Both the position numbers and the translations under genes were made by a program. A DNA stretch of 64,000 nucleotides, from positions 1 to 64,000 of the forward strand of contig NZ_JANUFF010000011.1 in the NCBI RefSeq assembly GCF_024806495.1. The letters run 5' to 3'. Positions 1-64,000 of the stretch are shown here, in pieces (the first letter of the stretch is position 1; the number at the start of each line of letters is the position of its first letter). Origin of the DNA: Chryseobacterium sp. JUb7. GTDB taxonomy: Bacteria; Bacteroidota; Bacteroidia; Flavobacteriales; Weeksellaceae. The notes under the pieces were generated by a model. That model saw only the letters and a program-made list of their open reading frames with translations. It was not told where the DNA came from and did no database searches.

Positions 1-39
1 AATATTTAAAAAAATAAAAAAAATCATACTTTCGCCTCA

Positions 40-110
40 CCCCCCCCCCCCAGCTCCTTTTCTTTTTTTTTTTTTTATTTCATGCGGGCGCGCCCCCCCC
101 CCCCCCCCCC
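40..110. other. Homopolymer tracts at window start
   Basis: Two pure C runs (12 C at 40-51, 18 C at 93-110) and a T run (14 T at 63-76) lie within 70 bases. Long G/C homopolymers are out of character for this AT-rich sequence. The stretch may be a hypervariable intergenic tract or an assembly or sequencing artefact. Just after it, around 119-152, is a degenerate form of the gcgagtagcgaaagcgggataaagc-like repeat seen again near 27000. No gene is visible in 1-216. Confidence 0.6.
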
Positions 111-216
111 GAAACTTGAAAAAGCGAGTAGCGAAAGCGGGATAAAGCTTCAAATAAAAAATCAGGTTTTCAAACATCAAAAACTTTTAGTATCCATCTT
201 CCCACCCATCTAAAAT

Positions 217-1575
217 CTAAACCGTCATTCCGATATCAATTCCTTTAATTTTTCTGTAAAGATCGGTCGCATAATTATCTGTCATTCCCGATACAAAATC
301 AATCACTCCCAATACTTTCTGATAATCCGTTCCTTCATCGTAAACGAATTGTTTAGGCAGTAATTTTAATGCTTTTTTATCATAGGATTTTCTGTCGTCG
401 GCAGATTTTAAAATTGATGGAATAAAATGATCCAGCAATTCATACATTACATTATAACCTGCATTTTCGATTTCTACAACCGCTTTATGATTGTAAATTT
501 TCTCGATAGAGAAAGACTCTATATCCTGTAAAGCTTTATTTTCTGATTTATAGATATCAAGAAGTCCCTGATCTAAATTTCCTTCAAGGATCGTATTGAA
601 ATTACTTTTATAAAGTTCAATCGATTTATTAATTAAAGCATTGATTACTTTGGCTCTCAGATAGGAAATCTGTTCGTTTTCGTTGCCGATAGAATTAAGT
701 TTTTGCTCTACTCTATTTACGTCATCGGTTTCGGATTTTACCAATTCAAAAAACAGATTTTTGCAGTCTGCTGTTGAAACGATTCCCAATCTGTGGGCAT
801 CTTCCATATCGATAATATTATAGCAAATATCATCTGCTGCTTCTACCAGCCAGACAAATGGATGTCTTTTAAAAATATAAGGTTCTTCACTTTCTGAGAT
901 TAAACTTGTTCCTTTTGCTATTTCAAGAAAAATATCTTTTTCATTTTGAAAAAATCCGAATTTCTTTCGGTGAATAATTCCTTTCTTCTTAGCAATCGCC
1001 TCACAAGGATATTTTGCAATACTTGCCAGGGTGGCAAACGTCAGCTGAATTCCTCCTGCATCTTTTCCCTGCTGTTGCTGAGCCAGCACCCGGATCGCAT
1101 TGGCATTCCCTTCGAAATTTACCAGATCCGCCCATTCTTTTTCATTAAATTTAGGCTTCAGATCATTTTCATTTCTTTCAAAATAACTGGCAATTGCATC
1201 TTCTCCCGAATGTCCGAATGCCGGATTTCCAACATCGTGACAAAGACAGGCCGCTGCAATGACATTTCCTAAATTATGAAGATAGAAGTTTTTAGAATCT
1301 TCCGTTAAATCACCCGTAAAGCTATCATGAATAAATTCTCCGATAACACTACCCAAACTGCGTCCGACAGATGAAACTTCCAATGAATGTGTCAGACGGT
1401 TGTGCACAAAAACACTTCCCGGAAGCGGAAAAACCTGAGTTTTATTCTGAAGTCTTCTGAAAGCCGATGAGAAAATAATTCTGTCAAAATCTCTCTGAAA
1501 ATCTGTTCTTGAAACTTTAGTATGTGGATTGTTTCCTGTACGCTGATTGGTGAAAATCTGGTTTAAGTTCATCAT
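217..1575 (-). CDS. dgt: Deoxyguanosinetriphosphate triphosphohydrolase (dGTPase, HD family)
   Basis: Cytosolic enzyme that hydrolyses dGTP (or other dNTPs) to the nucleoside and triphosphate, influencing dNTP pools. The 452-residue protein carries the HD-domain metal ligands: H63 in RLTHS, the HD pair at 113-114 followed by GNPAFGHSGED, and a further Asp in the VEAADDICY segment near residue 247. The start is a double ATG at 1575/1572 and either is possible. Length and motifs fit the dGTPase-like family. It is divergent from the glycosylase gene at 1643, with only about 70 bp between them holding both promoters. Confidence 0.93.
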   Translation of the reverse strand: MMNLNQIFTNQRTGNNPHTKVSRTDFQRDFDRIIFSSAFRRLQNKTQVFPLPGSVFVHNRLTHSLEVSSVGRSLGSVIGEFIHDSFTGDLTEDSKNFYLHNLGNVIAAACLCHDVGNPAFGHSGEDAIASYFERNENDLKPKFNEKEWADLVNFEGNANAIRVLAQQQQGKDAGGIQLTFATLASIAKYPCEAIAKKKGIIHRKKFGFFQNEKDIFLEIAKGTSLISESEEPYIFKRHPFVWLVEAADDICYNIIDMEDAHRLGIVSTADCKNLFFELVKSETDDVNRVEQKLNSIGNENEQISYLRAKVINALINKSIELYKSNFNTILEGNLDQGLLDIYKSENKALQDIESFSIEKIYNHKAVVEIENAGYNVMYELLDHFIPSILKSADDRKSYDKKALKLLPKQFVYDEGTDYQKVLGVIDFVSGMTDNYATDLYRKIKGIDIGMTV

Positions 1576-1642
1576 TTTTCAAAATTACTTCAAATTTTAC
1601 TTTTACGGAATAATATTTGAATTTTTATCGGAAAAAATAGCC

Positions 1643-2377
1643 ATGCCCGAAGGTCCGACAATAGTATTAATGAAAGAAGATCTGCAAAAATTTGCAGGCA
1701 AAAAAGTAATAACAGCAGAGGGCAATGCTCCCTTTGAAAAAGAATCTTTGGAAGGAAAAATATTACTTGAAATCCGAACTTTTGGAAAACAGACTTATCT
1801 GATTTTTGACGAATTTGCAATAAGAATTCATTTGTTAATGTTCGGCTCTTATGAAGTAGACCAACAGACAAAACCTGATCAGCAATTACAATTATCACTG
1901 ACTTTTAAAATGGGCGGCATGTATTTTTATACCTGCAATGTAAAATGGGTTGATCTTGAATTTTTATCAAAAATTGACTGGGAAGCCGATGTGATGAGTG
2001 ATGAATGGAAGCCTAGGAAGGCTGAGAAAAAATTAAAATCAAATGCTGAAATGATGGTTTGTGATGCCTTGATGGATCAGGATATTTTTTCGGGGGTTGG
2101 AAATATTATTAAAAATGAAGCATTGTTCAGAATTGGAATTCATCCTGAAAGTCTGATCAGAAATTTACCGCCGAAGAAATTAGAAGAACTTATAGATGAA
2201 GCCAGAAATTATAGTTTTGATTTCAAAAAATGGAAAAAAGCCAATGTACTAAAAAAACATTTTCAGGTTTACCATCGGAAAAACTGTCCGAAATGCGGCG
2301 CTGAAATCATTAAAAAAGACACTGGCTCTGGTAAAAGAACAAGTTTTTACTGTGAGATAGATCAAAAATTATATTAA
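1643..2377 (+). CDS. Fpg/Nei-family DNA glycosylase (endonuclease VIII-like)
   Basis: Base-excision repair enzyme of the formamidopyrimidine/endonuclease VIII family, 244 residues. The start is set at the ATG giving MPEGP, because Pro2 and Glu3 are the catalytic residues after Met removal; an upstream in-frame extension would bury them. Lys49 (FGKQTY) fits the conserved active-site lysine. The middle holds the helix-two-turn-helix region (QDIFSGVGNIIKNEALF). The C-terminal zinc finger is atypical: C215, C218 and C237 are present, but the expected fourth cysteine is D240 (CEID where the family has CxxC). Bacteroidetes members are usually called endonuclease VIII-like; the lesion specificity is not readable from sequence. 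Confidence 0.88.
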   Translation: MPEGPTIVLMKEDLQKFAGKKVITAEGNAPFEKESLEGKILLEIRTFGKQTYLIFDEFAIRIHLLMFGSYEVDQQTKPDQQLQLSLTFKMGGMYFYTCNVKWVDLEFLSKIDWEADVMSDEWKPRKAEKKLKSNAEMMVCDALMDQDIFSGVGNIIKNEALFRIGIHPESLIRNLPPKKLEELIDEARNYSFDFKKWKKANVLKKHFQVYHRKNCPKCGAEIIKKDTGSGKRTSFYCEIDQKLY

Positions 2378-2392
2378 AAAAACAAGAATTGT

Positions 2393-3484
2393 ATGAAATT
2401 ATTTTATTTAATGCTCATTCCTATTTCTACCCTGTCCTGTAAGCAGTACCAGACAGAAAAAAGCTGTTTCGAAGATGGAAAAGACAATAAAGTTCAATAT
2501 AAAGAATTCTCAATTGATAAACCTGAAGATATTATTAAAGCCAATCCGGATCATGTGAAATTTACGACTAATAAGAACATTGAAAGCTATGAAGAGGATT
2601 ATAACAATGATCGTAATATGGATTTTTTAAAAGATGAAAATGCATGGAAAAAAAGAGCTGAAGAATATCAACTCAGATTCTCCGACCTGATAAAAAATTT
2701 CGGCGAACAATTCAATTATAAAAATATCCAACATACAAATAATGTAATCTATGGAATTGGTGAAAATCAATTTGGATATTGGTTTCTGGAAATAAAAAAC
2801 AATATTCCGAATGCCTATTATTTAGGACTTAGTAAGTTTTCTTATCTTAATGATCAGCAACCTGAAAATTTTATATCCGGTAATAAGTTTGTGGCTCATG
2901 GAAGTTTGATACGGATCAGTGAAAGCTGGGGCTATCCTTTTGGTCCTCCTACTGAAGCAGTAAGAGATCGATTAGCTTTTGAAATCAATCTTGATGCTGT
3001 AAGAAAAGATACTGATCATGATCGTTTCAATGATTTATTTGAGGAATTAATTTTATTAAATCCGAAGTCTGCAGATACTGATAGCGACGGCGTTCCGGAT
3101 TTCACAGACGTCAATCCACTATACAAATCTGAAAGTTCAAAGTTTGCAGATCTTTATTCCCAAGTGATCGATAATGACTACCAGAGTTTTAATTTTTCTA
3201 AGAGTAACTATTTTTTTACAGGTTATTTTTCAGACTGTGATTATTTTCAGAAAATTACGCCCAAAAATGTAAAGGTTCTGATCTACCCCGAAAAAAAGCA
3301 GAATATGTTAAAGTCAGACTATAAATCAGGGATGTTTCCAGTCCATTTGGGAAGAATTAAAAAAGATAAAAACACGAATAAATTTTATATTAACTATGGA
3401 AATGGCGGTGGCGGCGGATTTATTGAGGCTGTTTTTAAAAATAAAAAATGGACTTTGAAAAAAATATCAACTCATGTCGTTTAG
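2393..3484 (+). CDS. Hypothetical lipoprotein with calcium-binding-like DxDxDG repeats
   Basis: The 363-residue protein begins with a short hydrophobic signal and a lipobox ending at Cys16 (STLSC), so it should be a lipoprotein. Residues about 203-242 contain two acidic segments, DTDHDRFND and DTDSDGVPD, typical of thrombospondin type 3-like calcium-binding repeats in secreted Bacteroidetes proteins. A glycine run (GNGGGGGF) occurs near the end. No catalytic domain is recognised. It starts 15 bases after the glycosylase stop and may be cotranscribed, but no functional link is evident. Confidence 0.7.
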   Translation: MKLFYLMLIPISTLSCKQYQTEKSCFEDGKDNKVQYKEFSIDKPEDIIKANPDHVKFTTNKNIESYEEDYNNDRNMDFLKDENAWKKRAEEYQLRFSDLIKNFGEQFNYKNIQHTNNVIYGIGENQFGYWFLEIKNNIPNAYYLGLSKFSYLNDQQPENFISGNKFVAHGSLIRISESWGYPFGPPTEAVRDRLAFEINLDAVRKDTDHDRFNDLFEELILLNPKSADTDSDGVPDFTDVNPLYKSESSKFADLYSQVIDNDYQSFNFSKSNYFFTGYFSDCDYFQKITPKNVKVLIYPEKKQNMLKSDYKSGMFPVHLGRIKKDKNTNKFYINYGNGGGGGFIEAVFKNKKWTLKKISTHVV

Positions 3485-3559
3485 CCGATAGATTTGTTGT
3501 CGTTTTTGAGTTTCTATCCCACTTGCTTCCTCTCTGTGATACCTTAAAAATCAAATCCA

Positions 3560-4285
3560 TTAATTTTCAATATTCAGCGAACCTCCGGAATAGGCTTTAA
3601 AAAATTCTGATTTATATACTTCTCCCAACGGGACTTCGGATTCTCCGATGTACAGATTATGATTATCAAAAGAGTCGATATAATTCATATTGATTACATA
3701 TGATTTGCTTACTCTTAAAAAATTTGAGAATGGAATTTTCTGATGAATAGTTTTTAAATTCATTGCCGTGATCAACTTTTGCGACTGGGTATGAATCACA
3801 ACATAATCTTTAAGACCTTCAATAAATTTAATATCCGAGAAATTGATTTTATAATATCTTCTTTCTGCTTTTATAAAAAGAAAGTCATCCGTATTAGATT
3901 CTATGGTATTTTTAACCGTATCACCGGATAATAAATCTTTGTAAAGAACGGCTTTACTGATCGCTTTTTCCAGCCGGTTTTTCTCAATCGGCTTCAATAA
4001 ATAATCTACGGCATCAAGCTCATAACTCTTCAGGGCATATTGAGAATAAGCGGTGGTAAAAATAACAAGACTTAATTCAGGAAGCATCTCAGCAAATTCC
4101 AAACCTGTCACCATAGGCATTTCAATATCAAGAAAAATAAGATCTACTTCATTTGTTTTCAAAAACTCCATAGCAGCAGGAGCATTGGAAAACTCGCCCA
4201 AAATTTCCAGTTTGGACACTTCATTAATTAATGAACGCATTTCTGATCTTGCCAGCGGCTCATCATCTACAATAATACAATTCAT
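3560..4285 (-). CDS. LytTR-family response regulator
   Basis: DNA-binding response regulator of 241 residues. The receiver domain (about 1-120) has acidic pocket D7/D8, phosphoacceptor D53 (FLDIEMP) and a conserved Lys in YLLKPI. The C-terminal LytTR DNA-binding domain (about 135-235) has the typical FLRVSKSYVINMNYI segment. Its start overlaps the stop of the upstream kinase gene by four bases, so the two are translationally coupled. LytTR regulators bind pairs of direct repeats about 21 bp apart; a candidate site lies at 5458-5490 upstream of the divergent operon. Confidence 0.93.
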   Translation of the reverse strand: MNCIIVDDEPLARSEMRSLINEVSKLEILGEFSNAPAAMEFLKTNEVDLIFLDIEMPMVTGLEFAEMLPELSLVIFTTAYSQYALKSYELDAVDYLLKPIEKNRLEKAISKAVLYKDLLSGDTVKNTIESNTDDFLFIKAERRYYKINFSDIKFIEGLKDYVVIHTQSQKLITAMNLKTIHQKIPFSNFLRVSKSYVINMNYIDSFDNHNLYIGESEVPLGEVYKSEFFKAYSGGSLNIEN

Positions 4286-5358
4286 ATAGGAATAATTAAT
4301 TTAACGACATATTCATTTTCTGTGGAAATAATTTCCAGATCATAGGTTTTTCCATATAAAAGTTCAAGACGCCTCCTGATATTGGCGAGCCCGAGCCCAC
4401 TGTACTTTTTGTCCGAAACTACAAATTCTGGGTTTCGGGAATTGGTACAGGTAAAATATAATTCTCTATTCTCAATTTCAACATCAATTCTGATATAAGA
4501 TTCTTTCCCATTTAGTTCTACACTATGCTTGATGGCATTTTCTAAAAATGTTGTGAAAAGATTGGGCGGAATAAAAGTGCTGTTCAGTATTCGCCGGTCG
4601 GTTTTACTTTTAATTTCAACCGAAAGGTTTTCCCGCCTTATTTTTTCCAGGTTTAAAAAATTGGATAAAAACTCAATTTCTGACGTTAATAGAGTTTTTT
4701 CCTCGCTGTTTTCATAGAGTTGATATCTTAAGAATTCAGAAAGCTTGATAATAACTGTCGATGCTTTTTCAGGATCTGTTCTGATTAATGCCTTTACATT
4801 GTTCAGCATATTAAACAGAAAATGAGGATTGATCTGATTCCGTAACTCATTGAGCTCCATATTCAGTGTAAGGTTACTTAATTCTGTAATCCTTTTATTG
4901 TCTTTCGTCCATTTTTGTAAAAGTTTGATCGTTGTTGTGGTCAGAATAATCGGAATACACATTAATACCCCTTCATAAATCCCGCCTTTCTCCCCTTCGC
5001 GATGAATATTAACGACTCTAAAATCTGAAAAGAAGACATCAAAACAGTATCCTATAAAGTTGAGCCCCATTACTCCCAATAAAATCAAAAGAATGAGATA
5101 AGTGATATACTTTGTTTTAAAGAAAAATAAAGGAACCAGTACATAAATATTGATATATACCATTCCTATCAATAATATATAAACGAAAAAAAGGATATAG
5201 TACTGATGAATTCCCGAATACCAATGCCAGAAACGAGCATTATAAATTAAAAGAAAAAAGAAAATAAGAAATACCAGATGCCGTAACAGCCTGTATCGGT
5301 CTTCAATAAGAAAATCGATAAACCAGTTGTTTTTCAGTTCTTCGGAAATGTATTTCAT
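4282..5358 (-). CDS. LytS/YpdA-type sensor histidine kinase
   Basis: Membrane sensor kinase of 358 residues. Several hydrophobic helices occupy residues about 25-145, with no large extracellular sensor domain. The cytoplasmic part has the His_kinase motif NQINPHFLFN with H179 as predicted phosphoacceptor, followed by a HATPase_c region with GLGLANIRRRLE. It is paired with the LytTR regulator that overlaps its 3' end. The ligand is unknown. The gene is divergent from the 5545-6938 operon, so the two share a control region of about 185 bp. Confidence 0.92.
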   Translation of the reverse strand: MKYISEELKNNWFIDFLIEDRYRLLRHLVFLIFFFLLIYNARFWHWYSGIHQYYILFFVYILLIGMVYINIYVLVPLFFFKTKYITYLILLILLGVMGLNFIGYCFDVFFSDFRVVNIHREGEKGGIYEGVLMCIPIILTTTTIKLLQKWTKDNKRITELSNLTLNMELNELRNQINPHFLFNMLNNVKALIRTDPEKASTVIIKLSEFLRYQLYENSEEKTLLTSEIEFLSNFLNLEKIRRENLSVEIKSKTDRRILNSTFIPPNLFTTFLENAIKHSVELNGKESYIRIDVEIENRELYFTCTNSRNPEFVVSDKKYSGLGLANIRRRLELLYGKTYDLEIISTENEYVVKLIIPI

Positions 5359-5431
5359 TGGCTAATTATCAGAAACAAAAATAAGTAATAACGGAATCGG
5401 AAGGCATAATATTATACCAACCCTGCAATTT

Positions 5432-5524
5432 ATTATACAAAATTTTTCAACTCCCGATTTTGTATAAAATATAAGGCATTTCGTATAAAAAACACTTTCC
5501 CGAAAGCTATTCTCTATTCCTTTG
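5432..5524 (+). promoter_or_regulatory. Candidate LytTR operator and promoter for the 5545 operon
   Basis: Two direct copies of TTTYGTATAAAA lie at 5458-5469 and 5479-5490, exactly 21 bp apart start to start. An inverted copy (TTATACAAAA, 5432-5441) lies upstream. A -7-like box, TTCCTTTG (one mismatch to TAnnTTTG), is at 5517-5524, 59 bp after the first repeat. A two-turn direct-repeat spacing is the usual layout for LytTR regulators, and the divergent gene pair encodes one. Assignment of the site to that regulator is inference. Confidence 0.6.
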
Positions 5525-5544
5525 TCCTGTAAAATTTAAAATGT

Positions 5545-5973
5545 ATGGAATTAAACGCTTTTCAGGAATTAACTGAGAAAATCACATTGGAATGCTTTTA
5601 TATGTCTGATTCTCAGCAGGAAGAAAAAATCATTCAGTTAATTGATCTTCACCATTTTATAGAATGCTATAATCAAAGTTTAAAAGTGATTGATTATGTA
5701 AACAATCCGGTGAATATTATTGAAGAAAACGGAACAAAAAAGGGAATTTTATTTTATGATCTGAAGTTTTCGGCACCTTTAAATCCTTATGCTTCGGAAG
5801 AATTCAAAAAACAGCATCATCTTGAGGAACTTTGGTTTGTATTTGTAGAAGAGGATATGAAAACGCCTCCGGGTATGCATTCGGATTTTATTATCGAAAA
5901 CGGAATTGAAGTATTCTATGACAAGATATTCATTTTCAATTTTTTTCAGTCAAAAATCACCCCTATAAAATAA
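5545..5973 (+). CDS. Hypothetical protein, first gene of LytTR-adjacent operon
   Basis: A 142-residue protein without signal peptide or membrane helix and with no family I recognise. It is acidic, with a conserved-looking aromatic core (LEELWFVFVEED, IEVFYDKIFIFNFF). It lies two bases upstream of the outer-membrane protein gene at 5976, so the two are almost certainly one transcript. The operon is divergent from the LytS/LytTR pair and preceded by a 21-bp direct repeat, so it is a plausible target of that regulator. Confidence 0.7.
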   Translation: MELNAFQELTEKITLECFYMSDSQQEEKIIQLIDLHHFIECYNQSLKVIDYVNNPVNIIEENGTKKGILFYDLKFSAPLNPYASEEFKKQHHLEELWFVFVEEDMKTPPGMHSDFIIENGIEVFYDKIFIFNFFQSKITPIK

Positions 5974-5975
5974 AT

Positions 5976-6938
5976 ATGAATACTTTCAAAAAAACTGTTC
6001 TTACCTCTTCCCTGCTCACCTTTTCCAATTTTTATCTGGCTCAGACCCGTGACAGCATTCCGCAAAAAGTAATGGCCTATGTAGCCGAAAAGTTTCCTTT
6101 GGCAAGAGATTTCAATGTAGAGTTTACCCAGCTTACGCCTTATAAATTCTCTTCAAAACTTCATGGTGCAGATTTGCCGGAAAATAAAGTGAATAATTTT
6201 TCACAGGTGAAGTTAAGTTCAAATATTAATCTGATCAGGACAAAAAAGTGGATTTTAAGCACCACTTTAAATTATCGCTACACCTCTGTTGATACCGAAA
6301 ATTCTATTTCAGATTATGCCAAAAACAATGATTTTCATTACCACTCCGAGACACTGAGTTTCACTTATTTTTCTAAACTGTTTAATAAAACGACTGTCTT
6401 TTCTGCCAATTTTTCTATTGACGGAAGCGAGCAGCATTTTGAAAGAATGCGCGGTATGGTTACCGGAACAATGATTTTAAAAGCCAATCCTAAAACTAAA
6501 ATGAGTGTGGGGCTGGTCGGAATTATAGATCCCAGTTCTCAGGTTCCTGTAATCCCTACATTTACCTATGAACATACCTTTAATAATGGCTGGATTGCTG
6601 ACATCATACTGCCTAAAAGAGTTCTGATCAAAAGAAATATTTTCGAAAACGGAAGAATATCTTTCGGTACTGAGATGGATAATACTTCATTTTATATTTA
6701 TGATGCCGACAAAAAATATGAGTACAGACAACTTGAAATTAATTCCGGAGCGATGTATGAGCAGAAAATAGGAAGTTTTATCGGAACATTAAAAACAGGC
6801 ATCAGAGCAGTTCCGAACGCCAGAATATTTGAAAAAAATGAATCTTTTAAAGATTACTTCTTTGAAGCCAGCCCTAAGCCTTCTTTTTATTTCAATATCG
6901 GGATTTCTTATAATCCATTTGGAAAAAGAAAAAATTAA
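5976..6938 (+). CDS. Outer-membrane beta-barrel protein (DUF6268-like)
   Basis: The 320-residue protein has an N-terminal signal peptide (cleavage probably after FYLAQ, about residue 23) and alternating hydrophobic strands through the rest, ending in a short barrel-closing strand (FYFNIGISYNPFG). This fits a transporter or structural barrel of the DUF6268 type found in Bacteroidetes, often next to LytTR two-component systems. It follows the 5545 gene with a two-base gap and should be coexpressed with it. Substrate unknown. Confidence 0.72.
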   Translation: MNTFKKTVLTSSLLTFSNFYLAQTRDSIPQKVMAYVAEKFPLARDFNVEFTQLTPYKFSSKLHGADLPENKVNNFSQVKLSSNINLIRTKKWILSTTLNYRYTSVDTENSISDYAKNNDFHYHSETLSFTYFSKLFNKTTVFSANFSIDGSEQHFERMRGMVTGTMILKANPKTKMSVGLVGIIDPSSQVPVIPTFTYEHTFNNGWIADIILPKRVLIKRNIFENGRISFGTEMDNTSFYIYDADKKYEYRQLEINSGAMYEQKIGSFIGTLKTGIRAVPNARIFEKNESFKDYFFEASPKPSFYFNIGISYNPFGKRKN

Positions 6939-7119
6939 TCAAATGATTGATTTAACTTTTTTGTAAAAAAATAATCCAAGGGATAACTTATTGAAGAGAT
7001 TTATTTTAATAACTAAAACCACGCAGTGCAATCGATTAATTTTCAATTATTTATTCTCTGCCTATCTAAAATTTAATCTGAATCATTTTTAATAAGAATA
7101 ATATTTTAAATCCATAGAC

Positions 7120-7776
7120 ATGTCCATTCCAAAACAAATATTCCAGACTTTTAAGACAAAAAAGCTTCCTCTGATCACGAAATTACATATCTGGTATATG
7201 AAGAAAAAAAATCCTGAATACCGTTATTTTTTCTATGATGATCATGATATTGAAAAGTTTATCACAGATGAATTTCCACCCGAATATATTGAAAGTTATA
7301 ATAAACTGACAATCGGCGCTGCCAAAGCTGACTTTTTCAGATATGCCGTTTTATATAAAAAAGGAGGTGTATATCTCGATATCGACAGTGCCATTACCAA
7401 GCCTTTACGATATCTGATTAAAGAAAACGATGAAGCCGTTATCAGTGCAGAGAGACACCCGAATCTTTATGTACAGTGGGGTCTTATCTTCAGTAAAAAC
7501 CATCCGTTTCTGAAAAAAACCCTTGAGCTGATGATTGATAATATCCAGACGCACCGCTATCCGAATGATGTACATTCTACAACGGGTCCATCTGTATTCA
7601 GCCAGGGTATTAAAAGGTCATTAGAAGAAAATCCGGAAATCCCTTACAGATTATTTGAAGGAATTGAATTCCGGGGTTATTTGAAATTTAAGTATAAACT
7701 GGGTAAATTTTTCCTTTACGAAAAAAGAGCTGAGCATTGGAAACAACAGCAGAAAACGCAGGATATCATTGCTTAA
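7120..7776 (+). CDS. GT32-type glycosyltransferase
   Basis: The 218-residue protein starts IPKQIFQTFKTKKLP, the typical opening of OCH1/capsular-polysaccharide sugar transferases with a DXD motif (Gly_transf_sug). It contains AKADFFRYAVLYKKGGVYLDIDSAI, in which the YLDID (DXD) motif binds the nucleotide-sugar metal, and a downstream HSTTGPSVFS segment. It lacks a signal peptide and acts in the cytoplasm, adding a sugar to a polysaccharide, glycolipid or glycoprotein. No other glycan genes are nearby, so the acceptor cannot be guessed. Confidence 0.85.
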   Translation: MSIPKQIFQTFKTKKLPLITKLHIWYMKKKNPEYRYFFYDDHDIEKFITDEFPPEYIESYNKLTIGAAKADFFRYAVLYKKGGVYLDIDSAITKPLRYLIKENDEAVISAERHPNLYVQWGLIFSKNHPFLKKTLELMIDNIQTHRYPNDVHSTTGPSVFSQGIKRSLEENPEIPYRLFEGIEFRGYLKFKYKLGKFFLYEKRAEHWKQQQKTQDIIA

Positions 7777-7791
7777 ATAATACTCCTGTTT

Positions 7792-7817
7792 TTTAATTTA
7801 CATTTAAATTAAATTTT
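7792..7817. terminator. Possible AT-rich bidirectional terminator
   Basis: TTTAATTT (7792-7799) and AAATTAAA (7806-7813) form an 8-bp stem, followed by a T run on the plus strand. It sits between the convergent glycosyltransferase and SMR genes. The stem has no G:C pairs, so strength is doubtful. Confidence 0.35.
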
Positions 7818-7824
7818 TCCAATT

Positions 7825-8160
7825 TTAGTGCGATCCCATCTTTGAGAATAAATTAATCACAATTACACCTAATACGATTAATACTATTCCGATAATCGCC
7901 GGCATATCGGGAACCTGTTTAAAAGCGACCATCCCGATAATCGTAATAAACACAATTCCTACGCCCGACCAAATGGCGTAGGCTATTCCTATTGGAACCT
8001 GACGAAGCGTAAGGCTCAACAGATAAAAAGTCGCTATATATCCCACAACGGTAATGACAGACGGAATAATTCTGGTAAACTGTTCAGATTTTTTCAGAAA
8101 AGTAGTCGCTATAATTTCAAAAACAATAGCCAGCACCAGATATATATAACTGCGTATCAT
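7825..8160 (-). CDS. Small multidrug resistance (SMR) family transporter
   Basis: A 111-residue four-helix inner-membrane protein of the EmrE/SugE family, expected to work as a proton-coupled dimer exporting cationic compounds. The membrane-embedded glutamate (E15 in AIVFEIIATT) matches the essential Glu14 of EmrE, and LRQVPIGIAYAIWSGVGI is the family signature in helix 3. The start is the ATG at 8160; the codon just upstream is a TTG. It is a single-gene unit. Whether it is a Qac-type exporter or a guanidinium-type (Gdx) exporter is not settled; the IAYAIWSG signature leans towards the EmrE side. Confidence 0.9.
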   Translation of the reverse strand: MIRSYIYLVLAIVFEIIATTFLKKSEQFTRIIPSVITVVGYIATFYLLSLTLRQVPIGIAYAIWSGVGIVFITIIGMVAFKQVPDMPAIIGIVLIVLGVIVINLFSKMGSH

Positions 8161-8532
8161 CAATAAAGAATTTCTACAAAAGTATTAAAATTGAAAATCC
8201 TGCCGAAATCAATTTCAATAAAAGAAACATACAGTTCACATTAAAGTGATTAAAAATTTCAACTTCATTTAATTTTTATTAATATTAAATTTCGTGTAAG
8301 TGTTAAAATTTATTTTTTAACAGCCGGTCTTATGCATATCATTTCTTCTTTTTTGCATTATCAAGTCTTAAATATAAGACCAGAAAGTATTAACAGATTT
8401 TCAAAAATTTACAGATAAGATAATAAAAATAACATTAATTTTTCAAAAACATATTAAATAATTGTAAACAAAAAGATACAAAACCTTAACATAACACAAC
8501 ATAAGTGACTGATAAACATCATGATTATTTCA

Positions 8533-8563
8533 TTTGGCACATCATTTGAAAGTTGTAATATTG
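8533..8563 (+). promoter_or_regulatory. Bacteroidetes-type promoter for the 26-residue peptide gene
   Basis: TTTG at 8533-8536 and TAATATTG at 8556-8563 (one mismatch to TAnnTTTG) with a 19-bp spacer match the Bacteroidetes -33/-7 promoter. Transcription would begin near 8570, giving a leader of about 45 bases before the ATG at 8614. Confidence 0.6.
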
Positions 8564-8613
8564 CAAATGTAAAATTGATAATAAAAAGTCAAATAATTAT
8601 AAATAAAACAAAA

Positions 8614-8694
8614 ATGGTAACTTACATCGGAATCGCAACATGTTTAGTAGTATTCGCTTCTTACTTTATGACAGTAAAAAGAGAGAATAACTAA
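8614..8694 (+). CDS. 26-residue single-pass membrane peptide
   Basis: Short open frame from ATG to TAA encoding 26 residues: a hydrophobic run of about 17 (TYIGIATCLVVFASYFM) followed by a positively charged tail TVKREN-N. This is the layout of small single-pass inner-membrane peptides with a cytosolic C-terminus. A good -33/-7 promoter lies about 50 bases upstream, and the start is preceded by an A-rich sequence (aaataaaacaaaa) as in normal Bacteroidetes genes. No other gene occupies 8161-8905. No function can be assigned. The coding call depends on promoter position and peptide character; conservation in related genomes would settle it. Confidence 0.6.
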   Translation: MVTYIGIATCLVVFASYFMTVKRENN

Positions 8695-8774
8695 GAATTT
8701 CTAATGCTGAAAGTAATCAGTATATGAAGATATGATTGTATTGTTTATGTTTTTAATCTGAATAATCAGATTGC

Positions 8775-8803
8775 GCTCTTTTACTCAGGCGGAGTAAAAG
8801 AGC
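8775..8803. other. Perfect 12-bp hairpin in intergenic RNA region
   Basis: GCTCTTTTACTC (8775-8786) and GAGTAAAAGAGC (8792-8803) form a perfect 12-bp stem with the 5-base loop AGGCG. No T run follows, so it is not a standard terminator. It lies between the 26-residue peptide gene and a true terminator at 8860, so it would be in the 3' untranslated part of that transcript or a separate small RNA. Confidence 0.7.
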
Positions 8804-8859
8804 CCCAAAACATAACGTAAAACTCAGACAAATTTTAATTTTTATAATAGCCGATAGGG

Positions 8860-8886
8860 TCGAACGAAAGTTCGGCTTTTTTGTTT
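8860..8886 (+). terminator. Rho-independent terminator with GAAA tetraloop
   Basis: CGAAC-GAAA-GTTCG (8861-8874), extended by outer pairing of AGCCGA (8849-8854) with TCGGCT (8872-8877), is followed by a T-rich tract to 8887. It ends the transcript starting near 8570 and overlaps the -33 element of the following gene's promoter. Confidence 0.75.
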
Positions 8887-8912
8887 TGTATACCCAAACA
8901 TCTGTATGTTTG
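8880..8912 (+). promoter_or_regulatory. Promoter of the MepB-like gene
   Basis: TTTG at 8880-8883, a 21-bp spacer and a perfect TATGTTTG at 8905-8912 match the Bacteroidetes consensus. Transcription should start about 5-7 bases later, at or next to the ATG at 8918. The ATG at 8906 lies inside the -7 box and cannot be used from this promoter. Confidence 0.6.
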
Positions 8913-8917
8913 TCTTT

Positions 8918-9427
8918 ATGATCAAAGAAATTGAAATCCTTCATTCTGTCATTTCTCTGCTTAATTTACAGCTATCTGATCTTAATAAGGATTCAGAGTG
9001 TGAAGAATATTCCGGGTATAATTTTAAACTTAATCAATTCAGTATAAAGTTTCGTAAAGCCAAAGTTACTCCTAAAAAAACAGGACAGTTTGTTACTTTA
9101 TGGAAAAGAAACCCAGAGACAAAAGAAACAGAACCTTTTACCGATCAGGATTCATTTGATTTTTATATTATCATTACAGAATATAAAAATCAGTCCGGAT
9201 TTTTCTTCTTTCGTAAAGATATCCTTGCAAAAAAAAATATTATCACCTCTTCCCTAAAAACCGGAAAGCGGGGATTCAGAATTTATCCGGATTGGGATCT
9301 TCCTGAAAACAAACAAGCCATATCAACTCAAAAATGGCAGACCCAATTTTTCATTAATCTTTCAGACAAAGAAAACGACATTATTCCAAAACTAAATAAA
9401 ATATTAATAACCAATAATTTACATTAA
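8918..9427 (+). CDS. MepB-family protein
   Basis: A 169-residue soluble protein with the MepB family pattern: KFRKAKVTPKKTGQFVTLWKR near residues 45-65, a central FFFFRKDILAKKNII segment, then TGKRGFRIYPDW and a final QKWQTQFFINL. MepB is known from Staphylococcus aureus as the last gene of the mepRAB multidrug locus; its biochemical role is not established. Here it stands alone, without MATE pump or MarR partner, although an SMR exporter is 750 bp away. The start at 8918 was chosen over ATG 8906 because a perfect -7 box covers the latter. Confidence 0.8.
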   Translation: MIKEIEILHSVISLLNLQLSDLNKDSECEEYSGYNFKLNQFSIKFRKAKVTPKKTGQFVTLWKRNPETKETEPFTDQDSFDFYIIITEYKNQSGFFFFRKDILAKKNIITSSLKTGKRGFRIYPDWDLPENKQAISTQKWQTQFFINLSDKENDIIPKLNKILITNNLH

Positions 9428-9480
9428 TTTCAAAGATATAAAATTGTTAAAATTTTGTTAAAAATATTATTTCACTACAC

Positions 9481-9506
9481 TTAGTTAGGGACCCTAACTA
9501 AATTTG
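9481..9506 (+). promoter_or_regulatory. Perfect palindromic operator overlapping -7 box
   Basis: Arms TTAGTTAGGG (9481-9490) and CCCTAACTAA (9492-9501) are perfect reverse complements around one central A. The right arm runs into a -7 box TAAATTTG (9499-9506). The -33 region is poor (TTTC near 9470). A bound dimer would block RNA polymerase. The obvious candidate is the MarR regulator encoded three genes downstream, which would make the operon autorepressed. Confidence 0.75.
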
Positions 9507-9546
9507 TATCAGAAAATTAATCTTTAAACAATCAAAATTTTAAACA

Positions 9547-9780
9547 ATGAAAAAATCAGTTTTTTATCATGCAGGTTGTCCGGTTTGTATAAGCGCAGAA
9601 CATGACATCATTACATTAATCGGACAGGATAATGTAGAAATCGTACATCTTGGAAACAATAAGGAAAGAATTGAAGAAGCAGAAAAAGTAGGTTTGAAAT
9701 CTGTGCCAGCTTTAGTAACACCAACCGGAAACGTTCTTCACATCAACTTCGGTGCTTCTATGGAAGAAGTAAAAGGTTAA
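9547..9780 (+). CDS. Small thioredoxin/glutaredoxin-like protein
   Basis: A 77-residue cytosolic thioredoxin fold. It opens KSVFYHAGCPVC with a C11-P-V-C14 redox motif and has the cis-proline at P54 (KSVPAL), followed by the expected final beta-hairpin. It is shorter than classical thioredoxin and nearer glutaredoxin-like minimal folds. It is the first gene of the 9.5-12.2 kb operon and is read from a promoter covered by a palindromic operator. Likely a disulfide reductase or a carrier of a thiol signal for the downstream genes; the electron donor is unknown. Confidence 0.8.
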   Translation: MKKSVFYHAGCPVCISAEHDIITLIGQDNVEIVHLGNNKERIEEAEKVGLKSVPALVTPTGNVLHINFGASMEEVKG

Positions 9781-9784
9781 AAAA

Positions 9785-9828
9785 TTTGCTTCACATAGTT
9801 AGGACTACTACCTTTGTGAAGCATTTTT
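9785..9828 (+). promoter_or_regulatory. Internal promoter with operator half-site and attenuator-like hairpin
   Basis: TTTG at 9785-9788, a 20-bp spacer and TACCTTTG at 9809-9816 form a full -33/-7 promoter. Between the boxes lies TAGTTAGG (9796-9803), identical to the left half of the 9481 palindrome. The same stretch forms a 9-bp hairpin (TGCTTCACA 9787-9795 with TGTGAAGCA 9815-9823) followed by five T, so it can also terminate transcription from the first gene. Confidence 0.6.
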
Positions 9829-9864
9829 ATTATTAATTAAAGTAACATTTTAAAATTTAATACA

Positions 9865-10128
9865 ATGCAAGTAGCAGTCTGGGACACTTACGTCACAAAA
9901 AAGGACGGATCAGTAATGCATTTCGACATCATTGCTCCTAAAGAAATTACAGAAACAGACATAATCTACAGCTACGGAAAAGATTATTTAAAAAAGAAAG
10001 GGCAGGAAAGCCAGGAACTTTCTGCAAAAGAATGCAGTTTCTGCCATATAGAAACGCTTCTTCCACAATGGGAAGCCGAAATTAATGAAAAAGGCTATAC
10101 CATTATAGAAATGGAAAATTGTAATTGA
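9865..10128 (+). CDS. DUF2024 family protein
   Basis: An 87-residue protein matching DUF2024: QVAVWDTYVTKKDG at the N-terminus, a middle KECSFCH motif (C57, C60) and a C-terminal YTIIEMENCN with a third cysteine at 86. Function unknown for the family; the CxxC could bind metal or cycle through a disulfide. Its stop overlaps the start of the MarR gene by one base (TGATG), indicating translational coupling. The gene has its own internal promoter carrying an operator half-site. Confidence 0.85.
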   Translation: MQVAVWDTYVTKKDGSVMHFDIIAPKEITETDIIYSYGKDYLKKKGQESQELSAKECSFCHIETLLPQWEAEINEKGYTIIEMENCN

Positions 10129-10739
10129 TGAACGAATCAGATTTTAACTTAAAGCATCAGAATCAAAGTACGGAGAGCAAAATTGTGGCTTCTTTAGAAA
10201 GAATTTCGCAGGCTTTCCGTGTTTTGCTTTGGCAGGAAAGTAAGGAACATGCTTTGAGCCCGATTCAGGTGCAGGTTTTGATTTTTCTTTTGAACCACAG
10301 CGATGAAAAAAGAAAAGTAAGCTATTTGGCTGATGAATTTAACATGACGAAAGCCACAATCAGCGAAACTGTAAAATCTCTTGAACAAAAAAATCTGATT
10401 ACCAAAGAATATGAACCTCACGATACGCGAAGCTATATTATTCACCTTACCCAAAAAGGAAAAGAAATAGCAGATAAAACTTCTTATTTTACAAAGGAAA
10501 TTACCGCTCCGATCCAAAAACTGGATGAACAAAGCAAAGAAAATATGCTTCAAAGCCTGTTTGGGATTATTCAGCAGCTCAATACTTCAGGAGTCATTAC
10601 GATTCAGAGAATGTGTTCGACCTGTGCTTATTTTCAACCTTCAAAGGACGGAAAAGAGCCTTTCTGCAAGCTTTTGGAGCAAACATTATATGCCGAAGAT
10701 CTCCGAATCGACTGTCCTGAACATCAAATGAAAGCCTAA
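10128..10739 (+). CDS. MarR-family regulator with C-terminal four-cysteine tail
   Basis: A 203-residue protein. Residues about 15-150 form a MarR winged-helix domain (LSPIQVQVLIFLL, then YLADEFNMTKATISETVKSLEQKNLI as recognition helix and wing DTRSYIIHLTQKG). The C-terminal extension has C163-x2-C166-x13-C180-x15-C196, absent from ordinary MarR proteins and suited to binding zinc or an Fe-S cluster, or to sensing oxidants. The start is ATG 10128, overlapping the DUF2024 stop by one base. It probably represses its own operon through the palindrome at 9481. The sensed signal is inferred, not shown. Confidence 0.85.
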   Translation: MNESDFNLKHQNQSTESKIVASLERISQAFRVLLWQESKEHALSPIQVQVLIFLLNHSDEKRKVSYLADEFNMTKATISETVKSLEQKNLITKEYEPHDTRSYIIHLTQKGKEIADKTSYFTKEITAPIQKLDEQSKENMLQSLFGIIQQLNTSGVITIQRMCSTCAYFQPSKDGKEPFCKLLEQTLYAEDLRIDCPEHQMKA

Positions 10740-10756
10740 CTCTAAAAATAAAAACA

Positions 10757-11479
10757 ATGAATCTGTACAATCTTATTATTCAAGACAAAGAAGAAGAAGT
10801 GACCCTCAATGATGTTTTCCTTGAACCTAAAAATAAGGAACAATTTGTACAGCTCATTAAAGAAAATACTTATTCCAAAGAATTGCAGGAATATGGGCTC
10901 CCTGTCAACAACAAAGTGCTTCTTCAGGGAAGTTCGGGTTGTGGAAAAACAATGACTGCAAAAGCTGTTGCGAATGCTTTGGGTAAAAACATCATCATTC
11001 TTAACTTAAGTAATATTGTCTCTTCAAGAATCGGGGAAACATCTCAGAATATCAAAATGATTTTTGATAAAGCTGCTCGTGAAAGATCCGTACTTTTTCT
11101 CGATGAGCTCGACCAGATCGGCAAAGCGAGAGGCAGCGACGATAAAGATGTGGGCGAAATGAGACGACTGGTAAATACATTGATCCAGCTGATTGACTAT
11201 TATCCTGACAATGCACTCCTTTTGTGTGCTACAAATCACCCGGAAATCATTGACACAGCTTTGATCAGACGTTTCCAGCTGAAAATTAATTATGAAATGC
11301 CGTCAAAAGATTTCCTGGATACTTTTTATGATAATCTGTTGTCGAAATTCCCTGAAGATCTAAGAAAAATAGCCCGAAAATATGATGTTTCTTTTGCAGA
11401 GGCGAAAGATCATACGTTTACGGTGGTGAAAGGAAATTTAATTCACAAACTGGAAACTCAACGTCAAACGCAATCATGA
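10757..11479 (+). CDS. AAA+ ATPase (FtsH/26S-like ATPase module without protease domain)
   Basis: A 240-residue single AAA+ module. Walker A is GSSGCGKT at 58-65, Walker B VLFLDE at 112-117, sensor 1 is T159-N160 in LCATNHPE, and arginine fingers are R171-R172. There is no protease, membrane or helicase domain, and the C-terminal lid is short. It lies 17 bases after the MarR gene and overlaps the YggS gene by four bases, so it belongs to the same operon. The substrate is unknown; standalone modules of this kind remodel a protein partner. Confidence 0.85.
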   Translation: MNLYNLIIQDKEEEVTLNDVFLEPKNKEQFVQLIKENTYSKELQEYGLPVNNKVLLQGSSGCGKTMTAKAVANALGKNIIILNLSNIVSSRIGETSQNIKMIFDKAARERSVLFLDELDQIGKARGSDDKDVGEMRRLVNTLIQLIDYYPDNALLLCATNHPEIIDTALIRRFQLKINYEMPSKDFLDTFYDNLLSKFPEDLRKIARKYDVSFAEAKDHTFTVVKGNLIHKLETQRQTQS

Positions 11480-12207
11480 AAGAAGATCTACTCCACAACC
11501 TTGAACTCATCAACCAGAGAATAAAGAATGCTTGTGAAAAAGCGGGTCGAAATGTTGATGAAGTTAAATTATTACTGGCTACAAAAACCGTTTCCGCTGA
11601 AAGAATTAAAATTGCTCTAGAAAATGGGGAGACTTTAATTGCTGAAAATAAAGTTCAGGAATTAAAGGAAAAGTACGAAGATTTAAAAGAAATTGCGCAC
11701 GAAAATCATTTTATCGGACATCTTCAGACCAATAAAATCAAGGATATTTTGAAATATGGAGTAAGCTGCGTTCAGTCTGTTGATCGGATTGATTTAGCTG
11801 AAAAACTTCATCAAAGGCTTTTGTCAGAAGGAAAAAGAATTGATATCTTCATTCAGGTGAATACTTCGAATGAGGAAAGTAAGTTTGGAATTCATCCTGA
11901 TTTTGCTCTAGATCTGGTGAAAAAAGTGGCTGAATTGAATACTTTAAAAATCAAAGGTTTGATGACGATTGGCTTATTTAGCGCAGAAACAGAGAAAGTA
12001 CGAGCTTGTTTTAAAATTCTTAAAAATCTACAACAGGAAATCATCCAGCAAAACATCCCGAATGTGGAGATGAAAGAACTTTCCATGGGAATGAGCGGAG
12101 ATCTGGAAACAGCTATTGAAGAAGGATCTACGATAGTGAGAGTGGGAACGGCAGTTTTTGGAGCCAGAATTTATCCGGATTCTTATTATTGGAATGAGGG
12201 GAAATAA
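11476..12207 (+). CDS. YggS-family pyridoxal-phosphate homeostasis protein
   Basis: A 243-residue PLP-binding protein of the YggS/PROSC family, with an alanine-racemase-like TIM barrel. K37 in LLATKTVS is the expected PLP lysine. Family signatures include NKVQEL, HFIGHLQTNK, SVDRIDLAEKL, FIQVNTSNEESKFG, LSMGMSGDLETAIEEGST and VRVGTAVFGAR. It buffers intracellular PLP and affects amino-acid homeostasis; no catalytic activity is established. In most bacteria yggS lies near proC or sepF genes. Here it is the last gene of a redox-type operon and overlaps the AAA+ gene by four bases (ATGA). Confidence 0.93.
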   Translation: MKEDLLHNLELINQRIKNACEKAGRNVDEVKLLLATKTVSAERIKIALENGETLIAENKVQELKEKYEDLKEIAHENHFIGHLQTNKIKDILKYGVSCVQSVDRIDLAEKLHQRLLSEGKRIDIFIQVNTSNEESKFGIHPDFALDLVKKVAELNTLKIKGLMTIGLFSAETEKVRACFKILKNLQQEIIQQNIPNVEMKELSMGMSGDLETAIEEGSTIVRVGTAVFGARIYPDSYYWNEGK

Positions 12208-12215
12208 TATTCTTT

Positions 12216-12566
12216 TTACTGTTTCAAAATCACTTTGCGCAAACGATCCTGATGCTCATCACCCCAATTTCCCAGTGCCGAGATCACAGGAATCAGTGTC
12301 TTACCAAAATCTGTAAGATAATACTCCACTTTTGGCGGGACCTGAGCATAAATTTTCTTGGAAACCAAGCCATGTTCTTCCAATTCTTTCAGCTGAATAT
12401 TCAAAACCCGTCTTGAAGCATCGGGAATTTTACGCTGCAATTCACTTGGGCGAAGATGACCTTCATTAATAAACCACAGCAAACGGATTTTCCATTTACC
12501 GTAAAGCACTTCACCGATCAGATCAAGTCCGCAATTTAAATTTAGTGGTATTTTTCTTTCATGCAT
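12216..12566 (-). CDS. HxlR-family transcriptional regulator
   Basis: A 116-residue winged-helix regulator. It begins MHERKIPLNLNCGLDLIGEVLYGKWKIRLLW, with Cys12 close to the conserved thiol position used for redox or aldehyde sensing in HypR/YodB-type HxlR proteins. RPSELQRKIPDASRRVLNIQLKELEEHGLV is the helix-turn-helix. The start is ATG 12566; a TTG six codons upstream would extend it. It is divergent from the SDR gene at 12691, which it probably controls. Confidence 0.9.
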   Translation of the reverse strand: MHERKIPLNLNCGLDLIGEVLYGKWKIRLLWFINEGHLRPSELQRKIPDASRRVLNIQLKELEEHGLVSKKIYAQVPPKVEYYLTDFGKTLIPVISALGNWGDEHQDRLRKVILKQ

Positions 12567-12600
12567 ATCACAAAAGTAGCCCAATGTTCGAAAATGTACA

Positions 12601-12623
12601 ATAGGGGAAAAAATTATCCCTAT
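12601..12623. promoter_or_regulatory. Candidate HxlR operator (ATAGGG inverted repeat)
   Basis: ATAGGG (12601-12606) and CCCTAT (12618-12623) form an inverted repeat in the 124-bp divergent region between the HxlR and SDR genes. Its position suggests an operator controlling both directions. No perfect -7 box was identified for the SDR gene. Confidence 0.45.
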
Positions 12624-12690
12624 GCAATTCGGTTTTCCGTTATTGTCAGAAACTAAGATACTTCTGAAATTTGTATCAAAGAATTAAGAC

Positions 12691-13482
12691 ATGAACGAAA
12701 CATTTAATTTTAATAATGAATTAAAGGCTAAAATTGCTTTAGTTACAGGTGGTACAAAAGGAGCAGGAGAAGCCATTGCAAAAAGATTACATGAAGCAGG
12801 AGCAACAGTGATCATCACAGCGAGAAATCCACCTGAAGATGAAAATGGTCTGCATTTTATTTCAGCAGATTTAAGTACTTCCGAGGGAACTCAAAAAGTT
12901 GTAGAAGAAGTTTTACAGAAATTCGGAAGGCTGGATATTCTGGTCAATAACCTTGGAGGTTCAGAAACTACAGGCGGTGGTTTTGCTGTACTGACAGACG
13001 ATGACTGGCTGCAATCGCTGCAGACGAATTTATTATCCCCTGTACGTTTAGACAGAGCTTTTTTACCCCAGATGATTGAAAGGAAAACCGGAGTAATTAT
13101 TCATATTGCCTCTATTCAGGCAAGATTACCCTTATATGACAGCACCCTTCCCTATGCGGCTGCAAAAGCAGGTTTACTGAATTACAGCAAAAGTTTATCC
13201 AATGAAGTTGCACCAAAAGGAATTCGGGTTCTGACGGTTTCACCAGGCTGGATCATGACCACCGCTTCTGAAAGAATGATGGAAAGGATTGCTGAAAGTA
13301 ATAACAGCTCCATCGAACAGGCAACACAAAGCGTAATGGATGCTCTCGGCGGAATTCCTTTTGGAAGACCTGCACAGCCTCAAGAAATTGCTGAACTGGT
13401 AGGATTTCTTGTTTCACCAAGAGCCAACTATCTCACCGGAACCGAATATATCATTGACGGAGGAACAATACCTACAATTTAA
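12691..13482 (+). CDS. SDR-family oxidoreductase
   Basis: A 263-residue short-chain dehydrogenase/reductase. The cofactor motif TGGTKGAGEAIAK is TGxxxGxG-like, followed by ADLSTSEG, NNLGG (the usual NNAG variant), the catalytic Ser of HIASIQARLP, and Tyr-x3-Lys in YAAAKAG. The ending YIIDGGTIPTI is typical of classical SDRs. NADP preference and substrate are unknown. It is paired with a SnoaL-like gene 16 bases downstream and with a divergent HxlR regulator, an arrangement typical of inducible detoxification of quinones or aldehydes. Confidence 0.9.
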   Translation: MNETFNFNNELKAKIALVTGGTKGAGEAIAKRLHEAGATVIITARNPPEDENGLHFISADLSTSEGTQKVVEEVLQKFGRLDILVNNLGGSETTGGGFAVLTDDDWLQSLQTNLLSPVRLDRAFLPQMIERKTGVIIHIASIQARLPLYDSTLPYAAAKAGLLNYSKSLSNEVAPKGIRVLTVSPGWIMTTASERMMERIAESNNSSIEQATQSVMDALGGIPFGRPAQPQEIAELVGFLVSPRANYLTGTEYIIDGGTIPTI

Positions 13483-13498
13483 TATTAAAATAAACAAA

Positions 13499-13816
13499 AT
13501 GAATTTACCCAAACCTATCTCAGAACTCGTGAAAGCACAATCGAGTTTTAATAGCCATGCTTATGCGAACTGTTTCAGTGAAACAGCTGTCGTATTGGAT
13601 GAAGGCAAGACCCACAATGGAAAAACAGCAATAGAATATTGGATTGATACAGCAAACCGAGAATACAATGCTATTATGAAGCCTTTGGAATACAATCATG
13701 AGGAAAATATTTTATCCGCAGAAATTTCAGGTACATTTCCGGGAAGTCCTGTTATTCTGAAATATCATTTTAAGTTAAACAACGGACTTATTGAATCTCT
13801 GAAAATCACAGGTTAA
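13499..13816 (+). CDS. SnoaL/NTF2-like protein
   Basis: A 105-residue protein with the NTF2/SnoaL fold pattern: N-terminal helices (SELVKAQSSFNSHAYANCFSE), then VVLDEGKTHNGKTAIEYWI and three terminal strands. Such proteins bind or isomerise small molecules; no catalytic residue can be assigned with confidence. The start is the ATG at 13499, 16 bases after the SDR stop; an in-frame overlap with the SDR upstream is not needed. Cotranscribed with the SDR and probably under HxlR control. A terminator follows at 13845. Confidence 0.8.
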   Translation: MNLPKPISELVKAQSSFNSHAYANCFSETAVVLDEGKTHNGKTAIEYWIDTANREYNAIMKPLEYNHEENILSAEISGTFPGSPVILKYHFKLNNGLIESLKITG

Positions 13817-13844
13817 AAATTAAGGCAAATAATTTGTCATCTTG

Positions 13845-13869
13845 AGCTGAAGTTTGACTTCAGCTTTTA
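13845..13869 (+). terminator. Terminator after SDR/SnoaL operon
   Basis: AGCTGAAGT-ttg-ACTTCAGCT (13845-13865) is a perfect 9-bp stem followed by TTT. Confidence 0.65.
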
Positions 13870-13971
13870 TACATTTGTTTAAAAAAGAAGAGGATTAATT
13901 ATAAAACGTAATTGATTAAAAGATTTTGTTTTTATATTTGGCTGGTTTAAATTTAAGATAAAACATAACCT

Positions 13972-14696
13972 ATGAAAACTAAAAGCCTGCTTGTTGCTTT
14001 ATTATTATTCACATTCTCTTCGGCATTTTCTCAAAAAATATTTACTGCCATAAAAAATCAGGACTTTGAAAAAGTCAGTAAACTATTAGAAAAAGGAGAA
14101 GATATTAATCAAAAGTCTACAGAATTTCACATTACGCCTTTGTACGCAGCAGTAGGAACAGGAAATTCAAAAATTGTTGAGCTTCTTATAAAAAAAGGAG
14201 CTGATGTAAATACTCCATTAGAAACAACAGCCACACCTTTAAGTCTGGCAGCTCAGGAGGGCTATACAGAAATCGTGGAACTACTGTTAAAAATAAGGCA
14301 AATCCAAATTTTCAGGATGTAAACGGATGGACTTCTCTACGGTTTGCGACAAGAAATAATAAAATGGAAATTGTGAAACTTCTGGTAGAAAGTAAAGCAA
14401 CTGTAGATATAAAGGCGTCTGATCTGGCAACCCCTTTTGCAAGCGCAATCGGAAAGGGCTATGTGAATATCGCTGAATATCTTATAAAGAACGGAGCTGA
14501 TATCAATAATATTGATAAGGACAATGAAACTCCCATCATGTATTGTGCACAGCGTGGAAATATCGAAACTGTCAAATTTTTGCTAAAATACAAACCGGAC
14601 TTAACGATAAAAAACAAAGACGGAAAAACAGCTTTAGAAATGGCAAAAGAAAAAGGGAATGCAGAAATTGTAAAACTTTTACAGACTGGTATTTAA
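13972..14696 (+). pseudogene. Secreted ankyrin-repeat protein gene, frameshifted
   Basis: The first frame (13972-14322) encodes a signal peptide (about residues 1-20, ending SAFSQ) and three ankyrin repeats, then runs out of frame after EIVELLLK. The second frame resumes the repeats without an internal start, reading NKANPNFQDVNGWTSL and onward to KLLQTGI at 14696. One extra A in the run AAAAA at 14289-14293 would join them into one protein of about 241 residues with roughly six repeats. Either a real one-base deletion in a homopolymer, which may be a reversible phase switch, or a sequencing error. A -7 box TATATTTG lies at 13933-13940. Confidence 0.8.
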
Positions 14697-14708
14697 AAAT
14701 TCAACTAT

Positions 14709-15128
14709 ATGAACACATCAGAGCAAATCCAAAACTACATCACCAGCCAATCCGAACCCAAAAGTTCAGAATTGGAAACTTTGCATCAATTCATTTTGCA
14801 AACTATGCCAGACTGCAAGCTATGGTTTCTAGACGGTAAAGATGAGAATGGTAAAGTTGTGTCCAATCCCAATATCGGATACGGAGTTCATATGATAAAA
14901 TATACCAATGGCACTACAAAAGAGTTTTATAAAGTTGGTCTGAGTGCGAATACCACAGGGATTTCGGTCTACATTATGGGAATTGAGGATAAGAAGTTTT
15001 TATCCGAAACGTATGGTCAGAAGCTCGGAAAAGCAAGTGTAAGTGGGTATTGTATAAAGTTCAGAACGCTGAAATATATTAATCTTGATGTACTTCATGA
15101 AATTATCCAACTTGTCCATAATCAATAA
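14709..15128 (+). CDS. DUF1801 (YdhG-like) domain protein
   Basis: A 139-residue soluble protein matching DUF1801: IQNYITSQSEPKSSELETLHQFIL at the start, then IGYGVHMIKY, FYKVGLSANTTGISVYIMG and a C-terminal CIKFRTLKYINLDVLHEIIQ. Function unknown for the family. It starts 12 bases after the frameshifted ankyrin gene and could be cotranscribed. A terminator follows at 15178. Confidence 0.8.
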   Translation: MNTSEQIQNYITSQSEPKSSELETLHQFILQTMPDCKLWFLDGKDENGKVVSNPNIGYGVHMIKYTNGTTKEFYKVGLSANTTGISVYIMGIEDKKFLSETYGQKLGKASVSGYCIKFRTLKYINLDVLHEIIQLVHNQ

Positions 15129-15177
15129 TTTTTTGTACAGAAATTATTCAAAAAAAATAGAATCTCAATAAAATAAT

Positions 15178-15206
15178 ATCCTTTTCAGTTTTGAAAGGGA
15201 TTTTTT
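15178..15206 (+). terminator. Terminator after DUF1801 gene
   Basis: ATCCTTTTC (15178-15186) pairs with GAAAGGGAT (15193-15201), with one G:U pair and a 6-base loop, followed by a T run. Confidence 0.65.
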
Positions 15207-15344
15207 CATTTACATTAAAGATATACAAAATTTTATTTTAAAATACATTTAAGTCACAAAAAACGGAGTTTTCATAGCCATTTAGATTCGGGTAAACGGC
15301 ATTATTGTTGATTCGAAAAGACACAAAATACAAAATCATACCTG

Positions 15345-15533
15345 ATGGAAAAAAAATTGAATGGCGGTCTGGTGATGCCGCTACTGTTTTTAATATCCTG
15401 TCATAAAGAATATACCAGCAATCCTGAATCAGATGACAGTACTACAATCATAACAACGGTTCTTATAACGTGCTGTATTATGGCTTTAACATTCTTACTC
15501 ACCTATTTTACAAAAAAAAGACAGCAGAAATAA
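15345..15533 (+). CDS. Small hypothetical lipoprotein with one transmembrane helix
   Basis: A 62-residue protein. Residues 8-19 form a short hydrophobic segment ending in a lipobox-like LISC (Cys19). A hydrophilic linker (HKEYTSNPESDDS) is followed by a second hydrophobic helix (about 34-54) and a basic tail KKRQQK. This could be a small membrane protein or a lipoprotein with an added helix. It is a standalone gene with its own terminator. No family recognised; the coding call is reasonable but unproven. Confidence 0.55.
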   Translation: MEKKLNGGLVMPLLFLISCHKEYTSNPESDDSTTIITTVLITCCIMALTFLLTYFTKKRQQK

Positions 15534-15535
15534 TA

Positions 15536-15570
15536 AAAATCCCTTCACAGCTCACACTGAAAGGGATTTT
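15536..15570. terminator. Bidirectional terminator
   Basis: AAAATCCCTT (15536-15545) and AAGGGATTTT (15561-15570) form a perfect 10-bp stem between convergent genes at 15533 and 15601, with A and T tracts suited to both directions. Confidence 0.75.
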
Positions 15571-15600
15571 GTACAAAAATTAATTATTTTATTCTCTCAT

Positions 15601-18600
15601 TTACTTAATCATAATTTTAAAATTGCTGTTAAGGTTTTCTCCTGATACATTGAGAATATAATTTCCCGATACTTTTTTATCGTTCATATTCAATTTAAAA
15701 ATTCCGCTGCCGTCTGCCTTGATTTGCTGTTTTAAAACAATCTTTCCGGTCATATCAAGCACTGTTGCTGTAAGATTCGATTTTTTATACTCAGGAAGCT
15801 GAATAAAAACCTGATCTTTTACAGGATTCGGATATACGGTTCCCATATTTTTACTGATACTGAATTCCTTATTCCCCAGTACAGCCTGATTGTATAAATT
15901 ATAAACTTCCGTTGAAGATAATGCGTAGTTATACATTTTAAGTTCATCAAAAGCACCTTTATAAGGAGCCGGAGCATTAGCTGTCGACAAAAATTCCAGC
16001 TCACCGATATTTCCGATTATCAGGTCACTGGCTTCACCGATTCCGGTAACTGCAGTTTCATCTCCTTCAACGCTTAAAACACCATTCGTGTAAATTCTCA
16101 TTTTATGTGCGGCAATGTCTCTCTGGATAACGACATGCACCCAATTCCCTGTAAAGTAGTTGGCAATCGGAGATGTAATTTCCTTTTTCGTAATGTCATC
16201 ATCGATCGCATATCGTAGCTGACCTCCTTTGATCTCTACATTAAAACGTTTGCCCGTCGCTCCTGTAGCCGTATTTTTAGTAAATGAACCTTTACACAAC
16301 ACATAAAGACTTGTTGCTGAAGACGATGGAATCATACTTGCCGGAGCTTTCATCCAGTAAGAAACTGTAAAGGAATTATTATTAAACGAAATCTGGTCCT
16401 GATGAGGAATACTAGCGATGTACATATTACTTGGTGAGGTTGCCAGATCAAGAGCAAAATTTTCTTTACCGGGAACCCTTACGCTCGCATTATCATATGC
16501 CGCATCCAAAATTCCGTTATTGGCATAAGAAGTTGCATCAGCAATCTGCTCACCTGAAGAAGGAGCTTCCGAGAATGGCCAGTTTCCGACAAGCCCCGGT
16601 GTTAATGCGCGGAAACTCCATACATCACCCGTCACAGAACCAAGAGCGTTGCCGGAATCTATTCTCCAGTAATAATTTGTAGCGGTGTTTAAATTGGTCA
16701 ATTGATATGAAGGTGCAGAAGTATAAGGTATACTGGTTACATTACTTAAATTCTGAGGATCAGTTCCAAAATAAATCGAATACGTTGTTGTATTTGAACT
16801 GCCGGTCCATTTTAAAAGGAAATTACCATTGCTAAGTTCTACATTATTATTACCATTTGCCGGTATCGGAGTCGTTGCTTTTCCTGGAGCTGACGGAACC
16901 GGAGGCGTAGTCACCGACGCATTTGATGTATACACTGAAGATTCTGTTGCATTAATAGCTTTAACCCTGTAATAATATTGAGTATTAGGCGTTAAACCTG
17001 TTTCATTATAACTTGTTGCATTAGCAGGAAGTGTCGCAATAACAGAAAAAGAAGTTCCATTGGTAGAACGTTCCAGTACATAATTTGTTTCATTATTGGC
17101 ATTGTCGTTCCAGTTAACCGTTAAAGAACTCGATGTCGGGCTTCCAGCGGTAGTTGCATTCGTGAAGTTCAAATTCGTTGGCGGAATAATAAAATCCGGA
17201 GCAGCCGTATTCGGCAGACTATTAATATATACTTCAATGTTCAGGTACGGAGCATGTGTAGTACTCACAGCCAACGCATCAAAAACATTTGGATTCAGTC
17301 CATTGGCTGTTTCCCATGCGTCCGGCATACCGTCATTATCCGTATCCAATGGAGCCGGGGCACCGTATACATGCCCAGCCCCACCATTCGTAAATCCAAA
17401 CTGAGTCGTTAAATCACTCTGTACATATACATAAGTAGCAGTAGTTCCTTTCGACATCAGATCTGAAATCATTAAGTTATCTACCTGATCACGCCTTGGA
17501 TATGACGCTCCTACCCCTGCAACGATCTGATCGTAAGCACCCTGAGCAGACAAAGTCGGATTTTTCACCGGATAATCATACGCAGTTGATTGAATTGCAG
17601 CCATATCTCCCACAGGATATCCTGTTAAATTTTGGGGAACCAAAGTCCCATCCAGAACTCCGTTTTTATTATTATCAAAATAATTTCCGGAACCATATAA
17701 ATTGAAATTGGCATTTCCAACACTGAAAGGAGTGCTCACCGTACTGCTCGTATTCGGACCGCCGATAAAATAATTATTGATGATATTCGCAAAAGAGCTT
17801 CCCGCAGAATCTCCTCCCATAATGTAAGCTTCTCCCGATTGGGTATGTCCATAAGTGTTCCCGTAATTTCCCCAATTATAGACTACATTATTGACAAATT
17901 CATTAATTCCTTTTACTTTATTATTACGGGTTTTATTGCAGATATACAGATTTCCGATCAAACTTATTTTCCCGCCTGCCGGAGGCTGCATTAATCCGCC
18001 TGCAGAATGATTGTGACGGTGCAGGCCTTGTCCGATGATAGAATTCTGAATGGTAATATTATCAGGACTTGTCCCGTTATTATCCCAGTTTACAGAAAAA
18101 ACCTCATCCGTACCCCACGTAAAAGTCATATGATCCAATATGATATTGGCACCATTCGATATTCCTGAGGCATCCTGATTTTGTGATGTTCCGCCATAAC
18201 GGATCCGAAAATACCTTGCAATTGTATTACTGGCTCCGGAAAACGAAACTCGGGGCCCTAAAAATAAAATTCCTTCTCCCGGAGCCGTCTGTCCGGCAAT
18301 AGTCGTATTGGGAGCTACCGCAACGATCGATTGTAAATTTACAATTCCTCCAACTTTAAAAATTACAAATCGCCCCGGCTGGCTCACTGCATCTCGAAAT
18401 GATCCCGGGCCGCTGTCATTTAAATTGGTAACCAGATAAATCTGAGGATTGGCAGCCCCTCTCGCACCTGTAGTGTATCTTCCAAAACCGGTAGCTTCAG
18501 GAAATGCCAGCGTCTGAGCATTCAAATCTAAAGTAGAGAATGGTAACCCGCAAAATAGTAAAGCTGTAAGCGTTTGCTTCGTTAGTAATGATTTTTTCAT
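15601..18600 (-). CDS. Secreted pectate-lyase-like multidomain protein with T9SS sorting domain
   Basis: A 999-residue secreted protein. Order: signal peptide (about 1-29, ending LNAQ); right-handed beta-helix similar to PL1 pectate lyases (about 30-410; LNDSGPGSFRDAV, DHMTFTWGTDE, RNNKVKGINEFVNNVVYNWG); an acidic DTDNDGMPDAWE calcium motif near 420; two fibronectin type III-like domains (about 475-665); a LamG/concanavalin-like domain (about 670-890); and a C-terminal T9SS type A sorting domain (about 910-999; VYPNPVKDQVFI). It should be exported by type IX secretion and act on pectin-like or other polyuronate polymers outside the cell. Lyase activity is inferred from fold signatures; no SusCD partner is adjacent. 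Confidence 0.85.
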   Translation of the reverse strand: MKKSLLTKQTLTALLFCGLPFSTLDLNAQTLAFPEATGFGRYTTGARGAANPQIYLVTNLNDSGPGSFRDAVSQPGRFVIFKVGGIVNLQSIVAVAPNTTIAGQTAPGEGILFLGPRVSFSGASNTIARYFRIRYGGTSQNQDASGISNGANIILDHMTFTWGTDEVFSVNWDNNGTSPDNITIQNSIIGQGLHRHNHSAGGLMQPPAGGKISLIGNLYICNKTRNNKVKGINEFVNNVVYNWGNYGNTYGHTQSGEAYIMGGDSAGSSFANIINNYFIGGPNTSSTVSTPFSVGNANFNLYGSGNYFDNNKNGVLDGTLVPQNLTGYPVGDMAAIQSTAYDYPVKNPTLSAQGAYDQIVAGVGASYPRRDQVDNLMISDLMSKGTTATYVYVQSDLTTQFGFTNGGAGHVYGAPAPLDTDNDGMPDAWETANGLNPNVFDALAVSTTHAPYLNIEVYINSLPNTAAPDFIIPPTNLNFTNATTAGSPTSSSLTVNWNDNANNETNYVLERSTNGTSFSVIATLPANATSYNETGLTPNTQYYYRVKAINATESSVYTSNASVTTPPVPSAPGKATTPIPANGNNNVELSNGNFLLKWTGSSNTTTYSIYFGTDPQNLSNVTSIPYTSAPSYQLTNLNTATNYYWRIDSGNALGSVTGDVWSFRALTPGLVGNWPFSEAPSSGEQIADATSYANNGILDAAYDNASVRVPGKENFALDLATSPSNMYIASIPHQDQISFNNNSFTVSYWMKAPASMIPSSSATSLYVLCKGSFTKNTATGATGKRFNVEIKGGQLRYAIDDDITKKEITSPIANYFTGNWVHVVIQRDIAAHKMRIYTNGVLSVEGDETAVTGIGEASDLIIGNIGELEFLSTANAPAPYKGAFDELKMYNYALSSTEVYNLYNQAVLGNKEFSISKNMGTVYPNPVKDQVFIQLPEYKKSNLTATVLDMTGKIVLKQQIKADGSGIFKLNMNDKKVSGNYILNVSGENLNSNFKIMIK

Positions 18601-18795
18601 AGGATTAATTTTATGTTAACTAATCTAAACACAAACGTGAATACGGGCATCCTGTTGCGTCCTGCTAGACGCTATAGATCAGCTAATTACAATTTAATCA
18701 TGTGATTGGGATATTTTTTCTCAGTTTTGGGATAAATTTTCAATGAAACATAATATTATAATGATCTCAAAAAATCATATCTTAAATTTATTGGT

Positions 18796-18974
18796 CGTCA
18801 CTTCGAGTGTTTTTCGTAGCAAAGCGGAGAAAAATGATTCTCATTCATTCAAAAACTTCTCGATACGGTTTTTAAAATTTCCTCTAAATGACGAACGTAA
18901 AAACTATTACTCTATAATTCACTCCGTCAGTTCGAGTGTTTTTCGCAGCTAAGCGGAGAAAAATGTATCGAGAA
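18796..18974 (+). repeat. Intergenic repeat block, left copy
   Basis: Composite repeat with two copies of the unit TTCGAGTG-TTTTTCG-AGC-AAGCGGAGAAAAATG (about 18801-18836 and 18930-18965) and, between them, an inverted relative (CTTCTCGATACGG, from 18856). The segment 18841-18974 matches 19503-19637 over about 134 bases with few differences. The wider gene-free stretch 18601-19127 holds no coding sequence that I support. Confidence 0.8.
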
Positions 18975-19127
18975 CCAGTCAACTAAAAAAATTATATAAA
19001 AAAAGCTTATCCATACTATTTTTTTTAAATCAACTATAAGTGACGAAAAATTTGACACATTAATTAAAAAGTATTTGAAAATCAACAGAAAGCAGCTTTA
19101 TAATGAGAACTTTTGGTATTTTTAAAA

Positions 19128-19421
19128 ATGCAAACTTCATTTGTCTACATACTGCTTTGTTCCGATAATACCTTTTATACAGGTGTTACTGAAAATGTTT
19201 ACAAACGTTTTGACGAACATCAGGACGGTAAATATTTTGGATCTTATACTCATTCAAGACGCCCACTTCAACTGGCTTATTTTTGTCATTTTACAGATAT
19301 TGAACAAGCGATTCTTTTTGAGAAAAAGATTAAAAAATGGTCTCAAGCGAAAAAGCTAGCATTAATTGAGGGGCGGTATGAAAACTTACCCAATTTGGCA
19401 AAAAAGAAATTTGATAAATAA
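19128..19421 (+). CDS. GIY-YIG nuclease superfamily protein
   Basis: A 97-residue single-domain GIY-YIG protein (UPF0213/YhbQ-like): FVYILLCSDNTFYTGVT contains the paired tyrosine motifs, followed by the conserved Arg in NVYKRFDEHQ and a catalytic-type Glu in LFEKKIKKW. The start is set at ATG 19128; a TTG five codons earlier is less likely. Such small proteins are thought to bind or cut branched or damaged DNA; the physiological role is poorly known. The gene is bracketed by two direct copies of an intergenic repeat of about 134 bp, which is unusual and may reflect joint dispersal. Confidence 0.88.
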   Translation: MQTSFVYILLCSDNTFYTGVTENVYKRFDEHQDGKYFGSYTHSRRPLQLAYFCHFTDIEQAILFEKKIKKWSQAKKLALIEGRYENLPNLAKKKFDK

Positions 19422-19430
19422 CTACTTCCC

Positions 19431-19637
19431 ATAATTCTTGTGTTTTTTACAACGAAGCGGAAAAAATGCATTGAGACTGGTAAAAACCTAGAAACATCAT
19501 CGTCATTCATTCAAAAACTTCTCGATACGGTTTTTAAAACCTACTCGAAGTGACGAAAATAAAAACTATTACTTTACAAATTAACTCTGTCAGTTAAAGT
19601 ATTTTTCGTAGCGAAGCGGAGAAAAATGTATCGAGAA
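19431..19637 (+). repeat. Intergenic repeat block, right copy
   Basis: Second copy of the composite repeat. 19503-19637 aligns to 18841-18974 from TCATTCATTC to TATCGAGAA. A degenerate unit (AACGAAGCGG-AAAAAATG) lies at about 19449-19468. Together with the left copy it brackets the GIY-YIG gene. Nothing else is visible in 19422-19672. Confidence 0.8.
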
Positions 19638-19672
19638 GTGACAAACGCCATTTTAATTCCATTATTAATAAA

Positions 19673-19702
19673 AAACTCCCTCTCATCACTGAAAGGGAGT
19701 TT
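19673..19702. terminator. Terminator after gcvP
   Basis: AAACTCCCT (19673-19681) and AGGGAGTTT (19694-19702) form a 9-bp stem, with an A-rich left flank that becomes the T tract on the minus strand. Confidence 0.7.
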
Positions 19703-19723
19703 CTATATTTAAAAAATTTTTAA

Positions 19724-22582
19724 TTACATATAAGCTTCGATCGGCTCACAAGTACAAACTAAATTTCTGTCTCCATAAGCTTCGTCAACTCTTGAAACGG
19801 AAGCAAAGAATTTGTGATCTCTTACCCACTCCAGCGGATAAGCTGCTTTTTCTCTGCTGTATGGTTTATCCCAAGAATCAGAGATTACCACCTGCTCAGT
19901 GTGAGGAGCATTTTTCAGTACGTTGTTTGCTGCATCAGCTTCTCCGTTAGCAATCTCGTCAATTTCCTGTTTGATCGCAATTAAAGCTTCTGCAAAACGG
20001 TCGATTTCTGATTTGCTTTCAGATTCTGTAGGCTCGATCATTAATGTTCCAGCAACCGGGAAAGAGACTGTTGGAGCATGGAAACCATAGTCCATTAATC
20101 TTTTTGCAACATCAGCCACTTCAATGCCTAAAGATTTAAACTGTCTGAAATCTACGATACATTCGTGTGCTACTTTTCCGTTTTCGTTTGAATATAAAAT
20201 CGGGAAATGTTCAGCTAAAATTTCTTTTAAATAATTAGCGTTCAAGATCGCGTGCTCAGTTGCTTTTTTCAATCCTGAAGTTCCCAGCATCTTAATGTAA
20301 GCATAAGAAATATTTAGGATCAAACCAGAACCGTAAGGTGCTGCAGAAATACCTTCAATAGCATCTTTAGCTCCGATTCTGATGTTTGCGTTTGTAGGAA
20401 GGAACGGCACTAAGTGTTTAGCTACACAGATCGGACCAACTCCAGGACCTCCGCCTCCGTGAGGAATTGCGAAAGTTTTATGAAGATTCAGGTGACAAAC
20501 GTCTGCTCCGATGTTTCCCGGACTTGTATATCCTACCTGAGCGTTCATGTTGGCACCATCCATATATACCTGTCCGCCATGTTGGTGGATTAAGCTTGTA
20601 ATTTCTTTAATGTTCGCGTCAAAGAATCCGTAAGTAGACGGATAAGTGATCATTACACAAGATAGGTTTTCAGAATGCTGCTCTGTTTTAGCTTTTAAAT
20701 CTTCGAAATCAATTTCTCCGTTTTCAAGATTTTTAACTACAACGATTTTCATTCCCGCCATTGCTGCAGAAGCCGGGTTTGTTCCGTGTGCAGACTGAGG
20801 AATCAATACTACATTTCTGTGACCTTCACCTCTTGAAATATGGTATTCTCTGATCACCATTAATCCGGCATATTCTCCCTGAGCTCCAGAGTTTGGCTGA
20901 AGAGAAGTTCCTGCGAAACCTGTAATTTCAGCTAAATCTTTTTCCAGTTCTCTGATCATTTCCTGGTAACCTCCAGCCTGATCAACCGGTACAAATGGGT
21001 GAACAGCTCCCCAGTTATCCCAAGAAAGCGGTAGCATTTGCGTTGCAGCGTTCAGTTTCATCGTACAAGAACCCAAAGAAATCATTGAATGTGTTAATGA
21101 TAAATCTTTTCTTTCCAGACGCTTGATGTAACGCATCAATTCTGTTTCAGTATGATATTTGTTGAATACTTCTTCCGTAAGAATTTCGTCTTTTCTTAAA
21201 TTCTCTTCCGGAATGCTGTATCCTTCTTTAATTTCTAATTTGAAAGTCTGCTTGTCTTTAAACTGAGCAAAAGAAGCCATTAGATAATTTAATTTCTCCA
21301 ATGTTGTACTTTCGTTGATTGCGATGCTTACAATACCTTCTGTGAAATAGTTAAGGTTAAGTTTATGATCAAGCATCATTCTCGACAATCTTCCTTTTTC
21401 ATCTTCGCTCATTACGATTTTCACCGTGTCAAAGATTGGCTCTTCAACCGCTTCATACCCTAATGCTTTAAGACCGTTTTTCAAAGCATTAGCTTTAAAG
21501 TGGATTTGATCAGCGATATAGTTTAATCCTTTAGGACCGTGATAAACAGCATACATTCCTGCCATTACAGCCAAAAGAACCTGAGCTGTACAAATATTTG
21601 AAGTCGCTCTTTCTCTCTTAATGTGTTGCTCTCTCGTTTGTAAAGCCATTCTTAATGCACGTCTTCCGTACATATCCTGAGAAACTCCGATGATTCTTCC
21701 CGGGATATCTCTTTTATAATCTTCTTTACAAGAGAAAAATGCAGCGTGAGGACCTCCGTAACCCAATGGAATACCGAATCTCTGTGAAGTTCCCACTGCG
21801 CAGTCAGCTCCCATTGAAGCTGGTGATTTCAATTTCACCAACGCCATCGGATCACAAGCCACTACAACCTGTAAATCAAGTTTTTTATATTCTACGATAT
21901 TTTCCGTGTAGTCTAACACGATACCGTTTTTACCAGGATATTGCAATAAAACACCGTAGTACGTTTCATCAAACTGGTGAGTTTTGTGGTCTCCTTCAAC
22001 GATTTCGATTGCTAACCCTTCAGCTTTTGTTTTTAATACAGAAACTGTTTGAGGCAAAACAAGGTCGGAAACGAAAAACTTATTGGCATTTGCCTTTTTC
22101 TGATCTTTCGTTCTGTTATTGAAGAACATGTGCATTGCTTCTGCAGCCGCTGTAGATTCATCCAGTAACGAAGCATTTGCCAAAGCAAAACCTGTTAAAT
22201 CACATACAACAGTTTGATAATTAAGCAACGCCTCCAGTCTTCCCTGCGCTATTTCCGCCTGATAAGGAGTGTAAGCTGTATACCAACTAGGATTTTCAAA
22301 AATATTTCTCTGAATAGCCGATGGTAATAACGTGTTGTGATATCCAAAACCAATGTAGCTTGTATAATCAGTATTTTTCGATGCCAGCTCCTTAGAATGG
22401 ATCAGCATTTCGTATTCTGAAAGCGGTTCTGAGATTTCAAGATCTTTTTCTAAACGGATAGAAGAAGGGATGGTTTGAGAAATTAACTCTTCGATACTTG
22501 AAACGCCAACTCTTTCCAACATCGCCTGTTTATCGGCTTCATTTAGGGAAATGTGACGGCTCACAAACTGTTCTGTATTCAT
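19724..22582 (-). CDS. gcvP: Glycine dehydrogenase (decarboxylating), P protein
   Basis: A 952-residue PLP enzyme of the glycine cleavage system. It decarboxylates glycine and transfers the aminomethyl group to lipoyl-GcvH. It is the fused single-chain type, with both halves of GcvP: an N-terminal half including NTDYTSYIGFGYHNTLLPS, and a C-terminal half with the PLP lysine in HLNLHKTFAIPHGGGGPG near residue 697 and the glycine-rich loop after it. Length is normal for the family. GcvT and GcvH are not in this window. The gene is monocistronic with a terminator at 19673, and I see no glycine riboswitch upstream. Confidence 0.97.
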   Translation of the reverse strand: MNTEQFVSRHISLNEADKQAMLERVGVSSIEELISQTIPSSIRLEKDLEISEPLSEYEMLIHSKELASKNTDYTSYIGFGYHNTLLPSAIQRNIFENPSWYTAYTPYQAEIAQGRLEALLNYQTVVCDLTGFALANASLLDESTAAAEAMHMFFNNRTKDQKKANANKFFVSDLVLPQTVSVLKTKAEGLAIEIVEGDHKTHQFDETYYGVLLQYPGKNGIVLDYTENIVEYKKLDLQVVVACDPMALVKLKSPASMGADCAVGTSQRFGIPLGYGGPHAAFFSCKEDYKRDIPGRIIGVSQDMYGRRALRMALQTREQHIKRERATSNICTAQVLLAVMAGMYAVYHGPKGLNYIADQIHFKANALKNGLKALGYEAVEEPIFDTVKIVMSEDEKGRLSRMMLDHKLNLNYFTEGIVSIAINESTTLEKLNYLMASFAQFKDKQTFKLEIKEGYSIPEENLRKDEILTEEVFNKYHTETELMRYIKRLERKDLSLTHSMISLGSCTMKLNAATQMLPLSWDNWGAVHPFVPVDQAGGYQEMIRELEKDLAEITGFAGTSLQPNSGAQGEYAGLMVIREYHISRGEGHRNVVLIPQSAHGTNPASAAMAGMKIVVVKNLENGEIDFEDLKAKTEQHSENLSCVMITYPSTYGFFDANIKEITSLIHQHGGQVYMDGANMNAQVGYTSPGNIGADVCHLNLHKTFAIPHGGGGPGVGPICVAKHLVPFLPTNANIRIGAKDAIEGISAAPYGSGLILNISYAYIKMLGTSGLKKATEHAILNANYLKEILAEHFPILYSNENGKVAHECIVDFRQFKSLGIEVADVAKRLMDYGFHAPTVSFPVAGTLMIEPTESESKSEIDRFAEALIAIKQEIDEIANGEADAANNVLKNAPHTEQVVISDSWDKPYSREKAAYPLEWVRDHKFFASVSRVDEAYGDRNLVCTCEPIEAYM

Positions 22583-23079
22583 TTTTTATATTAGATTTTG
22601 TTTGTAAAAAAAGATTGGTAAAATTACAATTTTTTACAAGATTGCACAATAGTACAAAATTATTGAAATAGCAAAGAAAGCCGCATATCATTTTTAAAAT
22701 GAATAAGTTTCGAATACTTTTTTGACTAAAATCTAATTTTATTTTTCAGTACTATCCTTATGGATTTTATTTTAATTTGCGTATAAATTAATATGAATTT
22801 TTACAGTATTTCATTTTAATTAATAAATAATTTCTTAAAATCAGTTTATATAATTAATTTTTTACTAAAATATACTAAAAAATTAATTTGTAATTTTATT
22901 TTTCATTTGCTAAAACCTTATTAATTAATCATCTATAAAACATCCCTTATTTATATGATGATCATTCAACAGGGATAGCATAAATGAGCTGATATTAAAA
23001 AAAATTAAACTAAAAACCTAATACCAATATATCATGAAAGTATAGATAAAAGACAAATTTAAAAAAACACACTTAGAAG
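22583..23079. other. Gene-free AT-rich intergenic region
   Basis: About 500 bases between the divergent gcvP and porin genes. The sequence is very AT-rich, with no plausible gene, no strong hairpin and no clear riboswitch. A TACTATTG box (one mismatch to the -7 consensus) on the minus strand near 22650 could serve gcvP. Promoters for both genes must lie here but cannot be pinned down. Confidence 0.5.
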
Positions 23080-24261
23080 ATGAAAAAAAACACAACGAGG
23101 CATTTAGCCTCCATCATTTTTGCATTCCTATGTAATGCAGAAGCTACTTCACAAATTACCCTTACAAAAAGCAAAGCCGAAGATCAGAACGAATGGGAAC
23201 TTTATCTGAAAGGTACCGTACAGACTGATGTCATTTTTAATTTCCAGGACATGGGATCATTGGAAGGTTTTGCAGCGGAAACCATCAAAATTCCTCAAAC
23301 CAATATTGTAAGCAGTAACTTCAGTATAAAACAGTCACAGATAGGACTTGGAATCAAGCAAAAAAATCCGAAGGGAGATGATAATTTTGCGGCTTATCTT
23401 GAATTTGACCTTTATGGTCCGGACGGTACGACTGCTCCACGTTTCCGACAAGGATACATCACGTGGAAAAAATGGCTTGCAGGACGTACCTGGAGTAATA
23501 TTTCGGACCATGAAATATTTCCGAATATGTTTGACTTTATCGGTCCCGACGGTTTATTATTCAACCGAAGAATTCAGGTTCGATATACAACTCCTGTTTC
23601 CAAAAAAGGAATTTTATCCGTTTCGCTGGAAGATCCGGGACCTACAAGCATCTCATTACCGGTAGACTCTTTAAAATGGCAGAAAAGAAATATTGTTCCC
23701 ACTTTTGCCACCATGTACCGCCATGGAGATAAAAAGAACTATGTAAAAGCCGGAATTATTATTTCACCTATTAATTATGATATCAGATATTCTGTTGATG
23801 ATCCTTATCAAACGAAAACAAAATTGGGTTGGGGGGCTGTAATTTCGGGAACCCGATATGTTACCGAAACCAATAGCTTCAGATTTCAAACCTCTTACGG
23901 AAAAGGATTTGCGACCAATAACAGTGATCTAAACGGTGAAAAATATGATGCAGTACCCAATCCATATAACAGAAATTTATTGGAAACCCTGAGATTGTTC
24001 AATATGGTAGCCATTTATGAGCATTGGTGGAATCCGCAGTGGAGCTCTGTGGCCTTTGTAAGTTATTCAAGAATCGGAAAAAGAGAATATATTCCTAAAG
24101 ATATGGCTAAAAATTTCCAGAACGTAGGAATGAATCTTGTTTTTCAACCCCTGAAAAAATTAAGAATGGGTATTGAAGGTAACTACGGAAGAGTCCGGAA
24201 TTTCAACAATGACAAAGCTCATGCTTTCAGAATTCAGTCATCAGTAGCGTTAAGTTTTTAA
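23080..24261 (+). CDS. DcaP-like outer-membrane porin
   Basis: A 393-residue protein with an N-terminal signal peptide (about 1-25) and a beta-barrel pattern throughout, resembling DcaP-type trimeric porins: WELYLKGTVQTDVIFNFQDMG near the start, GYITWKKWLAGRTWSNISD, and a terminal strand ending in Phe (SSVALSF), as required for barrel assembly. DcaP proteins take up small organic acids or peptides in Acinetobacter; the substrate here is unknown. Monocistronic, and its terminator overlaps the last codons. Confidence 0.82.
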   Translation: MKKNTTRHLASIIFAFLCNAEATSQITLTKSKAEDQNEWELYLKGTVQTDVIFNFQDMGSLEGFAAETIKIPQTNIVSSNFSIKQSQIGLGIKQKNPKGDDNFAAYLEFDLYGPDGTTAPRFRQGYITWKKWLAGRTWSNISDHEIFPNMFDFIGPDGLLFNRRIQVRYTTPVSKKGILSVSLEDPGPTSISLPVDSLKWQKRNIVPTFATMYRHGDKKNYVKAGIIISPINYDIRYSVDDPYQTKTKLGWGAVISGTRYVTETNSFRFQTSYGKGFATNNSDLNGEKYDAVPNPYNRNLLETLRLFNMVAIYEHWWNPQWSSVAFVSYSRIGKREYIPKDMAKNFQNVGMNLVFQPLKKLRMGIEGNYGRVRNFNNDKAHAFRIQSSVALSF

Positions 24262-24272
24262 CGCTACTTTCA
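24243..24272 (+). terminator. Terminator overlapping porin stop codon
   Basis: AGTAGCGTTAA (24243-24253) and TTAACGCTACT (24258-24268) form a perfect 11-bp stem with a GTTT loop. The second arm contains the TAA stop codon, and a short T tract follows. Confidence 0.65.
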
Positions 24273-24365
24273 TTTCACAGAACAGCTTAACTTAATAATA
24301 ATCAGCATTAAAATATTTTCCAGAAATTATTATCTATATTTATTCTAAATTAATATATTTGCAAC

Positions 24366-24521
24366 ATGAATATGATTGTCCCTTTCAAAGTACCGGCTTT
24401 GACTCCTGCTTTTTCTTTTAATACTGAAGATATGTATTGTGGCGACAAGAAATCTTGTTGCAAAAAATTTAAAAAAGGAAAAAGATGTAAAAAATGTCCG
24501 GGAAGGAAAAAAATGGCTTAG
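24366..24521 (+). CDS. 51-residue Cys/Lys-rich microprotein
   Basis: ATG to TAG frame of 51 residues. The N-terminal half is neutral and hydrophobic (IVPFKVPALTPAFSF). The C-terminal half is strongly basic with five cysteines, C25-x5-C31-C32 and C41-x2-C44, within KKFKKGKR and CPGRKK. This could be a small metal- or nucleic-acid-binding protein. A -7 box TATATTTG ends at 24361, five bases before the ATG, so the message may be leaderless. The stop abuts the end of the convergent J-domain gene. No family recognised; the composition is too structured for a chance frame. Confidence 0.7.
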   Translation: MNMIVPFKVPALTPAFSFNTEDMYCGDKKSCCKKFKKGKRCKKCPGRKKMA

Positions 24522-25169
24522 CTAGCTCATGCTTTTTACTAAAAAATAAATCGCTAATACCAATAATACGATAGCCGCAATTATTCTCATAATTTTTGGC
24601 TGCCCCTGTGGATTCGCAGCTGTTCTGGGTTGTGACTTAAATAACTCTTCCGCTTTATCTCTGAATTTTTCACCTTCAGATTCAAACACTTCTGTGATCG
24701 TAATTCCCTGAACTACTGTTTTATGCAATAACGAATTGGTTGCGTGAAGTAAAACCTGAAATTTTCCGTCTTTGAATTCTGTTATTTTAAAAGTTCTTTC
24801 TCCATAAGCCTTTTCCAGACCAAAAGGCAAAACCTTTACAACATCAGCATTCTGTGTCTGCCAATTGATAATAATCTCCTCTCCTTTTTTAGCATGAATT
24901 TTATTGGCTGTAAACGTTTTAATTGAAGGTGGAACATTATATCTGAAGCTTTTCTGATGGCTTTCTAAATTCTGATCATAAGAATATCTCTTGCTTCTAT
25001 CATTCAATGTCTCGTAGGCCTCCTGAATTTCACGAAACCGATCTGCAAAGAAATCATCATTTTCATTTTTGTCAGGGTGATATTTTAAAGATAACTTTCT
25101 ATAAGCTTTTTTGATGTCTTCTTCTGAAGCATCGTGAGAAATCCCGAGAAAATAATAGTAATCTTTCAT
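24522..25169 (-). CDS. Membrane-anchored DnaJ-domain protein
   Basis: A 215-residue protein. Residues 1-65 form a J domain with the HPD motif at 31-33 ([11 protein letters not shown]), which stimulates Hsp70 ATPase. The middle (about 80-165) is a beta-rich domain of unknown type ([22 protein letters not shown]), and residues about 193-212 form a C-terminal transmembrane helix. It lacks the zinc-finger and substrate domains of true DnaJ, so it recruits Hsp70 to the membrane. The start is ATG 25169; the in-frame TTG upstream overlaps a perfect -7 box (TATTTTTG on the minus strand, 25179-25186). Confidence 0.88.
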
Positions 25170-25228
25170 TGAACTATGCAAAAATAAGGATTTTATTTTC
25201 TTTTGTTTCCAAATTCCATAGGATTTTT

Positions 25229-25255
25229 GTCATTGCGAGCCAAGCGAAGCAATCT
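25229..25255 (+). repeat. Dispersed GTCATTGCGAG repeat, copy 1
   Basis: GTCATTGCGAGC followed by CAAGCGAAGCAATCT. Inverted copy at 25464-25496 and another direct copy at 32803-32829. Short intergenic repeats of this type are scattered in many bacterial genomes. Confidence 0.7.
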
Positions 25256-25463
25256 ATTTTTAACGCAAAGTTTGCAAGGATTTTTCTTGAAATGTTTGAG
25301 AATATTTTTAGTTCGCAAAGGCATTTCATTCAGCAAAGGTTGAATGTTTGGAACATCAATAAAGTTTGTTATTAAGGGCAAAACGGAATGTAACGTGGAA
25401 TCTATACTTGTTTTGTAGATATTATTTTATAAAATCTTTGCTAAGATTTCTTGTAAAAGTTTG

Positions 25464-25496
25464 AGATTGCTTCGTCGCTCTGCTTCTCGCAATGAC
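25464..25496 (-). repeat. Dispersed GTCATTGCGAG repeat, inverted copy
   Basis: Reverse-strand copy of the 25229 element (GTCATTGCGAGAAGC then GACGAAGCAATCT). The two copies face each other and bracket about 210 bases without a gene in the 25182-25573 interval. Confidence 0.7.
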
Positions 25497-25506
25497 GTTA
25501 TAAAAC

Positions 25507-25545
25507 AATTCCGGCGCGGGAAGCATAGCTTCCCGCGCCGGAATT
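25507..25545. terminator. 39-bp perfect GC-rich palindrome
   Basis: Arms of 18 bp (AATTCCGGCGCGGGAAGC, 25507-25524, and its complement 25528-25545) with a 3-base ATA loop. It lies 28 bases beyond the stop of the minus-strand gene at 25574, so it probably terminates the sigma-factor operon, though no T tract follows in that direction. Same dimensions as the element at 63266. Confidence 0.6.
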
Positions 25546-25573
25546 AACAATTTCAATTTAGTTGTTTTACTTT

Positions 25574-25831
25574 TTATTTTTCGAATGCTTCGTGTCTTCT
25601 GCCGCATCTTGAAGCGAACTCTTTTTTGAATTTACCTTTCAATTCCTGGTATTGATCCTCATTCATTTCTCTGATTTTATCAGCCAATCCAAAAGGAGAT
25701 TTCTCTTTAATTCCGTATTCTTCAAAAATACCTTTTACAAATCTTTTTCTTTCGATTGCTTTTTTAGCGATTATTGCAACACCTGCTACGGCTAATGCTC
25801 CAAGAGCACCTTTTAATACTGAATTTTTCAT
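25574..25831 (-). CDS. Small hypothetical membrane-anchored protein of the ECF sigma operon
   Basis: An 85-residue protein. An N-terminal hydrophobic segment (GALGALAVAGVAIIAKK, about 8-24) is followed by a basic, charged helical region (KGIFEEYGIKEKSPFGLADKIREMNEDQYQELKGKFKKEF). No known family. It is the last gene of an apparent operon with the 115-residue membrane protein and the ECF sigma factor, all minus strand; 86 bases separate it from the preceding gene. Probably an envelope-stress or sigma-regulating component, by position only. Confidence 0.7.
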   Translation of the reverse strand: MKNSVLKGALGALAVAGVAIIAKKAIERKRFVKGIFEEYGIKEKSPFGLADKIREMNEDQYQELKGKFKKEFASRCGRRHEAFEK

Positions 25832-25917
25832 TTTTTCAAAATTTTAAATTTTACTACTTCTTGTTTTTTATATAGACGAATGAATTTTAATTTTACTTTA
25901 CTACTTCTAAAATTTTA

Positions 25918-26265
25918 TTATTCGTTTGTTCTGTTGTTTCTGTTAAAAAAACCGCCTGAGCATTTATCTCTCCAGACTTCCTTAAATTTTTCTCTTTCTT
26001 CAGGTGATAAACTCATCATTCTGTCCCGCATCATTTTTTTCTCCTTAAAATCCCTCATTCCTTTTCCAAAATGAAATCCTCCAAAAAGAATTTTACTAAG
26101 GATTAAAATTCCCATTGCCTGCCAATATGTTATCGATTTCACTCCCAAAATATCAGGAAGAAGACAATTCCAAAGAGACATGACGATCCATGTAACTCCC
26201 AATAAGATTAACGGCGGACATAAGAATAAAAAAATCCAGCCCTTTTTGTGTTTATTATGATTCAT
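25918..26265 (-). CDS. Membrane protein downstream of ECF sigma factor
   Basis: A 115-residue protein with two transmembrane segments (about 10-35 and 46-65) and a basic C-terminal cytosolic part containing MMSLSPEEREKFKEVWRDKC. The LSPEEREKF element with a nearby conserved Cys resembles small Bacteroidetes proteins encoded directly after sigma-70 genes. It may hold the sigma factor inactive at the membrane, but no zinc-binding anti-sigma (HxxxCxxC) motif is present. Gap to the sigma gene is 13 bases. Confidence 0.72.
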   Translation of the reverse strand: MNHNKHKKGWIFLFLCPPLILLGVTWIVMSLWNCLLPDILGVKSITYWQAMGILILSKILFGGFHFGKGMRDFKEKKMMRDRMMSLSPEEREKFKEVWRDKCSGGFFNRNNRTNE

Positions 26266-26278
26266 AACTTTCTTTTTT

Positions 26279-26857
26279 CTAACTATTTAAATCTTCGTAT
26301 AATTTTCTCAGTCTGTTTCTCAAATGCTTGACCGCATAATTTTTCCGACTGATTATTGTTTTAATATTTTCGCCTTGTTCATCGGCAATTTCCTGGAGAG
26401 TCTTGTCGTTGAGTTCATTTTCTACGTACACAAGTCTTTGTTTTTCCGGCAGCTCTTCCAACGCTTCAAAAAGCTTTTTCCAGATTTCATCCTGAAACAT
26501 TTTCACTTCCGGACCAGCACTTTCATCAAGCAAAAGGATATCTTTTATAGAAAAACTTCCATCCTCATCTTCATATACAAAATCTTCGAGATTTTCAGTT
26601 TTCTTCTTGCGGTATTTATCGGTGATTTTATTGGCTGTTACCCTATACAGCCATCCGCCAACATTCACAATCTCCGAAAGATTGGTAAGACTACTGAACT
26701 GATACCATACCTCCTGCAGAATATCTTCTGCATCCTCCGTATTTTTCACTTTTGGACGAATGTAAGACATCAGCTTTCCTCCGTACTTTGAAACGGTTTG
26801 TGAGATGATATTTTCCTTCTCCTTCTGTGGCATTGCTATTTTTTCGACAATCTCCAT
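26279..26857 (-). CDS. ECF-type RNA polymerase sigma factor
   Basis: A 192-residue sigma-70 family protein with regions sigma2 (about 15-90; TEDAEDILQEVWYQFSS then GGWLYRVTANKITDKYRKKK) and sigma4 (about 125-185; LPEKQRLVYVENELNDKTLQEIADEQGENIKTIISRKNYAVKHLR). The acidic linker between them is longer than usual. First gene of the operon with two small membrane proteins. The start at residue 1 or the Met at residue 9 are both possible. Target promoters are unknown. Confidence 0.92.
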   Translation of the reverse strand: MEIVEKIAMPQKEKENIISQTVSKYGGKLMSYIRPKVKNTEDAEDILQEVWYQFSSLTNLSEIVNVGGWLYRVTANKITDKYRKKKTENLEDFVYEDEDGSFSIKDILLLDESAGPEVKMFQDEIWKKLFEALEELPEKQRLVYVENELNDKTLQEIADEQGENIKTIISRKNYAVKHLRNRLRKLYEDLNS

Positions 26858-26989
26858 ATTGCTATGACGATTGAAATTTTTGTTTTACTTTAATAAATTT
26901 AAAATATTTTTCCGGAAATTCAATTTTTCTTTTATTGATCGTGGTTTTAATTATTTTTATTTTGTCATTCTAACGAAGTCATCTATATT

Positions 26990-27070
26990 TTTTTAGAAGC
27001 TATTTCCCGCTATCCACTCATACTCCTCACGCCCAAGCTTTTTCCATCGCTTGCTGTGGGGTACCGTTTC
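26990..27070 (-). repeat. Dispersed GGATAGCGGGAAATAGC repeat
   Basis: On the minus strand this reads GAGTGGATAGCGGGAAATAG followed by CTTCT, with GGAAAAAGCTTGGGCG before it and an inverted partner (TTGCTGTGGGGTACC) nearby. A weaker relative lies at 119-152. The remainder of the gene-free interval 26858-27188 is AT-rich and holds only this element and the terminator at 27134. Confidence 0.55.
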
Positions 27071-27133
27071 TATCGGGGCTAGGGTTTTTGTCGTTGTTTT
27101 CACCCTTTCAGCTTATTTGTATTTAAAAACAAA

Positions 27134-27161
27134 AAACGGAAAGTAAAAATACCCTCCGTTT
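27134..27161 (-). terminator. Terminator after S9 peptidase gene
   Basis: AAACGGA (27134-27140) and TCCGTTT (27155-27161) form a 7-bp stem with the loop AAGTAAAAATACCC, and an A-rich left flank gives the minus-strand T tract. Nearly the same hairpin occurs at 29317. Confidence 0.6.
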
Positions 27162-27188
27162 CCTTTTTTAATTATAAAAATTTGAACA

Positions 27189-29192
27189 TTATTTATTGAA
27201 ATTCTCAGCAAAAAATCCTAACATAGATTTATATAATTCAATTCTGTTCGGTTCTTTTCCGAATCCGTGTCCTTCATCGTATTTTACCATATATGGAACT
27301 TCAAAACCTTTGCTTCTCAGTGCTTTTACAATCTGATCAGATTCATTGATATTTACCCTCGGATCATTCGCTCCCTGCACTACAAACAATGGTTTTTTAA
27401 TTTTATCAATCTGGAAAACAGGCGAGACTTCTTTAGCAATCTTCGCTTCTTCAGGATTATCAAGATCATACCAGATTTGCTTTACCATTTCTTTGTAAGG
27501 CTTCCAGTATTCAGGAAATGAATCGAAAAAGGTGAAAATATTTGAAACCCCGACATAGTCGACACCACAAGAATACAGGTCCGGCGTTTTAATCAGTCCC
27601 ATCAAAGTTGCATAACCGCCATGGCTTCCACCATAAATAGCAACTTTATCTTTGTCAACCCATCCCTGCTCAATGGCATATTTTACACCATCTTCAACAT
27701 CATCCATTGCTTTTCTTCCGATCTGCTTATATCCTGAGGTCTGAAATTCTTTTCCATATCCTCCGGAAATTCTGAAATTAACCTGCAGTGTTGCATATCC
27801 TCTGCTTGCAAACAATTGTGTCTCAGGATTGAATCCCCAATGATCTCTTATTCCCTGCGGTCCGCCATGAGGATTTACAATTAAAGGTACTTTTTTTCCT
27901 TCTGCAGCAGCTTTTGGCAATGTAATATATCCATGAATGGTAAGACCGTCTCTGCTCTTGAATTCAATCGGGCGCATTTCAGCCATATCTTCTTCTTTTA
28001 GCTGAGGCATCAGGTCAAGAAGAAGTTTTATAGTCTTTGTTTTGGTATCGTACTCGTAATATTTTCCGTATAATTTATCGCTGTCAACGACTACCAAAAG
28101 CTTGGAATCATTATCATCCGAAGAAACTACATAAAATTGTTTATCTCCAAATTCAGATTTCAATTTAGCATTCACATCTTTATAAAACTGACTTACAGGA
28201 ATGGTTTCATTTTTAATTCCTTCGTAACTGATATAGTCTAATTCATAATTTCTGTTTTTTCCGGCAACACTTATTGAACTTACATCAAAAGTAGGGTTAG
28301 AATACACTTCTTTAATGACAGTATTTTTCTTCAAATCATACAGAACAATTCTCGATTTGTCACTATCCAGGTTCGTCACAACATAGGCTTCATCTTTATT
28401 TTTTGAATTGTCATTAAACCTCATGATACTGAATGTATCTTTCCAGTCCGTTGTCTTCAAAAGATTGAATTTTCCCGTTTGTAGATCTTTATAATAATTT
28501 TTTGTAGTCAGTCCGTTTTCAAGAACAGTATAGCCTCTTAAATTTCCTTCTTTATCAAAAAGATAATCGTCAATCGGATTTTTAGGATCTTTATTTTCAA
28601 ACAGCTGTATCATTTCCCCTGTCACAAAATTGATTTTGTACGGTTCAAAGATCTGTTTGTTATTTTTATTCAAAGTAACAACTGCAAAATCAGTGTCTTT
28701 TATAATCGTTACAAAACCTATTTTAACCCCATCAAAAGGAGTGAGATCTTTCAGGTTTTTACCGTCTATATCTGCTGCATACAAATGAAGATTTTCGTTA
28801 CCGCCTTTATCCTGAGTATAAAACAGACGTTTTTTACTCAACCAGCCGTAGCTTTTAATCAAATCATCTTTTTCTACAAGCGCTTTGGTTACGGTACCTG
28901 TTTTTAAGTTTTTTACATAGACATGATTCTTGCTGTCTTTATCTTTTTCCTTGTATGAAAGGTATTGCCCGTCAGGCGATATTTTAAACTGAGAAGCCTT
29001 TGGTCTTGCAAAATAATCCTCCACTTTATATTTAAAATTTCCCTTATCATAAGAGATTAATTGATCTAAAGTAGCCTTAGAGGAAACTAGTGTAGGATCA
29101 CCGGGTAACTTGGCTGTTGAGCTTTGTGCATTGATCATAATGGCTGATATTATAACGTGAGCAGTAGTTAATATTTTAGAATTCAGATTCAT
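27189..29192 (-). CDS. Secreted S9 family prolyl oligopeptidase-like peptidase
   Basis: A 667-residue serine peptidase. N-terminal signal peptide (about 1-22, INAQ), a seven-bladed beta-propeller (about 50-400) and an alpha/beta hydrolase domain (about 405-667) with catalytic S523 (GGSHGG), D610 (GANDPR) and H642 (DEGHGF). It likely resides in the periplasm or at the cell surface and removes dipeptides or acyl-amino acids from peptides. It lacks a T9SS domain. Monocistronic. The exact subclass (DPP-type or acylaminoacyl-type) is not clear. Confidence 0.92.
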   Translation of the reverse strand: MNLNSKILTTAHVIISAIMINAQSSTAKLPGDPTLVSSKATLDQLISYDKGNFKYKVEDYFARPKASQFKISPDGQYLSYKEKDKDSKNHVYVKNLKTGTVTKALVEKDDLIKSYGWLSKKRLFYTQDKGGNENLHLYAADIDGKNLKDLTPFDGVKIGFVTIIKDTDFAVVTLNKNNKQIFEPYKINFVTGEMIQLFENKDPKNPIDDYLFDKEGNLRGYTVLENGLTTKNYYKDLQTGKFNLLKTTDWKDTFSIMRFNDNSKNKDEAYVVTNLDSDKSRIVLYDLKKNTVIKEVYSNPTFDVSSISVAGKNRNYELDYISYEGIKNETIPVSQFYKDVNAKLKSEFGDKQFYVVSSDDNDSKLLVVVDSDKLYGKYYEYDTKTKTIKLLLDLMPQLKEEDMAEMRPIEFKSRDGLTIHGYITLPKAAAEGKKVPLIVNPHGGPQGIRDHWGFNPETQLFASRGYATLQVNFRISGGYGKEFQTSGYKQIGRKAMDDVEDGVKYAIEQGWVDKDKVAIYGGSHGGYATLMGLIKTPDLYSCGVDYVGVSNIFTFFDSFPEYWKPYKEMVKQIWYDLDNPEEAKIAKEVSPVFQIDKIKKPLFVVQGANDPRVNINESDQIVKALRSKGFEVPYMVKYDEGHGFGKEPNRIELYKSMLGFFAENFNK

Positions 29193-29316
29193 AATTCATA
29201 TTTTAATTTGGTTTGATTTGATTTGGAATTATTAATTTAAAATGGAATGCTTATCTATAAGACATTTAAAAAGACCCAAATGTTACAAATAATCAGATAA
29301 TTTATGAAAATAAAAA

Positions 29317-29342
29317 AACGGAAAGTAAAAATACAATCCGTT
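29317..29342 (-). terminator. Terminator after DoxX gene
   Basis: AACGGA (29317-29322) and TCCGTT (29337-29342) with the intervening AAGTAAAAATACAA. The loop and arms closely match the hairpin at 27134, so the S9 gene is flanked by two near-identical terminators. Confidence 0.55.
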
Positions 29343-29364
29343 CATTGATAATAAATTCTGTTTT

Positions 29365-29823
29365 TTAATTTAAATAAATTCCGAAATACCAGGTCCATAC
29401 AATTAAAATAATCTGCATCGGAATTCTTTCTTTGTAGAGGTAGCCCATTCCGGGACCTGAATAATCTCCTTTGAAAAGGTTTATTTTTTTCCTGGATGAA
29501 TTAATATTCGCCAAAAAAACAAGGATCAGAAAAATGATTAACAAAATCGCAGTCAGCTCCCGAACGGAAGGAATCATTAAGCCAACCCCCGCAGCAACTT
29601 CAATAATTCCGGTGAAATATACCCAAAACATTTTTGCAGGAATAAAATCCGGAATCATCATCGCCATCCCTTTTTGAAATTTAAAATGGGCAAATCCTGT
29701 GAAAATTATAAAAGCCGCCATGCCGAGGTTTCCGGAAAATAAAAAATTCCAGTCGCCCTGGTAGAGCTTTGTTCCTATCAAAGCAAGAATAAATGTTACA
29801 AAAAGGATTGTTAATAGTTTCAT
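29365..29823 (-). CDS. DoxX-family membrane protein
   Basis: A 152-residue inner-membrane protein with four transmembrane helices and the DoxX pattern: FTGFAHFKFQKGMAMMIPDFIPAKMFWVYFTGIIEVAAGVGLMIP, then a helix rich in aliphatic residues and a C-terminal IVWTWYFGIYLN. DoxX-like proteins have been tied to thiosulfate:quinone oxidoreductase in archaea and to redox stress in bacteria, but the role here is unknown. Single-gene unit at the edge of the VOC/SRPBCC cluster. Confidence 0.85.
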   Translation of the reverse strand: MKLLTILFVTFILALIGTKLYQGDWNFLFSGNLGMAAFIIFTGFAHFKFQKGMAMMIPDFIPAKMFWVYFTGIIEVAAGVGLMIPSVRELTAILLIIFLILVFLANINSSRKKINLFKGDYSGPGMGYLYKERIPMQIILIVWTWYFGIYLN

Positions 29824-29877
29824 GATTTATGATTTGTTTTCCAGGATTTTACAGATGACTCTTATAGTTGTTTAAAT

Positions 29878-29915
29878 ATTAGCCTTGTCAAGTTTAAAAT
29901 CTTGACAAGGCTAAT
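29878..29915 (-). terminator. Strong terminator after SRPBCC gene
   Basis: A perfect 15-bp stem, ATTAGCCTTGTCAAG (29878-29892) with CTTGACAAGGCTAAT (29901-29915), loop of 8 bases, just after the stop of the 29934 gene. Confidence 0.75.
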
Positions 29916-29933
29916 TAAATTGTGTGAGAAGAA

Positions 29934-30374
29934 TTATTTTTCGGCGAGATTTTTTACCACCTCCAGTCCTTGTATGAAACCGTTGTTTATATGCTCCTGC
30001 CATTCTTTTTCAACCTGAACTTCTGCATGGAGTTTTGTTTTTCCGTCAAAATCTATCAGAATATATTTTTCAAAACATCCACTCCATTCTTTAACTTCTT
30101 TACTTTCGGTATCTTCATTACCCTCTTTGTCAACCATGCCCAAATGTTTAAAAATAATCTGATCCGGCTTTTCCAAGCTGTCAATTGTCGAAACCATGCC
30201 CTCACCTTCTGCATTGACGAAATACGTTTTTCCTCCAACCTTCCAGTCAGATTTCATGACCGAACCCGGACCGAAAAATTTCGTCCATTCACTATAGGTT
30301 TCAGACCCCCAAAGAACATCCCATATTTTGTCTTTCGGGGCGTTGATTATTTTTTCGTAAGATAAAGTTTCCAT
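29934..30374 (-). CDS. SRPBCC (START-like) domain protein, copy 1
   Basis: A 146-residue AHSA1/START-fold protein: YEKIINAPKDKIWDVLWGSETYSEWTKFFGPGSVMKSDW is the typical opening, followed by strands and a final helix (FIQGLEVVKNLAEK). This fold binds hydrophobic ligands; no catalysis can be read. It resembles the neighbour at 30450 in layout (INA-P-ER/DKIWDVLWG), so the two are tandem paralogues. Confidence 0.85.
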   Translation of the reverse strand: METLSYEKIINAPKDKIWDVLWGSETYSEWTKFFGPGSVMKSDWKVGGKTYFVNAEGEGMVSTIDSLEKPDQIIFKHLGMVDKEGNEDTESKEVKEWSGCFEKYILIDFDGKTKLHAEVQVEKEWQEHINNGFIQGLEVVKNLAEK

Positions 30375-30449
30375 ATTTTTAATTTTAGTGATGATTTTAT
30401 TTTTAAACGTAAATGTTTACGATTTTTTTGACGTGGAAGAACTCATAAA

Positions 30450-30878
30450 TTAAAGTTGGGTCTCAGAGAGGTTTTTCACAATTCCCAATGCTTTAGGAAA
30501 TTTTTCCTCAAAAAATTCTTTGAATTCTGCAGGGGTCTGAATTTCTCCTTTCAATTTGGTACCATCTTCATTTTCTTCCAAAATGTAAGCCTCCGTGGCT
30601 TCACCCCAATCTTGCGGAACTTCCACTCCATCATAAATTTCTCCAAGATGCAGAAATTTCATTTCTTTATGAGGAATATTTTTCTCAACACGGCTATACA
30701 TGCCGTTTTCATGAGGATCAAAAAATTTCACAATACTTCCTTCTTCCAGAGTTCCCTGATAAAAAGAACCTTCCGTAAAAGCGGTGGTCCACTGTCTATA
30801 GGTGATTTCGCCCCAAAGTACATCCCATACTCTTTCAGGGGTTGCATTTATTTCAATTTCAAAATTTAAAACTTCCAT
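30450..30878 (-). CDS. SRPBCC (START-like) domain protein, copy 2
   Basis: A 142-residue paralogue of the 29934 protein, opening LNFEIEINATPERVWDVLWGEITYRQWTTAF and ending FPKALGIVKNLSE. The ligand-binding cavity fold is clear but the ligand is unknown. It is 75 bases from copy 1 and could be transcribed with it. Part of the 29.4-41.4 kb run of small single-domain genes. Confidence 0.85.
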   Translation of the reverse strand: MEVLNFEIEINATPERVWDVLWGEITYRQWTTAFTEGSFYQGTLEEGSIVKFFDPHENGMYSRVEKNIPHKEMKFLHLGEIYDGVEVPQDWGEATEAYILEENEDGTKLKGEIQTPAEFKEFFEEKFPKALGIVKNLSETQL

Positions 30879-30932
30879 TATTGATATTTAGTATTGTTAA
30901 GGTTGAGCTTGGTTTATTTCCAAATTACGAAA

Positions 30933-31766
30933 TTATCCGCCGACAAAGTCTCCTCCATTGATATGAATAATTTCTCCTGTGATAAAACTGGAGTCTTCTG
31001 ATGCCAGAAAAACATAAGCCGGGGCAACTTCCGAAGGCTGACCGGCTCTTTTCAACGGATTATCTTTTCCAAAAGTTGATAGATTATCAAATGTTTCCTT
31101 CACAAGAGGAGTCCAGACAGGTCCGGGAGCAACACCATTGACCAAAATTTTCCGGTCTGCAAGATTGGTCGCCAGTGAGCGGATAAAAGTTGTAATAGCA
31201 CCTTTGGTAGCAGAATAATCAATCAGATGATCACTTCCCCGATAAGCAGTAACGGAAGTTGTACAGATAATCCTGCCTCCTTTTTTGAGTAAGGATAAAA
31301 AATCTCTTGTCAAAGCGATCATTGAAATAATATTCACATTAAAAGTCTCTTGAATCTGTTCATCAGAAATTTTCTCAATATTATTTTTTGGAAACTGAAT
31401 TCCGGCATTATTAACCAGAATATCCAAGGTTTTCCATTCTTTTTCAATCCTGCCTAAGGATTTTAACCTAAAGGTCTTTTTAGAAATATCACCTTTTAAT
31501 AGAATACATTTCCGGCCTTCTTTCTCAACTAATTTTTTGGTTTCTCTCGCATCTTGATCACTTTCTTTATAGATGATAGCCACATCAGCACCTTCCCTGG
31601 CAAAATGAACTGCAACGGCCTGTCCGATTCCACTGTCGCCACCTGAAATAACCGCTTTTTTGTTGAATAATTTCCGACTTCCCTGATAATTATTTCTTAT
31701 AATCTCAGGAAACTGTCCGTCTTTCGGGACTTTTGATTTAGATTGTGACTTGTTCTGTGTTTTCAT
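30933..31766 (-). CDS. SDR-family oxidoreductase (YghA/glucose-dehydrogenase-like)
   Basis: A 277-residue SDR with an N-terminal extension (KTQNKSQSKSKVPKDGQFPEI) typical of the YghA/general-stress group. Cofactor motif SGGDSGIGQAVA, then GDISKK, NNAGIQ, catalytic Ser in CTTSVTAYRG, Tyr-x3-Lys in YSATKGA, and a GPVWTPL segment. The start chosen is ATG 31766 rather than the ATG nine codons upstream, since homologues start at the KTQ stretch. Substrate is probably an aldehyde or sugar; such proteins are often stress-induced. Confidence 0.87.
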   Translation of the reverse strand: MKTQNKSQSKSKVPKDGQFPEIIRNNYQGSRKLFNKKAVISGGDSGIGQAVAVHFAREGADVAIIYKESDQDARETKKLVEKEGRKCILLKGDISKKTFRLKSLGRIEKEWKTLDILVNNAGIQFPKNNIEKISDEQIQETFNVNIISMIALTRDFLSLLKKGGRIICTTSVTAYRGSDHLIDYSATKGAITTFIRSLATNLADRKILVNGVAPGPVWTPLVKETFDNLSTFGKDNPLKRAGQPSEVAPAYVFLASEDSSFITGEIIHINGGDFVGG

Positions 31767-31799
31767 AGGCAAATCTTTTATGAATACCATCAAACAGCA

Positions 31800-31915
31800 A
31801 GCCGAAAAGGGGAAATTGGAAGTCAGAAGATGGAAACCGAAGATTTTTAGTCCTATTAAAACAATTTGATTAACTATTTTAACTTCCTTCCTCCCGCTTC
31901 CATCTTTCAGTCAAA
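31800..31915. repeat. GGAAGATGGAAG-type inverted repeat, copy 1
   Basis: A purine-rich arm (GGAAGTCAGAAGATGGAAAC, 31819-31838) and a pyrimidine-rich partner (CCCGCTTCCATCTTTCAGTC near 31893-31912) enclose about 50 bases. Related elements occur at 47492-47570 and 51035-51170. Confidence 0.5.
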
Positions 31916-31916
31916 T

Positions 31917-32783
31917 TTAAGAATTATAAGCATTTTCTAAATCCTGAATAATAATTTTCTGCATCTTCATCATTGCCTGTACCACTTTCTGAGCCTTAGC
32001 CTGATCCGGATCACTCATCAGCTGAATCAGTCTTTTGGGAACAATCTGCCAGCTAAAACCATATTTATCTTTGAGCCAGCCGCACATACTTTCCCGCCCT
32101 CCATCAGAGGTCAGCCTATTCCAATATGTATCCGTCTGGTCCTGATCATCAGTCATCACTACCATCGAAATTCCTTCATTAAAATCAAATTGATGATCGT
32201 AAGAATTGTCCATACAGAACAAACTGTATCCATCGATTTCAAAATGAGCATGCTGAATATTTTCCGAAGGCTCAGGCGCCGGATGACCTTCACTACCGTC
32301 TCCATATCTTAATATATTTCCAATCTTAGAGTCCGGAAAAGTAGCCGTATATAATTCCATTGCTTCGAAAGCTTTTCCATTATTTTGATGAATAAACATC
32401 AAAGTAGGAATAATTTTCTGCTCACTTTGTTTTTCACCTAAAAATATCTGCCAGGTAACGTCATACTTATCTTTCACCCAACCATATTTCTTACTCCATG
32501 AATAAGAATCAAGAGGCATTAAGGCTATTCCACCATCCATTAACTGATCCCAGTATTTTTGAACCTCATCTTCCGTTTCACAAATCACCATGAACGAAAC
32601 AGAAGCATTTTTTTTAAATTGAGGACCTCCGTTCAAAAGCATTATTTTTTGACCAAAGAGATCAATATTCATCACAACAGGTGTATCTGCTGTAATTTTT
32701 CCATCAAATATATTACAGTAAAATTCTGATGATTCTTTTGCATCTCCGTCATACCAAAGGCATGGAAATATATCGTTATTCAT
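31917..32783 (-). CDS. Two-domain VOC/PhnB-like protein
   Basis: A 288-residue protein with two 3-demethylubiquinone-9 3-methyltransferase-like (PhnB/VOC) domains: residues about 1-135 (CLWYDGDAKESSEFYCNIFDGKI, ending KDKYDVTWQIFLG) and about 140-285 (PTLMFIHQNNGKAFEAMELYTATFPDSKI, ending KDKYGFSWQIVPKRL). VOC domains pair to form a metal or ligand site; here both are in one chain. Function unknown despite the misleading family name. Within the minus-strand VOC/SRPBCC run. Confidence 0.85.
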   Translation of the reverse strand: MNNDIFPCLWYDGDAKESSEFYCNIFDGKITADTPVVMNIDLFGQKIMLLNGGPQFKKNASVSFMVICETEDEVQKYWDQLMDGGIALMPLDSYSWSKKYGWVKDKYDVTWQIFLGEKQSEQKIIPTLMFIHQNNGKAFEAMELYTATFPDSKIGNILRYGDGSEGHPAPEPSENIQHAHFEIDGYSLFCMDNSYDHQFDFNEGISMVVMTDDQDQTDTYWNRLTSDGGRESMCGWLKDKYGFSWQIVPKRLIQLMSDPDQAKAQKVVQAMMKMQKIIIQDLENAYNS

Positions 32784-32802
32784 ATTATTTTAAATTTTGA
32801 TC

Positions 32803-32829
32803 GTCATTGCGAGCAAAGCAAAGCCATCT
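32803..32829 (+). repeat. Dispersed GTCATTGCGAG repeat, copy 3
   Basis: GTCATTGCGAGCAAAG followed by CAAAGCCATCT, the same family as 25229 and 25464. Confidence 0.6.
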
Positions 32830-32884
32830 CATCTATTTTTTTAAATTAGAGATTTTTCCTTTTCAGAATGACAAGTTTTATGTT

Positions 32885-33124
32885 TTAATTATTTTTAAAA
32901 GAAACATGATTTTCTTTCATATATATCTTTAGTTTTTCCATCGCATTCTTTCCGAAACCATGCAATTCCATAATTTCTTTTTCAGAATAATCGGATAATT
33001 TTTCTAAAGAATTTATCTTCTCTTTTTCCAAAGCTCTTCTTGCGGGTACAGCAATAATACCTCGTAAAAAATCTCCCTCCACAACATGACTAACGACACA
33101 AATAGAGCTTAAACATTTTGCCAT
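32885..33124 (-). CDS. Small helix-hairpin-helix DNA-binding-like protein
   Basis: A 79-residue protein. The C-terminal half (INSLEKLSDYSEKEIMELHGFGKNAMEKLKIYM) matches the helix-hairpin-helix fold of the RNA polymerase alpha C-terminal domain, with the HGFG hairpin; the N-terminal half (AVPARRAL) links to it. Two cysteines near the start (CLSSIC) have no known role. It may bind DNA non-specifically. The start is at ATG 33124; an ATG six codons upstream is the alternative. 35 bases from the SRPBCC gene. Confidence 0.72.
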   Translation of the reverse strand: MAKCLSSICVVSHVVEGDFLRGIIAVPARRALEKEKINSLEKLSDYSEKEIMELHGFGKNAMEKLKIYMKENHVSFKNN

Positions 33125-33159
33125 TATTATTAAGTTGATCATGATGACTAAAAAGGTAT

Positions 33160-33573
33160 TTAATGATTTTCAACATATTTGTGAAAATTGTTCAGGATCG
33201 CGTACCATCCTTCTCTTTGCATTTCCACAGAGTTTTGTTTTTCAGGATCAAAGTTTATCTTAACTTTCGTTGTATTTTCATCAATTTTATCAAAAAATAC
33301 TTCTACTTTTCTACCGTCTGCAATATGATATTCAATTCTCTCATTAGGAATCACCTTATCATAAATTCCTTCAAAATCAAATCCGAAACTTCCATCTTTG
33401 GCCTCCATCCTGTTTTTGAATTTTCCTCCAACCCGTAAATCATTTTCAGAACTTGGGCACTGCCATGATTCGTGGGCAAAATTCCATTTTGTAATATGTT
33501 TTGGCTGATTATAATAATCCCAAACCTTCTGAACAGGGGCTAAAATCGTAATATCAATCTTAATAGGTTCCAT
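33160..33573 (-). CDS. SRPBCC (START-like) domain protein, copy 3
   Basis: A 137-residue protein of the same fold as 29934 and 30450 but of a different subgroup: ITILAPVQKVWDYYNQPKHITKWNFAHESWQCP, then FDFEGIYDKVIPNERIEYHIADGRKVEVFF and the final helix GWYAILNNFHKYVE. Polyketide cyclase-like annotations are common for it; actual function is unknown. Confidence 0.87.
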   Translation of the reverse strand: MEPIKIDITILAPVQKVWDYYNQPKHITKWNFAHESWQCPSSENDLRVGGKFKNRMEAKDGSFGFDFEGIYDKVIPNERIEYHIADGRKVEVFFDKIDENTTKVKINFDPEKQNSVEMQREGWYAILNNFHKYVENH

Positions 33574-33597
33574 AATTGTATTTTTTAATAGTGGAGT

Positions 33598-33630
33598 AAA
33601 AGGGTAACTAAATATTCAGCTACCCTTTTT
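33598..33630 (-). terminator. Terminator between VOC and SRPBCC genes
   Basis: AAAAGGGTA (33598-33606) and TACCCTTTT (33621-33629) form a 9-bp stem just beyond the stop of the 33653 gene, with A-rich flank for minus-strand termination. Confidence 0.65.
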
Positions 33631-33652
33631 ATAATTTAGTTTAAATATAAGA

Positions 33653-34084
33653 TTATTTTGTGTATTCTTCGTTATAGTTCACCATCCAATGAACACCGAA
33701 TTTATCCTGAAAGCTCCCAAAATAGTCTCCCCAAAACTGATCTTCTATCGGCATTTCAATATTTCCACCTTCTGAAAGCCCTTTGAAAAGCCTGTCTGCT
33801 TCATCTCTCGATTCAGGAAAAATTGATACGTAATTGTTATTCCCAACATTCAGTTTTTGTCCAAAGCTGGGAACAATGTCCGATGCCATCAACAAGTCTC
33901 CACCGATAGGAAGTGCAATATGCATCACTCTGTTTTTTTCTTCTTCTGATAAATTTTCCGTTCCGGGAGCATTTCCCATTTTGTGAACTTCCCCAAGAAA
34001 TTCGCCTCCAAAAACAGATTTATAAAAAGTGAAAGCTTCTTCTGCTTTTCCATCAAAATTTAAGTACGGATTTAATTTAGCCAT
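33653..34084 (-). CDS. PhnB-like VOC family protein
   Basis: A 143-residue single VOC domain: NPYLNFDGKAEEAFTFYKSVFGGEF opening, a middle IALPIGGDLLMASDIVPS, and the close FWGDYFGSFQDKFGVHWMVNYN. This group is widespread and unassigned. Same run of small genes as its neighbours. Confidence 0.9.
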   Translation of the reverse strand: MAKLNPYLNFDGKAEEAFTFYKSVFGGEFLGEVHKMGNAPGTENLSEEEKNRVMHIALPIGGDLLMASDIVPSFGQKLNVGNNNYVSIFPESRDEADRLFKGLSEGGNIEMPIEDQFWGDYFGSFQDKFGVHWMVNYNEEYTK

Positions 34085-34219
34085 GATATTTTATTTTAAA
34101 GATTGTTTTTTATTGAGTAGAGTTTGCGACGTGGCAATCTCTTTATTTTAAGCGCTAAGATTTTTAATGATTGAGAATATTTTTCGTTCTTAAAGAATCT
34201 CAGCAATGAGATAGATAAA

Positions 34220-34999
34220 TTAATTTTTCAAAAACTTTTCAATCTCAGTCACCGTAAAATCAATTAATTTTTCATCGAGATTTCCCTCAAAATCAGCCAT
34301 CATATAAGAGCCGTGTGTTGCAGGAAGAATCATTAATTGCGAATCCTTTACCAAACGCCACATTTCAACAATGTGCTCAGGTTTCATTACATCTTTATCT
34401 CCCGAAATAAAGAAAGTCGGAGACTGTATATTTTTCAAAACATCTTCATCCCAGTCTTCAAAAGTCTGCATTCTTCTGCTGTCTTTGTCAAACATATTTT
34501 CAAGTGCCGAAAAGTCAGGATTTAAGTTTAGAAAATTAATTTTAAGAGGTTCGGGCATCGAGTCTAATGATGCTTCCGTCATTCCTTCGAAGAAACCTTC
34601 CATCATTCCGTTTTTTTTATAAAAAGTAGAAGCCACAATTAATTTCTCTACCCGTTCAGGATACAGATAGGCAATCTGCATCACGGTATTTCCTCCATTA
34701 CTGAAGCCCCAAAATGAAGGTTTTTCAATATTCAGTTCTTTCAACAGAGCAACAACATCATGGGCATCCTGTTCAAAAGTCTCAGGAATATCGCGGTGAT
34801 CGGACATCCCGTGGTTTTGCAGATCAATTCCTATCAATTGAAATGTATTTTGCAGTCTTGAAATGACTTCTTTATAGTCAAACAAAATAGAACCACCACC
34901 TCCATGAATCAGTACTAGAGGCTTTCCGGAACCATAGATTTCGTAATACATCCTGATTCCGTTGACTCGTTTATGCCCTTTTTCAACAGGATTATTCAT
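34220..34999 (-). CDS. Alpha/beta hydrolase
   Basis: A 259-residue alpha/beta hydrolase without signal peptide. HGGGGSILFDY forms the oxyanion region, the nucleophile is in GFSNGGNT (Ser, about residue 97), a catalytic Asp lies in FFISGDKDVMKPEH, and His is in PATHGSYM near residue 233. Substrate unknown; esterase or lactonase roles are possible. Two bases separate its start from the stop of the upstream DinB gene, so they are cotranscribed. Confidence 0.9.
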   Translation of the reverse strand: MNNPVEKGHKRVNGIRMYYEIYGSGKPLVLIHGGGGSILFDYKEVISRLQNTFQLIGIDLQNHGMSDHRDIPETFEQDAHDVVALLKELNIEKPSFWGFSNGGNTVMQIAYLYPERVEKLIVASTFYKKNGMMEGFFEGMTEASLDSMPEPLKINFLNLNPDFSALENMFDKDSRRMQTFEDWDEDVLKNIQSPTFFISGDKDVMKPEHIVEMWRLVKDSQLMILPATHGSYMMADFEGNLDEKLIDFTVTEIEKFLKN

Positions 35000-35001
35000 T
35001 A

Positions 35002-35526
35002 TTAATATTTTAAGTCTTTATCAAAATCGTATTTCATTCCTTCGTAACCCAGAATTCTGCGCATCAATCCGATCTGTCCGGAAAGATAGTCTTCACGACC
35101 AATGCACATTCCGACGAAATTAAGAACCGTTTCAGGAAAGAAATCAATGTTCATTCCCATCGGAAAAGCCTTATCCAATTCTTCATCTGCAGCTTCCAGT
35201 AACTTTTGATAAACAAGCGGTGATATAGTATGAAAACTATCTTTTAACTCTTGTAGAGAAGGGTATTTTAAATTTTCATCCAATGCTTTCCCCTGAAAGA
35301 AAAGATCTCTGAATTCAAATTCTTCCTGAAGCCCGAGTACAGTTCCCAATGCATAGCGCATATCGAGAAAGTTACCGGCCATCCAGATGATATGATTGGT
35401 TCTGCCCTCAATTCTTTTTATCGCATCTTCCTCAGAAATTCCGTCAAGAATCATCAGAAAACTTTGGCTATGGCCCCGAAATGCAGGAATGATGATATCT
35501 AATTTTTTTGATTTTGGTGTGTCCAT
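35002..35526 (-). CDS. DinB-family protein
   Basis: A 174-residue DinB-like four-helix protein: LMILDGISEEDAIKRIEGRTNHIIWMAGNFLDMRYALGTVLG contains the first histidine of the metal-binding triad, with further ligands expected near the C-terminal helix (CIGREDYLSGQIGLMRRILG). Members of this fold include bacillithiol-dependent transferases and other metal-dependent thiol or cofactor transferases; the specific role is unknown. In one transcript with the downstream hydrolase. Confidence 0.75.
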   Translation of the reverse strand: MDTPKSKKLDIIIPAFRGHSQSFLMILDGISEEDAIKRIEGRTNHIIWMAGNFLDMRYALGTVLGLQEEFEFRDLFFQGKALDENLKYPSLQELKDSFHTISPLVYQKLLEAADEELDKAFPMGMNIDFFPETVLNFVGMCIGREDYLSGQIGLMRRILGYEGMKYDFDKDLKY

Positions 35527-35730
35527 TGTGTTTGATTTTTTATTGATTTTTTTCCACGGATTTCACAGATTTTCACAGATGATTGTGTTTGTTTGTGAAA
35601 ATATTTGTGGTTTGAGTTTAGTTTTTCTCTCGCAGATTTAGCAAATCAAGCTGATGATTGTGTATAGAAATACGTAAAATTAAAATCTAAGTCATCAACC
35701 AAATCTGCGAGAAATATTTGAATTTTAAGA

Positions 35731-36138
35731 TTACTCCTTTGGCATTTGGGAAAGATCAGCAAATGTTACATTCCAGCCATGGCCATTGATATCCCAGAAA
35801 GAATTTTGATACATCCAGCCGTAATCCTGCGGTTCTTCGTGCTGGTAAGCTCCGTTTGCTACGGCAGCATTTACGATCTGGTCTACTTCTTCACGACTGT
35901 TTAATCCGATAGCCACCAAAACCTGTGTTGTATCTCCTTTTGGAACAGGCCTTTCGGAAAAAGTCTCGAAATATTCCTCTGTTATAAACATCACATAAAT
36001 ATTGTCACTCATCACAATGCAAACGGCTCTTTCATCTGAAATCTGTTCGTTGACTGAGAATCCGATATTCGTCCAGAATTCTTTTGTCTTCAGAATATCT
36101 TTAACCGGAAGGTTTACATAAATTTGGTTGATTTTCAT
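35731..36138 (-). CDS. VOC family protein, tandem copy A
   Basis: A 135-residue VOC (glyoxalase/bleomycin resistance-type) protein: INQIYVNLPVKDILKTKEFWTNIGFSVNEQ at the start and GWMYQNSFWDINGHGWNVTFADLSQMPKE at the end. It is a close paralogue of the next gene, 40 bases away, sharing IYVNLPVKD and the FxDxNGHxW ending. A recent tandem duplication is likely. Substrate unknown. Confidence 0.9.
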   Translation of the reverse strand: MKINQIYVNLPVKDILKTKEFWTNIGFSVNEQISDERAVCIVMSDNIYVMFITEEYFETFSERPVPKGDTTQVLVAIGLNSREEVDQIVNAAVANGAYQHEEPQDYGWMYQNSFWDINGHGWNVTFADLSQMPKE

Positions 36139-36177
36139 TTGGTATTTTTTTAAGTGTTGTTTTAATTTTAGAAATTT

Positions 36178-36588
36178 TTATTCTGTCGGAATCTTAGACA
36201 TATCAGCAAACATCACTTCCCACTGATGTCCGTTTAAATCTGAAAAAGCACGTTGATACATCCAGCCGTGGTCCTGGGGCTCGCTGTATAATGAACCTCC
36301 GTTTTCAATTGCTGTTTGCACCATCTTATCAACCTCTTCACGACTGCTGACCCCAATAGCAAGAAGCGTTTGGGTAGTTTCTCCTTTTGCAACAGGTCTG
36401 TCTGTAAAAGTCTGGAAAAACTCTTCCTTTAAAAACATGGTATAAATATGAGCTTCTTTCATGATAACACAAATGGCTTTATCATCTGAAAACTGTTCGT
36501 TAATCGAAAAACCTAATTCTGTCCAGAATGTTCTTGTTTTCTGAACATCTTTTACAGGAAGATTGACATAAATTTGATTGATTTCCAT
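36178..36588 (-). CDS. VOC family protein, tandem copy B
   Basis: A 136-residue paralogue of the 35731 protein (opens INQIYVNLPVKDVQKTRTFWTELGFSINEQ; ends GWMYQRAFSDLNGHQWEVMFADMSKIPTE). The shared edges and inverted positions of residues in the middle indicate duplication followed by divergence. Likely cotranscribed with copy A, and the Crp/Fnr gene lies upstream on the same strand. Confidence 0.9.
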   Translation of the reverse strand: MEINQIYVNLPVKDVQKTRTFWTELGFSINEQFSDDKAICVIMKEAHIYTMFLKEEFFQTFTDRPVAKGETTQTLLAIGVSSREEVDKMVQTAIENGGSLYSEPQDHGWMYQRAFSDLNGHQWEVMFADMSKIPTE

Positions 36589-36666
36589 TTTTGTAATTTT
36601 TTAGTGTTTAAGTTTTAACCAAAATTACCCAGTCTCTATGAGAATCAACTTGCCATAAGACAAGAT

Positions 36667-37257
36667 TTAAATTTTCTTCGGATGAGAAACCAATTCTTTA
36701 CGAATCCGGCTTAGAGAAGTATCTGTAACACCCAGATAGGAAGCGATTTGCTTCAAAGGTGCAAATTGTATAACGTGAGGTTTTTGTTCTAAAAGGTTGA
36801 GATAACGTTTTGTTGCAGATAATGTAAACATTTCTACAGAACGTTGTTTGTATACAAAAAGCTGCTGCGACATCCATGCTCTTCCCCATTCTCTGAGATT
36901 CGGAATTTTATGGAATAACTCCTGAAAAGTTTCAAAACTGAATTTCCAGCATTCGCAGTCTGTAATGCAGACAATATTTTCCTGTGTGGGAATTCTCTGG
37001 AACAATGAAGAAACTTCGATAATGATTTCGTTTTCTACAAAAAAATGTGTCGTTACTTCATTTCCATTAAAATCGTTGACAAACGAACGGGCCAAACCTT
37101 TCTCCAAAATATAGTATTCATTAGCCGTTTTTCCCTCTTCAAGAATATAATCTCCTTTCTGGAAAAAAACTTTTTCATGGGCCTGAAATATCTCTTCGAG
37201 CTCTTCCTGTAGGAAAAATGGGAAATCATAGCAGATTTCTAAGGCTTTGTTCGTCAT
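36667..37257 (-). CDS. Crp/Fnr-family transcriptional regulator
   Basis: A 196-residue regulator. A cyclic-nucleotide-binding-like beta barrel occupies about residues 15-120 (VFFQKGDYILEEGKTANEYYILEKGLARSF), and a C-terminal HTH about 145-190 (KQIASYLGVTDTSLSRIRKEL). No Fe-S ligand cluster like that of FNR is present. The start chosen is ATG 37257, because the in-frame ATG 23 codons upstream lacks homology in this family. Orientation suggests possible control of the adjacent VOC pair; this is inferred. Confidence 0.87.
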   Translation of the reverse strand: MTNKALEICYDFPFFLQEELEEIFQAHEKVFFQKGDYILEEGKTANEYYILEKGLARSFVNDFNGNEVTTHFFVENEIIIEVSSLFQRIPTQENIVCITDCECWKFSFETFQELFHKIPNLREWGRAWMSQQLFVYKQRSVEMFTLSATKRYLNLLEQKPHVIQFAPLKQIASYLGVTDTSLSRIRKELVSHPKKI

Positions 37258-37485
37258 CAAGTCAATGTTTTTTAAGATTTTAAAAATAGAATTTTTATCG
37301 GACCTGATGAAAGATTTATTAAACAAAATGACGGATTGTAGCAGTTAATTTTTGCGTAATCCTTTACATACAAACGTTGTAGACTGTTTATATTGATTAT
37401 AAATTATTAAACGTCTAATTTTAATCATAATTCTTATGTCCTTGTGTCTTGAAACAAAAGAACAAAAAATTCAGAAATAAATCCA

Positions 37486-38697
37486 TTAGAACAAAGAAAG
37501 CTGAATTGGTTTTGGAGGGGATGGTTTCTGCGCATCTCCAAAGACCGTTTTTCCGCCAAAACGCCAGGAATTCTGTCGCTCTTCTTCAATTACCTCCTGA
37601 ATATCGAAATCCGGAGTAAAATCTTTTTCAGTAGCTTCAATAATATGATGAAGTTTGTTCAGGGTTTTTAATTTATCTGAATTTCCGAGCTTAGATTTTT
37701 CGATTCCTGTTTTAAGGATCTGTATGCTCTCATCATATACTTTCGTGGGAACAGGAAACGGGTGACCGTCTTTTCCGCCATGGGCAAAGGAAAATCTTGC
37801 CGGATCTTTAAACCTTGAAGGTGCACCGTGAATCACTTCGCTCACTAAGGCCAAAGACTGCATGGTCCGTGGTCCTACGCCTTCCAGCAATAATAAATCT
37901 TCAAAATTCTGTGGCTGCTGTTCGCGCGTTACATACAGAAGAGCTCCCAGTCTTCTTAAATCTACATCAGAAGCCTGAACATCATGATGATTGGGAAGCA
38001 TCAGCCTTGAAAAATCGCTCATAATTTCTGCAGAATCCGTATGGGAGATGTCCAGAATTCCTTTCCGGTTTTCTGAAGCTTCCGAGTCGGTAAGATTGAG
38101 AATCTGCCCCCTTGAAATCCCATTGATTCCTGTGTGTGGTTCTTCAATAAAAGATTTTATATTTTCCGAATGCCAGTGATAGCGCCTTGCCGTTCCGTCA
38201 GATTCGTGCATTCCCTGCTGAACGACACTCCAGTTTCCATGATCAGAAACAATAAAATTATGTAAATACAGCTGATAACCATCCTGAATTGCCGTGTTAT
38301 CTACTTTGGCAGAAAGTTTACTGGCTCTTACCAGCTCCGTTCCGTTCAAACCTGTCTTGTCAGCAATTTGAAGCAATTCTGACGGTGTATCTCTGGAAAG
38401 CTTTCCTTTTCCACCACAAATATACAATCCCAGTGTTTGAGAATTTGGATTAACAGAACGTTTTAAAGCGCCCATTACCGATGTTGTAATTCCTGAAGAA
38501 TGCCAGTCCATACCCATCACCGCGCCAAAACTCTGAAACCAAAATGGATCAGAAAGTCGACGAAGAACTTCATCTTTTCCGTAATCGGCCAAAATAACTT
38601 CAATAATTGAAAGTCCGAGAATTGACATACGCTCGTACAACCATGGCGGTACTTTGCCATAGTGAAGGGGTAAATCTGCGGTTCCGGAACGTTTCAT
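37486..38697 (-). CDS. DUF763 domain protein
   Basis: A 403-residue soluble protein matching DUF763: starts KRSGTADLPLHYGKVPPWLYERM, contains GMDWHSSGITTSVMGALKR and FEDLLLLEGVGPRTMQSLALVSE (a helix-hairpin-helix-like segment). It ends KPIQLSLF, a short C-terminal peptide resembling a beta-clamp-binding motif (QLSLF). This and the HhH region point to a DNA-associated role, but the function is unknown in the family. Single-gene unit. Confidence 0.88.
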   Translation of the reverse strand: MKRSGTADLPLHYGKVPPWLYERMSILGLSIIEVILADYGKDEVLRRLSDPFWFQSFGAVMGMDWHSSGITTSVMGALKRSVNPNSQTLGLYICGGKGKLSRDTPSELLQIADKTGLNGTELVRASKLSAKVDNTAIQDGYQLYLHNFIVSDHGNWSVVQQGMHESDGTARRYHWHSENIKSFIEEPHTGINGISRGQILNLTDSEASENRKGILDISHTDSAEIMSDFSRLMLPNHHDVQASDVDLRRLGALLYVTREQQPQNFEDLLLLEGVGPRTMQSLALVSEVIHGAPSRFKDPARFSFAHGGKDGHPFPVPTKVYDESIQILKTGIEKSKLGNSDKLKTLNKLHHIIEATEKDFTPDFDIQEVIEEERQNSWRFGGKTVFGDAQKPSPPKPIQLSLF

Positions 38698-38786
38698 TTA
38701 TTATGTAAAGTTAGTTTTATTTATGATTAAATTTTGATGATCGCAATCAGTTTTGAACATTAAGAATTTAATTACCGTATTGAAAA

Positions 38787-38867
38787 TGCTTCGACTTTGC
38801 TCAGCATGACATATCTAATACTAGCTGTTTTTATTGGCGATTAATTTTTAGCAATAGTTATGCTGAG
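38787..38867. repeat. CTTCGACTTTGCTCAGCATGAC intergenic repeat pair
   Basis: CTCAGCATGAC (38800-38810) and, inverted, GTTATGCTGAG (38857-38867), form an 11-bp near-complementary pair, preceded by TGCTTCGACTTTG. This type of element is scattered between genes of Bacteroidetes. It is the only structure seen in the 215-base gap. Confidence 0.45.
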
Positions 38868-38912
38868 CGGATTCACAGCATATTGTTTGTTTTTATTTAT
38901 ATTTAAACAAGA

Positions 38913-39317
38913 TTAATGAATAGAGTAAAAGTTTAAATTTTTATGCTTTTCTTCATCAAACTTTTCATTAAAAATAATTTTATTTCCAAATGGATCATCC
39001 ACGGTGAAAGAAATCGCATCGTAGAATGTTTTTTCCAGCCCCGGACGATTGTATTTGTATTTTTTATCGATCAGTTCTTTATGATAATCTGCCACGCCTT
39101 CACCCCAGATGAAAATTCTGCTTCCCGGAGTTCCGTCCCCATGATGTTCGCTCAGATGAAGAGTGATATTATCTTTTTTAACTTCCATATAAACGGGAGT
39201 ATTGTCTTCGAAATGATGCTCCCAAACGATTTCAAAACCAAGCCAGTCGATGTAAAATTCTTTTGTTTTCCGGTAATCGAAAATTCTTAAAATCGGAATC
39301 ACTTTTTCTGTTTTCAT
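38913..39317 (-). CDS. Glyoxalase superfamily (bleomycin resistance-type) protein
   Basis: A 134-residue single VOC domain with KVIPILRIFDYRKTKEFYIDWLGFEIVWEHHFEDNTPVYMEV and a central LHLSEHHGDGTPGSRIFIWGEGV, the hallmark of the glyoxalase-superfamily group. Ends with VDDPFGNKIIFNEKF. In this group the histidine-rich centre may bind a ligand or metal; the substrate is unknown. Confidence 0.88.
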   Translation of the reverse strand: MKTEKVIPILRIFDYRKTKEFYIDWLGFEIVWEHHFEDNTPVYMEVKKDNITLHLSEHHGDGTPGSRIFIWGEGVADYHKELIDKKYKYNRPGLEKTFYDAISFTVDDPFGNKIIFNEKFDEEKHKNLNFYSIH

Positions 39318-39344
39318 AATTCAGGTTTAATTTCCAATAATAAG

Positions 39345-39372
39345 AAAAAGCACCCTTTTCAGGATGCTTTTT
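39345..39372 (-). terminator. Terminator after the delta-60 repeat gene
   Basis: AAAAAGCA (39345-39352) pairs with TGCTTTTT (39365-39372), with one internal mismatch and an 8-base region between, at the 3' end of the minus-strand gene at 39378. Confidence 0.6.
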
Positions 39373-39377
39373 GATGA

Positions 39378-40889
39378 TTAATTTTTAATTATTTTCTTTG
39401 TTACGCTCTTATCTTTATTTTTGATTTTCAGCATATACACTCCTTTCGGAAGATCTTGAACATTGATGCTGCTTTCATTTTTCCCGGATCTTATCAGACT
39501 ACCGCCTGCAGAATAAAGCTCGAAGGTTTCCAGTTTCTGGTCAGAATACAATATCTCTCTTACAGGGTTAGGATATACAGAAAGATCTTTCTGGTTATTG
39601 ATCAAATCATTTGTTCCCAAAACCAAAGGCACCGATCCATTGAATCTTGCAAGGAAAATATTCGTTGTACCCGCAGATCCGCAAACCATTATTTTCCCGT
39701 CACTCATGACATCCATATCCTTAATAACAGATAAATTACCATATCCCTGTTGTGTTTTTCCGTTGGTTCCGAAAGTTGTATCCAAATTACCTGAGGTTGT
39801 AACTCTAATGAGGCCTATATCAGTATAAGATCCTGAAGCAACAGTTCCAGCCAATAAAATTTTGCCGTCTGAAAGTAATTTCATTGCGCTAGCTGTGTCA
39901 TCCGATGACCCTAAGGCTGTTGTAAAAATACCGTCAGCATTAAAAGAAGTGTCTAATGTTCCGTTCGTATTTAATCTTACGATTGCAAAATCATCTCTGA
40001 CACTTGTATTAAGAAATGCAGATCCGCCTATTAAGATTTTTCCATTACTTTGAAATGCTATTGCCTCAGGTTTATCATTACCTGACGGAGAAATTACGAC
40101 AACATGCTTTCCGTCTGAACTGAATGAGGTATCTAAAGAACCGTTCGTATTGTACTTCGCAACACCGAAATCAGCAAAATTATTTGACGATCCCGCTCCG
40201 TAAGTATAGCTGCCAACTGCAAATTTCCCGTCGCTGTTTATAGCGATACAAAGCGCAGCATCATTATTTCCTGCGAGATCAGTAGTCACCTTACCGCCGG
40301 TACCAAATGTACTGTCTAAAGTTCCGTCTACATTTATTCTTGCAATGGCAATATCTCTGTAAGATCCTGTGAAAGAATGCCCGGCTACCAGAATTTTACC
40401 GTCATTTTGTATGGCAACAGCATTGGCTATATCTTCATTTGTACCAAATGCAACAGTAAGTTTACCGGTACCGTTAAATGTAGTATCCAGTGTTCCGTCT
40501 GCATTCAATCTGATAACAATGAAGTCTTTTCTGTTGGCACTTCCTGCGTCTTCCCAGTATCCTACTGCTACGATTTTTCCATCTGACTGGATTTTCATAT
40601 CCTTCAGCAGCGCATCTTCACCACCTAAATTTATTGTGGTTACTCCATTTGATCCAAAAGTAGTATCAAGCTGATTTGATGAACTGAATCTGTAAAATTT
40701 AAACGTACTGTTCATGTTATACGTTCCGATCACCATTCTTTGGTTGACATCTACTTCGATACACTGCCCGTAAGCTCCGCTGTTATAAACAGAGAACCCT
40801 GAATTTCCATAAGTAGTATCCAAAAATCCGTCTTGTGAGAACCCTAAAGCAAAAGCCAGGGTTGATAATAATGATAAAATGCGTTTCAT
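39378..40889 (-). CDS. Secreted delta-60 repeat protein with T9SS sorting domain
   Basis: A 503-residue protein with an N-terminal signal peptide (about 1-18), then about seven tandem repeats of some 55 residues with the delta-60 repeat consensus (DGKILVAGHSFTGSY, FxVARLNxDGTLDTTFGxxGK; each ends with a TFG or SF turn), and a C-terminal T9SS type A sorting domain (about 430-503, VYPNPVREILY). Beta-propeller-like repeats of this type mediate binding at the cell surface. No enzymatic domain. A -7 box TAGTTTTG lies on the minus strand at 40907-40914, 18 bases upstream of the start. Confidence 0.88.
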   Translation of the reverse strand: MKRILSLLSTLAFALGFSQDGFLDTTYGNSGFSVYNSGAYGQCIEVDVNQRMVIGTYNMNSTFKFYRFSSSNQLDTTFGSNGVTTINLGGEDALLKDMKIQSDGKIVAVGYWEDAGSANRKDFIVIRLNADGTLDTTFNGTGKLTVAFGTNEDIANAVAIQNDGKILVAGHSFTGSYRDIAIARINVDGTLDSTFGTGGKVTTDLAGNNDAALCIAINSDGKFAVGSYTYGAGSSNNFADFGVAKYNTNGSLDTSFSSDGKHVVVISPSGNDKPEAIAFQSNGKILIGGSAFLNTSVRDDFAIVRLNTNGTLDTSFNADGIFTTALGSSDDTASAMKLLSDGKILLAGTVASGSYTDIGLIRVTTSGNLDTTFGTNGKTQQGYGNLSVIKDMDVMSDGKIMVCGSAGTTNIFLARFNGSVPLVLGTNDLINNQKDLSVYPNPVREILYSDQKLETFELYSAGGSLIRSGKNESSINVQDLPKGVYMLKIKNKDKSVTKKIIKN

Positions 40890-41082
40890 TGGTTTTTTAA
40901 TTTTTGCAAAACTATCTTTTTTTTACAAATAGAATGCAACAATCGTATTAAAACAATTGAAAATATTAATTAACAAGCAATGAATCCGATAATTATTTTC
41001 GTGACCAGTCCTGAAATATTAAATGAACCACCCTGATTAACCGGGTATAGAATCGGGATTTTTTCCTGCTTTCTTATTTGGA

Positions 41083-41436
41083 TTACCCTTGCTGGTGCTG
41101 AAGAATATTAACTGAGTTTCCAAACGGATCTTTTACATAAAAGCGGCGTACTCCCCAATCTTCATTCGTCAAATCATATATAATTTCAAAATCTGAATCC
41201 TTGCATTTTTGATATATTTCATCAACATTATCCACTTCAATTGAAAAATCAGGAACTTCGGTGTTATTTCCGCCCTGAATCGCAAAACTGATCTGAACTT
41301 TGGATTCTTCATCATTCCCGAAAGTTTTAATCCAGCCATAATCCATTACAGTTTCAAGACCTAATATTTCATGATAAAAGATATCTGCTTTTGACAAATC
41401 ATCTGTTTTAATATTGGTGACCATTCTTTTTACCAT
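41083..41436 (-). CDS. VOC family protein
   Basis: A 117-residue VOC domain: VTNIKTDDLSKADIFYHEILGLETVMDYGWIKTFG opening and WGVRRFYVKDPFGNSVNILQHQ ending. The start is ATG 41436, since the upstream codon used by a longer reading is a TTG. Ligand unknown. Last gene of the VOC/SRPBCC minus-strand run. Confidence 0.85.
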   Translation of the reverse strand: MVKRMVTNIKTDDLSKADIFYHEILGLETVMDYGWIKTFGNDEESKVQISFAIQGGNNTEVPDFSIEVDNVDEIYQKCKDSDFEIIYDLTNEDWGVRRFYVKDPFGNSVNILQHQQG

Positions 41437-41467
41437 TTTAAATTCAATTTTGGAAATTCTTACTACC

Positions 41468-41506
41468 AAAAAAGCCCTGTAAAAATAATTTTCACAAGGC
41501 TTTTTT
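41468..41506 (-). terminator. Terminator after tpx
   Basis: AAAAAAGCC (41468-41476) and GGCTTTTTT (41498-41506), with an inner TGT/ACA pairing after one mismatch, form a stem for the minus-strand tpx transcript. Confidence 0.7.
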
Positions 41507-41524
41507 AGAAAATTTTATTTCTAA

Positions 41525-42022
41525 TTATTTTAAAGCTGACAAAGCTGCTTCATAATTCGGTTCGTCAGCAATTTCTGAAACCTGCTCAGTGTAAACCACT
41601 TTATTATCAGCATCAGTTACGATTACCGCACGGCTCAACAGTCCTTTCAATGGAGAGTCTGCAATCGTAAGCTCATTATCATCACCGAAACTGCTTCTGA
41701 AATCAGAAAGTGTTTCTACGTTATTCAATCCTTCCGCAGCGCAAAATCTTCCCAATGCAAATGGTAAATCTTTAGAAACATTGATTACCACTGTATTTTC
41801 TAAGTTAGAGGCTTCTTCATTGAATTTTCTTGCAGAAGATGCACACGTTGGGGTATCAATACTTGGAAAAATATTAAAAACTTTTTTCTTACCTCCGAAA
41901 GTTTCCAGAGTTTTTACATTTAATGCTGAATCTACCAGAGCAAAATCTTTAATTGTAGTTCCTACTGTTGGTAAATTTCCAATTGTGCTTACCGGGTTTC
42001 CTTTTAATGTAATATTTGACAT
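41525..42022 (-). CDS. tpx: Thiol peroxidase (Tpx-type atypical 2-Cys peroxiredoxin)
   Basis: A 165-residue peroxiredoxin that reduces lipid and hydrogen peroxides with thioredoxin. Peroxidatic C60 in SIDTPTCASSARKFN and resolving C94 in GRFCAAEGLNNV match the Tpx pattern (E. coli C61 and C95). The length is right and the start gives MSNITLKGNPVSTIG, typical. Cytosolic here, with no signal peptide. Monocistronic and divergent from the secreted protein at 42191. Confidence 0.95.
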   Translation of the reverse strand: MSNITLKGNPVSTIGNLPTVGTTIKDFALVDSALNVKTLETFGGKKKVFNIFPSIDTPTCASSARKFNEEASNLENTVVINVSKDLPFALGRFCAAEGLNNVETLSDFRSSFGDDNELTIADSPLKGLLSRAVIVTDADNKVVYTEQVSEIADEPNYEAALSALK

Positions 42023-42190
42023 AAATTATTTTTTAAATGTTTTTCAAATTTAATCAAAATAGAAAATTTATCTTATCAATAAATGGTTAAATAATTCTTA
42101 AAGTGAAAATAAAAGTACTTATCTCTGACAATCATATTTTTAAACTGAAATTTAACTATATTCGCAAACTTTTTATAAAAATTAATAACT

Positions 42191-42643
42191 ATGCGAAGAA
42201 AAATTACTCTCCTTTTATTCGCAGTACCGTTTCTTGGATTTGCTCAGTCTGTGATTGGGAATATCAATTCCGGAGCTGTTTCTGCGGATACTTTTGCGCA
42301 TTCTGTCGGGGAAATCTTTGTTATCCCTACTGATCCTGATCAGAATAATTCGGGAACAATGGGAATGCTTTATCAAACGGTTTTTCAGGTTTTGGGCGTA
42401 AGTGAGCTCGAAAAAGAGACTGTAAAAATCTACCCGAACCCTACTGCAGATTCTGTATATGTAAAATTAAGTTCCAAATCGAAAATCGATGAAGTAGAAG
42501 TCTATGATCTTAGCGGGAGACTTGTCTTAAAAACAAAATTAGAGTCTGACCAACTGAATCTCCGAACTTTAAACCAAGGAGTTTATATGATCACTTTCAA
42601 AAATCCTGACCTGAAACCTATTAAAATTATCAAAAACCCTTAA
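42191..42643 (+). CDS. Short secreted protein with T9SS sorting domain
   Basis: A 150-residue protein: signal peptide about 1-20 (LGFAQ), a short region (SVIGNINSGAVSADTFAHSVGEIFVIP) and then a T9SS type A sorting domain from about residue 75 (IYPNPTADSVYVKLSSKSKIDEVEVYDLSGRLVLKTKL). Nearly all of the mature chain is the sorting domain, so the cargo part is very small. Fifteen bases separate it from the downstream 42659 gene, with which it probably forms an operon. Confidence 0.8.
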   Translation: MRRKITLLLFAVPFLGFAQSVIGNINSGAVSADTFAHSVGEIFVIPTDPDQNNSGTMGMLYQTVFQVLGVSELEKETVKIYPNPTADSVYVKLSSKSKIDEVEVYDLSGRLVLKTKLESDQLNLRTLNQGVYMITFKNPDLKPIKIIKNP

Positions 42644-42658
42644 AAAACTATTTAAAAC

Positions 42659-43777
42659 ATGAAAAAATTATACGCTACTATAGGATTATTTCTTGCCACT
42701 TTATTAAGTGCACAGGTTCCACAAGCTTTCAGTTATCAAACGATTGCTTTCAATGCTTCCGGAGCTCCCATTGCAAACGGAAACGTTTCTTTAAGAGTAA
42801 GTATTTTAGAAAACTCCGCTACCGGAACCGCTTTATATACAGAAACCCATACTAAAACAACGAATGCTAAAGGTTTAGTTAATTTAAATATCGGACAAGG
42901 AACGGCTACAACAGGAAGTTTCGGAGGAATCAACTGGGGAACAAACACAAAATTCGTAAAAGTGGAAATGGATCCACAAGGCGGTTCTAATTACACAAAT
43001 GTTGGAGTAAATCAATTAATGAGCGTTCCTTATGCTCAGGTAAGTAAAACAGTTGTGACAGGAGCAGGACAGGGCATTATACTTACTTCTCCGAATGGGG
43101 CAGCTTATACTTTAAACGTGAGTGATTCCGGGACATTGAGTTTACCACAAAACCAGTCCGGAGGTAATAATAATTTACCTCAAAATCTATATTTATATGG
43201 ATCTTATAATTCTTTCAATGCTGCAAATGCTGAATTATTAAGAGTAAATACTAACGAAAAATATGGTTATAAATATTTTCCGGCGAATTCTCAGATAAAA
43301 TTCATAACCGCGCAAAATGCTTCTGCAATGGTATATGGCTCTGATACCAATAATGCAATTGTTCCTAATGGAAACGCTTATAATATTACATCAAACGGAT
43401 TTTATCAGATAAGCATAAAACCAACAGGATTTGTCGGGAATACAACTGTTTACACACCCTATATTTATAATTTCACTCCTTACATTTATTTTTCAGGAAC
43501 ATCACCGTCCTCACAGTCAAATATTACATATGATGTAAATACAAATACATTCAATATTCAGATAAACGGTGTAACTTCCTCGACAAAATTCAAAATAAAT
43601 CTGGGAATGGGAGGCGGAAATACGGAGACAATCGGAGACAATCTTAGTGACGGAAACTTTGATATAAACGGACAGGACATTTCTTTCCCGGGAGCCAATT
43701 CTACTCCTAAAAACTATAAACTCACTTTTAAAATTAATTTTGACGCTACAGGAGCATATACAATTGTTCAATTATAA
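42659..43777 (+). CDS. Secreted protein with SusE/SusF-like region
   Basis: A 372-residue secreted protein (signal peptide about 1-19, LLSAQ). Residues about 25-130 resemble an N-terminal Bacteroidetes surface-protein domain (FSYQTIAFNASGAPIANGNVSLRVSILEN), and about 175-370 contain beta-strand repeats similar to SusE/SusF outer-membrane lipoprotein starch-binding modules (NLYLYGSYNSFNAANAELLRV, GNLSDGNFDINGQDISFPG). No lipobox and no T9SS motif. It pairs with the small T9SS protein upstream, which may carry or anchor it. A terminator follows. Confidence 0.7.
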   Translation: MKKLYATIGLFLATLLSAQVPQAFSYQTIAFNASGAPIANGNVSLRVSILENSATGTALYTETHTKTTNAKGLVNLNIGQGTATTGSFGGINWGTNTKFVKVEMDPQGGSNYTNVGVNQLMSVPYAQVSKTVVTGAGQGIILTSPNGAAYTLNVSDSGTLSLPQNQSGGNNNLPQNLYLYGSYNSFNAANAELLRVNTNEKYGYKYFPANSQIKFITAQNASAMVYGSDTNNAIVPNGNAYNITSNGFYQISIKPTGFVGNTTVYTPYIYNFTPYIYFSGTSPSSQSNITYDVNTNTFNIQINGVTSSTKFKINLGMGGGNTETIGDNLSDGNFDINGQDISFPGANSTPKNYKLTFKINFDATGAYTIVQL

Positions 43778-43781
43778 ATTT

Positions 43782-43805
43782 AAAGAGGTACAAGCCTCTT
43801 TTTTT
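43782..43805 (+). terminator. Terminator after the secreted protein pair
   Basis: AAAGAGG (43782-43788) and CCTCTTT (43795-43801), 6-base loop, followed by a run of T. Confidence 0.75.
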
Positions 43806-43816
43806 ATGTAAAATAA

Positions 43817-46103
<2,287 letters not shown>

Positions 46104-46124
46104 TTTTCGATCTTGATATAAATG

Positions 46125-46153
46125 AAAAGCTCCTTTTTTAAGGGGCTTTTTTG
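46125..46153 (+). terminator. Terminator after icd
   Basis: AAAAGCTCCTT (46125-46135) and AAGGGGCTTTT (46140-46150), an 11-bp stem with one G:U pair, a TTTT loop and a T tail. Confidence 0.85.
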
Positions 46154-46296
46154 TTTAAATAATAACGTTTGAGCGTCGTTTTTGTTATTCCGATGTAGAA
46201 GAATCTAAGCGTAGTATTGTAGATTCTTCACCCCATTCGTTTCGTTCTAAATGACACGAAGAAAATTAAGAAAAAGCTAATTCCTAATTCCTTAAA

Positions 46297-46635
46297 TTAA
46301 ATTTTATCCTCCACAATCACCCGTCTATGTTCCCTACCCCAATTGATCATTTCTCCGATAATATTTCCAAAAGTCCGGCAATATTCTGTAGGCTCATACT
46401 CAATTAAAACCGGCGTATCAGGGTAAACGGTTCGTTTAACCAATTTATTCATTTCCATATCTTTCAACTCTTTTGAAAGCATTCTTGTGGTAATTCCCGG
46501 AATACTTCTTTCAATTTCACGGAAACGTCTGTTGCCGTTGCAAAGTGAATTAATGACAGGAATTCTCCACTTTCCTCCAATAAAATAAAGGGTATCCTGC
46601 AATGCTCTAAGCTCTTCGGTTTGATCTCTTTCCAT
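46297..46635 (-). CDS. HxlR-family transcriptional regulator
   Basis: A 112-residue winged-helix regulator: LRALQDTLYFIGGKWRIPVINSLCNGNRRFREIERSIPGITTRMLSKELKDMEMNKL is the HxlR core. Its first cysteine, C30 (SLCNGN), is in a different position from the classical thiol. Divergent from the SDR gene at 46740, with a clear inverted repeat between them, so it likely represses both. Confidence 0.92.
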   Translation of the reverse strand: MERDQTEELRALQDTLYFIGGKWRIPVINSLCNGNRRFREIERSIPGITTRMLSKELKDMEMNKLVKRTVYPDTPVLIEYEPTEYCRTFGNIIGEMINWGREHRRVIVEDKI

Positions 46636-46640
46636 AATAA

Positions 46641-46721
46641 CAAAGTTAAATGATATAATGAATGATACTGGTATACTCTGTGATACTGATTACAAAAGTA
46701 TACCAATTTAAAATAACTTTG
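46641..46721. promoter_or_regulatory. Divergent promoters and operator of the second HxlR/SDR pair
   Basis: Perfect -7 boxes face outward: TAACTTTG on the minus strand (46641-46648) for the HxlR gene and TAACTTTG on the plus strand (46714-46721) for the SDR gene. Between them are inverted arms GGTATACT (46670-46677) and AGTATACC (46697-46704), and direct repeats TGATACTG at 46663-46670 and 46681-46688. Probably the HxlR binding site. Confidence 0.7.
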
Positions 46722-46739
46722 TCAAAAATTTTAAAAGAA

Positions 46740-47486
46740 ATGAAAAAGTTTAATAACAAACTAGCCATCGTAACTGGTGGAAACAGCGGAATTGGATATG
46801 CAACCGCAAAAGAATTAATTGCAGAAGGAGCAAAGGTTATCATTACAGGAAGAAGAAAAGAAGCTATTGAAAAGGCGGCAGAAGAATTGGGAGCAATACC
46901 ATTTGTTGCAGATCAGGCGAATCTTGAGGATCTGGATTCATTAAAAGAAGAAGTTGAAAACCAATATGGCAAAGTAGATATTCTGTTTATCAATGCCGGA
47001 ATTACAGGAGGCTTAATTCCCATTGAAAATATGCCTGTTGACAACTTCGACAGTGTGATGAATATTAATTTCAGAGGAGCCTATTTTACATTGAGTAAAT
47101 TCATCCCATTATTGAATGATGGGGCTTCTGTTGTTTTCTTATCATCCATTGTAGCGTCAACCTACAAACCTAACAGTTCAGTCTATCAGGCCAGCAAAGC
47201 TGCTTTAAATTCAATTGCAAAAACGGCCGCCGCAGAATTAGCACCAAGAAAAATCCGTGTCAATATGGTAAGTCCGGGACCTACAAAGACTGAAGTTATG
47301 ACGAAAGCCGGTTTAGATGAAGAAAAACTTAAAAGCATCAATGAGTGGCTGATCGAAACAATTCCATTAAAAAAAATGGGTACTGCTGAAGATGTAGCAA
47401 AACTGGTTGTGTATCTGTCCAATGATAATATCGCCAGTTTCATAACAGGAACAGAAATCGTCATCGACGGCGGAATGCTGTTATAA
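46740..47486 (+). CDS. SDR-family oxidoreductase
   Basis: A 248-residue classical SDR: TGGNSGIGYATAKELIAEGA cofactor loop, NAGITGG, catalytic Ser in SSIVASTYKPNSS, Tyr-x3-Lys in YQASKAAL, and the ending EIVIDGGMLL. The start is ATG 46740; the long in-frame extension upstream crosses the operator. Divergent HxlR regulator and position suggest inducible reduction of a toxic carbonyl. Confidence 0.92.
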   Translation: MKKFNNKLAIVTGGNSGIGYATAKELIAEGAKVIITGRRKEAIEKAAEELGAIPFVADQANLEDLDSLKEEVENQYGKVDILFINAGITGGLIPIENMPVDNFDSVMNINFRGAYFTLSKFIPLLNDGASVVFLSSIVASTYKPNSSVYQASKAALNSIAKTAAAELAPRKIRVNMVSPGPTKTEVMTKAGLDEEKLKSINEWLIETIPLKKMGTAEDVAKLVVYLSNDNIASFITGTEIVIDGGMLL

Positions 47487-47491
47487 GATAG

Positions 47492-47570
47492 AAGAATTGA
47501 AGCTGGATGCTGGAAGTAATATATAAGGACGTCACAGACTTCCCTCTTCCCTCATCCAGCTTCTAAATTT
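47492..47570. repeat. GGAAGATGGAAG-type inverted repeat, copy 2
   Basis: GAAGCTGGATG (about 47499-47509) and CATCCAGCTTC (47553-47563) form a perfect 11-bp inverted repeat flanking about 43 bases, in the family of the elements at 31800 and 51035. Confidence 0.6.
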
Positions 47571-47592
47571 TTTTAATTCGCAAAATTCCATT

Positions 47593-47660
47593 TTCACCTT
47601 CCGATTTGTCCGTTTCACCTAATTTCAGATTTCAAAAACCTATTTAAGCCCCTACTTTTG
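47593..47660 (+). promoter_or_regulatory. LytTR-like operator A and promoter of the haem/P460 gene
   Basis: TTCACCT at 47593-47599 is repeated at 47614-47620, exactly 21 bp later, with CGATTTGTCCG between. A perfect -7 box TACTTTTG is at 47653-47660. The -33 element is missing, as expected for an activator-dependent promoter. The site and its 60-bp distance to the -7 box recur at 52263. Regulation by the LytTR protein encoded at 50271 is inferred. Confidence 0.7.
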
Positions 47661-47681
47661 AGCCATAAAAAATAAATCATT

Positions 47682-48668
47682 ATGGACTCATTAAAGAAAA
47701 AAAGACCAGTAAAAAAGCCCATTGCTATTATATTTTTGGCGGTTTTAGGAATTTTTACCGTTTTACAGCTTTTCAACAAACCCTTAGAAGGAAAGCCTGT
47801 CACTAAAAAAATAGAAGCCCCTCGCGAAGTTCTCGCCATTCTTGAAAATTCGTGTTTTAACTGTCATTCAAATCAGCAAAACTTAAGCTGGTACGACAAA
47901 ATTGCTCCTATTTCATGGGCCGTAAATAAAGATGTACAAAGAGCCAGAGAAGTTCTCAACTTCTCAGAATGGAATTATTCCGCAGGCGACCACCAGGGAA
48001 AAATGTTTGCCATTCTCAATATGATGCAGGCAGGGAAAATGCCTCTTCACAACTATACACTACTCCACCCTTCAGCTAAAATAACGGCAAAAGATGTAGA
48101 GACCATTAAGAAATATACCCTTTCATTATCCGGAATAAATACGGCTCAGAAAGAAGAAAAAAACATTCATCAAAATTCTGAACCGTCTAAAAATCCAGCA
48201 CTTTCGAAATTTCCGGTTTCTCCCAACGGAGTACAGTATACCGATGATTTTAAACATTGGAAAGTCATTAGTATGAGTACACTTTTTGACAAATCAATAC
48301 GCGTAATTTATGGAAATGACATTGCTGTAAAAGCCGTTGAAACAGAGAATTTTCACCCCTGGCCGGATGGAAGTATTGTCGTAAAATCCGTTTGGAAACA
48401 AGAAAAACTAGCAGATGGAGAAGTGAGAGCCGGAGAATTTGTGAATGCACAATTTATGGTTAAAGATTCAAAAAAATATACCGATACGGAAGGCTGGGGA
48501 TTCGCTAAGTTTTCAGGAAAAGATCTTCATCCGACAGGAAAAACAGCCTCTTTTGCTAAAGAATCGTGTATTGCCTGTCACCGACAGTTAGGAGAAAAAA
48601 CAGGATATCTTTTTGATGTTCCGATGAAAGTAAATACCGAAAGATTAATTAAAAACCTACAGAAATAA
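47682..48668 (+). CDS. Haem-binding domain / cytochrome P460-like fusion protein
   Basis: A 328-residue membrane-anchored protein: basic N-terminus, a transmembrane or uncleaved signal segment (about 13-31), a Haem_bd domain (about 45-150) with haem motif C58-FN-C61-H62 (NSCFNCHSNQQ), and a C-terminal P460-like domain (about 180-328) with a second CxxCH at C296-IA-C299-H300 (KESCIACHRQL). Both motifs can attach c-type haem in the periplasm. Cytochrome P460 proteins elsewhere oxidise hydroxylamine. The fusion suggests a periplasmic redox or nitrogen-stress role. Next gene overlaps by one base. Possible control by the LytTR system is discussed under the operator entry. Confidence 0.85.
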   Translation: MDSLKKKRPVKKPIAIIFLAVLGIFTVLQLFNKPLEGKPVTKKIEAPREVLAILENSCFNCHSNQQNLSWYDKIAPISWAVNKDVQRAREVLNFSEWNYSAGDHQGKMFAILNMMQAGKMPLHNYTLLHPSAKITAKDVETIKKYTLSLSGINTAQKEEKNIHQNSEPSKNPALSKFPVSPNGVQYTDDFKHWKVISMSTLFDKSIRVIYGNDIAVKAVETENFHPWPDGSIVVKSVWKQEKLADGEVRAGEFVNAQFMVKDSKKYTDTEGWGFAKFSGKDLHPTGKTASFAKESCIACHRQLGEKTGYLFDVPMKVNTERLIKNLQK

Positions 48669-49108
48669 TGAAAAGAATATTTTTTATCATAGTGTCAGTA
48701 TGCGCTTTATTTACAGCATGTAAAATCGATGAACCGGATAAAGATTTACAACGGGTGGTATTTGATCCCGGGAATTTGAAATTTATTTCGACATCATTAA
48801 ATCCTCAAAAAGAAACATCCTCCGCTTTATATGGAAATCAGGAAGCTTTGCAATCATTATCAGATGAAAATCATCAGCCCAAACCTAATTCAGAATTTAA
48901 ACTAGTTACCTGGAAGTACCATGAAAATCCACAATACATTGGAGGAACGATCACCGGAGAACTACTGAATGTGGAAACGGTAAAAACTGATAAAAACGGC
49001 AACACATTATATCAGTTTAAAGATCAGTCGAAAACGGAAAATAATCCCACCAATAAAGCAGAAAGAATAAAATACATCATGACTTATAAACCAGTCGAAA
49101 GACCATAA
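48668..49108 (+). CDS. Lipoprotein, partner of the haem/P460 protein
   Basis: A 146-residue protein with a lipoprotein signal (MKRIFFIIVSVCALFTAC, Cys18 after LFTA). The mature region is hydrophilic, with an edge sequence FKLVTWKYHENPQYIGGTITGEL. No known domain. Its ATG overlaps the stop of the haem/P460 gene (TAATG), so the two are translationally coupled and probably act together in the periplasm. A weak terminator follows. Confidence 0.78.
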   Translation: MKRIFFIIVSVCALFTACKIDEPDKDLQRVVFDPGNLKFISTSLNPQKETSSALYGNQEALQSLSDENHQPKPNSEFKLVTWKYHENPQYIGGTITGELLNVETVKTDKNGNTLYQFKDQSKTENNPTNKAERIKYIMTYKPVERP

Positions 49109-49130
49109 TAATAGTAAATTTGAACGTGAT

Positions 49131-49163
49131 ATCCGGAGTTGAGAAATCGACTCTGGATTCTTT
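49131..49163 (+). terminator. Possible terminator after the lipoprotein gene
   Basis: ATCCGGAGT (49131-49139) and ACTCTGGAT (49150-49158) form a 9-bp stem with one G:U pair and a short T-rich tail. Confidence 0.45.
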
Positions 49164-49273
49164 ATCAAAACAAACCCCTTTATATCGTTACTTTTTTTAC
49201 TTTATGGGTTACAATTCACTATTCGATTTAAAGCTTTTTACATAACTTAACACCTTTAAAATCCGCAGTTGTC

Positions 49274-50290
49274 ATGCAGCAACAAAAAATAAAAATTTCA
49301 CAAGCCGTTATTTGGGTAAGTTCCCTATTTCTGGGGATTTTATCTTCGGTGCCACAACTCGCCTCCCATGCTTTCAACTGGGAAGAAGCAGTAGTAAACT
49401 CAGCGATTACAGCAGCTTTTTCAGTGATCATGTGGTATCTTAATATTTATATGCTTAACCGTAACGCCGGGAAAAGACGACAAAATATATCCTATTCAAG
49501 ACTGATGGTTATTTTAGCCTTCGGAATGGTTGTTATGTTTGGTCTGGCCTGGATTCAGCAACTTATTTTATCACATATCAATTTTGGTCCCACTATGTTG
49601 ATGGTAGAGGTTCGCGGGATTCTGATCAATCTTGTATGTTATATGTTTTTGACTTTACTGCAGAATAATTACGCAGGGCAACAGGTTCAGCTTGAACTGG
49701 AAAAAGTGAAAAGTGATAACCTCGGAGCTCAATACGAATTATTAAAACAACAGATTAATCCTCATTTTCTTTTTAACAGTTTAAACACATTAAAATCAAT
49801 GGTCGAAACAAATGATTCGGAGTCGATTGATTTCATTATGAAACTTTCCGACTTTTACCGATTCACACTAGAAAGCAGAAAATTAGACCTGATTACCGTC
49901 CAGGAGGAAATGAAAATTATCGATTCATATATTTTTCTGCAAAAAGCCAGATTTGGTGAAGGAATTAAGCTAACCCAAGAATTGAATGATGACGTTTTAA
50001 AAACATTAATTCCACCTTTTACTTTACAATTATTAGTTGAAAACTGCATTAAACATAATATCGTTTCGCAAAGTAAACCTTTACATATTCTAATTTATAA
50101 TTCTGAAAATAAAATTGTTATTGAAAATCCGATTCAGAAAAAAATGACCACAGAAGACTCGTTAGGAATTGGACTTGACAATGTAAAATTGCGTTATAAG
50201 CACCTTTTAGAACAGGAAATTGAAATCAACTCAGACGAAAAAATATTTCAAATAAAACTCCCTTTTATCCATGAATATAATCATTATTGA
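49274..50290 (+). CDS. LytS/YpdA-type sensor histidine kinase
   Basis: A 338-residue membrane histidine kinase with four transmembrane helices (about 11-30, 42-60, 75-98, 108-130) and no separate periplasmic domain, then cytosolic QQINPHFLFNSLNTLKSMVE with H164 as the likely phosphorylated residue, and a HATPase_c region (LQLLVENCIKHNI, IGLDNVKLRYKHLL). Coupled to the LytTR regulator at 50271 by a 20-base overlap. Genes upstream and downstream of this pair share a promoter motif, suggesting they are its regulon. Confidence 0.93.
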   Translation: MQQQKIKISQAVIWVSSLFLGILSSVPQLASHAFNWEEAVVNSAITAAFSVIMWYLNIYMLNRNAGKRRQNISYSRLMVILAFGMVVMFGLAWIQQLILSHINFGPTMLMVEVRGILINLVCYMFLTLLQNNYAGQQVQLELEKVKSDNLGAQYELLKQQINPHFLFNSLNTLKSMVETNDSESIDFIMKLSDFYRFTLESRKLDLITVQEEMKIIDSYIFLQKARFGEGIKLTQELNDDVLKTLIPPFTLQLLVENCIKHNIVSQSKPLHILIYNSENKIVIENPIQKKMTTEDSLGIGLDNVKLRYKHLLEQEIEINSDEKIFQIKLPFIHEYNHY

Positions 50291-51038
50291 AGACGAATTC
50301 AGGGCCGCTAAATCTCTTCAGAATCTAATTTCAGATCTAAAACCCGAGGCCAGAATACTGGATGTTTACGACAGCATCGAAACCAGCGTAAATGCTTTCT
50401 CAAAAGGCATCAAACCCGATTTGATCTTCATGGACATCCACCTTTCAGACGGACTTTCTTTTGAGATTTTCAAACAGGCGGATATCACCTGCCCGGTAGT
50501 TTTCTGTACTGCATTTGATCAATATATGCTGGATGCTTTTAAAAGCAAAGGTGTCGACTATGTCCTGAAACCTTTTTCACGTGATGATATTGCAGAAGCA
50601 TTCAGAAAAGTTGATGAATTAAAGAAGTTTTTTCAGAAAACAGAACTTCCGGACTTGGAAGCACTCATACAGAAAATCTCACTGCCTCAAGCCGTTGCGA
50701 AGAGCAGTTTTTTAGTATTTAAAAATCAAAAATATACCACCATTGCTACTGAAAACATCGCTTATTTTTATATTCACAATGAGATTACCCACTTGATGAC
50801 CTTTGACAAACAGCAATTTCAGCTGAGTCAGACTCTCGGACAGGTTGCAGAGCAGGTTTCTCAAAAACAGTTTTTCAGAGTAAACCGACAGTATATCATC
50901 AATTTCAGTGCTATTAAAGAAATGGAGCATTATTTTCAACGAAAAATCCTGGTCAAATTAACCGTTGAAACGCCGGAGCAACTTCTGATTAATAAAGAAA
51001 AATCTCACAGTTTTTTTACCTGGCTGGAAGACCGGTAG
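50271..51038 (+). CDS. LytTR-family response regulator
   Basis: A 255-residue regulator with a receiver domain (acidic pair E7-D8, phosphoacceptor D55 in FMDIHLSD, Lys in YVLKPFS) and a LytTR DNA-binding domain (about 145-250; FFRVNRQYIINFSAIKEMEHYFQRKILVKLTVE). It overlaps the kinase gene by 20 bases. Candidate binding sites are the repeats at 47593 and 52263, which match the usual 21-bp repeat spacing for LytTR proteins. Confidence 0.93.
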   Translation: MNIIIIEDEFRAAKSLQNLISDLKPEARILDVYDSIETSVNAFSKGIKPDLIFMDIHLSDGLSFEIFKQADITCPVVFCTAFDQYMLDAFKSKGVDYVLKPFSRDDIAEAFRKVDELKKFFQKTELPDLEALIQKISLPQAVAKSSFLVFKNQKYTTIATENIAYFYIHNEITHLMTFDKQQFQLSQTLGQVAEQVSQKQFFRVNRQYIINFSAIKEMEHYFQRKILVKLTVETPEQLLINKEKSHSFFTWLEDR

Positions 51039-51170
51039 AGAAGATGGAAGTTTGAGGAGGAAAATTATTAAGACCACAGTAAGACAATTTGGAGCTCATA
51101 AACCACTGACAAAGAAACTAACAGTAATCTCAAGCCTTCATCTTCAAGCTTCCAACCATCTGTATGCATA
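51035..51170. repeat. GGAAGATGGAAG-type inverted repeat, copy 3
   Basis: A purine-rich arm (GAAGATGGAAGTTTGAGGAGG near 51041) and a pyrimidine-rich arm (CCTTCATCTTCAAGCTTCC near 51138) enclose about 80 bases after the response-regulator gene. Imperfect complement; same family as 31800 and 47492. Begins within the last codons of that gene. Confidence 0.45.
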
Positions 51171-51262
51171 ATTCCACCACATCAAAATTTAAAAAATATT
51201 TTAATTGGATATTTTTTTTAAATTTATATCCGACATCGAAACTCATTCATAAACAATCGTTT

Positions 51263-51349
51263 AACCGTTTTAAAAAAATAAAATTAATATAAGAAAAAAA
51301 CCGTTTTAAAATTAATAACCATCACAAAATCAATAACCATGACAAAATC
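51263..51349 (+). repeat. Short direct repeats around the mddA-like start
   Basis: AACCGTTTTAAAA occurs at 51263-51275 and 51299-51311, 36 bases apart. An 18-bp tandem repeat follows: AATAACCATCACAAAATC (51314-51331) and AATAACCATGACAAAATC (51332-51349). The second copy contains the ATG start at 51339; the first has ATC at the same place. Nothing else is seen in 51171-51338. Confidence 0.7.
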
Positions 51350-52085
51350 AATTATTTTTCTTTACGGAGTATTCGCTTACCTTGTCTTTCTTGTCGCTTT
51401 CCTGTATGCCATAGGATTTGTCGGCAATTTTATCGTTCCGAAATCTATAGACTCAGGAACTGAAACTTCTTTTACAGAATCTCTTATCGTCAATTTACTC
51501 CTGCTAAGTCTATTTGCCCTTCAGCACAGCATTATGGCCAGACCGGCATTCAAAAAATGGTGGACCAACTTTGTTAGTCCCGTCATTGAACGCAGTACCT
51601 ATGTACTACTTTCAAGTAGCGCTCTTTTATTAATGTACAGCCAATGGCGCCCCATGAAAGGCATAATTTGGGAGGTTGAAAACGAAACAGCAACAATGAT
51701 CATCAACGGCATTTATTTTTTAGGCTGGGTGATTGTGCTCATTTCTACATGCATCATTAATCATTTTGAGCTTTTCGGATTAAGACAAGTGATTCAAAAT
51801 TTAAAAATTAAAGCTGCACAACCTGAAAACCACACATTTCAGGTGATTTATTTATACAAAATAGTAAGACATCCTATTATGCTGGGATTCCTGATTGCAT
51901 TTTGGGCAGCACCTGTAATGACAGTCGGACATTTAGTATTCACCTTAACGACAAGTATTTACATTTTTATTGCGGTCAAATTTCTGGAAGAAAAAGATCT
52001 TGAAAAATTTTATGGAGAAGAATATAAAAATTACCAAAAAAAAGTACCCATGCTCGTTCCATTTATTGGCAAGAAAAACAGCTAA
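51339..52085 (+). CDS. mddA: Methanethiol S-methyltransferase-like protein (MddA family)
   Basis: A 248-residue inner-membrane protein with about five or six helices, related to isoprenylcysteine methyltransferases. The N-terminal signature FLYAIGFVGNFIVPKSIDSG and C-terminal RHPIMLGFLIAFWAAPVMTVGHLVFTLTTSIYIF with EEKDLEKFYGEEYKNYQKKVPML fit MddA, which methylates methanethiol to dimethyl sulfide using S-adenosylmethionine. The family (NnrU-like) includes other activities, so the specific call is moderate. Located next to the LytTR pair. The start lies in an 18-bp tandem repeat. Confidence 0.75.
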   Translation: MTKSIIFLYGVFAYLVFLVAFLYAIGFVGNFIVPKSIDSGTETSFTESLIVNLLLLSLFALQHSIMARPAFKKWWTNFVSPVIERSTYVLLSSSALLLMYSQWRPMKGIIWEVENETATMIINGIYFLGWVIVLISTCIINHFELFGLRQVIQNLKIKAAQPENHTFQVIYLYKIVRHPIMLGFLIAFWAAPVMTVGHLVFTLTTSIYIFIAVKFLEEKDLEKFYGEEYKNYQKKVPMLVPFIGKKNS

Positions 52086-52126
52086 TCTATTGATATTTTA
52101 AAACGAAATTATCTTGACCTTAAATT

Positions 52127-52158
52127 ACCCTGATTGATATGATCAGGGTTTATTTTTA
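52127..52158 (+). terminator. Terminator after the mddA-like gene
   Basis: ACCCTGAT (52127-52134) and ATCAGGGT (52142-52149) form a perfect 8-bp stem followed by TTATTTTT. Confidence 0.7.
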
Positions 52159-52262
52159 TTCTATATTCAGAGTATCTTACTTTCTTTATCACTGCAAATC
52201 TTACCGGTTTTCACCTCTTCTCTCTTCCAGTCTCAAAAACATTTCCCCGTACAATTTCCGGG

Positions 52263-52330
52263 TTCACCTCACGATTTGTCCGGTTAAACCTCTTTTATAT
52301 TCTTTCGCCTTGAGAAGGGATCTACATTTG
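52263..52330 (+). promoter_or_regulatory. LytTR-like operator B and promoter of the DUF1223 gene
   Basis: TTCACCT at 52263-52269, CGATTTGTCCG at 52272-52282, and a TTAAACCT element at 52284-52291 mirror the 47593 site. The perfect -7 box TACATTTG lies at 52323-52330, again exactly 60 bases after the first repeat start. The two promoters are alike in sequence and spacing. Confidence 0.7.
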
Positions 52331-52346
52331 AATAAAATTAAAAGAA

Positions 52347-53120
52347 ATGATACTAAAAAATCTTATAGGAACGGCAGCTTTCGCAGCATTAATGTTTACT
52401 TTTTCAGCATTCGTTCACGAGGATAAAAAAGACAAGGAAACACAGAATATTTCAGTGAAGAACGATGGTTTTGCAGTTCTGGAGCTATTCACATCTGAGG
52501 GCTGTTCGAGTTGTCCACCTGCAGATCAGCTGATGGGTGAAATTGAGAAAAAATATAAAGACCAGCCGGTTTATATTCTCTCCTACCATGTTGATTACTG
52601 GAACCGAACGGGTTGGAAAGACCGTTTCAGCAATATACAGAATTCTCAGCGTCAACAGGAATATAGCAGCAAATTAGGGTCACAGATTTACACTCCTCAA
52701 TTGGTTATCAATGGAAAAACAGAGTTTGTAGGTTCTGACAGAACAATGGCAGAAAGTTCTATTTCAGGTGCATTAAATGGTTTAAATGACCATAAAATTG
52801 ATTTAAAAGCAAAAATTCTTACGAAAGAAATCAGTTTTAACTATAACGTCTCACAAGCGGGTCCTAAAGATAAACTGCTCATCACGTTCGTAGAAAAGCA
52901 TGCTTCAACACAGGTTGGCGGAGGTGAAAACGAAGGTCGCAATCTACATCATTATCAAATCGTTCAGAAGCAATATCCGGTGGCTTTAGACAGCAAAGAA
53001 GGAACAGCAACATTTCCGATTCCCAACAATTTCAACAGCAATGACTGGGAAGTGATCGGTCTGGTTCAGAATACAAGAAGCGGAGAAATCATAGCTTCTA
53101 CAAAGGCCATATTTAACTAA
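52347..53120 (+). CDS. DUF1223 family thiol-type secreted protein
   Basis: A 257-residue protein with an N-terminal signal peptide (about 1-22) and a thioredoxin-like region matching DUF1223: VLELFTSEGCSSCPPADQLM with C53-SS-C56. Further conserved pieces are YHVDYWNRTGWKDRFSN and a C-terminal beta domain (GGGENEGRNLHHYQIVQKQYPV). Likely periplasmic thiol-disulfide chemistry, but no partner is known. Its promoter shares a long motif with the haem/P460 gene on the other side of the two-component pair. A DoxX-like gene follows at 53167. Confidence 0.85.
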   Translation: MILKNLIGTAAFAALMFTFSAFVHEDKKDKETQNISVKNDGFAVLELFTSEGCSSCPPADQLMGEIEKKYKDQPVYILSYHVDYWNRTGWKDRFSNIQNSQRQQEYSSKLGSQIYTPQLVINGKTEFVGSDRTMAESSISGALNGLNDHKIDLKAKILTKEISFNYNVSQAGPKDKLLITFVEKHASTQVGGGENEGRNLHHYQIVQKQYPVALDSKEGTATFPIPNNFNSNDWEVIGLVQNTRSGEIIASTKAIFN

Positions 53121-53166
53121 AACTTACATACAACAGAATAATATTAACAATTTAAAACAATAAAAA

Positions 53167-53559
53167 ATGAAAACAAAAACAACAAAAATTATCTTTTGGT
53201 CAGGAGCAATCTTCATGTCATTATGGTTCGGAGCCAGCGGTTTCTTTGAACTAACAAAAAATCCTGTAGTTTGGGACATTACCCGACAATTGGGTTATCC
53301 ACCGCACTTCATCTACATTCTTGGTGTCTTTAAATTATCCGGAATTATTGTTCTTTTAATTCCAAACCGATTATTAAGACTTAAAGAATGGGTATTTGCA
53401 GGAATGTTCTTCGATATCATTTTCGCATTCTTTTCCAAAATAGCGGTACTGGGCTTTCCGGCCACCATTGATGCTATTATAGCATTCACAGTACTTTCAG
53501 TCACATATGTTATGTTCAGAAAGATATATCATCCGGAATTAATTTTTGGAGAAGCTTAA
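53167..53559 (+). CDS. DoxX-like membrane protein
   Basis: A 130-residue four-helix membrane protein of the DoxX-like type: WFGASGFFELTKNPVVWDITRQLGYPPHFIYILGVFKLSGIIVLLIP is the diagnostic stretch. It is 46 bases after the DUF1223 gene and probably in the same operon. DoxX-like proteins are often near thioredoxin-like or thiol-oxidising genes; function otherwise open. Confidence 0.85.
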   Translation: MKTKTTKIIFWSGAIFMSLWFGASGFFELTKNPVVWDITRQLGYPPHFIYILGVFKLSGIIVLLIPNRLLRLKEWVFAGMFFDIIFAFFSKIAVLGFPATIDAIIAFTVLSVTYVMFRKIYHPELIFGEA

Positions 53560-53637
53560 TTCAGCTTAAAGTAAAAATCTTATACAATCGTCTTTAATAA
53601 AAATAAATATCAACTTTTCAGTTTTCTTATGTTAAAA

Positions 53638-53671
53638 AATAAATCCTCCCATTTCTCCGGGAGGATTTATT
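53638..53671. terminator. Bidirectional terminator
   Basis: A perfect 13-bp stem, AATAAATCCTCCC (53638-53650) with GGGAGGATTTATT (53659-53671), loop of 8, between the convergent DoxX-like and MFS genes. Confidence 0.8.
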
Positions 53672-53712
53672 ATTAAAAATTATGAGTAGAAAAAATATAA
53701 ATAAAAATTAAA

Positions 53713-54912
53713 TCAGGCATGTGCCTTTCTAAGTTTTATCATGCTTAAAATAAGCAGTCCTAAAACTCCCAGTACAAAATACCCTTCTGCCACCTGCAAC
53801 TGAATCTGAGGTTTGATCACCGCCACAATTCCGTAACTGATCGCAGAGGTGATGATGAATGCAATTCCACCCGTAAGACCACCGGCAATTCCTGCAGAAT
53901 TCGGAAATCTCCCGATACAATAGGAAAAATAATTATTGAAAATAAATCCTGCCGTCACGTGAATCAAAAAGGCAAAAGCCACCAGACTGTAAATATTGCT
54001 TGAAAAATAGGAAGCAACAAACATTAAAATAATTAAAATCAGCTGAATAAAATTAGCATAACGAATTTTAGGTAAAAATGCTTTATTGATTAATGCTTTT
54101 CCTAAAAACCCTCCGGTCATCCATGCAAAACCAAGAATTAATGAAACATAGCCGGCTACAACTTCCGAATAGCCCATTTTATGCTCAATAATAAATGATC
54201 CGCATAAATTAAAAAACATAATCATGGAGTAACTCAACCCGCACATCAACATTCCGTAAAAAAAATCTTTCGCCTTAAACATCGATTCGTATTCTTTCAT
54301 TAGGAATTCAATATGAAAAGGATTTCTTTTTTTCAGTGTTTCCCCCGAAAATAAAAACTCCAGAATCAAAAGTAACAAGCTGTAGCCTGCCAGAACATAA
54401 AAATTGGACTGCCATCCAAAGCTTTTCTGCAAATATCCACCGATAAACGGAGCAATAATAGGTCCTACCGACCAAACGATCGTCATAATACTGAGATAAT
54501 GCTTTCGCTGTTCGCCTTCATAAACATCTACAAAAAATGCCCGTTTTGAAACTACCGCAAATCCCGATAAAATCCCCTGCAATACCCTCATTGCATAGAT
54601 AACAAAAATATTCTGAGTGGTAGCCGTAATTAAAAATGAAACAACAAACAAAGCCAGCGACGCCATAGAAACCCTGTATCTGCCAAAGGAATCGACAATG
54701 CTTCCTGCAAAAAACTGTGTCAACCCGTAACTGATTAAAAATATAGACAGCGTAAGCTGAATATTACTTTCCGGCTGATGTAATTCTGTCGCCATACTCG
54801 GCATAGACGGCAAATAGATATCCGTTGCCAATCCCGACATCGGAATTACGGCAAAAGCCAAAATAGTGGCAATAAACTGATTTTTTTCTTTAAGAGTTTT
54901 CATTCCTGTCAT
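53713..54912 (-). CDS. Bcr/CflA-type MFS drug exporter
   Basis: A 399-residue transporter with twelve transmembrane helices, typical opening AVIPMSGLATDIYLPSMPSMATELH, and GLTQFFAGSIVDSFGRYRVSMASLALFV (motif A-like) after helix 2, then ILSGFAVVSKRAFFVDVY. This fits the Bcr/CflA family of proton-coupled drug exporters. The start may instead be the fourth codon (ATG 54903). Divergent relation is absent; the next gene upstream is the aldo/keto reductase on the same strand, 59 bases away. Confidence 0.9.
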   Translation of the reverse strand: MTGMKTLKEKNQFIATILAFAVIPMSGLATDIYLPSMPSMATELHQPESNIQLTLSIFLISYGLTQFFAGSIVDSFGRYRVSMASLALFVVSFLITATTQNIFVIYAMRVLQGILSGFAVVSKRAFFVDVYEGEQRKHYLSIMTIVWSVGPIIAPFIGGYLQKSFGWQSNFYVLAGYSLLLLILEFLFSGETLKKRNPFHIEFLMKEYESMFKAKDFFYGMLMCGLSYSMIMFFNLCGSFIIEHKMGYSEVVAGYVSLILGFAWMTGGFLGKALINKAFLPKIRYANFIQLILIILMFVASYFSSNIYSLVAFAFLIHVTAGFIFNNYFSYCIGRFPNSAGIAGGLTGGIAFIITSAISYGIVAVIKPQIQLQVAEGYFVLGVLGLLILSMIKLRKAHA

Positions 54913-54971
54913 TCAATCTTTTCATGAAATATTTAGCTTACTGAAAATCATTCAGAAAGCTAATTTTATTT

Positions 54972-55973
54972 TTAATTATTTACTAATTTCATAGAACCTT
55001 CACTGTAACGGTCACCAGTATCAGGATATTTTCTAAGGATAGCATCGATAGTCTGCAAATCTGACTGAGAAAGCTCAATATCGGTTGCTGCCATATTTTC
55101 TTCCAGATATTTAATTCTTTTTGTACCCGGAATCGGAATAATATCTTCCCCCTGATTCAATACCCAGGCAAGTGCCAGCTGAGTTCCTTTAACTCCTTTC
55201 GAAGCAGCAAAATCATTAATCTCTTTGGCTAAATTTCTATTATTTTCCAAATATTTTTCCTGGTAACGGGGCAGTGATTTTCTGAAATCTTCATCTCCAA
55301 GATTCTGAACCTCGTTGATATTGGCAAAAAGACCTCTTGCTAACGGAGAATAAGGAACCAAAGTAATTCCCAGCTCTCTGATGGTCGGTAAAATTTCCTT
55401 TTCAACATCTTTTGTTAAAATAGAATATTCTGACTGCAGTGCGGTAATCGGATGAATTTTATTTGCTTTTCTGATCGATTCAGCAGAAGCTTCTGACAAA
55501 CCCAAATATTTCACTTTTCCGGCTTTTACCAAATCAGCCATTGCACCTACCGTTTCTTCAACCGGAACATTCGGATCAACTCTGTGTGCATAATAAAGAT
55601 CAATTTCATCTATTTTTAATCTCTGGAGACTTAGATCTACTGCTTTTTTAATCCATTCCGGAGAACCGTCAAAATATGTTCCGGGAGCACCACTGTGACT
55701 TGCTTTCCCATCTTTAAATCTGAACCCGAATTTTGTGGCAATAAAAATTTTATCACGATTCGGAACTAAGACTTTTGAAATGAGTTTTTCATTCTCACCA
55801 TTGGCATACATATCGGCAGTATCCCAAAAATTCACGCCCAGATCCAGCGCTTTATGAAGAGTACTGATGCTTTCCTGCTCATCTGCAGGGCCGTAAGCAA
55901 AACTCATTCCCATACATCCTAAACCAATAGCAGATAGCTGCTTTCCTGTGTTTCCTAATTTTCTAAATTTCAT
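54972..55973 (-). CDS. Aldo/keto reductase
   Basis: A 333-residue NADPH-dependent aldo/keto reductase of the YajO/IolS type: KFRKLGNTGKQLSAIGLGCMGMS, catalytic Asp in FWDTADMYANGENE with the adjacent Tyr, Lys in IATKFGFR, and His in YYAHRVDPNVPVEETV. The 3' part has PIPGTKR. Substrate unknown. The start is ATG 55973 (MKFRKLGN); a longer in-frame reading upstream is unlikely. Divergent neighbour to nothing; the AraC regulator upstream on the same strand may control it. Confidence 0.92.
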   Translation of the reverse strand: MKFRKLGNTGKQLSAIGLGCMGMSFAYGPADEQESISTLHKALDLGVNFWDTADMYANGENEKLISKVLVPNRDKIFIATKFGFRFKDGKASHSGAPGTYFDGSPEWIKKAVDLSLQRLKIDEIDLYYAHRVDPNVPVEETVGAMADLVKAGKVKYLGLSEASAESIRKANKIHPITALQSEYSILTKDVEKEILPTIRELGITLVPYSPLARGLFANINEVQNLGDEDFRKSLPRYQEKYLENNRNLAKEINDFAASKGVKGTQLALAWVLNQGEDIIPIPGTKRIKYLEENMAATDIELSQSDLQTIDAILRKYPDTGDRYSEGSMKLVNN

Positions 55974-56060
55974 GATTGCTGTGGTTTTAAATTGATAGGA
56001 CAAAATTATAACAGGAATTCTTCGGATGTAATATAGAATTCAAACGAAGAATTATAAAAT

Positions 56061-56954
56061 TCAAACAAGCGAAGTTCTGACTGTATTGGGCGTCATTCCA
56101 GTCTGTTTTTTAAAATAATTGGTAAAATAGGCTGGCTCTTCAAATCCCAATCCATATGCAATTTCAGACACATTCCAGTCCGTATGTTTCAGTAAGGCAT
56201 TAGCTTCCTGAATGATTCTTGATGTGATCTGCTGAGTGGTTGTTCTTCCCGTAATCTCCTTTACAGAGCGGTTTAGCGAATTGACGTGGATGGAAAGATT
56301 CTCAGCGTAATCAGTCGGAGTTTTTAATTTCAGAAATCTTTCGGGACTGTCAATCGGAAACTGTCTTTCCAGCAATTCCATGAATAAAGAAGCCACTCTT
56401 TGTGACGCATTCTGATAAGGCTCAAAATTTTCAGCAGGATGCATCTTCATGGTTTCATGTATAAGAAGGTGCAGGTAGGCGCGAAGCATATCGTATTTAT
56501 GTAAATAATCAGACTGAATTTCAGTCATCATTTTAATAAAAATATCAGCAACAGTCTTCTGCTGATCCTCATTAATAAAGAAAACGGGAGTGCCTCCTAT
56601 TTTAAAAAGCGGAGAATCCTGAAGATTTCCCAAACGGTTTCCCTCATGGATGAACTGATCTGTAAAAAGGCAGAAAAACCCACTTTGATTCGGATCTTCC
56701 GCTTCCCAGGAATATGGAATGACAGGATTGGAAAATAGTAATACAGGTCGGTCAATATTGATCCATTTATCGGCATAATGAAGCTTACCTCTTCCTATAA
56801 TTAATGAAATTTTATAATAATCTCTTCTGCTGTAAGGCGTGATTAAAGAACAATTTTCACGTGAGAAGACATTGAAATGCCCTACTCCGGGTGTTTTTAT
56901 ACATTGTAAGCCTACACGTTTATAAAAAGCTTTAACTGTCTCGTTAGATTCCAT
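56061..56954 (-). CDS. AraC-family transcriptional regulator
   Basis: A 297-residue regulator with an N-terminal AraC-binding cupin-like region (about 20-110) and C-terminal double HTH (about 195-290; ADYAENLSIHVNSLNRSVKEITGRTTTQQITSRIIQEANALLKHTDWNVSEIAYGLGFEEPAYFTNYFKKQTGMTPN-type, which is typical of AraC). No domain beyond the two is seen. It precedes the aldo/keto reductase and MFS genes on the same strand, which are plausible targets. Confidence 0.92.
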   Translation of the reverse strand: MESNETVKAFYKRVGLQCIKTPGVGHFNVFSRENCSLITPYSRRDYYKISLIIGRGKLHYADKWINIDRPVLLFSNPVIPYSWEAEDPNQSGFFCLFTDQFIHEGNRLGNLQDSPLFKIGGTPVFFINEDQQKTVADIFIKMMTEIQSDYLHKYDMLRAYLHLLIHETMKMHPAENFEPYQNASQRVASLFMELLERQFPIDSPERFLKLKTPTDYAENLSIHVNSLNRSVKEITGRTTTQQITSRIIQEANALLKHTDWNVSEIAYGLGFEEPAYFTNYFKKQTGMTPNTVRTSLV

Positions 56955-57120
56955 GGACCAAAATTATAAAATTCAAACAACACTCCTACGGAAAATAATA
57001 ACAATTGATAAAATAAATGTGGGATTGGGTGCGAGGTAAAAAACACGAGCTATAAGATTCGGGTCTGAAGTTAAGATAATTTAATTTTTACAGGACTTCA
57101 TTCTATCCAATTCCTAAAAA

Positions 57121-57144
57121 AAGACTGATCTTTCGATCAGTCCT
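57121..57144 (-). terminator. Terminator of the 57173 gene
   Basis: GACTGATC-tttc-GATCAGTC (57123-57142), a perfect 8-bp stem with a run of A to its left that gives U on the minus strand. Confidence 0.75.
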
Positions 57145-57172
57145 AAAATTGAATATAATAGTTGAAAATTGA

Positions 57173-57595
57173 TTAATGATGTTTGTTTTTATTCTTTGAA
57201 TGATAAGTTTTGGCCTTTTTATCCATATGCTTATATCTTTTATCATTATTTTTGTTTCGGTTGTAGACCGCTACAGGATTCTGACCTTTATAATATTTTG
57301 TTTTGAATTTCTGGTATTTTTCTCTTCCTAAAATCCTTTCCAGCTCTACATAACGATCATCTCGCCATCGGTCAGGATTATGTACATAGGTCTTATTCCA
57401 TGAATCATAATCGTGGTAACGACCGTTTAAAGCATCAATTTGATTGGCTTGAGTTTTTGACAGGACTAAATCAGCAATGACCGTCTGCCAGTTAATATCT
57501 GAAATACTTCTTCTATAATCGTTATAATAATCTGACTGTGCATAGCTTAAACTAAAAGTCCCTACAAGCAGTGCCGTAATGAATATTTTTTTCAT
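57173..57595 (-). CDS. Small secreted hypothetical protein
   Basis: A 140-residue protein with a signal peptide (about 1-19, ending LSYAQ) and a mature part with NWQTVIADLVLSKTQANQIDALNGRYHDYDSWNKTYVHNP, then a basic, Lys/His/Asn-rich tail (NKNNDKRYKHMDKKAKTYH). The Spy-like helical pattern (LSKTQANQI, LERILGREKYQKFK) suggests a periplasmic chaperone-like or envelope-stress fold, but I cannot assign it. Single gene with a terminator. Confidence 0.72.
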   Translation of the reverse strand: MKKIFITALLVGTFSLSYAQSDYYNDYRRSISDINWQTVIADLVLSKTQANQIDALNGRYHDYDSWNKTYVHNPDRWRDDRYVELERILGREKYQKFKTKYYKGQNPVAVYNRNKNNDKRYKHMDKKAKTYHSKNKNKHH

Positions 57596-58070
57596 TGCCT
57601 CTTCATTTTTAAATTAATTACAATTAGATTCTCAATTTAAATGCCAAATCGATGAAAGCTACTCCCAATCTTTGTTAAAATTCCATACATCCCTTATAAT
57701 CTTTGAAACATTTCCATATTTCTATTATCCCATTTGAGTTTTTTGTGCTGGAAATCATTATTATCATAATACCTATTTTACTGAATGGCCTCTTCTCCAT
57801 GTTGGAAATGACTTTGGTATCCGGAAGAAACTTTCGGTTGAAAGTGAAAATGAAAAAAAGATAAAGGAGGCTATAAAATTGATAAGATTCTGAATACAAA
57901 ATATGATTAATCAACAATCAAATATTGTTTAAAACGTTTCCAAATGACCATTTTTCCGGTAATTAATTTTAAAAGTTAATTTATAATTTGTAACTTTAAG
58001 AAGAGAATCTCATAAAAAGAGTTTCTTAAAACCTAATAAAAATGAAAGACTCAACCTAATCTCAATAGTT
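57596..58070. other. Gene-free intergenic region
   Basis: 475 bases between divergent genes. It contains one open frame on the minus strand (57675-57917, 80 codons) with irregular composition and no plausible start signal, which I do not call as a gene. The rest is AT-rich with no strong hairpin and no perfect -7 box. Confidence 0.5.
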
Positions 58071-58358
58071 ATGGAAAATGTAAAATTTGAAATATCTCCA
58101 TATCAGGATGAATTGCAGATATTAATTGATGATAAAAAGGCAGGCTATATGTCCATAGAAATTGACGGTAAACTGTTGACTGTTTATTATACAAAGCTTG
58201 ACGAAGAATTAGAAGGTAAAGGATATGCCAAAATGCTCCTTGACGAACTGGTACGGTACGCCGAAGAAAAAGATTTACTGGTAGATCCGGAATGTGATTT
58301 TGTAAGACAGCAATTTGAAAACCATCCTGCCAGATATAAAGACATCTGGCATGCCTGA
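58071..58358 (+). CDS. Small GNAT-like N-acetyltransferase (YjdJ-type)
   Basis: A 95-residue minimal GCN5-related domain: MSIEIDGKLLTVYYTKLDEELEGKGYAKMLLDELVRYAEEKDLLVDPECDFVRQQFENHP. The GKGYAKMLL element is the acetyl-CoA pyrophosphate-binding loop (Q/RxxGxG/A-type), and the C-terminal CDFVRQQFENHP resembles the YjdJ group. Substrate unknown. It starts 475 bases after the divergent 57595 gene; the convergent MBL gene ends two bases after it. Confidence 0.85.
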   Translation: MENVKFEISPYQDELQILIDDKKAGYMSIEIDGKLLTVYYTKLDEELEGKGYAKMLLDELVRYAEEKDLLVDPECDFVRQQFENHPARYKDIWHA

Positions 58359-58359
58359 G

Positions 58360-59463
58360 TTAATGGTTGTCTTCCCACCAATCTCCAAATACCTGATCTG
58401 CTTTATTTAAATCCAATGGCTCACCAATCATAGGGGTCAGAATATTCAGATTTTTTGCTCTTCCAAGGCTTGTTACTTTCTTCAGAGGTTCATTCCAGGG
58501 ATGTAATGCCAGCGCAAATTTCGAAGAGTGCACAGGAATAATATTTTTGGCATTCACCTCTATACTTGCCTGAATTACATCTTCCGGCAATGCATGGATG
58601 TATTTCCAGGCTTCATTGTACTGTCCGTTTTCAATGATTGCATAATCAAACGGACCATACTGCTCACCAATCATTTTAAAATGTTTGTCATATCCGCTAT
58701 CGCCTCCTAAAAATATTTTTTTGGTAGGAGTTTCTAAAACATATGAAGTCCAAAGTGTTCGGTTTCTGCTTATTTTTCTTCCTGAAAAATGTCGTGCAGG
58801 AGTATAAATTATTCTGATCCCGTTTTTAAGATCTACTTTATCTCCCCACTCCTCTTCAATAATCTGACTTTGCTGATATCCCCATCTTTCAAGATGCGCT
58901 CCAACGCCCAAAGGTAAAATCACTTTTCCCACTCTGTCTTTGATCTTTTTCACCGTTGGATAATCCAAATGATCATAATGGTCATGTGTGATGACAAGAT
59001 AATCTAAAGCAGGAACATCTTCTGGTGTAAAAACATCAGCTCCGGCAAATGCTTTATTAAAATATTTAAACGGAGAACCATAAGTACTCAAAACAGGATC
59101 AATAAGAAAAGAAATACCATCCGTCTGAATATAATATGACGAATGTCCCAGCCAAATAAAAACATCCTGATCTTTAGGAATGCTCTTAAGATCTGTATGA
59201 ATGGCAGGAACCATTTTATGAGGTTTTAAATAAGGATCTTTCTTCTTAAAAAAGAAATCGTACATCACCTTCGGCACACTGTGGCCTTCTGCAATAGACG
59301 GTGTGTAGCTAAGATTCTGGAACTGATTATTTTTATAATGCGGAGATTTTTTCATTCTCACCAATCTTTCTCCTTTGGGTTCTGCTCCAAACGCAGGTTG
59401 TCCCGTTATCACCATATATAATAAAAATCCTAAAGCCAGGATTGCAATAATTGTATACATCAT
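58360..59463 (-). CDS. Membrane-anchored metallo-beta-lactamase-fold hydrolase (UlaG/NAPE-PLD-like)
   Basis: A 367-residue protein with an N-terminal transmembrane segment (about 2-20, MYTIIAILALGFLLYMVI) and an MBL-fold domain with the HxHxDH metal motif in VITHDHYDHLDYPT, a following Asp in GGDSGYDKHF and His in IPVHSSKFALALHPW. The layout matches the UlaG/NAPE-PLD-like hydrolases that act on phosphodiester or lactone substrates. Its stop lies two bases from the convergent GNAT gene's stop. The start has a double ATG (59463/59460). Confidence 0.87.
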   Translation of the reverse strand: MMYTIIAILALGFLLYMVITGQPAFGAEPKGERLVRMKKSPHYKNNQFQNLSYTPSIAEGHSVPKVMYDFFFKKKDPYLKPHKMVPAIHTDLKSIPKDQDVFIWLGHSSYYIQTDGISFLIDPVLSTYGSPFKYFNKAFAGADVFTPEDVPALDYLVITHDHYDHLDYPTVKKIKDRVGKVILPLGVGAHLERWGYQQSQIIEEEWGDKVDLKNGIRIIYTPARHFSGRKISRNRTLWTSYVLETPTKKIFLGGDSGYDKHFKMIGEQYGPFDYAIIENGQYNEAWKYIHALPEDVIQASIEVNAKNIIPVHSSKFALALHPWNEPLKKVTSLGRAKNLNILTPMIGEPLDLNKADQVFGDWWEDNH

Positions 59464-59605
59464 GTTTTTAAAAAATAGGGTTCAAATTTATAACTTTAAT
59501 ATTACATGACGATCTGAAAGCGTTAAACCTTTATTTTTAACTAAAATTATAATGTCTTCAGAATAATTTATTATCAATTTCATGAAAGGATAATTTTAAT
59601 CTTAT

Positions 59606-59613
59606 TAATTTTG
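59606..59613 (+). promoter_or_regulatory. -7 box of the S41 peptidase gene
   Basis: TAATTTTG (59606-59613), a perfect TAnnTTTG match, 20 bases before the TTG start codon at 59634. No good -33 TTTG. Confidence 0.5.
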
Positions 59614-59633
59614 CGCGATAAAAAACCACAAAC

Positions 59634-61175
59634 TTGAAAAACTATTACCCAATTTTATTTTTTATCATACTGCTCACCTCCTGCTCATCCATCAGGAAAC
59701 ACAATGAGCAAAGAGCATCCTGTATTTCACCTGAAAAGCTGAAAGAGGATGTAGATTTTACCTACTCCAAACTCAAGGAAATGCATCCCAAACTCTACTG
59801 GTACATTTCTAAGGAAAAGCTTGACCATCAATTTGACAGCCTGAAAAAGACGATTAACGAACCTCTTACTCCTATTCAGTTTTATTTTAAATTACAGCCT
59901 GTTATTGCTAATATCCGGGAAGGACATCTGGCATTGAGGATTCCGAGAAAAAAACTGACCAGAAGAGAAATCAAATCATTAGATGCCAAAAAAGGAATGT
60001 TCAGCCGCTTTGGATACTATATTCAGGATGATCATTTATATATTATAGAAAATAAAGATTCTATCGAAAATATAAAGCCCGGAACCGAAGTTTTATCCAT
60101 CAACGATATTCCGGCTTCAGAATATGTAAAGAAATACCGAAGTTTAATCAGCAGCGATGGATTTAATACCACTTTTCAGCCTTATTTCCTGAAAGATGTA
60201 TTCTTTAATTTTTATACTGCCGAAAACGGATTTACCAATAGTGCAAAAATAGAAACGCTCTACGAAGGCCAGCGAAAAACCATTACTTTACATCGAGAAA
60301 TCAAGTCCGAAAAAGATCTTGAAGAAGATAAAGAACAGGAAAAAAGAACTTCAGAGAAGAAAGTAAACGATTATGTAGCGTTCACGAATTCATATAACAG
60401 AAACTTTAAGTTTTTGGATAAAGACAGCACTATAGCGTATATAAAAGTGAAAAGTTTTTCCAGCGATTATTCTAAAAAATTCTATAAAGAAACTTTTGAA
60501 AAGATTAAAAATTCAAAATCTGACTACCTTATTATTGATGTAAGAAATAATTATGGCGGAGCTTTGGATGAGATCAATAATTTATATTCTTACCTCTCAC
60601 CTCAACCTTATGTTTTGATAAAACCTTCTGAAGTAACATCAAAACTTACTCCTTTAAGAACCAACTATTTCAGAAAAAGCACGCCCCTGGATTACGCCCT
60701 GAAAAGTATTTTTTATCCGACATTTGTATTTGCACAGACCTTCAGCACCTACAAAAAAGACGGTAAAGTCTACTACAAAATGAAAGCCAATAAGTCTGCA
60801 AAACCCCAGAAAAATGTATTTAACGGAAAGATTTTTGTTTTGATCAACGGCGGAAGCTTTTCAGCATCTTCAATCATCACGGCGAAGCTTAAAAATGATA
60901 AAAGAGTCACCCTTGTAGGTGAAGAAACGGGAGGCGCCAACGATGGGACTGTTGCAGGATTTTATTCTTATCAGAAACTTCCAAATTCTCATATAAAATT
61001 ACCGATAGGACTTCTTTTAGTACAACCCAATATTAACTTTTCAAATACGAAAAGAGGTGTAATGCCAGATGTGACTATCAAAGAGACCATGCAGGATATC
61101 ATTGACAAAAAAGATCCCCAGCTGGAATGGGTAAAAAGCGAAATTAATAATGAGAAAAAAAACAACACAAAATAA
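59634..61175 (+). CDS. S41 family peptidase lipoprotein
   Basis: A 513-residue lipoprotein (signal to Cys17, LLTSC). Residues about 30-110 form an N-terminal helical region, about 110-190 a PDZ-like domain (RFGYYIQDDHLYIIENKDSIENIKPGTEVLSINDIPASEYVKKY), and about 255-490 the C-terminal-processing-peptidase domain, with the nucleophile in GGSFSASSIITAKLKNDKRVTLVGEETGG. The start codon is TTG at 59634: no ATG is available that would include the full lipoprotein signal. Processes or degrades envelope proteins. Followed 15 bases later by the YdcF-like gene. Confidence 0.87.
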   Translation: MKNYYPILFFIILLTSCSSIRKHNEQRASCISPEKLKEDVDFTYSKLKEMHPKLYWYISKEKLDHQFDSLKKTINEPLTPIQFYFKLQPVIANIREGHLALRIPRKKLTRREIKSLDAKKGMFSRFGYYIQDDHLYIIENKDSIENIKPGTEVLSINDIPASEYVKKYRSLISSDGFNTTFQPYFLKDVFFNFYTAENGFTNSAKIETLYEGQRKTITLHREIKSEKDLEEDKEQEKRTSEKKVNDYVAFTNSYNRNFKFLDKDSTIAYIKVKSFSSDYSKKFYKETFEKIKNSKSDYLIIDVRNNYGGALDEINNLYSYLSPQPYVLIKPSEVTSKLTPLRTNYFRKSTPLDYALKSIFYPTFVFAQTFSTYKKDGKVYYKMKANKSAKPQKNVFNGKIFVLINGGSFSASSIITAKLKNDKRVTLVGEETGGANDGTVAGFYSYQKLPNSHIKLPIGLLLVQPNINFSNTKRGVMPDVTIKETMQDIIDKKDPQLEWVKSEINNEKKNNTK

Positions 61176-61190
61176 CTCGTATTATTGCTT

Positions 61191-61754
61191 ATGCTCAGAA
61201 TTATTTTTCGGTTTTTTATAATTTCCTTTTCCGTTTTTGTGCTATGGTTTTTCATTCATTCTTTATTTATAACGGTTGACGGACTCTCTGATGAAGGTCA
61301 AAAAGCTGATCTTGCAGTAATTCTCGGAAGTAAAGTCAATGAGGACGGAACTTTATCTACCCGATTAGAAAAACGCCTTGAAAGTGGTGTTGCCCTTTAC
61401 AATAATCATCGGATTAAAAAAATTTTAGTCAGTGGAGGACTAGGAAAAGAAGGCTTTTATGAAGGTAATAAGATGAAAGAATTTCTTATTACCAAAGGAA
61501 TTCCTGATTCTTTAATTTTTGTTGATAATTTAGGTAATAATACGCGGGCAACAATCAACAATACGATTCAACTGAGATCAAAGTTTCATTTTAACAGTAT
61601 TATTGTTGTGTCCCAATATTTTCACGTGACCCGAACCAAGAAATTATTTATACAAAAAGGAATACAGAATGTAAGCAGCGTAAGTCCGAGTTACTTTGAA
61701 TGGAGAGATTTATATTCTATTTTAAGAGAATTTCCTGCTTATTATACCCAGTAG
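61191..61754 (+). CDS. YdcF/SanA-like DUF218 membrane protein
   Basis: A 187-residue protein with one N-terminal transmembrane helix (about 3-25) and a DUF218 domain (about 35-187): ADLAVILGSKVNEDGTLSTRLEKRLESGVALYNNHRIKKILVSGGLG, GIPDSLIFVDNLGNNTRATINNTIQL, and QYFHVTRTKKLF. Family members are linked to cell-envelope integrity and vancomycin sensitivity (SanA), with unknown enzymology. The ATG at 61191 is chosen over an in-frame TTG two codons upstream. Probably cotranscribed with the S41 gene. Confidence 0.87.
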   Translation: MLRIIFRFFIISFSVFVLWFFIHSLFITVDGLSDEGQKADLAVILGSKVNEDGTLSTRLEKRLESGVALYNNHRIKKILVSGGLGKEGFYEGNKMKEFLITKGIPDSLIFVDNLGNNTRATINNTIQLRSKFHFNSIIVVSQYFHVTRTKKLFIQKGIQNVSSVSPSYFEWRDLYSILREFPAYYTQ

Positions 61755-61793
61755 ATCATCTGGATATTAAAGAAAATTATGTAGTTTTATCTG

Positions 61794-62627
61794 ATGGAAA
61801 GTTCTTTTTTTTCTGTTCATAAAAAGGATTCAGGATACTTCAGCTCTATTTTCAGAGATTCGATGTATCACATTTTTCTATTTACAGGAAAAGGAAAAAT
61901 TGTTGTTGATTTTACAGACTATGATTTTGATGGTAAAACGATATTTTTTTCTACTCCTTTTCAGAATATTCAGATTTTGAGTGAAGAAAAAATCAGTGTT
62001 GATGTTCTGGATTTCCACGGCGATTTTTACTGCATCGAATTTCATAAAAATGAAGTTGCCTGTAATGGTTTACTCTTTAATAATATTTATCTTTTTCCTC
62101 ACTTTACATTGAATCAAGAGGTATTTAATGACCTTCTGAATTATTTCAAAAAAATTCAGGCAATCGATCTGAAGGAGGAATTTTCCGGATCTATTCTGCA
62201 GTCGTATCTCCAGCTCATTTTAGCGATCAGCAGTAAGGAAAAAAATAAAATTCTTCCTGATAAAGAATTGCTTAAAGATGATTTTAATTCGTTAAAAACG
62301 TTTCAGAATCTGGTAGAGGAATATTTTCTGACTGAGAAAAACGTCTCATTCTATGCAGATCTTTTAAATGTTACCTCAAATACTTTAAGCAAAAAGATAA
62401 AATCCCGTTTTAATAAAACTCCTTCCCAGATCATTCAGGAAAGAGTTATTCTGGAGGCAAAAAAGCAGATTCACCTAACCCGAAAGTCATTCAAAGAAAT
62501 TGCTAATGAACTGAACTTTAATGATGAGTTTCATTTCAGTAAGTATTTTAAAAAATATACCGGAATTTCGCCGACTCAGTTCAGAAAAGAAGGCGGAATC
62601 TCTATTGTGGCAGATTTGTACAAATAG
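61794..62627 (+). CDS. AraC-family transcriptional regulator
   Basis: A 277-residue regulator. The N-terminal half (about 1-150) is a cupin-like sensing region rich in Phe (FTGKGKIVVDFTDYDFDGKTIFF), and the C-terminal half has the AraC HTH (about 175-270; FYADLLNVTSNTLSKKIKSRFNKTPSQIIQERVILEAKKQIHLTRKSFKEIANELNFNDEFHFSKYFKKYTGISPTQFRKE). It lies directly upstream of the DUF417 gene (62690), the likely target. Confidence 0.92.
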   Translation: MESSFFSVHKKDSGYFSSIFRDSMYHIFLFTGKGKIVVDFTDYDFDGKTIFFSTPFQNIQILSEEKISVDVLDFHGDFYCIEFHKNEVACNGLLFNNIYLFPHFTLNQEVFNDLLNYFKKIQAIDLKEEFSGSILQSYLQLILAISSKEKNKILPDKELLKDDFNSLKTFQNLVEEYFLTEKNVSFYADLLNVTSNTLSKKIKSRFNKTPSQIIQERVILEAKKQIHLTRKSFKEIANELNFNDEFHFSKYFKKYTGISPTQFRKEGGISIVADLYK

Positions 62628-62689
62628 TATCCATAATCGTCTATTCCTTCATCCGCAGGTTCAGCATAATTTTGTCAAAAAAATAAATT

Positions 62690-63256
62690 ATGTTACAAGT
62701 CTTAGCAAATTTAGAGAAAAACTTCATTCATTTTTTAAGAATCAGTATTTTTATCGTTATGGCATGGATAGGCGATCTAAAAGCTTTTCACTACGAAGCT
62801 GAAGGGATTATTCCGTTTGTCGCCAACTCTCCTTTCATGAGTTTTATGCTAAACAAAAAAGTATCGGATGCTGATAATTATAAACTTCATAAAAATAAAG
62901 AGGGTGAGGTTATTCAGGAGAATATTGAATGGCATAAATCCAATGGAACTTATCTTTTTTCTTACGGCTTAGGATCCATGATTGTTGCTATCGGAGTCTC
63001 AGTTTTATTAGGGATTTTTTATCCTAAAATAGGATTGGCAGGTGGAATTTTAACTGCGGGAATGTCATTTGTTACGCTTTCATTCCTTATCACCACCCCT
63101 GAAGTTTGGGTTCCTGATCTGGGAAGTTCCGAACATGGGTTTCCTTTACTCTCCGGAGCAGGAAGACTGGTTTTGAAAGATATCATAATGATGGCAGCCG
63201 GATTAGTTATTGCCTCAGATTCAGCAAAAGATATTCTGACATTCAACAGGGCATAA
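62690..63256 (+). CDS. DUF417 (RclC/YkgB-like) membrane protein
   Basis: A 188-residue inner-membrane protein with four hydrophobic segments (about 15-27, 40-58, 92-115, 120-140, and a last near 165-180). DUF417 marks: FLRISIFIVMAWIGDLKAFHYEAEGIIPFVANSPFMSFML, then TPEVWVPDLGSSEHGFPLLSGAGRLVLKDIIMMAAGLVI. The E. coli relative RclC belongs to a reactive chlorine resistance operon controlled by the AraC-type RclR; here too an AraC gene is directly upstream. That functional parallel is inference. Confidence 0.9.
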   Translation: MLQVLANLEKNFIHFLRISIFIVMAWIGDLKAFHYEAEGIIPFVANSPFMSFMLNKKVSDADNYKLHKNKEGEVIQENIEWHKSNGTYLFSYGLGSMIVAIGVSVLLGIFYPKIGLAGGILTAGMSFVTLSFLITTPEVWVPDLGSSEHGFPLLSGAGRLVLKDIIMMAAGLVIASDSAKDILTFNRA

Positions 63257-63265
63257 ATTTTCCGG

Positions 63266-63304
63266 AATTACTAAGGTCGGGCTTTCAGCCCGACCTTAGT
63301 AATT
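63266..63304. terminator. 39-bp perfect palindrome between convergent genes
   Basis: Arms of 18 bp (AATTACTAAGGTCGGGCT, 63266-63283, and its complement 63287-63304) and a 3-base TTC loop. It is nine bases past the DUF417 stop, and its last base is the first base of the convergent gene's stop. Likely a bidirectional terminator, though no classic T run follows either arm. Same dimensions as 25507-25545. Confidence 0.65.
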
Positions 63305-63897
63305 TATTTCTCCAAATCTTTTAATAAATTTTCAATTTTGGCAATATGCTTACCGTAAAAATGTTTAAACCAGAAGTTTCCTATCAGATAAAGTCCAAAC
63401 AGACCGATTAATACCGAAGATATAAGCGTGGTTGCAATACGCATATCTGACAATGGCTCTCTGCGCGGAATACATTCGATGACAATAATAAGTTCGCAGA
63501 CCAGAAAAGGAACAAAGCTGAGGTAAAAAGACAGATAATATTGCTTATTAAGATTAAGCTGTTGCAAAAGATCTTTCAGTGCATCGTATGTCTTTAAAAC
63601 AGGACTGCCCATTTCTTTATAAAGCTTGAAAAATTTACTGAAAAAGAAAAATGTCACAAATCCCATCGATATCAATAGAATATCTATATAAAATTTAAAT
63701 TTAAAAGGAGCCTCACACAGGCTGATCAGTGCAAAAGCAAAGACAAATATCCCTACCGTAGACCAAAATTCCATGCGCATATTCTTACGCATTTTTTCCA
63801 GGGGAAGATTAATTTTATTTTTATGTTCCATGCTGATTTCAGGTGTTTCCTGGGAAACATCATCATTCCATGCATTTTTTAGTTCATCTATATTCAT
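63304..63897 (-). CDS. Hypothetical membrane protein downstream of an ECF sigma gene
   Basis: A 197-residue protein with a soluble N-terminus (DELKNAWNDDVSQETPEI) and four transmembrane helices (about 45-63, 70-90, 120-140, 153-175), ending in a basic/acidic helix (HIAKIENLLKDLEK). The opening MNIDELKNAWNDD resembles membrane partners encoded next to ECF sigma factors in Flavobacteriia. It begins 25 bases after the stop of the partial sigma gene at 63923, indicating an operon. Possibly an anti-sigma factor, although no zinc motif is seen. Confidence 0.75.
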   Translation of the reverse strand: MNIDELKNAWNDDVSQETPEISMEHKNKINLPLEKMRKNMRMEFWSTVGIFVFAFALISLCEAPFKFKFYIDILLISMGFVTFFFFSKFFKLYKEMGSPVLKTYDALKDLLQQLNLNKQYYLSFYLSFVPFLVCELIIVIECIPRREPLSDMRIATTLISSVLIGLFGLYLIGNFWFKHFYGKHIAKIENLLKDLEK

Positions 63898-63922
63898 TGC
63901 GGTTATTTTAAAAAGTTAGAAT

Positions 63923-64000
63923 TTATTTTGAGTTTAAGATATCTTTCAGTTTATTTTTTGCGCGGTTCATTTTCACCCTTACATTCCCTTCAGAAATACC
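63923..64000 (-). CDS. C-terminal end of an ECF sigma factor (partial)
   Basis: The last 25 codons of a gene that runs off the right edge of the window, on the minus strand: GISEGNVRVKMNRAKNKLKDILN, ending SK and TAA. ISEGNVRVKMNRAKNKL is the C-terminal helix of a sigma4 domain. Upstream and cotranscribed with the membrane protein at 63304. Confidence 0.8.
   Translation of the reverse strand, partial: GISEGNVRVKMNRAKNKLKDILNSK

Follow-up and report, generated by a model that had tools for sequence, protein, structure and literature searches.

Gene organization of the locus

Within the window (the whole analysed stretch of 64,000 nucleotides, i.e. positions 1 to 64,000 of contig NZ_JANUFF010000011.1 of Chryseobacterium sp. 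JUb7), five open reading frames follow a 21-bp palindrome. They encode a thioredoxin-like (Trx-like) protein, a DUF2024 protein, a MarR-type regulator, an AAA+ ATPase and a YggS-type protein, and were present as described in an initial annotation of this DNA, together with the CxxC motifs and the four-Cys tail of the regulator:

9481-9501: 21-bp palindrome TTAGTTAGGGACCCTAACTAA, putative operator O1, with a 19-bp core TAGTTAGGGACCCTAACTA at 9482-9500
9499-9506, + strand: first-promoter -7-like box TAAATTTG, which overlaps the operator at its 3' end
9547-9780, + strand: Trx-like ORF, 77 aa, Trx fold, C11-P-V-C14
9783-9832, + strand: conserved terminator-like hairpin, stem 9787-9795/9815-9823, then a T-run
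9796-9803: operator half-site TAGTTAGG in the inner part of the hairpin
9865-10128, + strand: DUF2024 ORF, C57-S-F-C60
10128-10739, + strand: MarR ORF, ATG start, tail cysteines C163, C166, C180 and C196
10757-11479, + strand: AAA+ ATPase ORF, IetA-like
11476-12207, + strand: YggS-type PLP-binding ORF, the genome's second YggS paralogue

The tight spacing reported after the second gene was measured as a 1-base overlap (DUF2024-MarR), a gap of 17 bp (MarR-AAA+) and a 4-base overlap (AAA+-YggS); the Trx-like and DUF2024 ORFs are 84 bp apart. Comparison with other genomes splits the five-gene set. As defined by these sequence comparisons, the module is made up of the Trx-like, DUF2024 and MarR genes and the operator.

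As a single sequence, the Trx-like ORF fails to reach the cut-off in any of the three Pfam families listed for it. The profile of its family matches PDB chain 2k8s ('Thioredoxin', 1.5e-31), and the CxxC is kept in all 75 relatives; profile and motif together assign a Trx fold with CxxC (thioredoxin/glutaredoxin-like). In a 20-row alignment the relatives are 71-81% identical to the window protein. The DUF2024 ORF matches PF09630 (9.1e-34, 115.7 bits against a cut-off of 27), its PDB relative is 2hfq ('Hypothetical protein', 6.5e-15) and 64 of 67 relatives keep the C-x2-C-H. DUF2024 occurs in 13 of 28 genomes with the Cys-tailed MarR compared to 6 of 367 without it. Among the papers listed in searches by code or locus name, no title concerned 2k8s or 2hfq.

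An operator half-site had been proposed to lie inside a second promoter at 9796. The half-site TAGTTAGG is present, but it sits within the conserved terminator-like hairpin, which was overlooked earlier and whose inner part also holds the second -7-like box TACCTTTG. In an alignment of 29 homologues, 25 cells were changed on both sides of the stem, compared to 7.0 in shuffles, and 95.3% of the cells were paired. These homologues were hand-picked, leaving out near-identical ones and those folding otherwise, from the 46 of 75 Trx loci that match AGTTAGGA at 7 of 8 positions after trx. Because they were chosen by this match, the conservation of the AGTTAGGA stretch is partly due to selection; that of the hairpin stem and of the CTAnCTTT stretch is not.

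The regulator and its four-cysteine tail

The MarR ORF exceeds the curated cut-offs of MarR_2 (1.2e-11, 45.1 bits, cut-off 27) and MarR (31.7 bits, cut-off 24.6), and this winged-helix domain places it in the MarR family. Membership in the Rrf2/NsrR family was rejected, with the Rrf2 domain reaching 15 bits at a cut-off of 30.

All four tail cysteines are kept in 108 of 108 MarR homologues, where the first two are partly selected in the pattern-fetched loci because one of the two peptide patterns used for fetching contains the first CxxC. They are also kept in all 34 homologues from searches without a Cys-containing pattern, and they are invariant in a 33-row alignment reaching down to 27% identity. 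The layout of the tail is C-x2-C-x(10-17)-C-x(about 15)-C. Conserved cysteines able to ligate a cluster, a trait of Fe-S NO sensors, are present, their role as ligands being putative.

The structural model has a pLDDT of 90.9, with the tail blocks 161-200 at 83-89. MepR/SlyA/OhrR-type MarR repressors share the MarR core fold: a Foldseek search returned 4l9t as best match, and a profile search of PDB sequences with the family returned MepR 4ld5. The 50 Foldseek matches listed are mostly annotated as MarR and, given without ranges, uninformative on the tail. In the profile search, the matches listed (60 of 121 PDB sequences) stop by profile position 154. Among these, no solved protein matches the Cys tail, which sets the regulator apart from the MepR/SlyA/OhrR type.

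A conserved predicted operator

The palindrome TTAGTTAGGGACCCTAACTAA is of odd length with an unpaired centre base, and is the sole match in its own genome (4.95 Mb, 33 contigs) at up to 3 mismatches. Its reported position over the first -7 box was reproduced and is near-fixed also in relatives; the weight of the palindrome comes from this conservation and not from one genome. When up to 4 mismatches were allowed and the 200 bp before the first gene were searched, the consensus TAGTTAGGANTCCTAACTA was found upstream of 90 of 107 operons, one of the 108 loci (L113) having been dropped for too little upstream DNA. This includes all 74 operons with Trx as first gene. The same threshold gave 0 hits in 471 upstream regions of control ORFs and 8 in 2140 shuffles. 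A -7-like box stands at constant offset in the operators, as TAnnTTTG, the Bacteroidetes -7 consensus, in 69 of 90 and as TAnnTTT in 81 of 90. Seventeen of the 107 loci have no operator within 200 bp, among them 8 of the 10 with MarR as first gene. In loci from searches other than the peptide-pattern search, 22 of 34 carry it.

The loci used to derive the consensus also served for counting it; the clean part of the evidence consists of the genomes without the regulator and of 15 new sites. Of these sites outside the consensus set, 14 precede a module gene. Sites with at most 1 mismatch occur in 13 of 395 genomes of the phylum, all of them among the 28 carrying the regulator (Fisher 5e-17). The remaining 15 of the 28 have no such site, including the window genome, whose site has 2 mismatches. 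At 2 mismatches a reversed control pattern matches as often as the true pattern, and 8 of 33 regulator-carrying genomes had no site at all in the 2-mismatch search.

Some of the sites stand in front of a protoglobin or cytochrome P460 gene or of an operon including truncated haemoglobin (trHb). One genome (G220) has its only site on a contig other than that of marR, where it starts 54 bp ahead of a P460 gene. Another (G552) has two: the first precedes P460-DUF2024-MarR, and the second, on a different contig, precedes Trx-DUF2024. The window genome has one operator site and no haem-protein target was found there. The comparison shows the Cys-tailed MarR to belong with predicted operators of the type TAGTTAGGANTCCTAACTA, usually over a -7-like box, before trx-like/DUF2024/marR operons. 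Elsewhere, the same predicted site precedes protoglobin and P460 genes or trHb operons, in some cases outside the marR locus.

Palindromic operators at the own operon are usual, though not universal, in the MarR family, and such a putative site is present here. The module had been thought to regulate itself, in line with which the predicted operator and the Cys-tailed MarR go together (13 of 13 site genomes; 90 of 107 operons). Because of this pairing and of the sites before module and haem genes, the regulator most likely acts as a local, autoregulated repressor of nitrosative stress.

Gene neighbourhood, distribution and haem partners

A survey of related genomes, which could have refuted the module, supported it for Trx-like, DUF2024 and MarR: in 101 of 108 loci a module gene, a haem gene or both lie within 1.5 kb of the MarR. 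The Trx-like gene is the commonest partner (within 1.5 kb of MarR in 74 of 108 loci). The 108 loci were left after 6 of 114 were removed as duplicates of earlier-fetched loci. As several loci of one genus inflate such counts, MarR sequences were clustered at 80% identity, giving 68 clusters, 54 with the operator, 62 with a module or haem gene and 27 with a haem gene. Single linkage at 70% gave 37 clusters, with values of 25, 31 and 16, respectively. The module is scattered, occurring patchily across Bacteroidota and a few neighbouring phyla.

The initial annotation had overlooked that protoglobin, truncated haemoglobin and cytochrome P460 occur as haem-protein partners. At least one of protoglobin (Pfam 1.8e-34), bacterial globin (3.7e-5) and cytochrome P460 (1.8e-35) lies within 1.5 kb of MarR in 32 of 108 loci and 27 of 68 clusters, whereas none of 24 loci of other MarR genes, which all come from the family of the window's organism, has one. 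In 76 of 108 loci none of the three lies within this distance. These partners point towards nitrogen-oxide chemistry. They do not single out NO, since O2 binding and activity on hydroxylamine also occur among haem proteins of this kind. For a further partner of 245 aa ('c3'), neither a Pfam family nor a PDB sequence relative was found, and its poor model (pLDDT 66.9) gave no fold match at E ≤ 0.001.

Co-occurrence with denitrification is expected for, but does not strictly define, Fe-S NO sensors. NosZ exceeded its cut-off in 21 of 33 genomes with the regulator and in 16 of 33 hand-picked genomes without it, NirK in 6 and 8 of 33, respectively, and in the window genome neither did. With no clear enrichment of either, denitrification was rejected as the setting.

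Relation to known regulators

NsrR is an Fe-S protein. It is a repressor responding to nitrogen oxides (PMC1274295, excerpt) and belongs to the Rrf2 family, whereas the Cys-tailed protein is a MarR_2 protein with different operators. Excerpts on ArnR of Corynebacterium describe a winged-helix repressor with three conserved Cys, which carries a [4Fe-4S] cluster on its C-terminal cysteines, loses DNA binding upon nitrosylation, controls the NO-detoxifying haem protein gene hmp and has homologues almost exclusively in Actinobacteria (PMC12343034). Compared by this description, both are winged-helix proteins with Cys in the C-terminal part; they differ in the number of cysteines (three compared to four), in their targets and in the groups in which homologues occur. 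HcpR of Bacteroides/Porphyromonas is a nitrosative-stress regulator of the same phylum (PMC12750200, excerpt), and the motif given for the HcpR2 branch is GTAACnnnnGTTAC (PMC1274295, excerpt). As described in these excerpts, HcpR is a haem-dependent FNR/CRP-family protein, in contrast to the MarR with a Cys tail found here.

The initial impression that this is not a described system was borne out by the literature searches. The excerpts retrieved for MarR with DUF2024, four-Cys MarR, protoglobin with MarR, and MarR with Fe-S, NO and Flavobacterium contained no description of the module. Nor did the matches listed for Bacteroidetes NO regulators and P460 regulation (excerpts, PMC1274295 and PMC11928373 among the sources).

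Proposed mechanism

On balance we favour a small stress switch that acts locally, regulates itself and senses nitrogen oxides by a labile metal on the Cys tail; we take it for a probable, as yet undescribed, nitrosative-stress sensor. A MarR dimer on the operator would shut the promoter by occlusion. By analogy with ArnR, we infer a [4Fe-4S] cluster or another metal on the four Cys, most likely a labile [4Fe-4S] centre. NO or related nitrogen species would nitrosylate or damage this cluster and DNA would therefore be released, turning the operon on. Where present, NO- or hydroxylamine-handling haem proteins would be the output, while the 77-aa Trx-like reductant and DUF2024 may restore thiols or protein-bound metal. 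In the window genome, the output would comprise the Trx-like protein, DUF2024 and the regulator.

The thiol- or metal-sensing idea put forward earlier survives in that, with four conserved cysteines, the input is most likely sensed through Cys. The tail could instead be a thiol-oxidation switch that lacks a metal centre and is not specific for NO. Its four Cys would form disulfide bonds upon exposure to hypochlorite, disulfide or electrophiles, and the Trx-like protein would reset them. Cys oxidation is a known sensing mode of MarR regulators (OhrR, MexR, HypR), and no gene accompanies this MarR more often than the CxxC Trx-like one (74/108). Yet four cysteines in 108 of 108 homologues are more than a single disulfide pair requires, the C-x2-C...C...C layout resembles metal sites, and globins, protoglobin and P460 are, to our knowledge, not disulfide-stress genes; we regard such a switch as unlikely. 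A structural zinc knuckle, with the true ligand (nitrite, hydroxylamine, haem or another small molecule) bound elsewhere in the MarR dimer, would fit the frequent zinc binding of four-Cys tails and a model that folds the tail confidently without pointing to a cluster type. The haem-protein partners, however, suggest a gas or redox signal, and we give this reading, too, little credence.

Extending the favoured metal-based switch, the Cys-tailed proteins may form a new MarR repressor family whose tail [4Fe-4S] cluster senses NO and which, through one operator, controls a nitrosative-stress regulon over Bacteroidota and neighbouring phyla. This would give DUF2024 and the 77-aa Trx-like family a first functional setting and make the hairpin after trx a second point of control, acting through RNA or the operator. 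This extended version is tentative, and we rate it as possible rather than probable. If true, it would link nitrogen-oxide chemistry to a strongly conserved mini-thioredoxin and to DUF2024, a protein of unknown function that a single paper of the literature searched mentions. With HcpR, the phylum's NO regulator in the excerpts found, being of FNR/CRP type, the Cys-tailed MarR would add a second sensor type. The constancy of the operator makes binding, induction and regulon directly testable, and this in environmental bacteria that are harmless.

The AAA+ and YggS genes

The AAA+ ORF matches Pfam AAA (1.2e-31), and the YggS ORF matches Ala_racemase_N (5.4e-18) and TIGR00044 (1.4e-55). The suggestion that the module acts through the ATPase was not supported: AAA+ is found at 80% identity or more in 19 of 20 genomes sampled from the genus, MarR in 2 of 20. 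Of the 108 loci, 6 have AAA+ beside MarR, as do 3 of the 68 clusters formed at 80% identity. A YggS relative (at least 78% identity) occurs in 9 of the 20 genomes, the window's included, always beside the AAA+ gene. All ten congener AAA+ loci fetched are without the Trx/DUF2024/MarR trio; one (L217) has the window's flanking genes with AAA+-YggS, and two others (L209, L213) have AAA+. By these comparisons AAA+ is an older genus locus and not part of the module core, and it was rejected as effector. AAA+ and YggS would be an older neighbouring pair which the module now precedes and with which it is probably co-transcribed.

That all five genes form one system, in which the IetA-like AAA+ protein works with DUF2024 and YggS to remodel or unfold damaged proteins, would agree with the close spacing and overlap in the window, with the six loci in which AAA+ follows MarR, including the full five-gene order in Niabella drilacis (L114), and with the adjacency of YggS-AAA+ to DUF2024 in the MarR-less genomes described below. 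Given the distribution of AAA+ and the congener loci, we consider this quite improbable. An anti-phage locus of the IetAS type, in which IetA is partnered by the protease IetS, is highly improbable. The AAA+ protein matches IetA profiles (PADLOC 2.8e-58; NCBIfam 2e-49), but it misses the NCBIfam equivalog cut-off by far (168.7 of 510 bits) and has 240 aa where the models mostly have lengths of 330-395. A profile scan of the three flanking and five module proteins found no protease, and the IetAS identity was rejected.

Among MarR-less genomes with DUF2024, YggS-AAA+ adjoins DUF2024 or Trx-DUF2024 in 4 of 6, which is why a loose link of AAA+ and YggS to DUF2024 stays conceivable. The other YggS paralogue of the window genome is at G000:C1:579273.

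Conservation of the MarR module

The module consisting of a thioredoxin-like (Trx-like) protein, DUF2024 and a MarR-type regulator with a cysteine tail is real and conserved. ORF and profile analysis of the window agrees with the initial annotation in the five ORFs, their cysteine motifs and their spacings. The MarR frame fits best with an ATG start at 10128, which shares one base with the DUF2024 stop codon.

9481-9501, palindrome, predicted operator
9547-9780 (+), Trx-like protein
9787-9823, hairpin with T-run
9865-10128 (+), DUF2024
10128-10739 (+), Cys-tailed MarR
10757-11479 (+), AAA+ ATPase
11476-12207 (+), YggS

Relatives of this MarR were found at E <= 1e-20 in 28 of 395 phylum genomes and 22 of 170 genera by profile search. 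With the single sequence as query, scores exceeded 150 bits in 6/148 genomes of the family and 2/20 of the genus; the remaining matches reached at most 36 bits and did not cover the tail. Scanning a single genome for each species yielded at least 518 confirmed relatives among at least 594 stretches. The best 80 of these, which were taken on, include Chryseobacterium, Niabella, Flavobacterium, Sphingobacterium, Parapedobacter and others, as well as MAGs labelled Ignavibacterium, Balneolaceae, Pyrinomonadaceae and Acidobacteria. Among the matches listed, the closest named relative belongs to Chryseobacterium sp. JAH (86% identity over MarR), which points to a Chryseobacterium as the source of the window. 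Together with earlier loci and minus 6 duplicates, these 80 form a set of 108 loci.

All four cysteines are present in 108/108 loci, although in scan loci the first two are partly selected, since one peptide pattern of the species scan contains the first CxxC. All four are likewise present in 34/34 loci from outside the scan and invariant in a 33-row alignment (A2) down to 27% identity.

Neighbouring genes were counted within 1.5 kb of MarR. The initial annotation had linked DUF2024 with this MarR type, and the survey bears this out (68 of 108 loci). A Trx-like gene is near in 74 loci, protoglobin in 16, truncated haemoglobin (trHb) in 12, cytochrome P460 in 5, YggS and c3 (an unnamed 245-aa family) in 11 each and AAA+ in 6. 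Of the 108 loci, 101 hold one or more of the Trx-like, DUF2024, c3, globin, protoglobin and P460 genes, and 32 hold one or more haem genes. The latter were identified by Pfam (Protoglobin 1.8e-34, Cytochrome_P460 1.8e-35, Bac_globin 3.7e-5); one DUF2024 protein (L069) carries a fused globin part, which lies slightly below the Pfam cut-off. The Trx-like, DUF2024, c3 and haem families were absent from 24 control loci around other MarR genes of the window's family. Genome-wide, DUF2024 occurs in 13/28 genomes with the Cys-tailed MarR (MarR+) vs 6/367 without it (MarR-; Fisher 1e-12).

Members of c3 (e.g. L070:4325-5062, L104:502-1242, L138:4420-5157) have by eye a signal-peptide-like start and no Pfam match; c3 is the first gene behind the operator in L229 and split into two ORFs in L079. 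A 203-209-aa family lies between DUF2024 and MarR in five loci (L127, L135, L137, L148, L157), its L148 member having a CPGC motif, a redoxin-like appearance by eye and no Pfam match. A MarR-less DUF2024-Trx-trHb cluster (L206:4323-8808) adjoins haem-copper oxidase subunit I (PF00115) and a FixO/cytochrome c protein.

The predicted operator

A single consensus, TAGTTAGGANTCCTAACTA, is common to many of the top palindromes found ahead of the first gene. Allowing 4 mismatches over the 18 fixed bases and 200 bp from the first gene, the operator was found in 90/107 loci (16 exact, 22 with one and 30 with two mismatches), vs 0/471 control regions upstream of the loci's other ORFs and 8/2140 shuffles. 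It precedes 74/74 Trx-like, 10/15 protoglobin, 2/5 P460, 2/3 DUF2024 and 2/10 MarR first genes, and occurs in 22/34 loci from outside the scan. In Trx-first operons it starts 52-74 bp upstream of the start codon. TAnnTTTG follows at constant offset in 69/90 cases (TAnnTTT in 81/90); the predicted operator thus overlaps a -7-like box, so that repressor and polymerase would compete. In the window the palindrome, described as perfect, is exact except for its centre base, and its final bases are the initial bases of the first such box (9499-9506). Its own genome holds no other match at up to 3 mismatches.

In L087 a protoglobin gene (4917-5555), on the strand opposite MarR, has the operator directly upstream. 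A second palindrome, GGCAATATTGCC, occurs at up to 3 mismatches in 55/90 operons (e.g. L034, L098, L103) vs 4/900 shuffles, about 4 nt past the -7-like box and in 47 of the 55 exactly 4 nt past TTTG. Inspection by eye did not show it in the window, L032, L095 and L096; a second regulator might bind there, at the transcription start.

Because the consensus was drawn from MarR loci, the genome-wide searches are informative in two respects: the absence of sites from MarR- genomes, and the sites away from the locus. With at most one mismatch, 14 sites were found in 13/395 phylum genomes, all 13 MarR+ (Fisher 5e-17), and none in 367 MarR- genomes, among them the six with DUF2024; the reversed control pattern matched in 2/395. 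Fifteen of 28 MarR+ genomes lack such a site, including the window genome (2 mismatches). A 16-base pattern at 2 mismatches finds a site in 25/33 MarR+ genomes, but the reversed control matches equally often, and this search is therefore useful near the locus only. The single off-locus site of the one-mismatch scan, in genome G220, starts 54 bp upstream of a cytochrome P460 gene on a contig other than that of MarR.

Another sample, of 395 genomes of the class, gave 20 sites in 19 of them. Of the 17 new ones, 16 precede a module gene and one lies inside a long unrelated ORF, the gene start being set by family length wherever the longest ORF covered the site; without two sites whose loci fed the consensus, the figure is 14/15. 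MarR is visible in the fetched stretch of 13 of the 16 new genomes. In G552 one site precedes P460-DUF2024-MarR and another, on a different contig, Trx-DUF2024. On this comparative evidence the Cys-tailed MarR pairs with the predicted operator, which bears out the self-regulation proposed initially, and haem-protein genes lie behind the predicted operator in part of the genomes.

The hairpin behind the Trx-like gene

An operator half-site at 9796 had been placed inside a second promoter. The half-site is present; it forms part of a hairpin (9787-9823), accompanied by a T-run, in the gap after the Trx-like gene. In 29 homologues, hand-picked from 46 candidates matching AGTTAGGA at 7 of 8 positions or more, 95.3% of cells are paired and 25 cells carry a change on both sides vs 7.0 in shuffles, a signal lost when partner columns are slid by one to three. 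The constancy of the AGTTAGGA stretch is partly due to this selection; CTAnCTTT, also constant, was not a selection criterion. The element resembles either a terminator or attenuator that encloses an operator-like core, or a second repressed promoter.

Proposed mechanism

MarR is probably a repressor of the Cys- or metal-sensing kind. It has a definite operator and would probably act in nitrosative stress. Its tail would hold a metal or Fe-S cluster, NO would be the signal, and MarR would repress from the operator. The solved relatives of DUF2024 (2hfq) and of the Trx-like protein (2k8s) both presumably come from Nitrosomonas europaea, which produces hydroxylamine and NO. NosZ exceeded the cut-off in 21/33 MarR+ vs 16/33 hand-picked MarR- genomes and NirK in 6/33 vs 8/33, which speaks against a link to denitrification. 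The nearest precedent is ArnR, a wHTH protein that represses nar and hmp; its [4Fe-4S] cluster involves C-terminal cysteine, and nitrosylation abolishes its DNA binding (PMC12343034). Cytochromes P460 have hydroxylamine as a substrate and bind NO (PMC11928373). Cys- or metal-sensing repressors are a known kind; this one is a variant, and the module was not met in the papers searched.

AAA+ and YggS

AAA+ is present at 80% identity or more in 19/20 genus genomes and a close YggS paralogue in 9/20 (window included in both), adjoining AAA+ every time. The trio of Trx-like, DUF2024 and MarR genes was absent from 10/10 congener AAA+ loci fetched. Flanking genes of the window are kept with AAA+-YggS in L217 and with AAA+ in L209, and in L213 AAA+ lies 70 bp after the MepB-like flanking gene. 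The trio has thus been added here (or else lost). Niabella drilacis (L114) has the five genes in identical order, and YggS-AAA+ adjoins DUF2024 or Trx-DUF2024 in 4/6 MarR-less DUF2024 genomes. From this gene order, a loose functional link of AAA+ and YggS to the module appears possible.

Downstream in the window lies a further pair, which stays together in L209 and L217:

12216-12584 (-), HxlR-type regulator (PF01638)
12691-13482, adjoining SDR oxidoreductase
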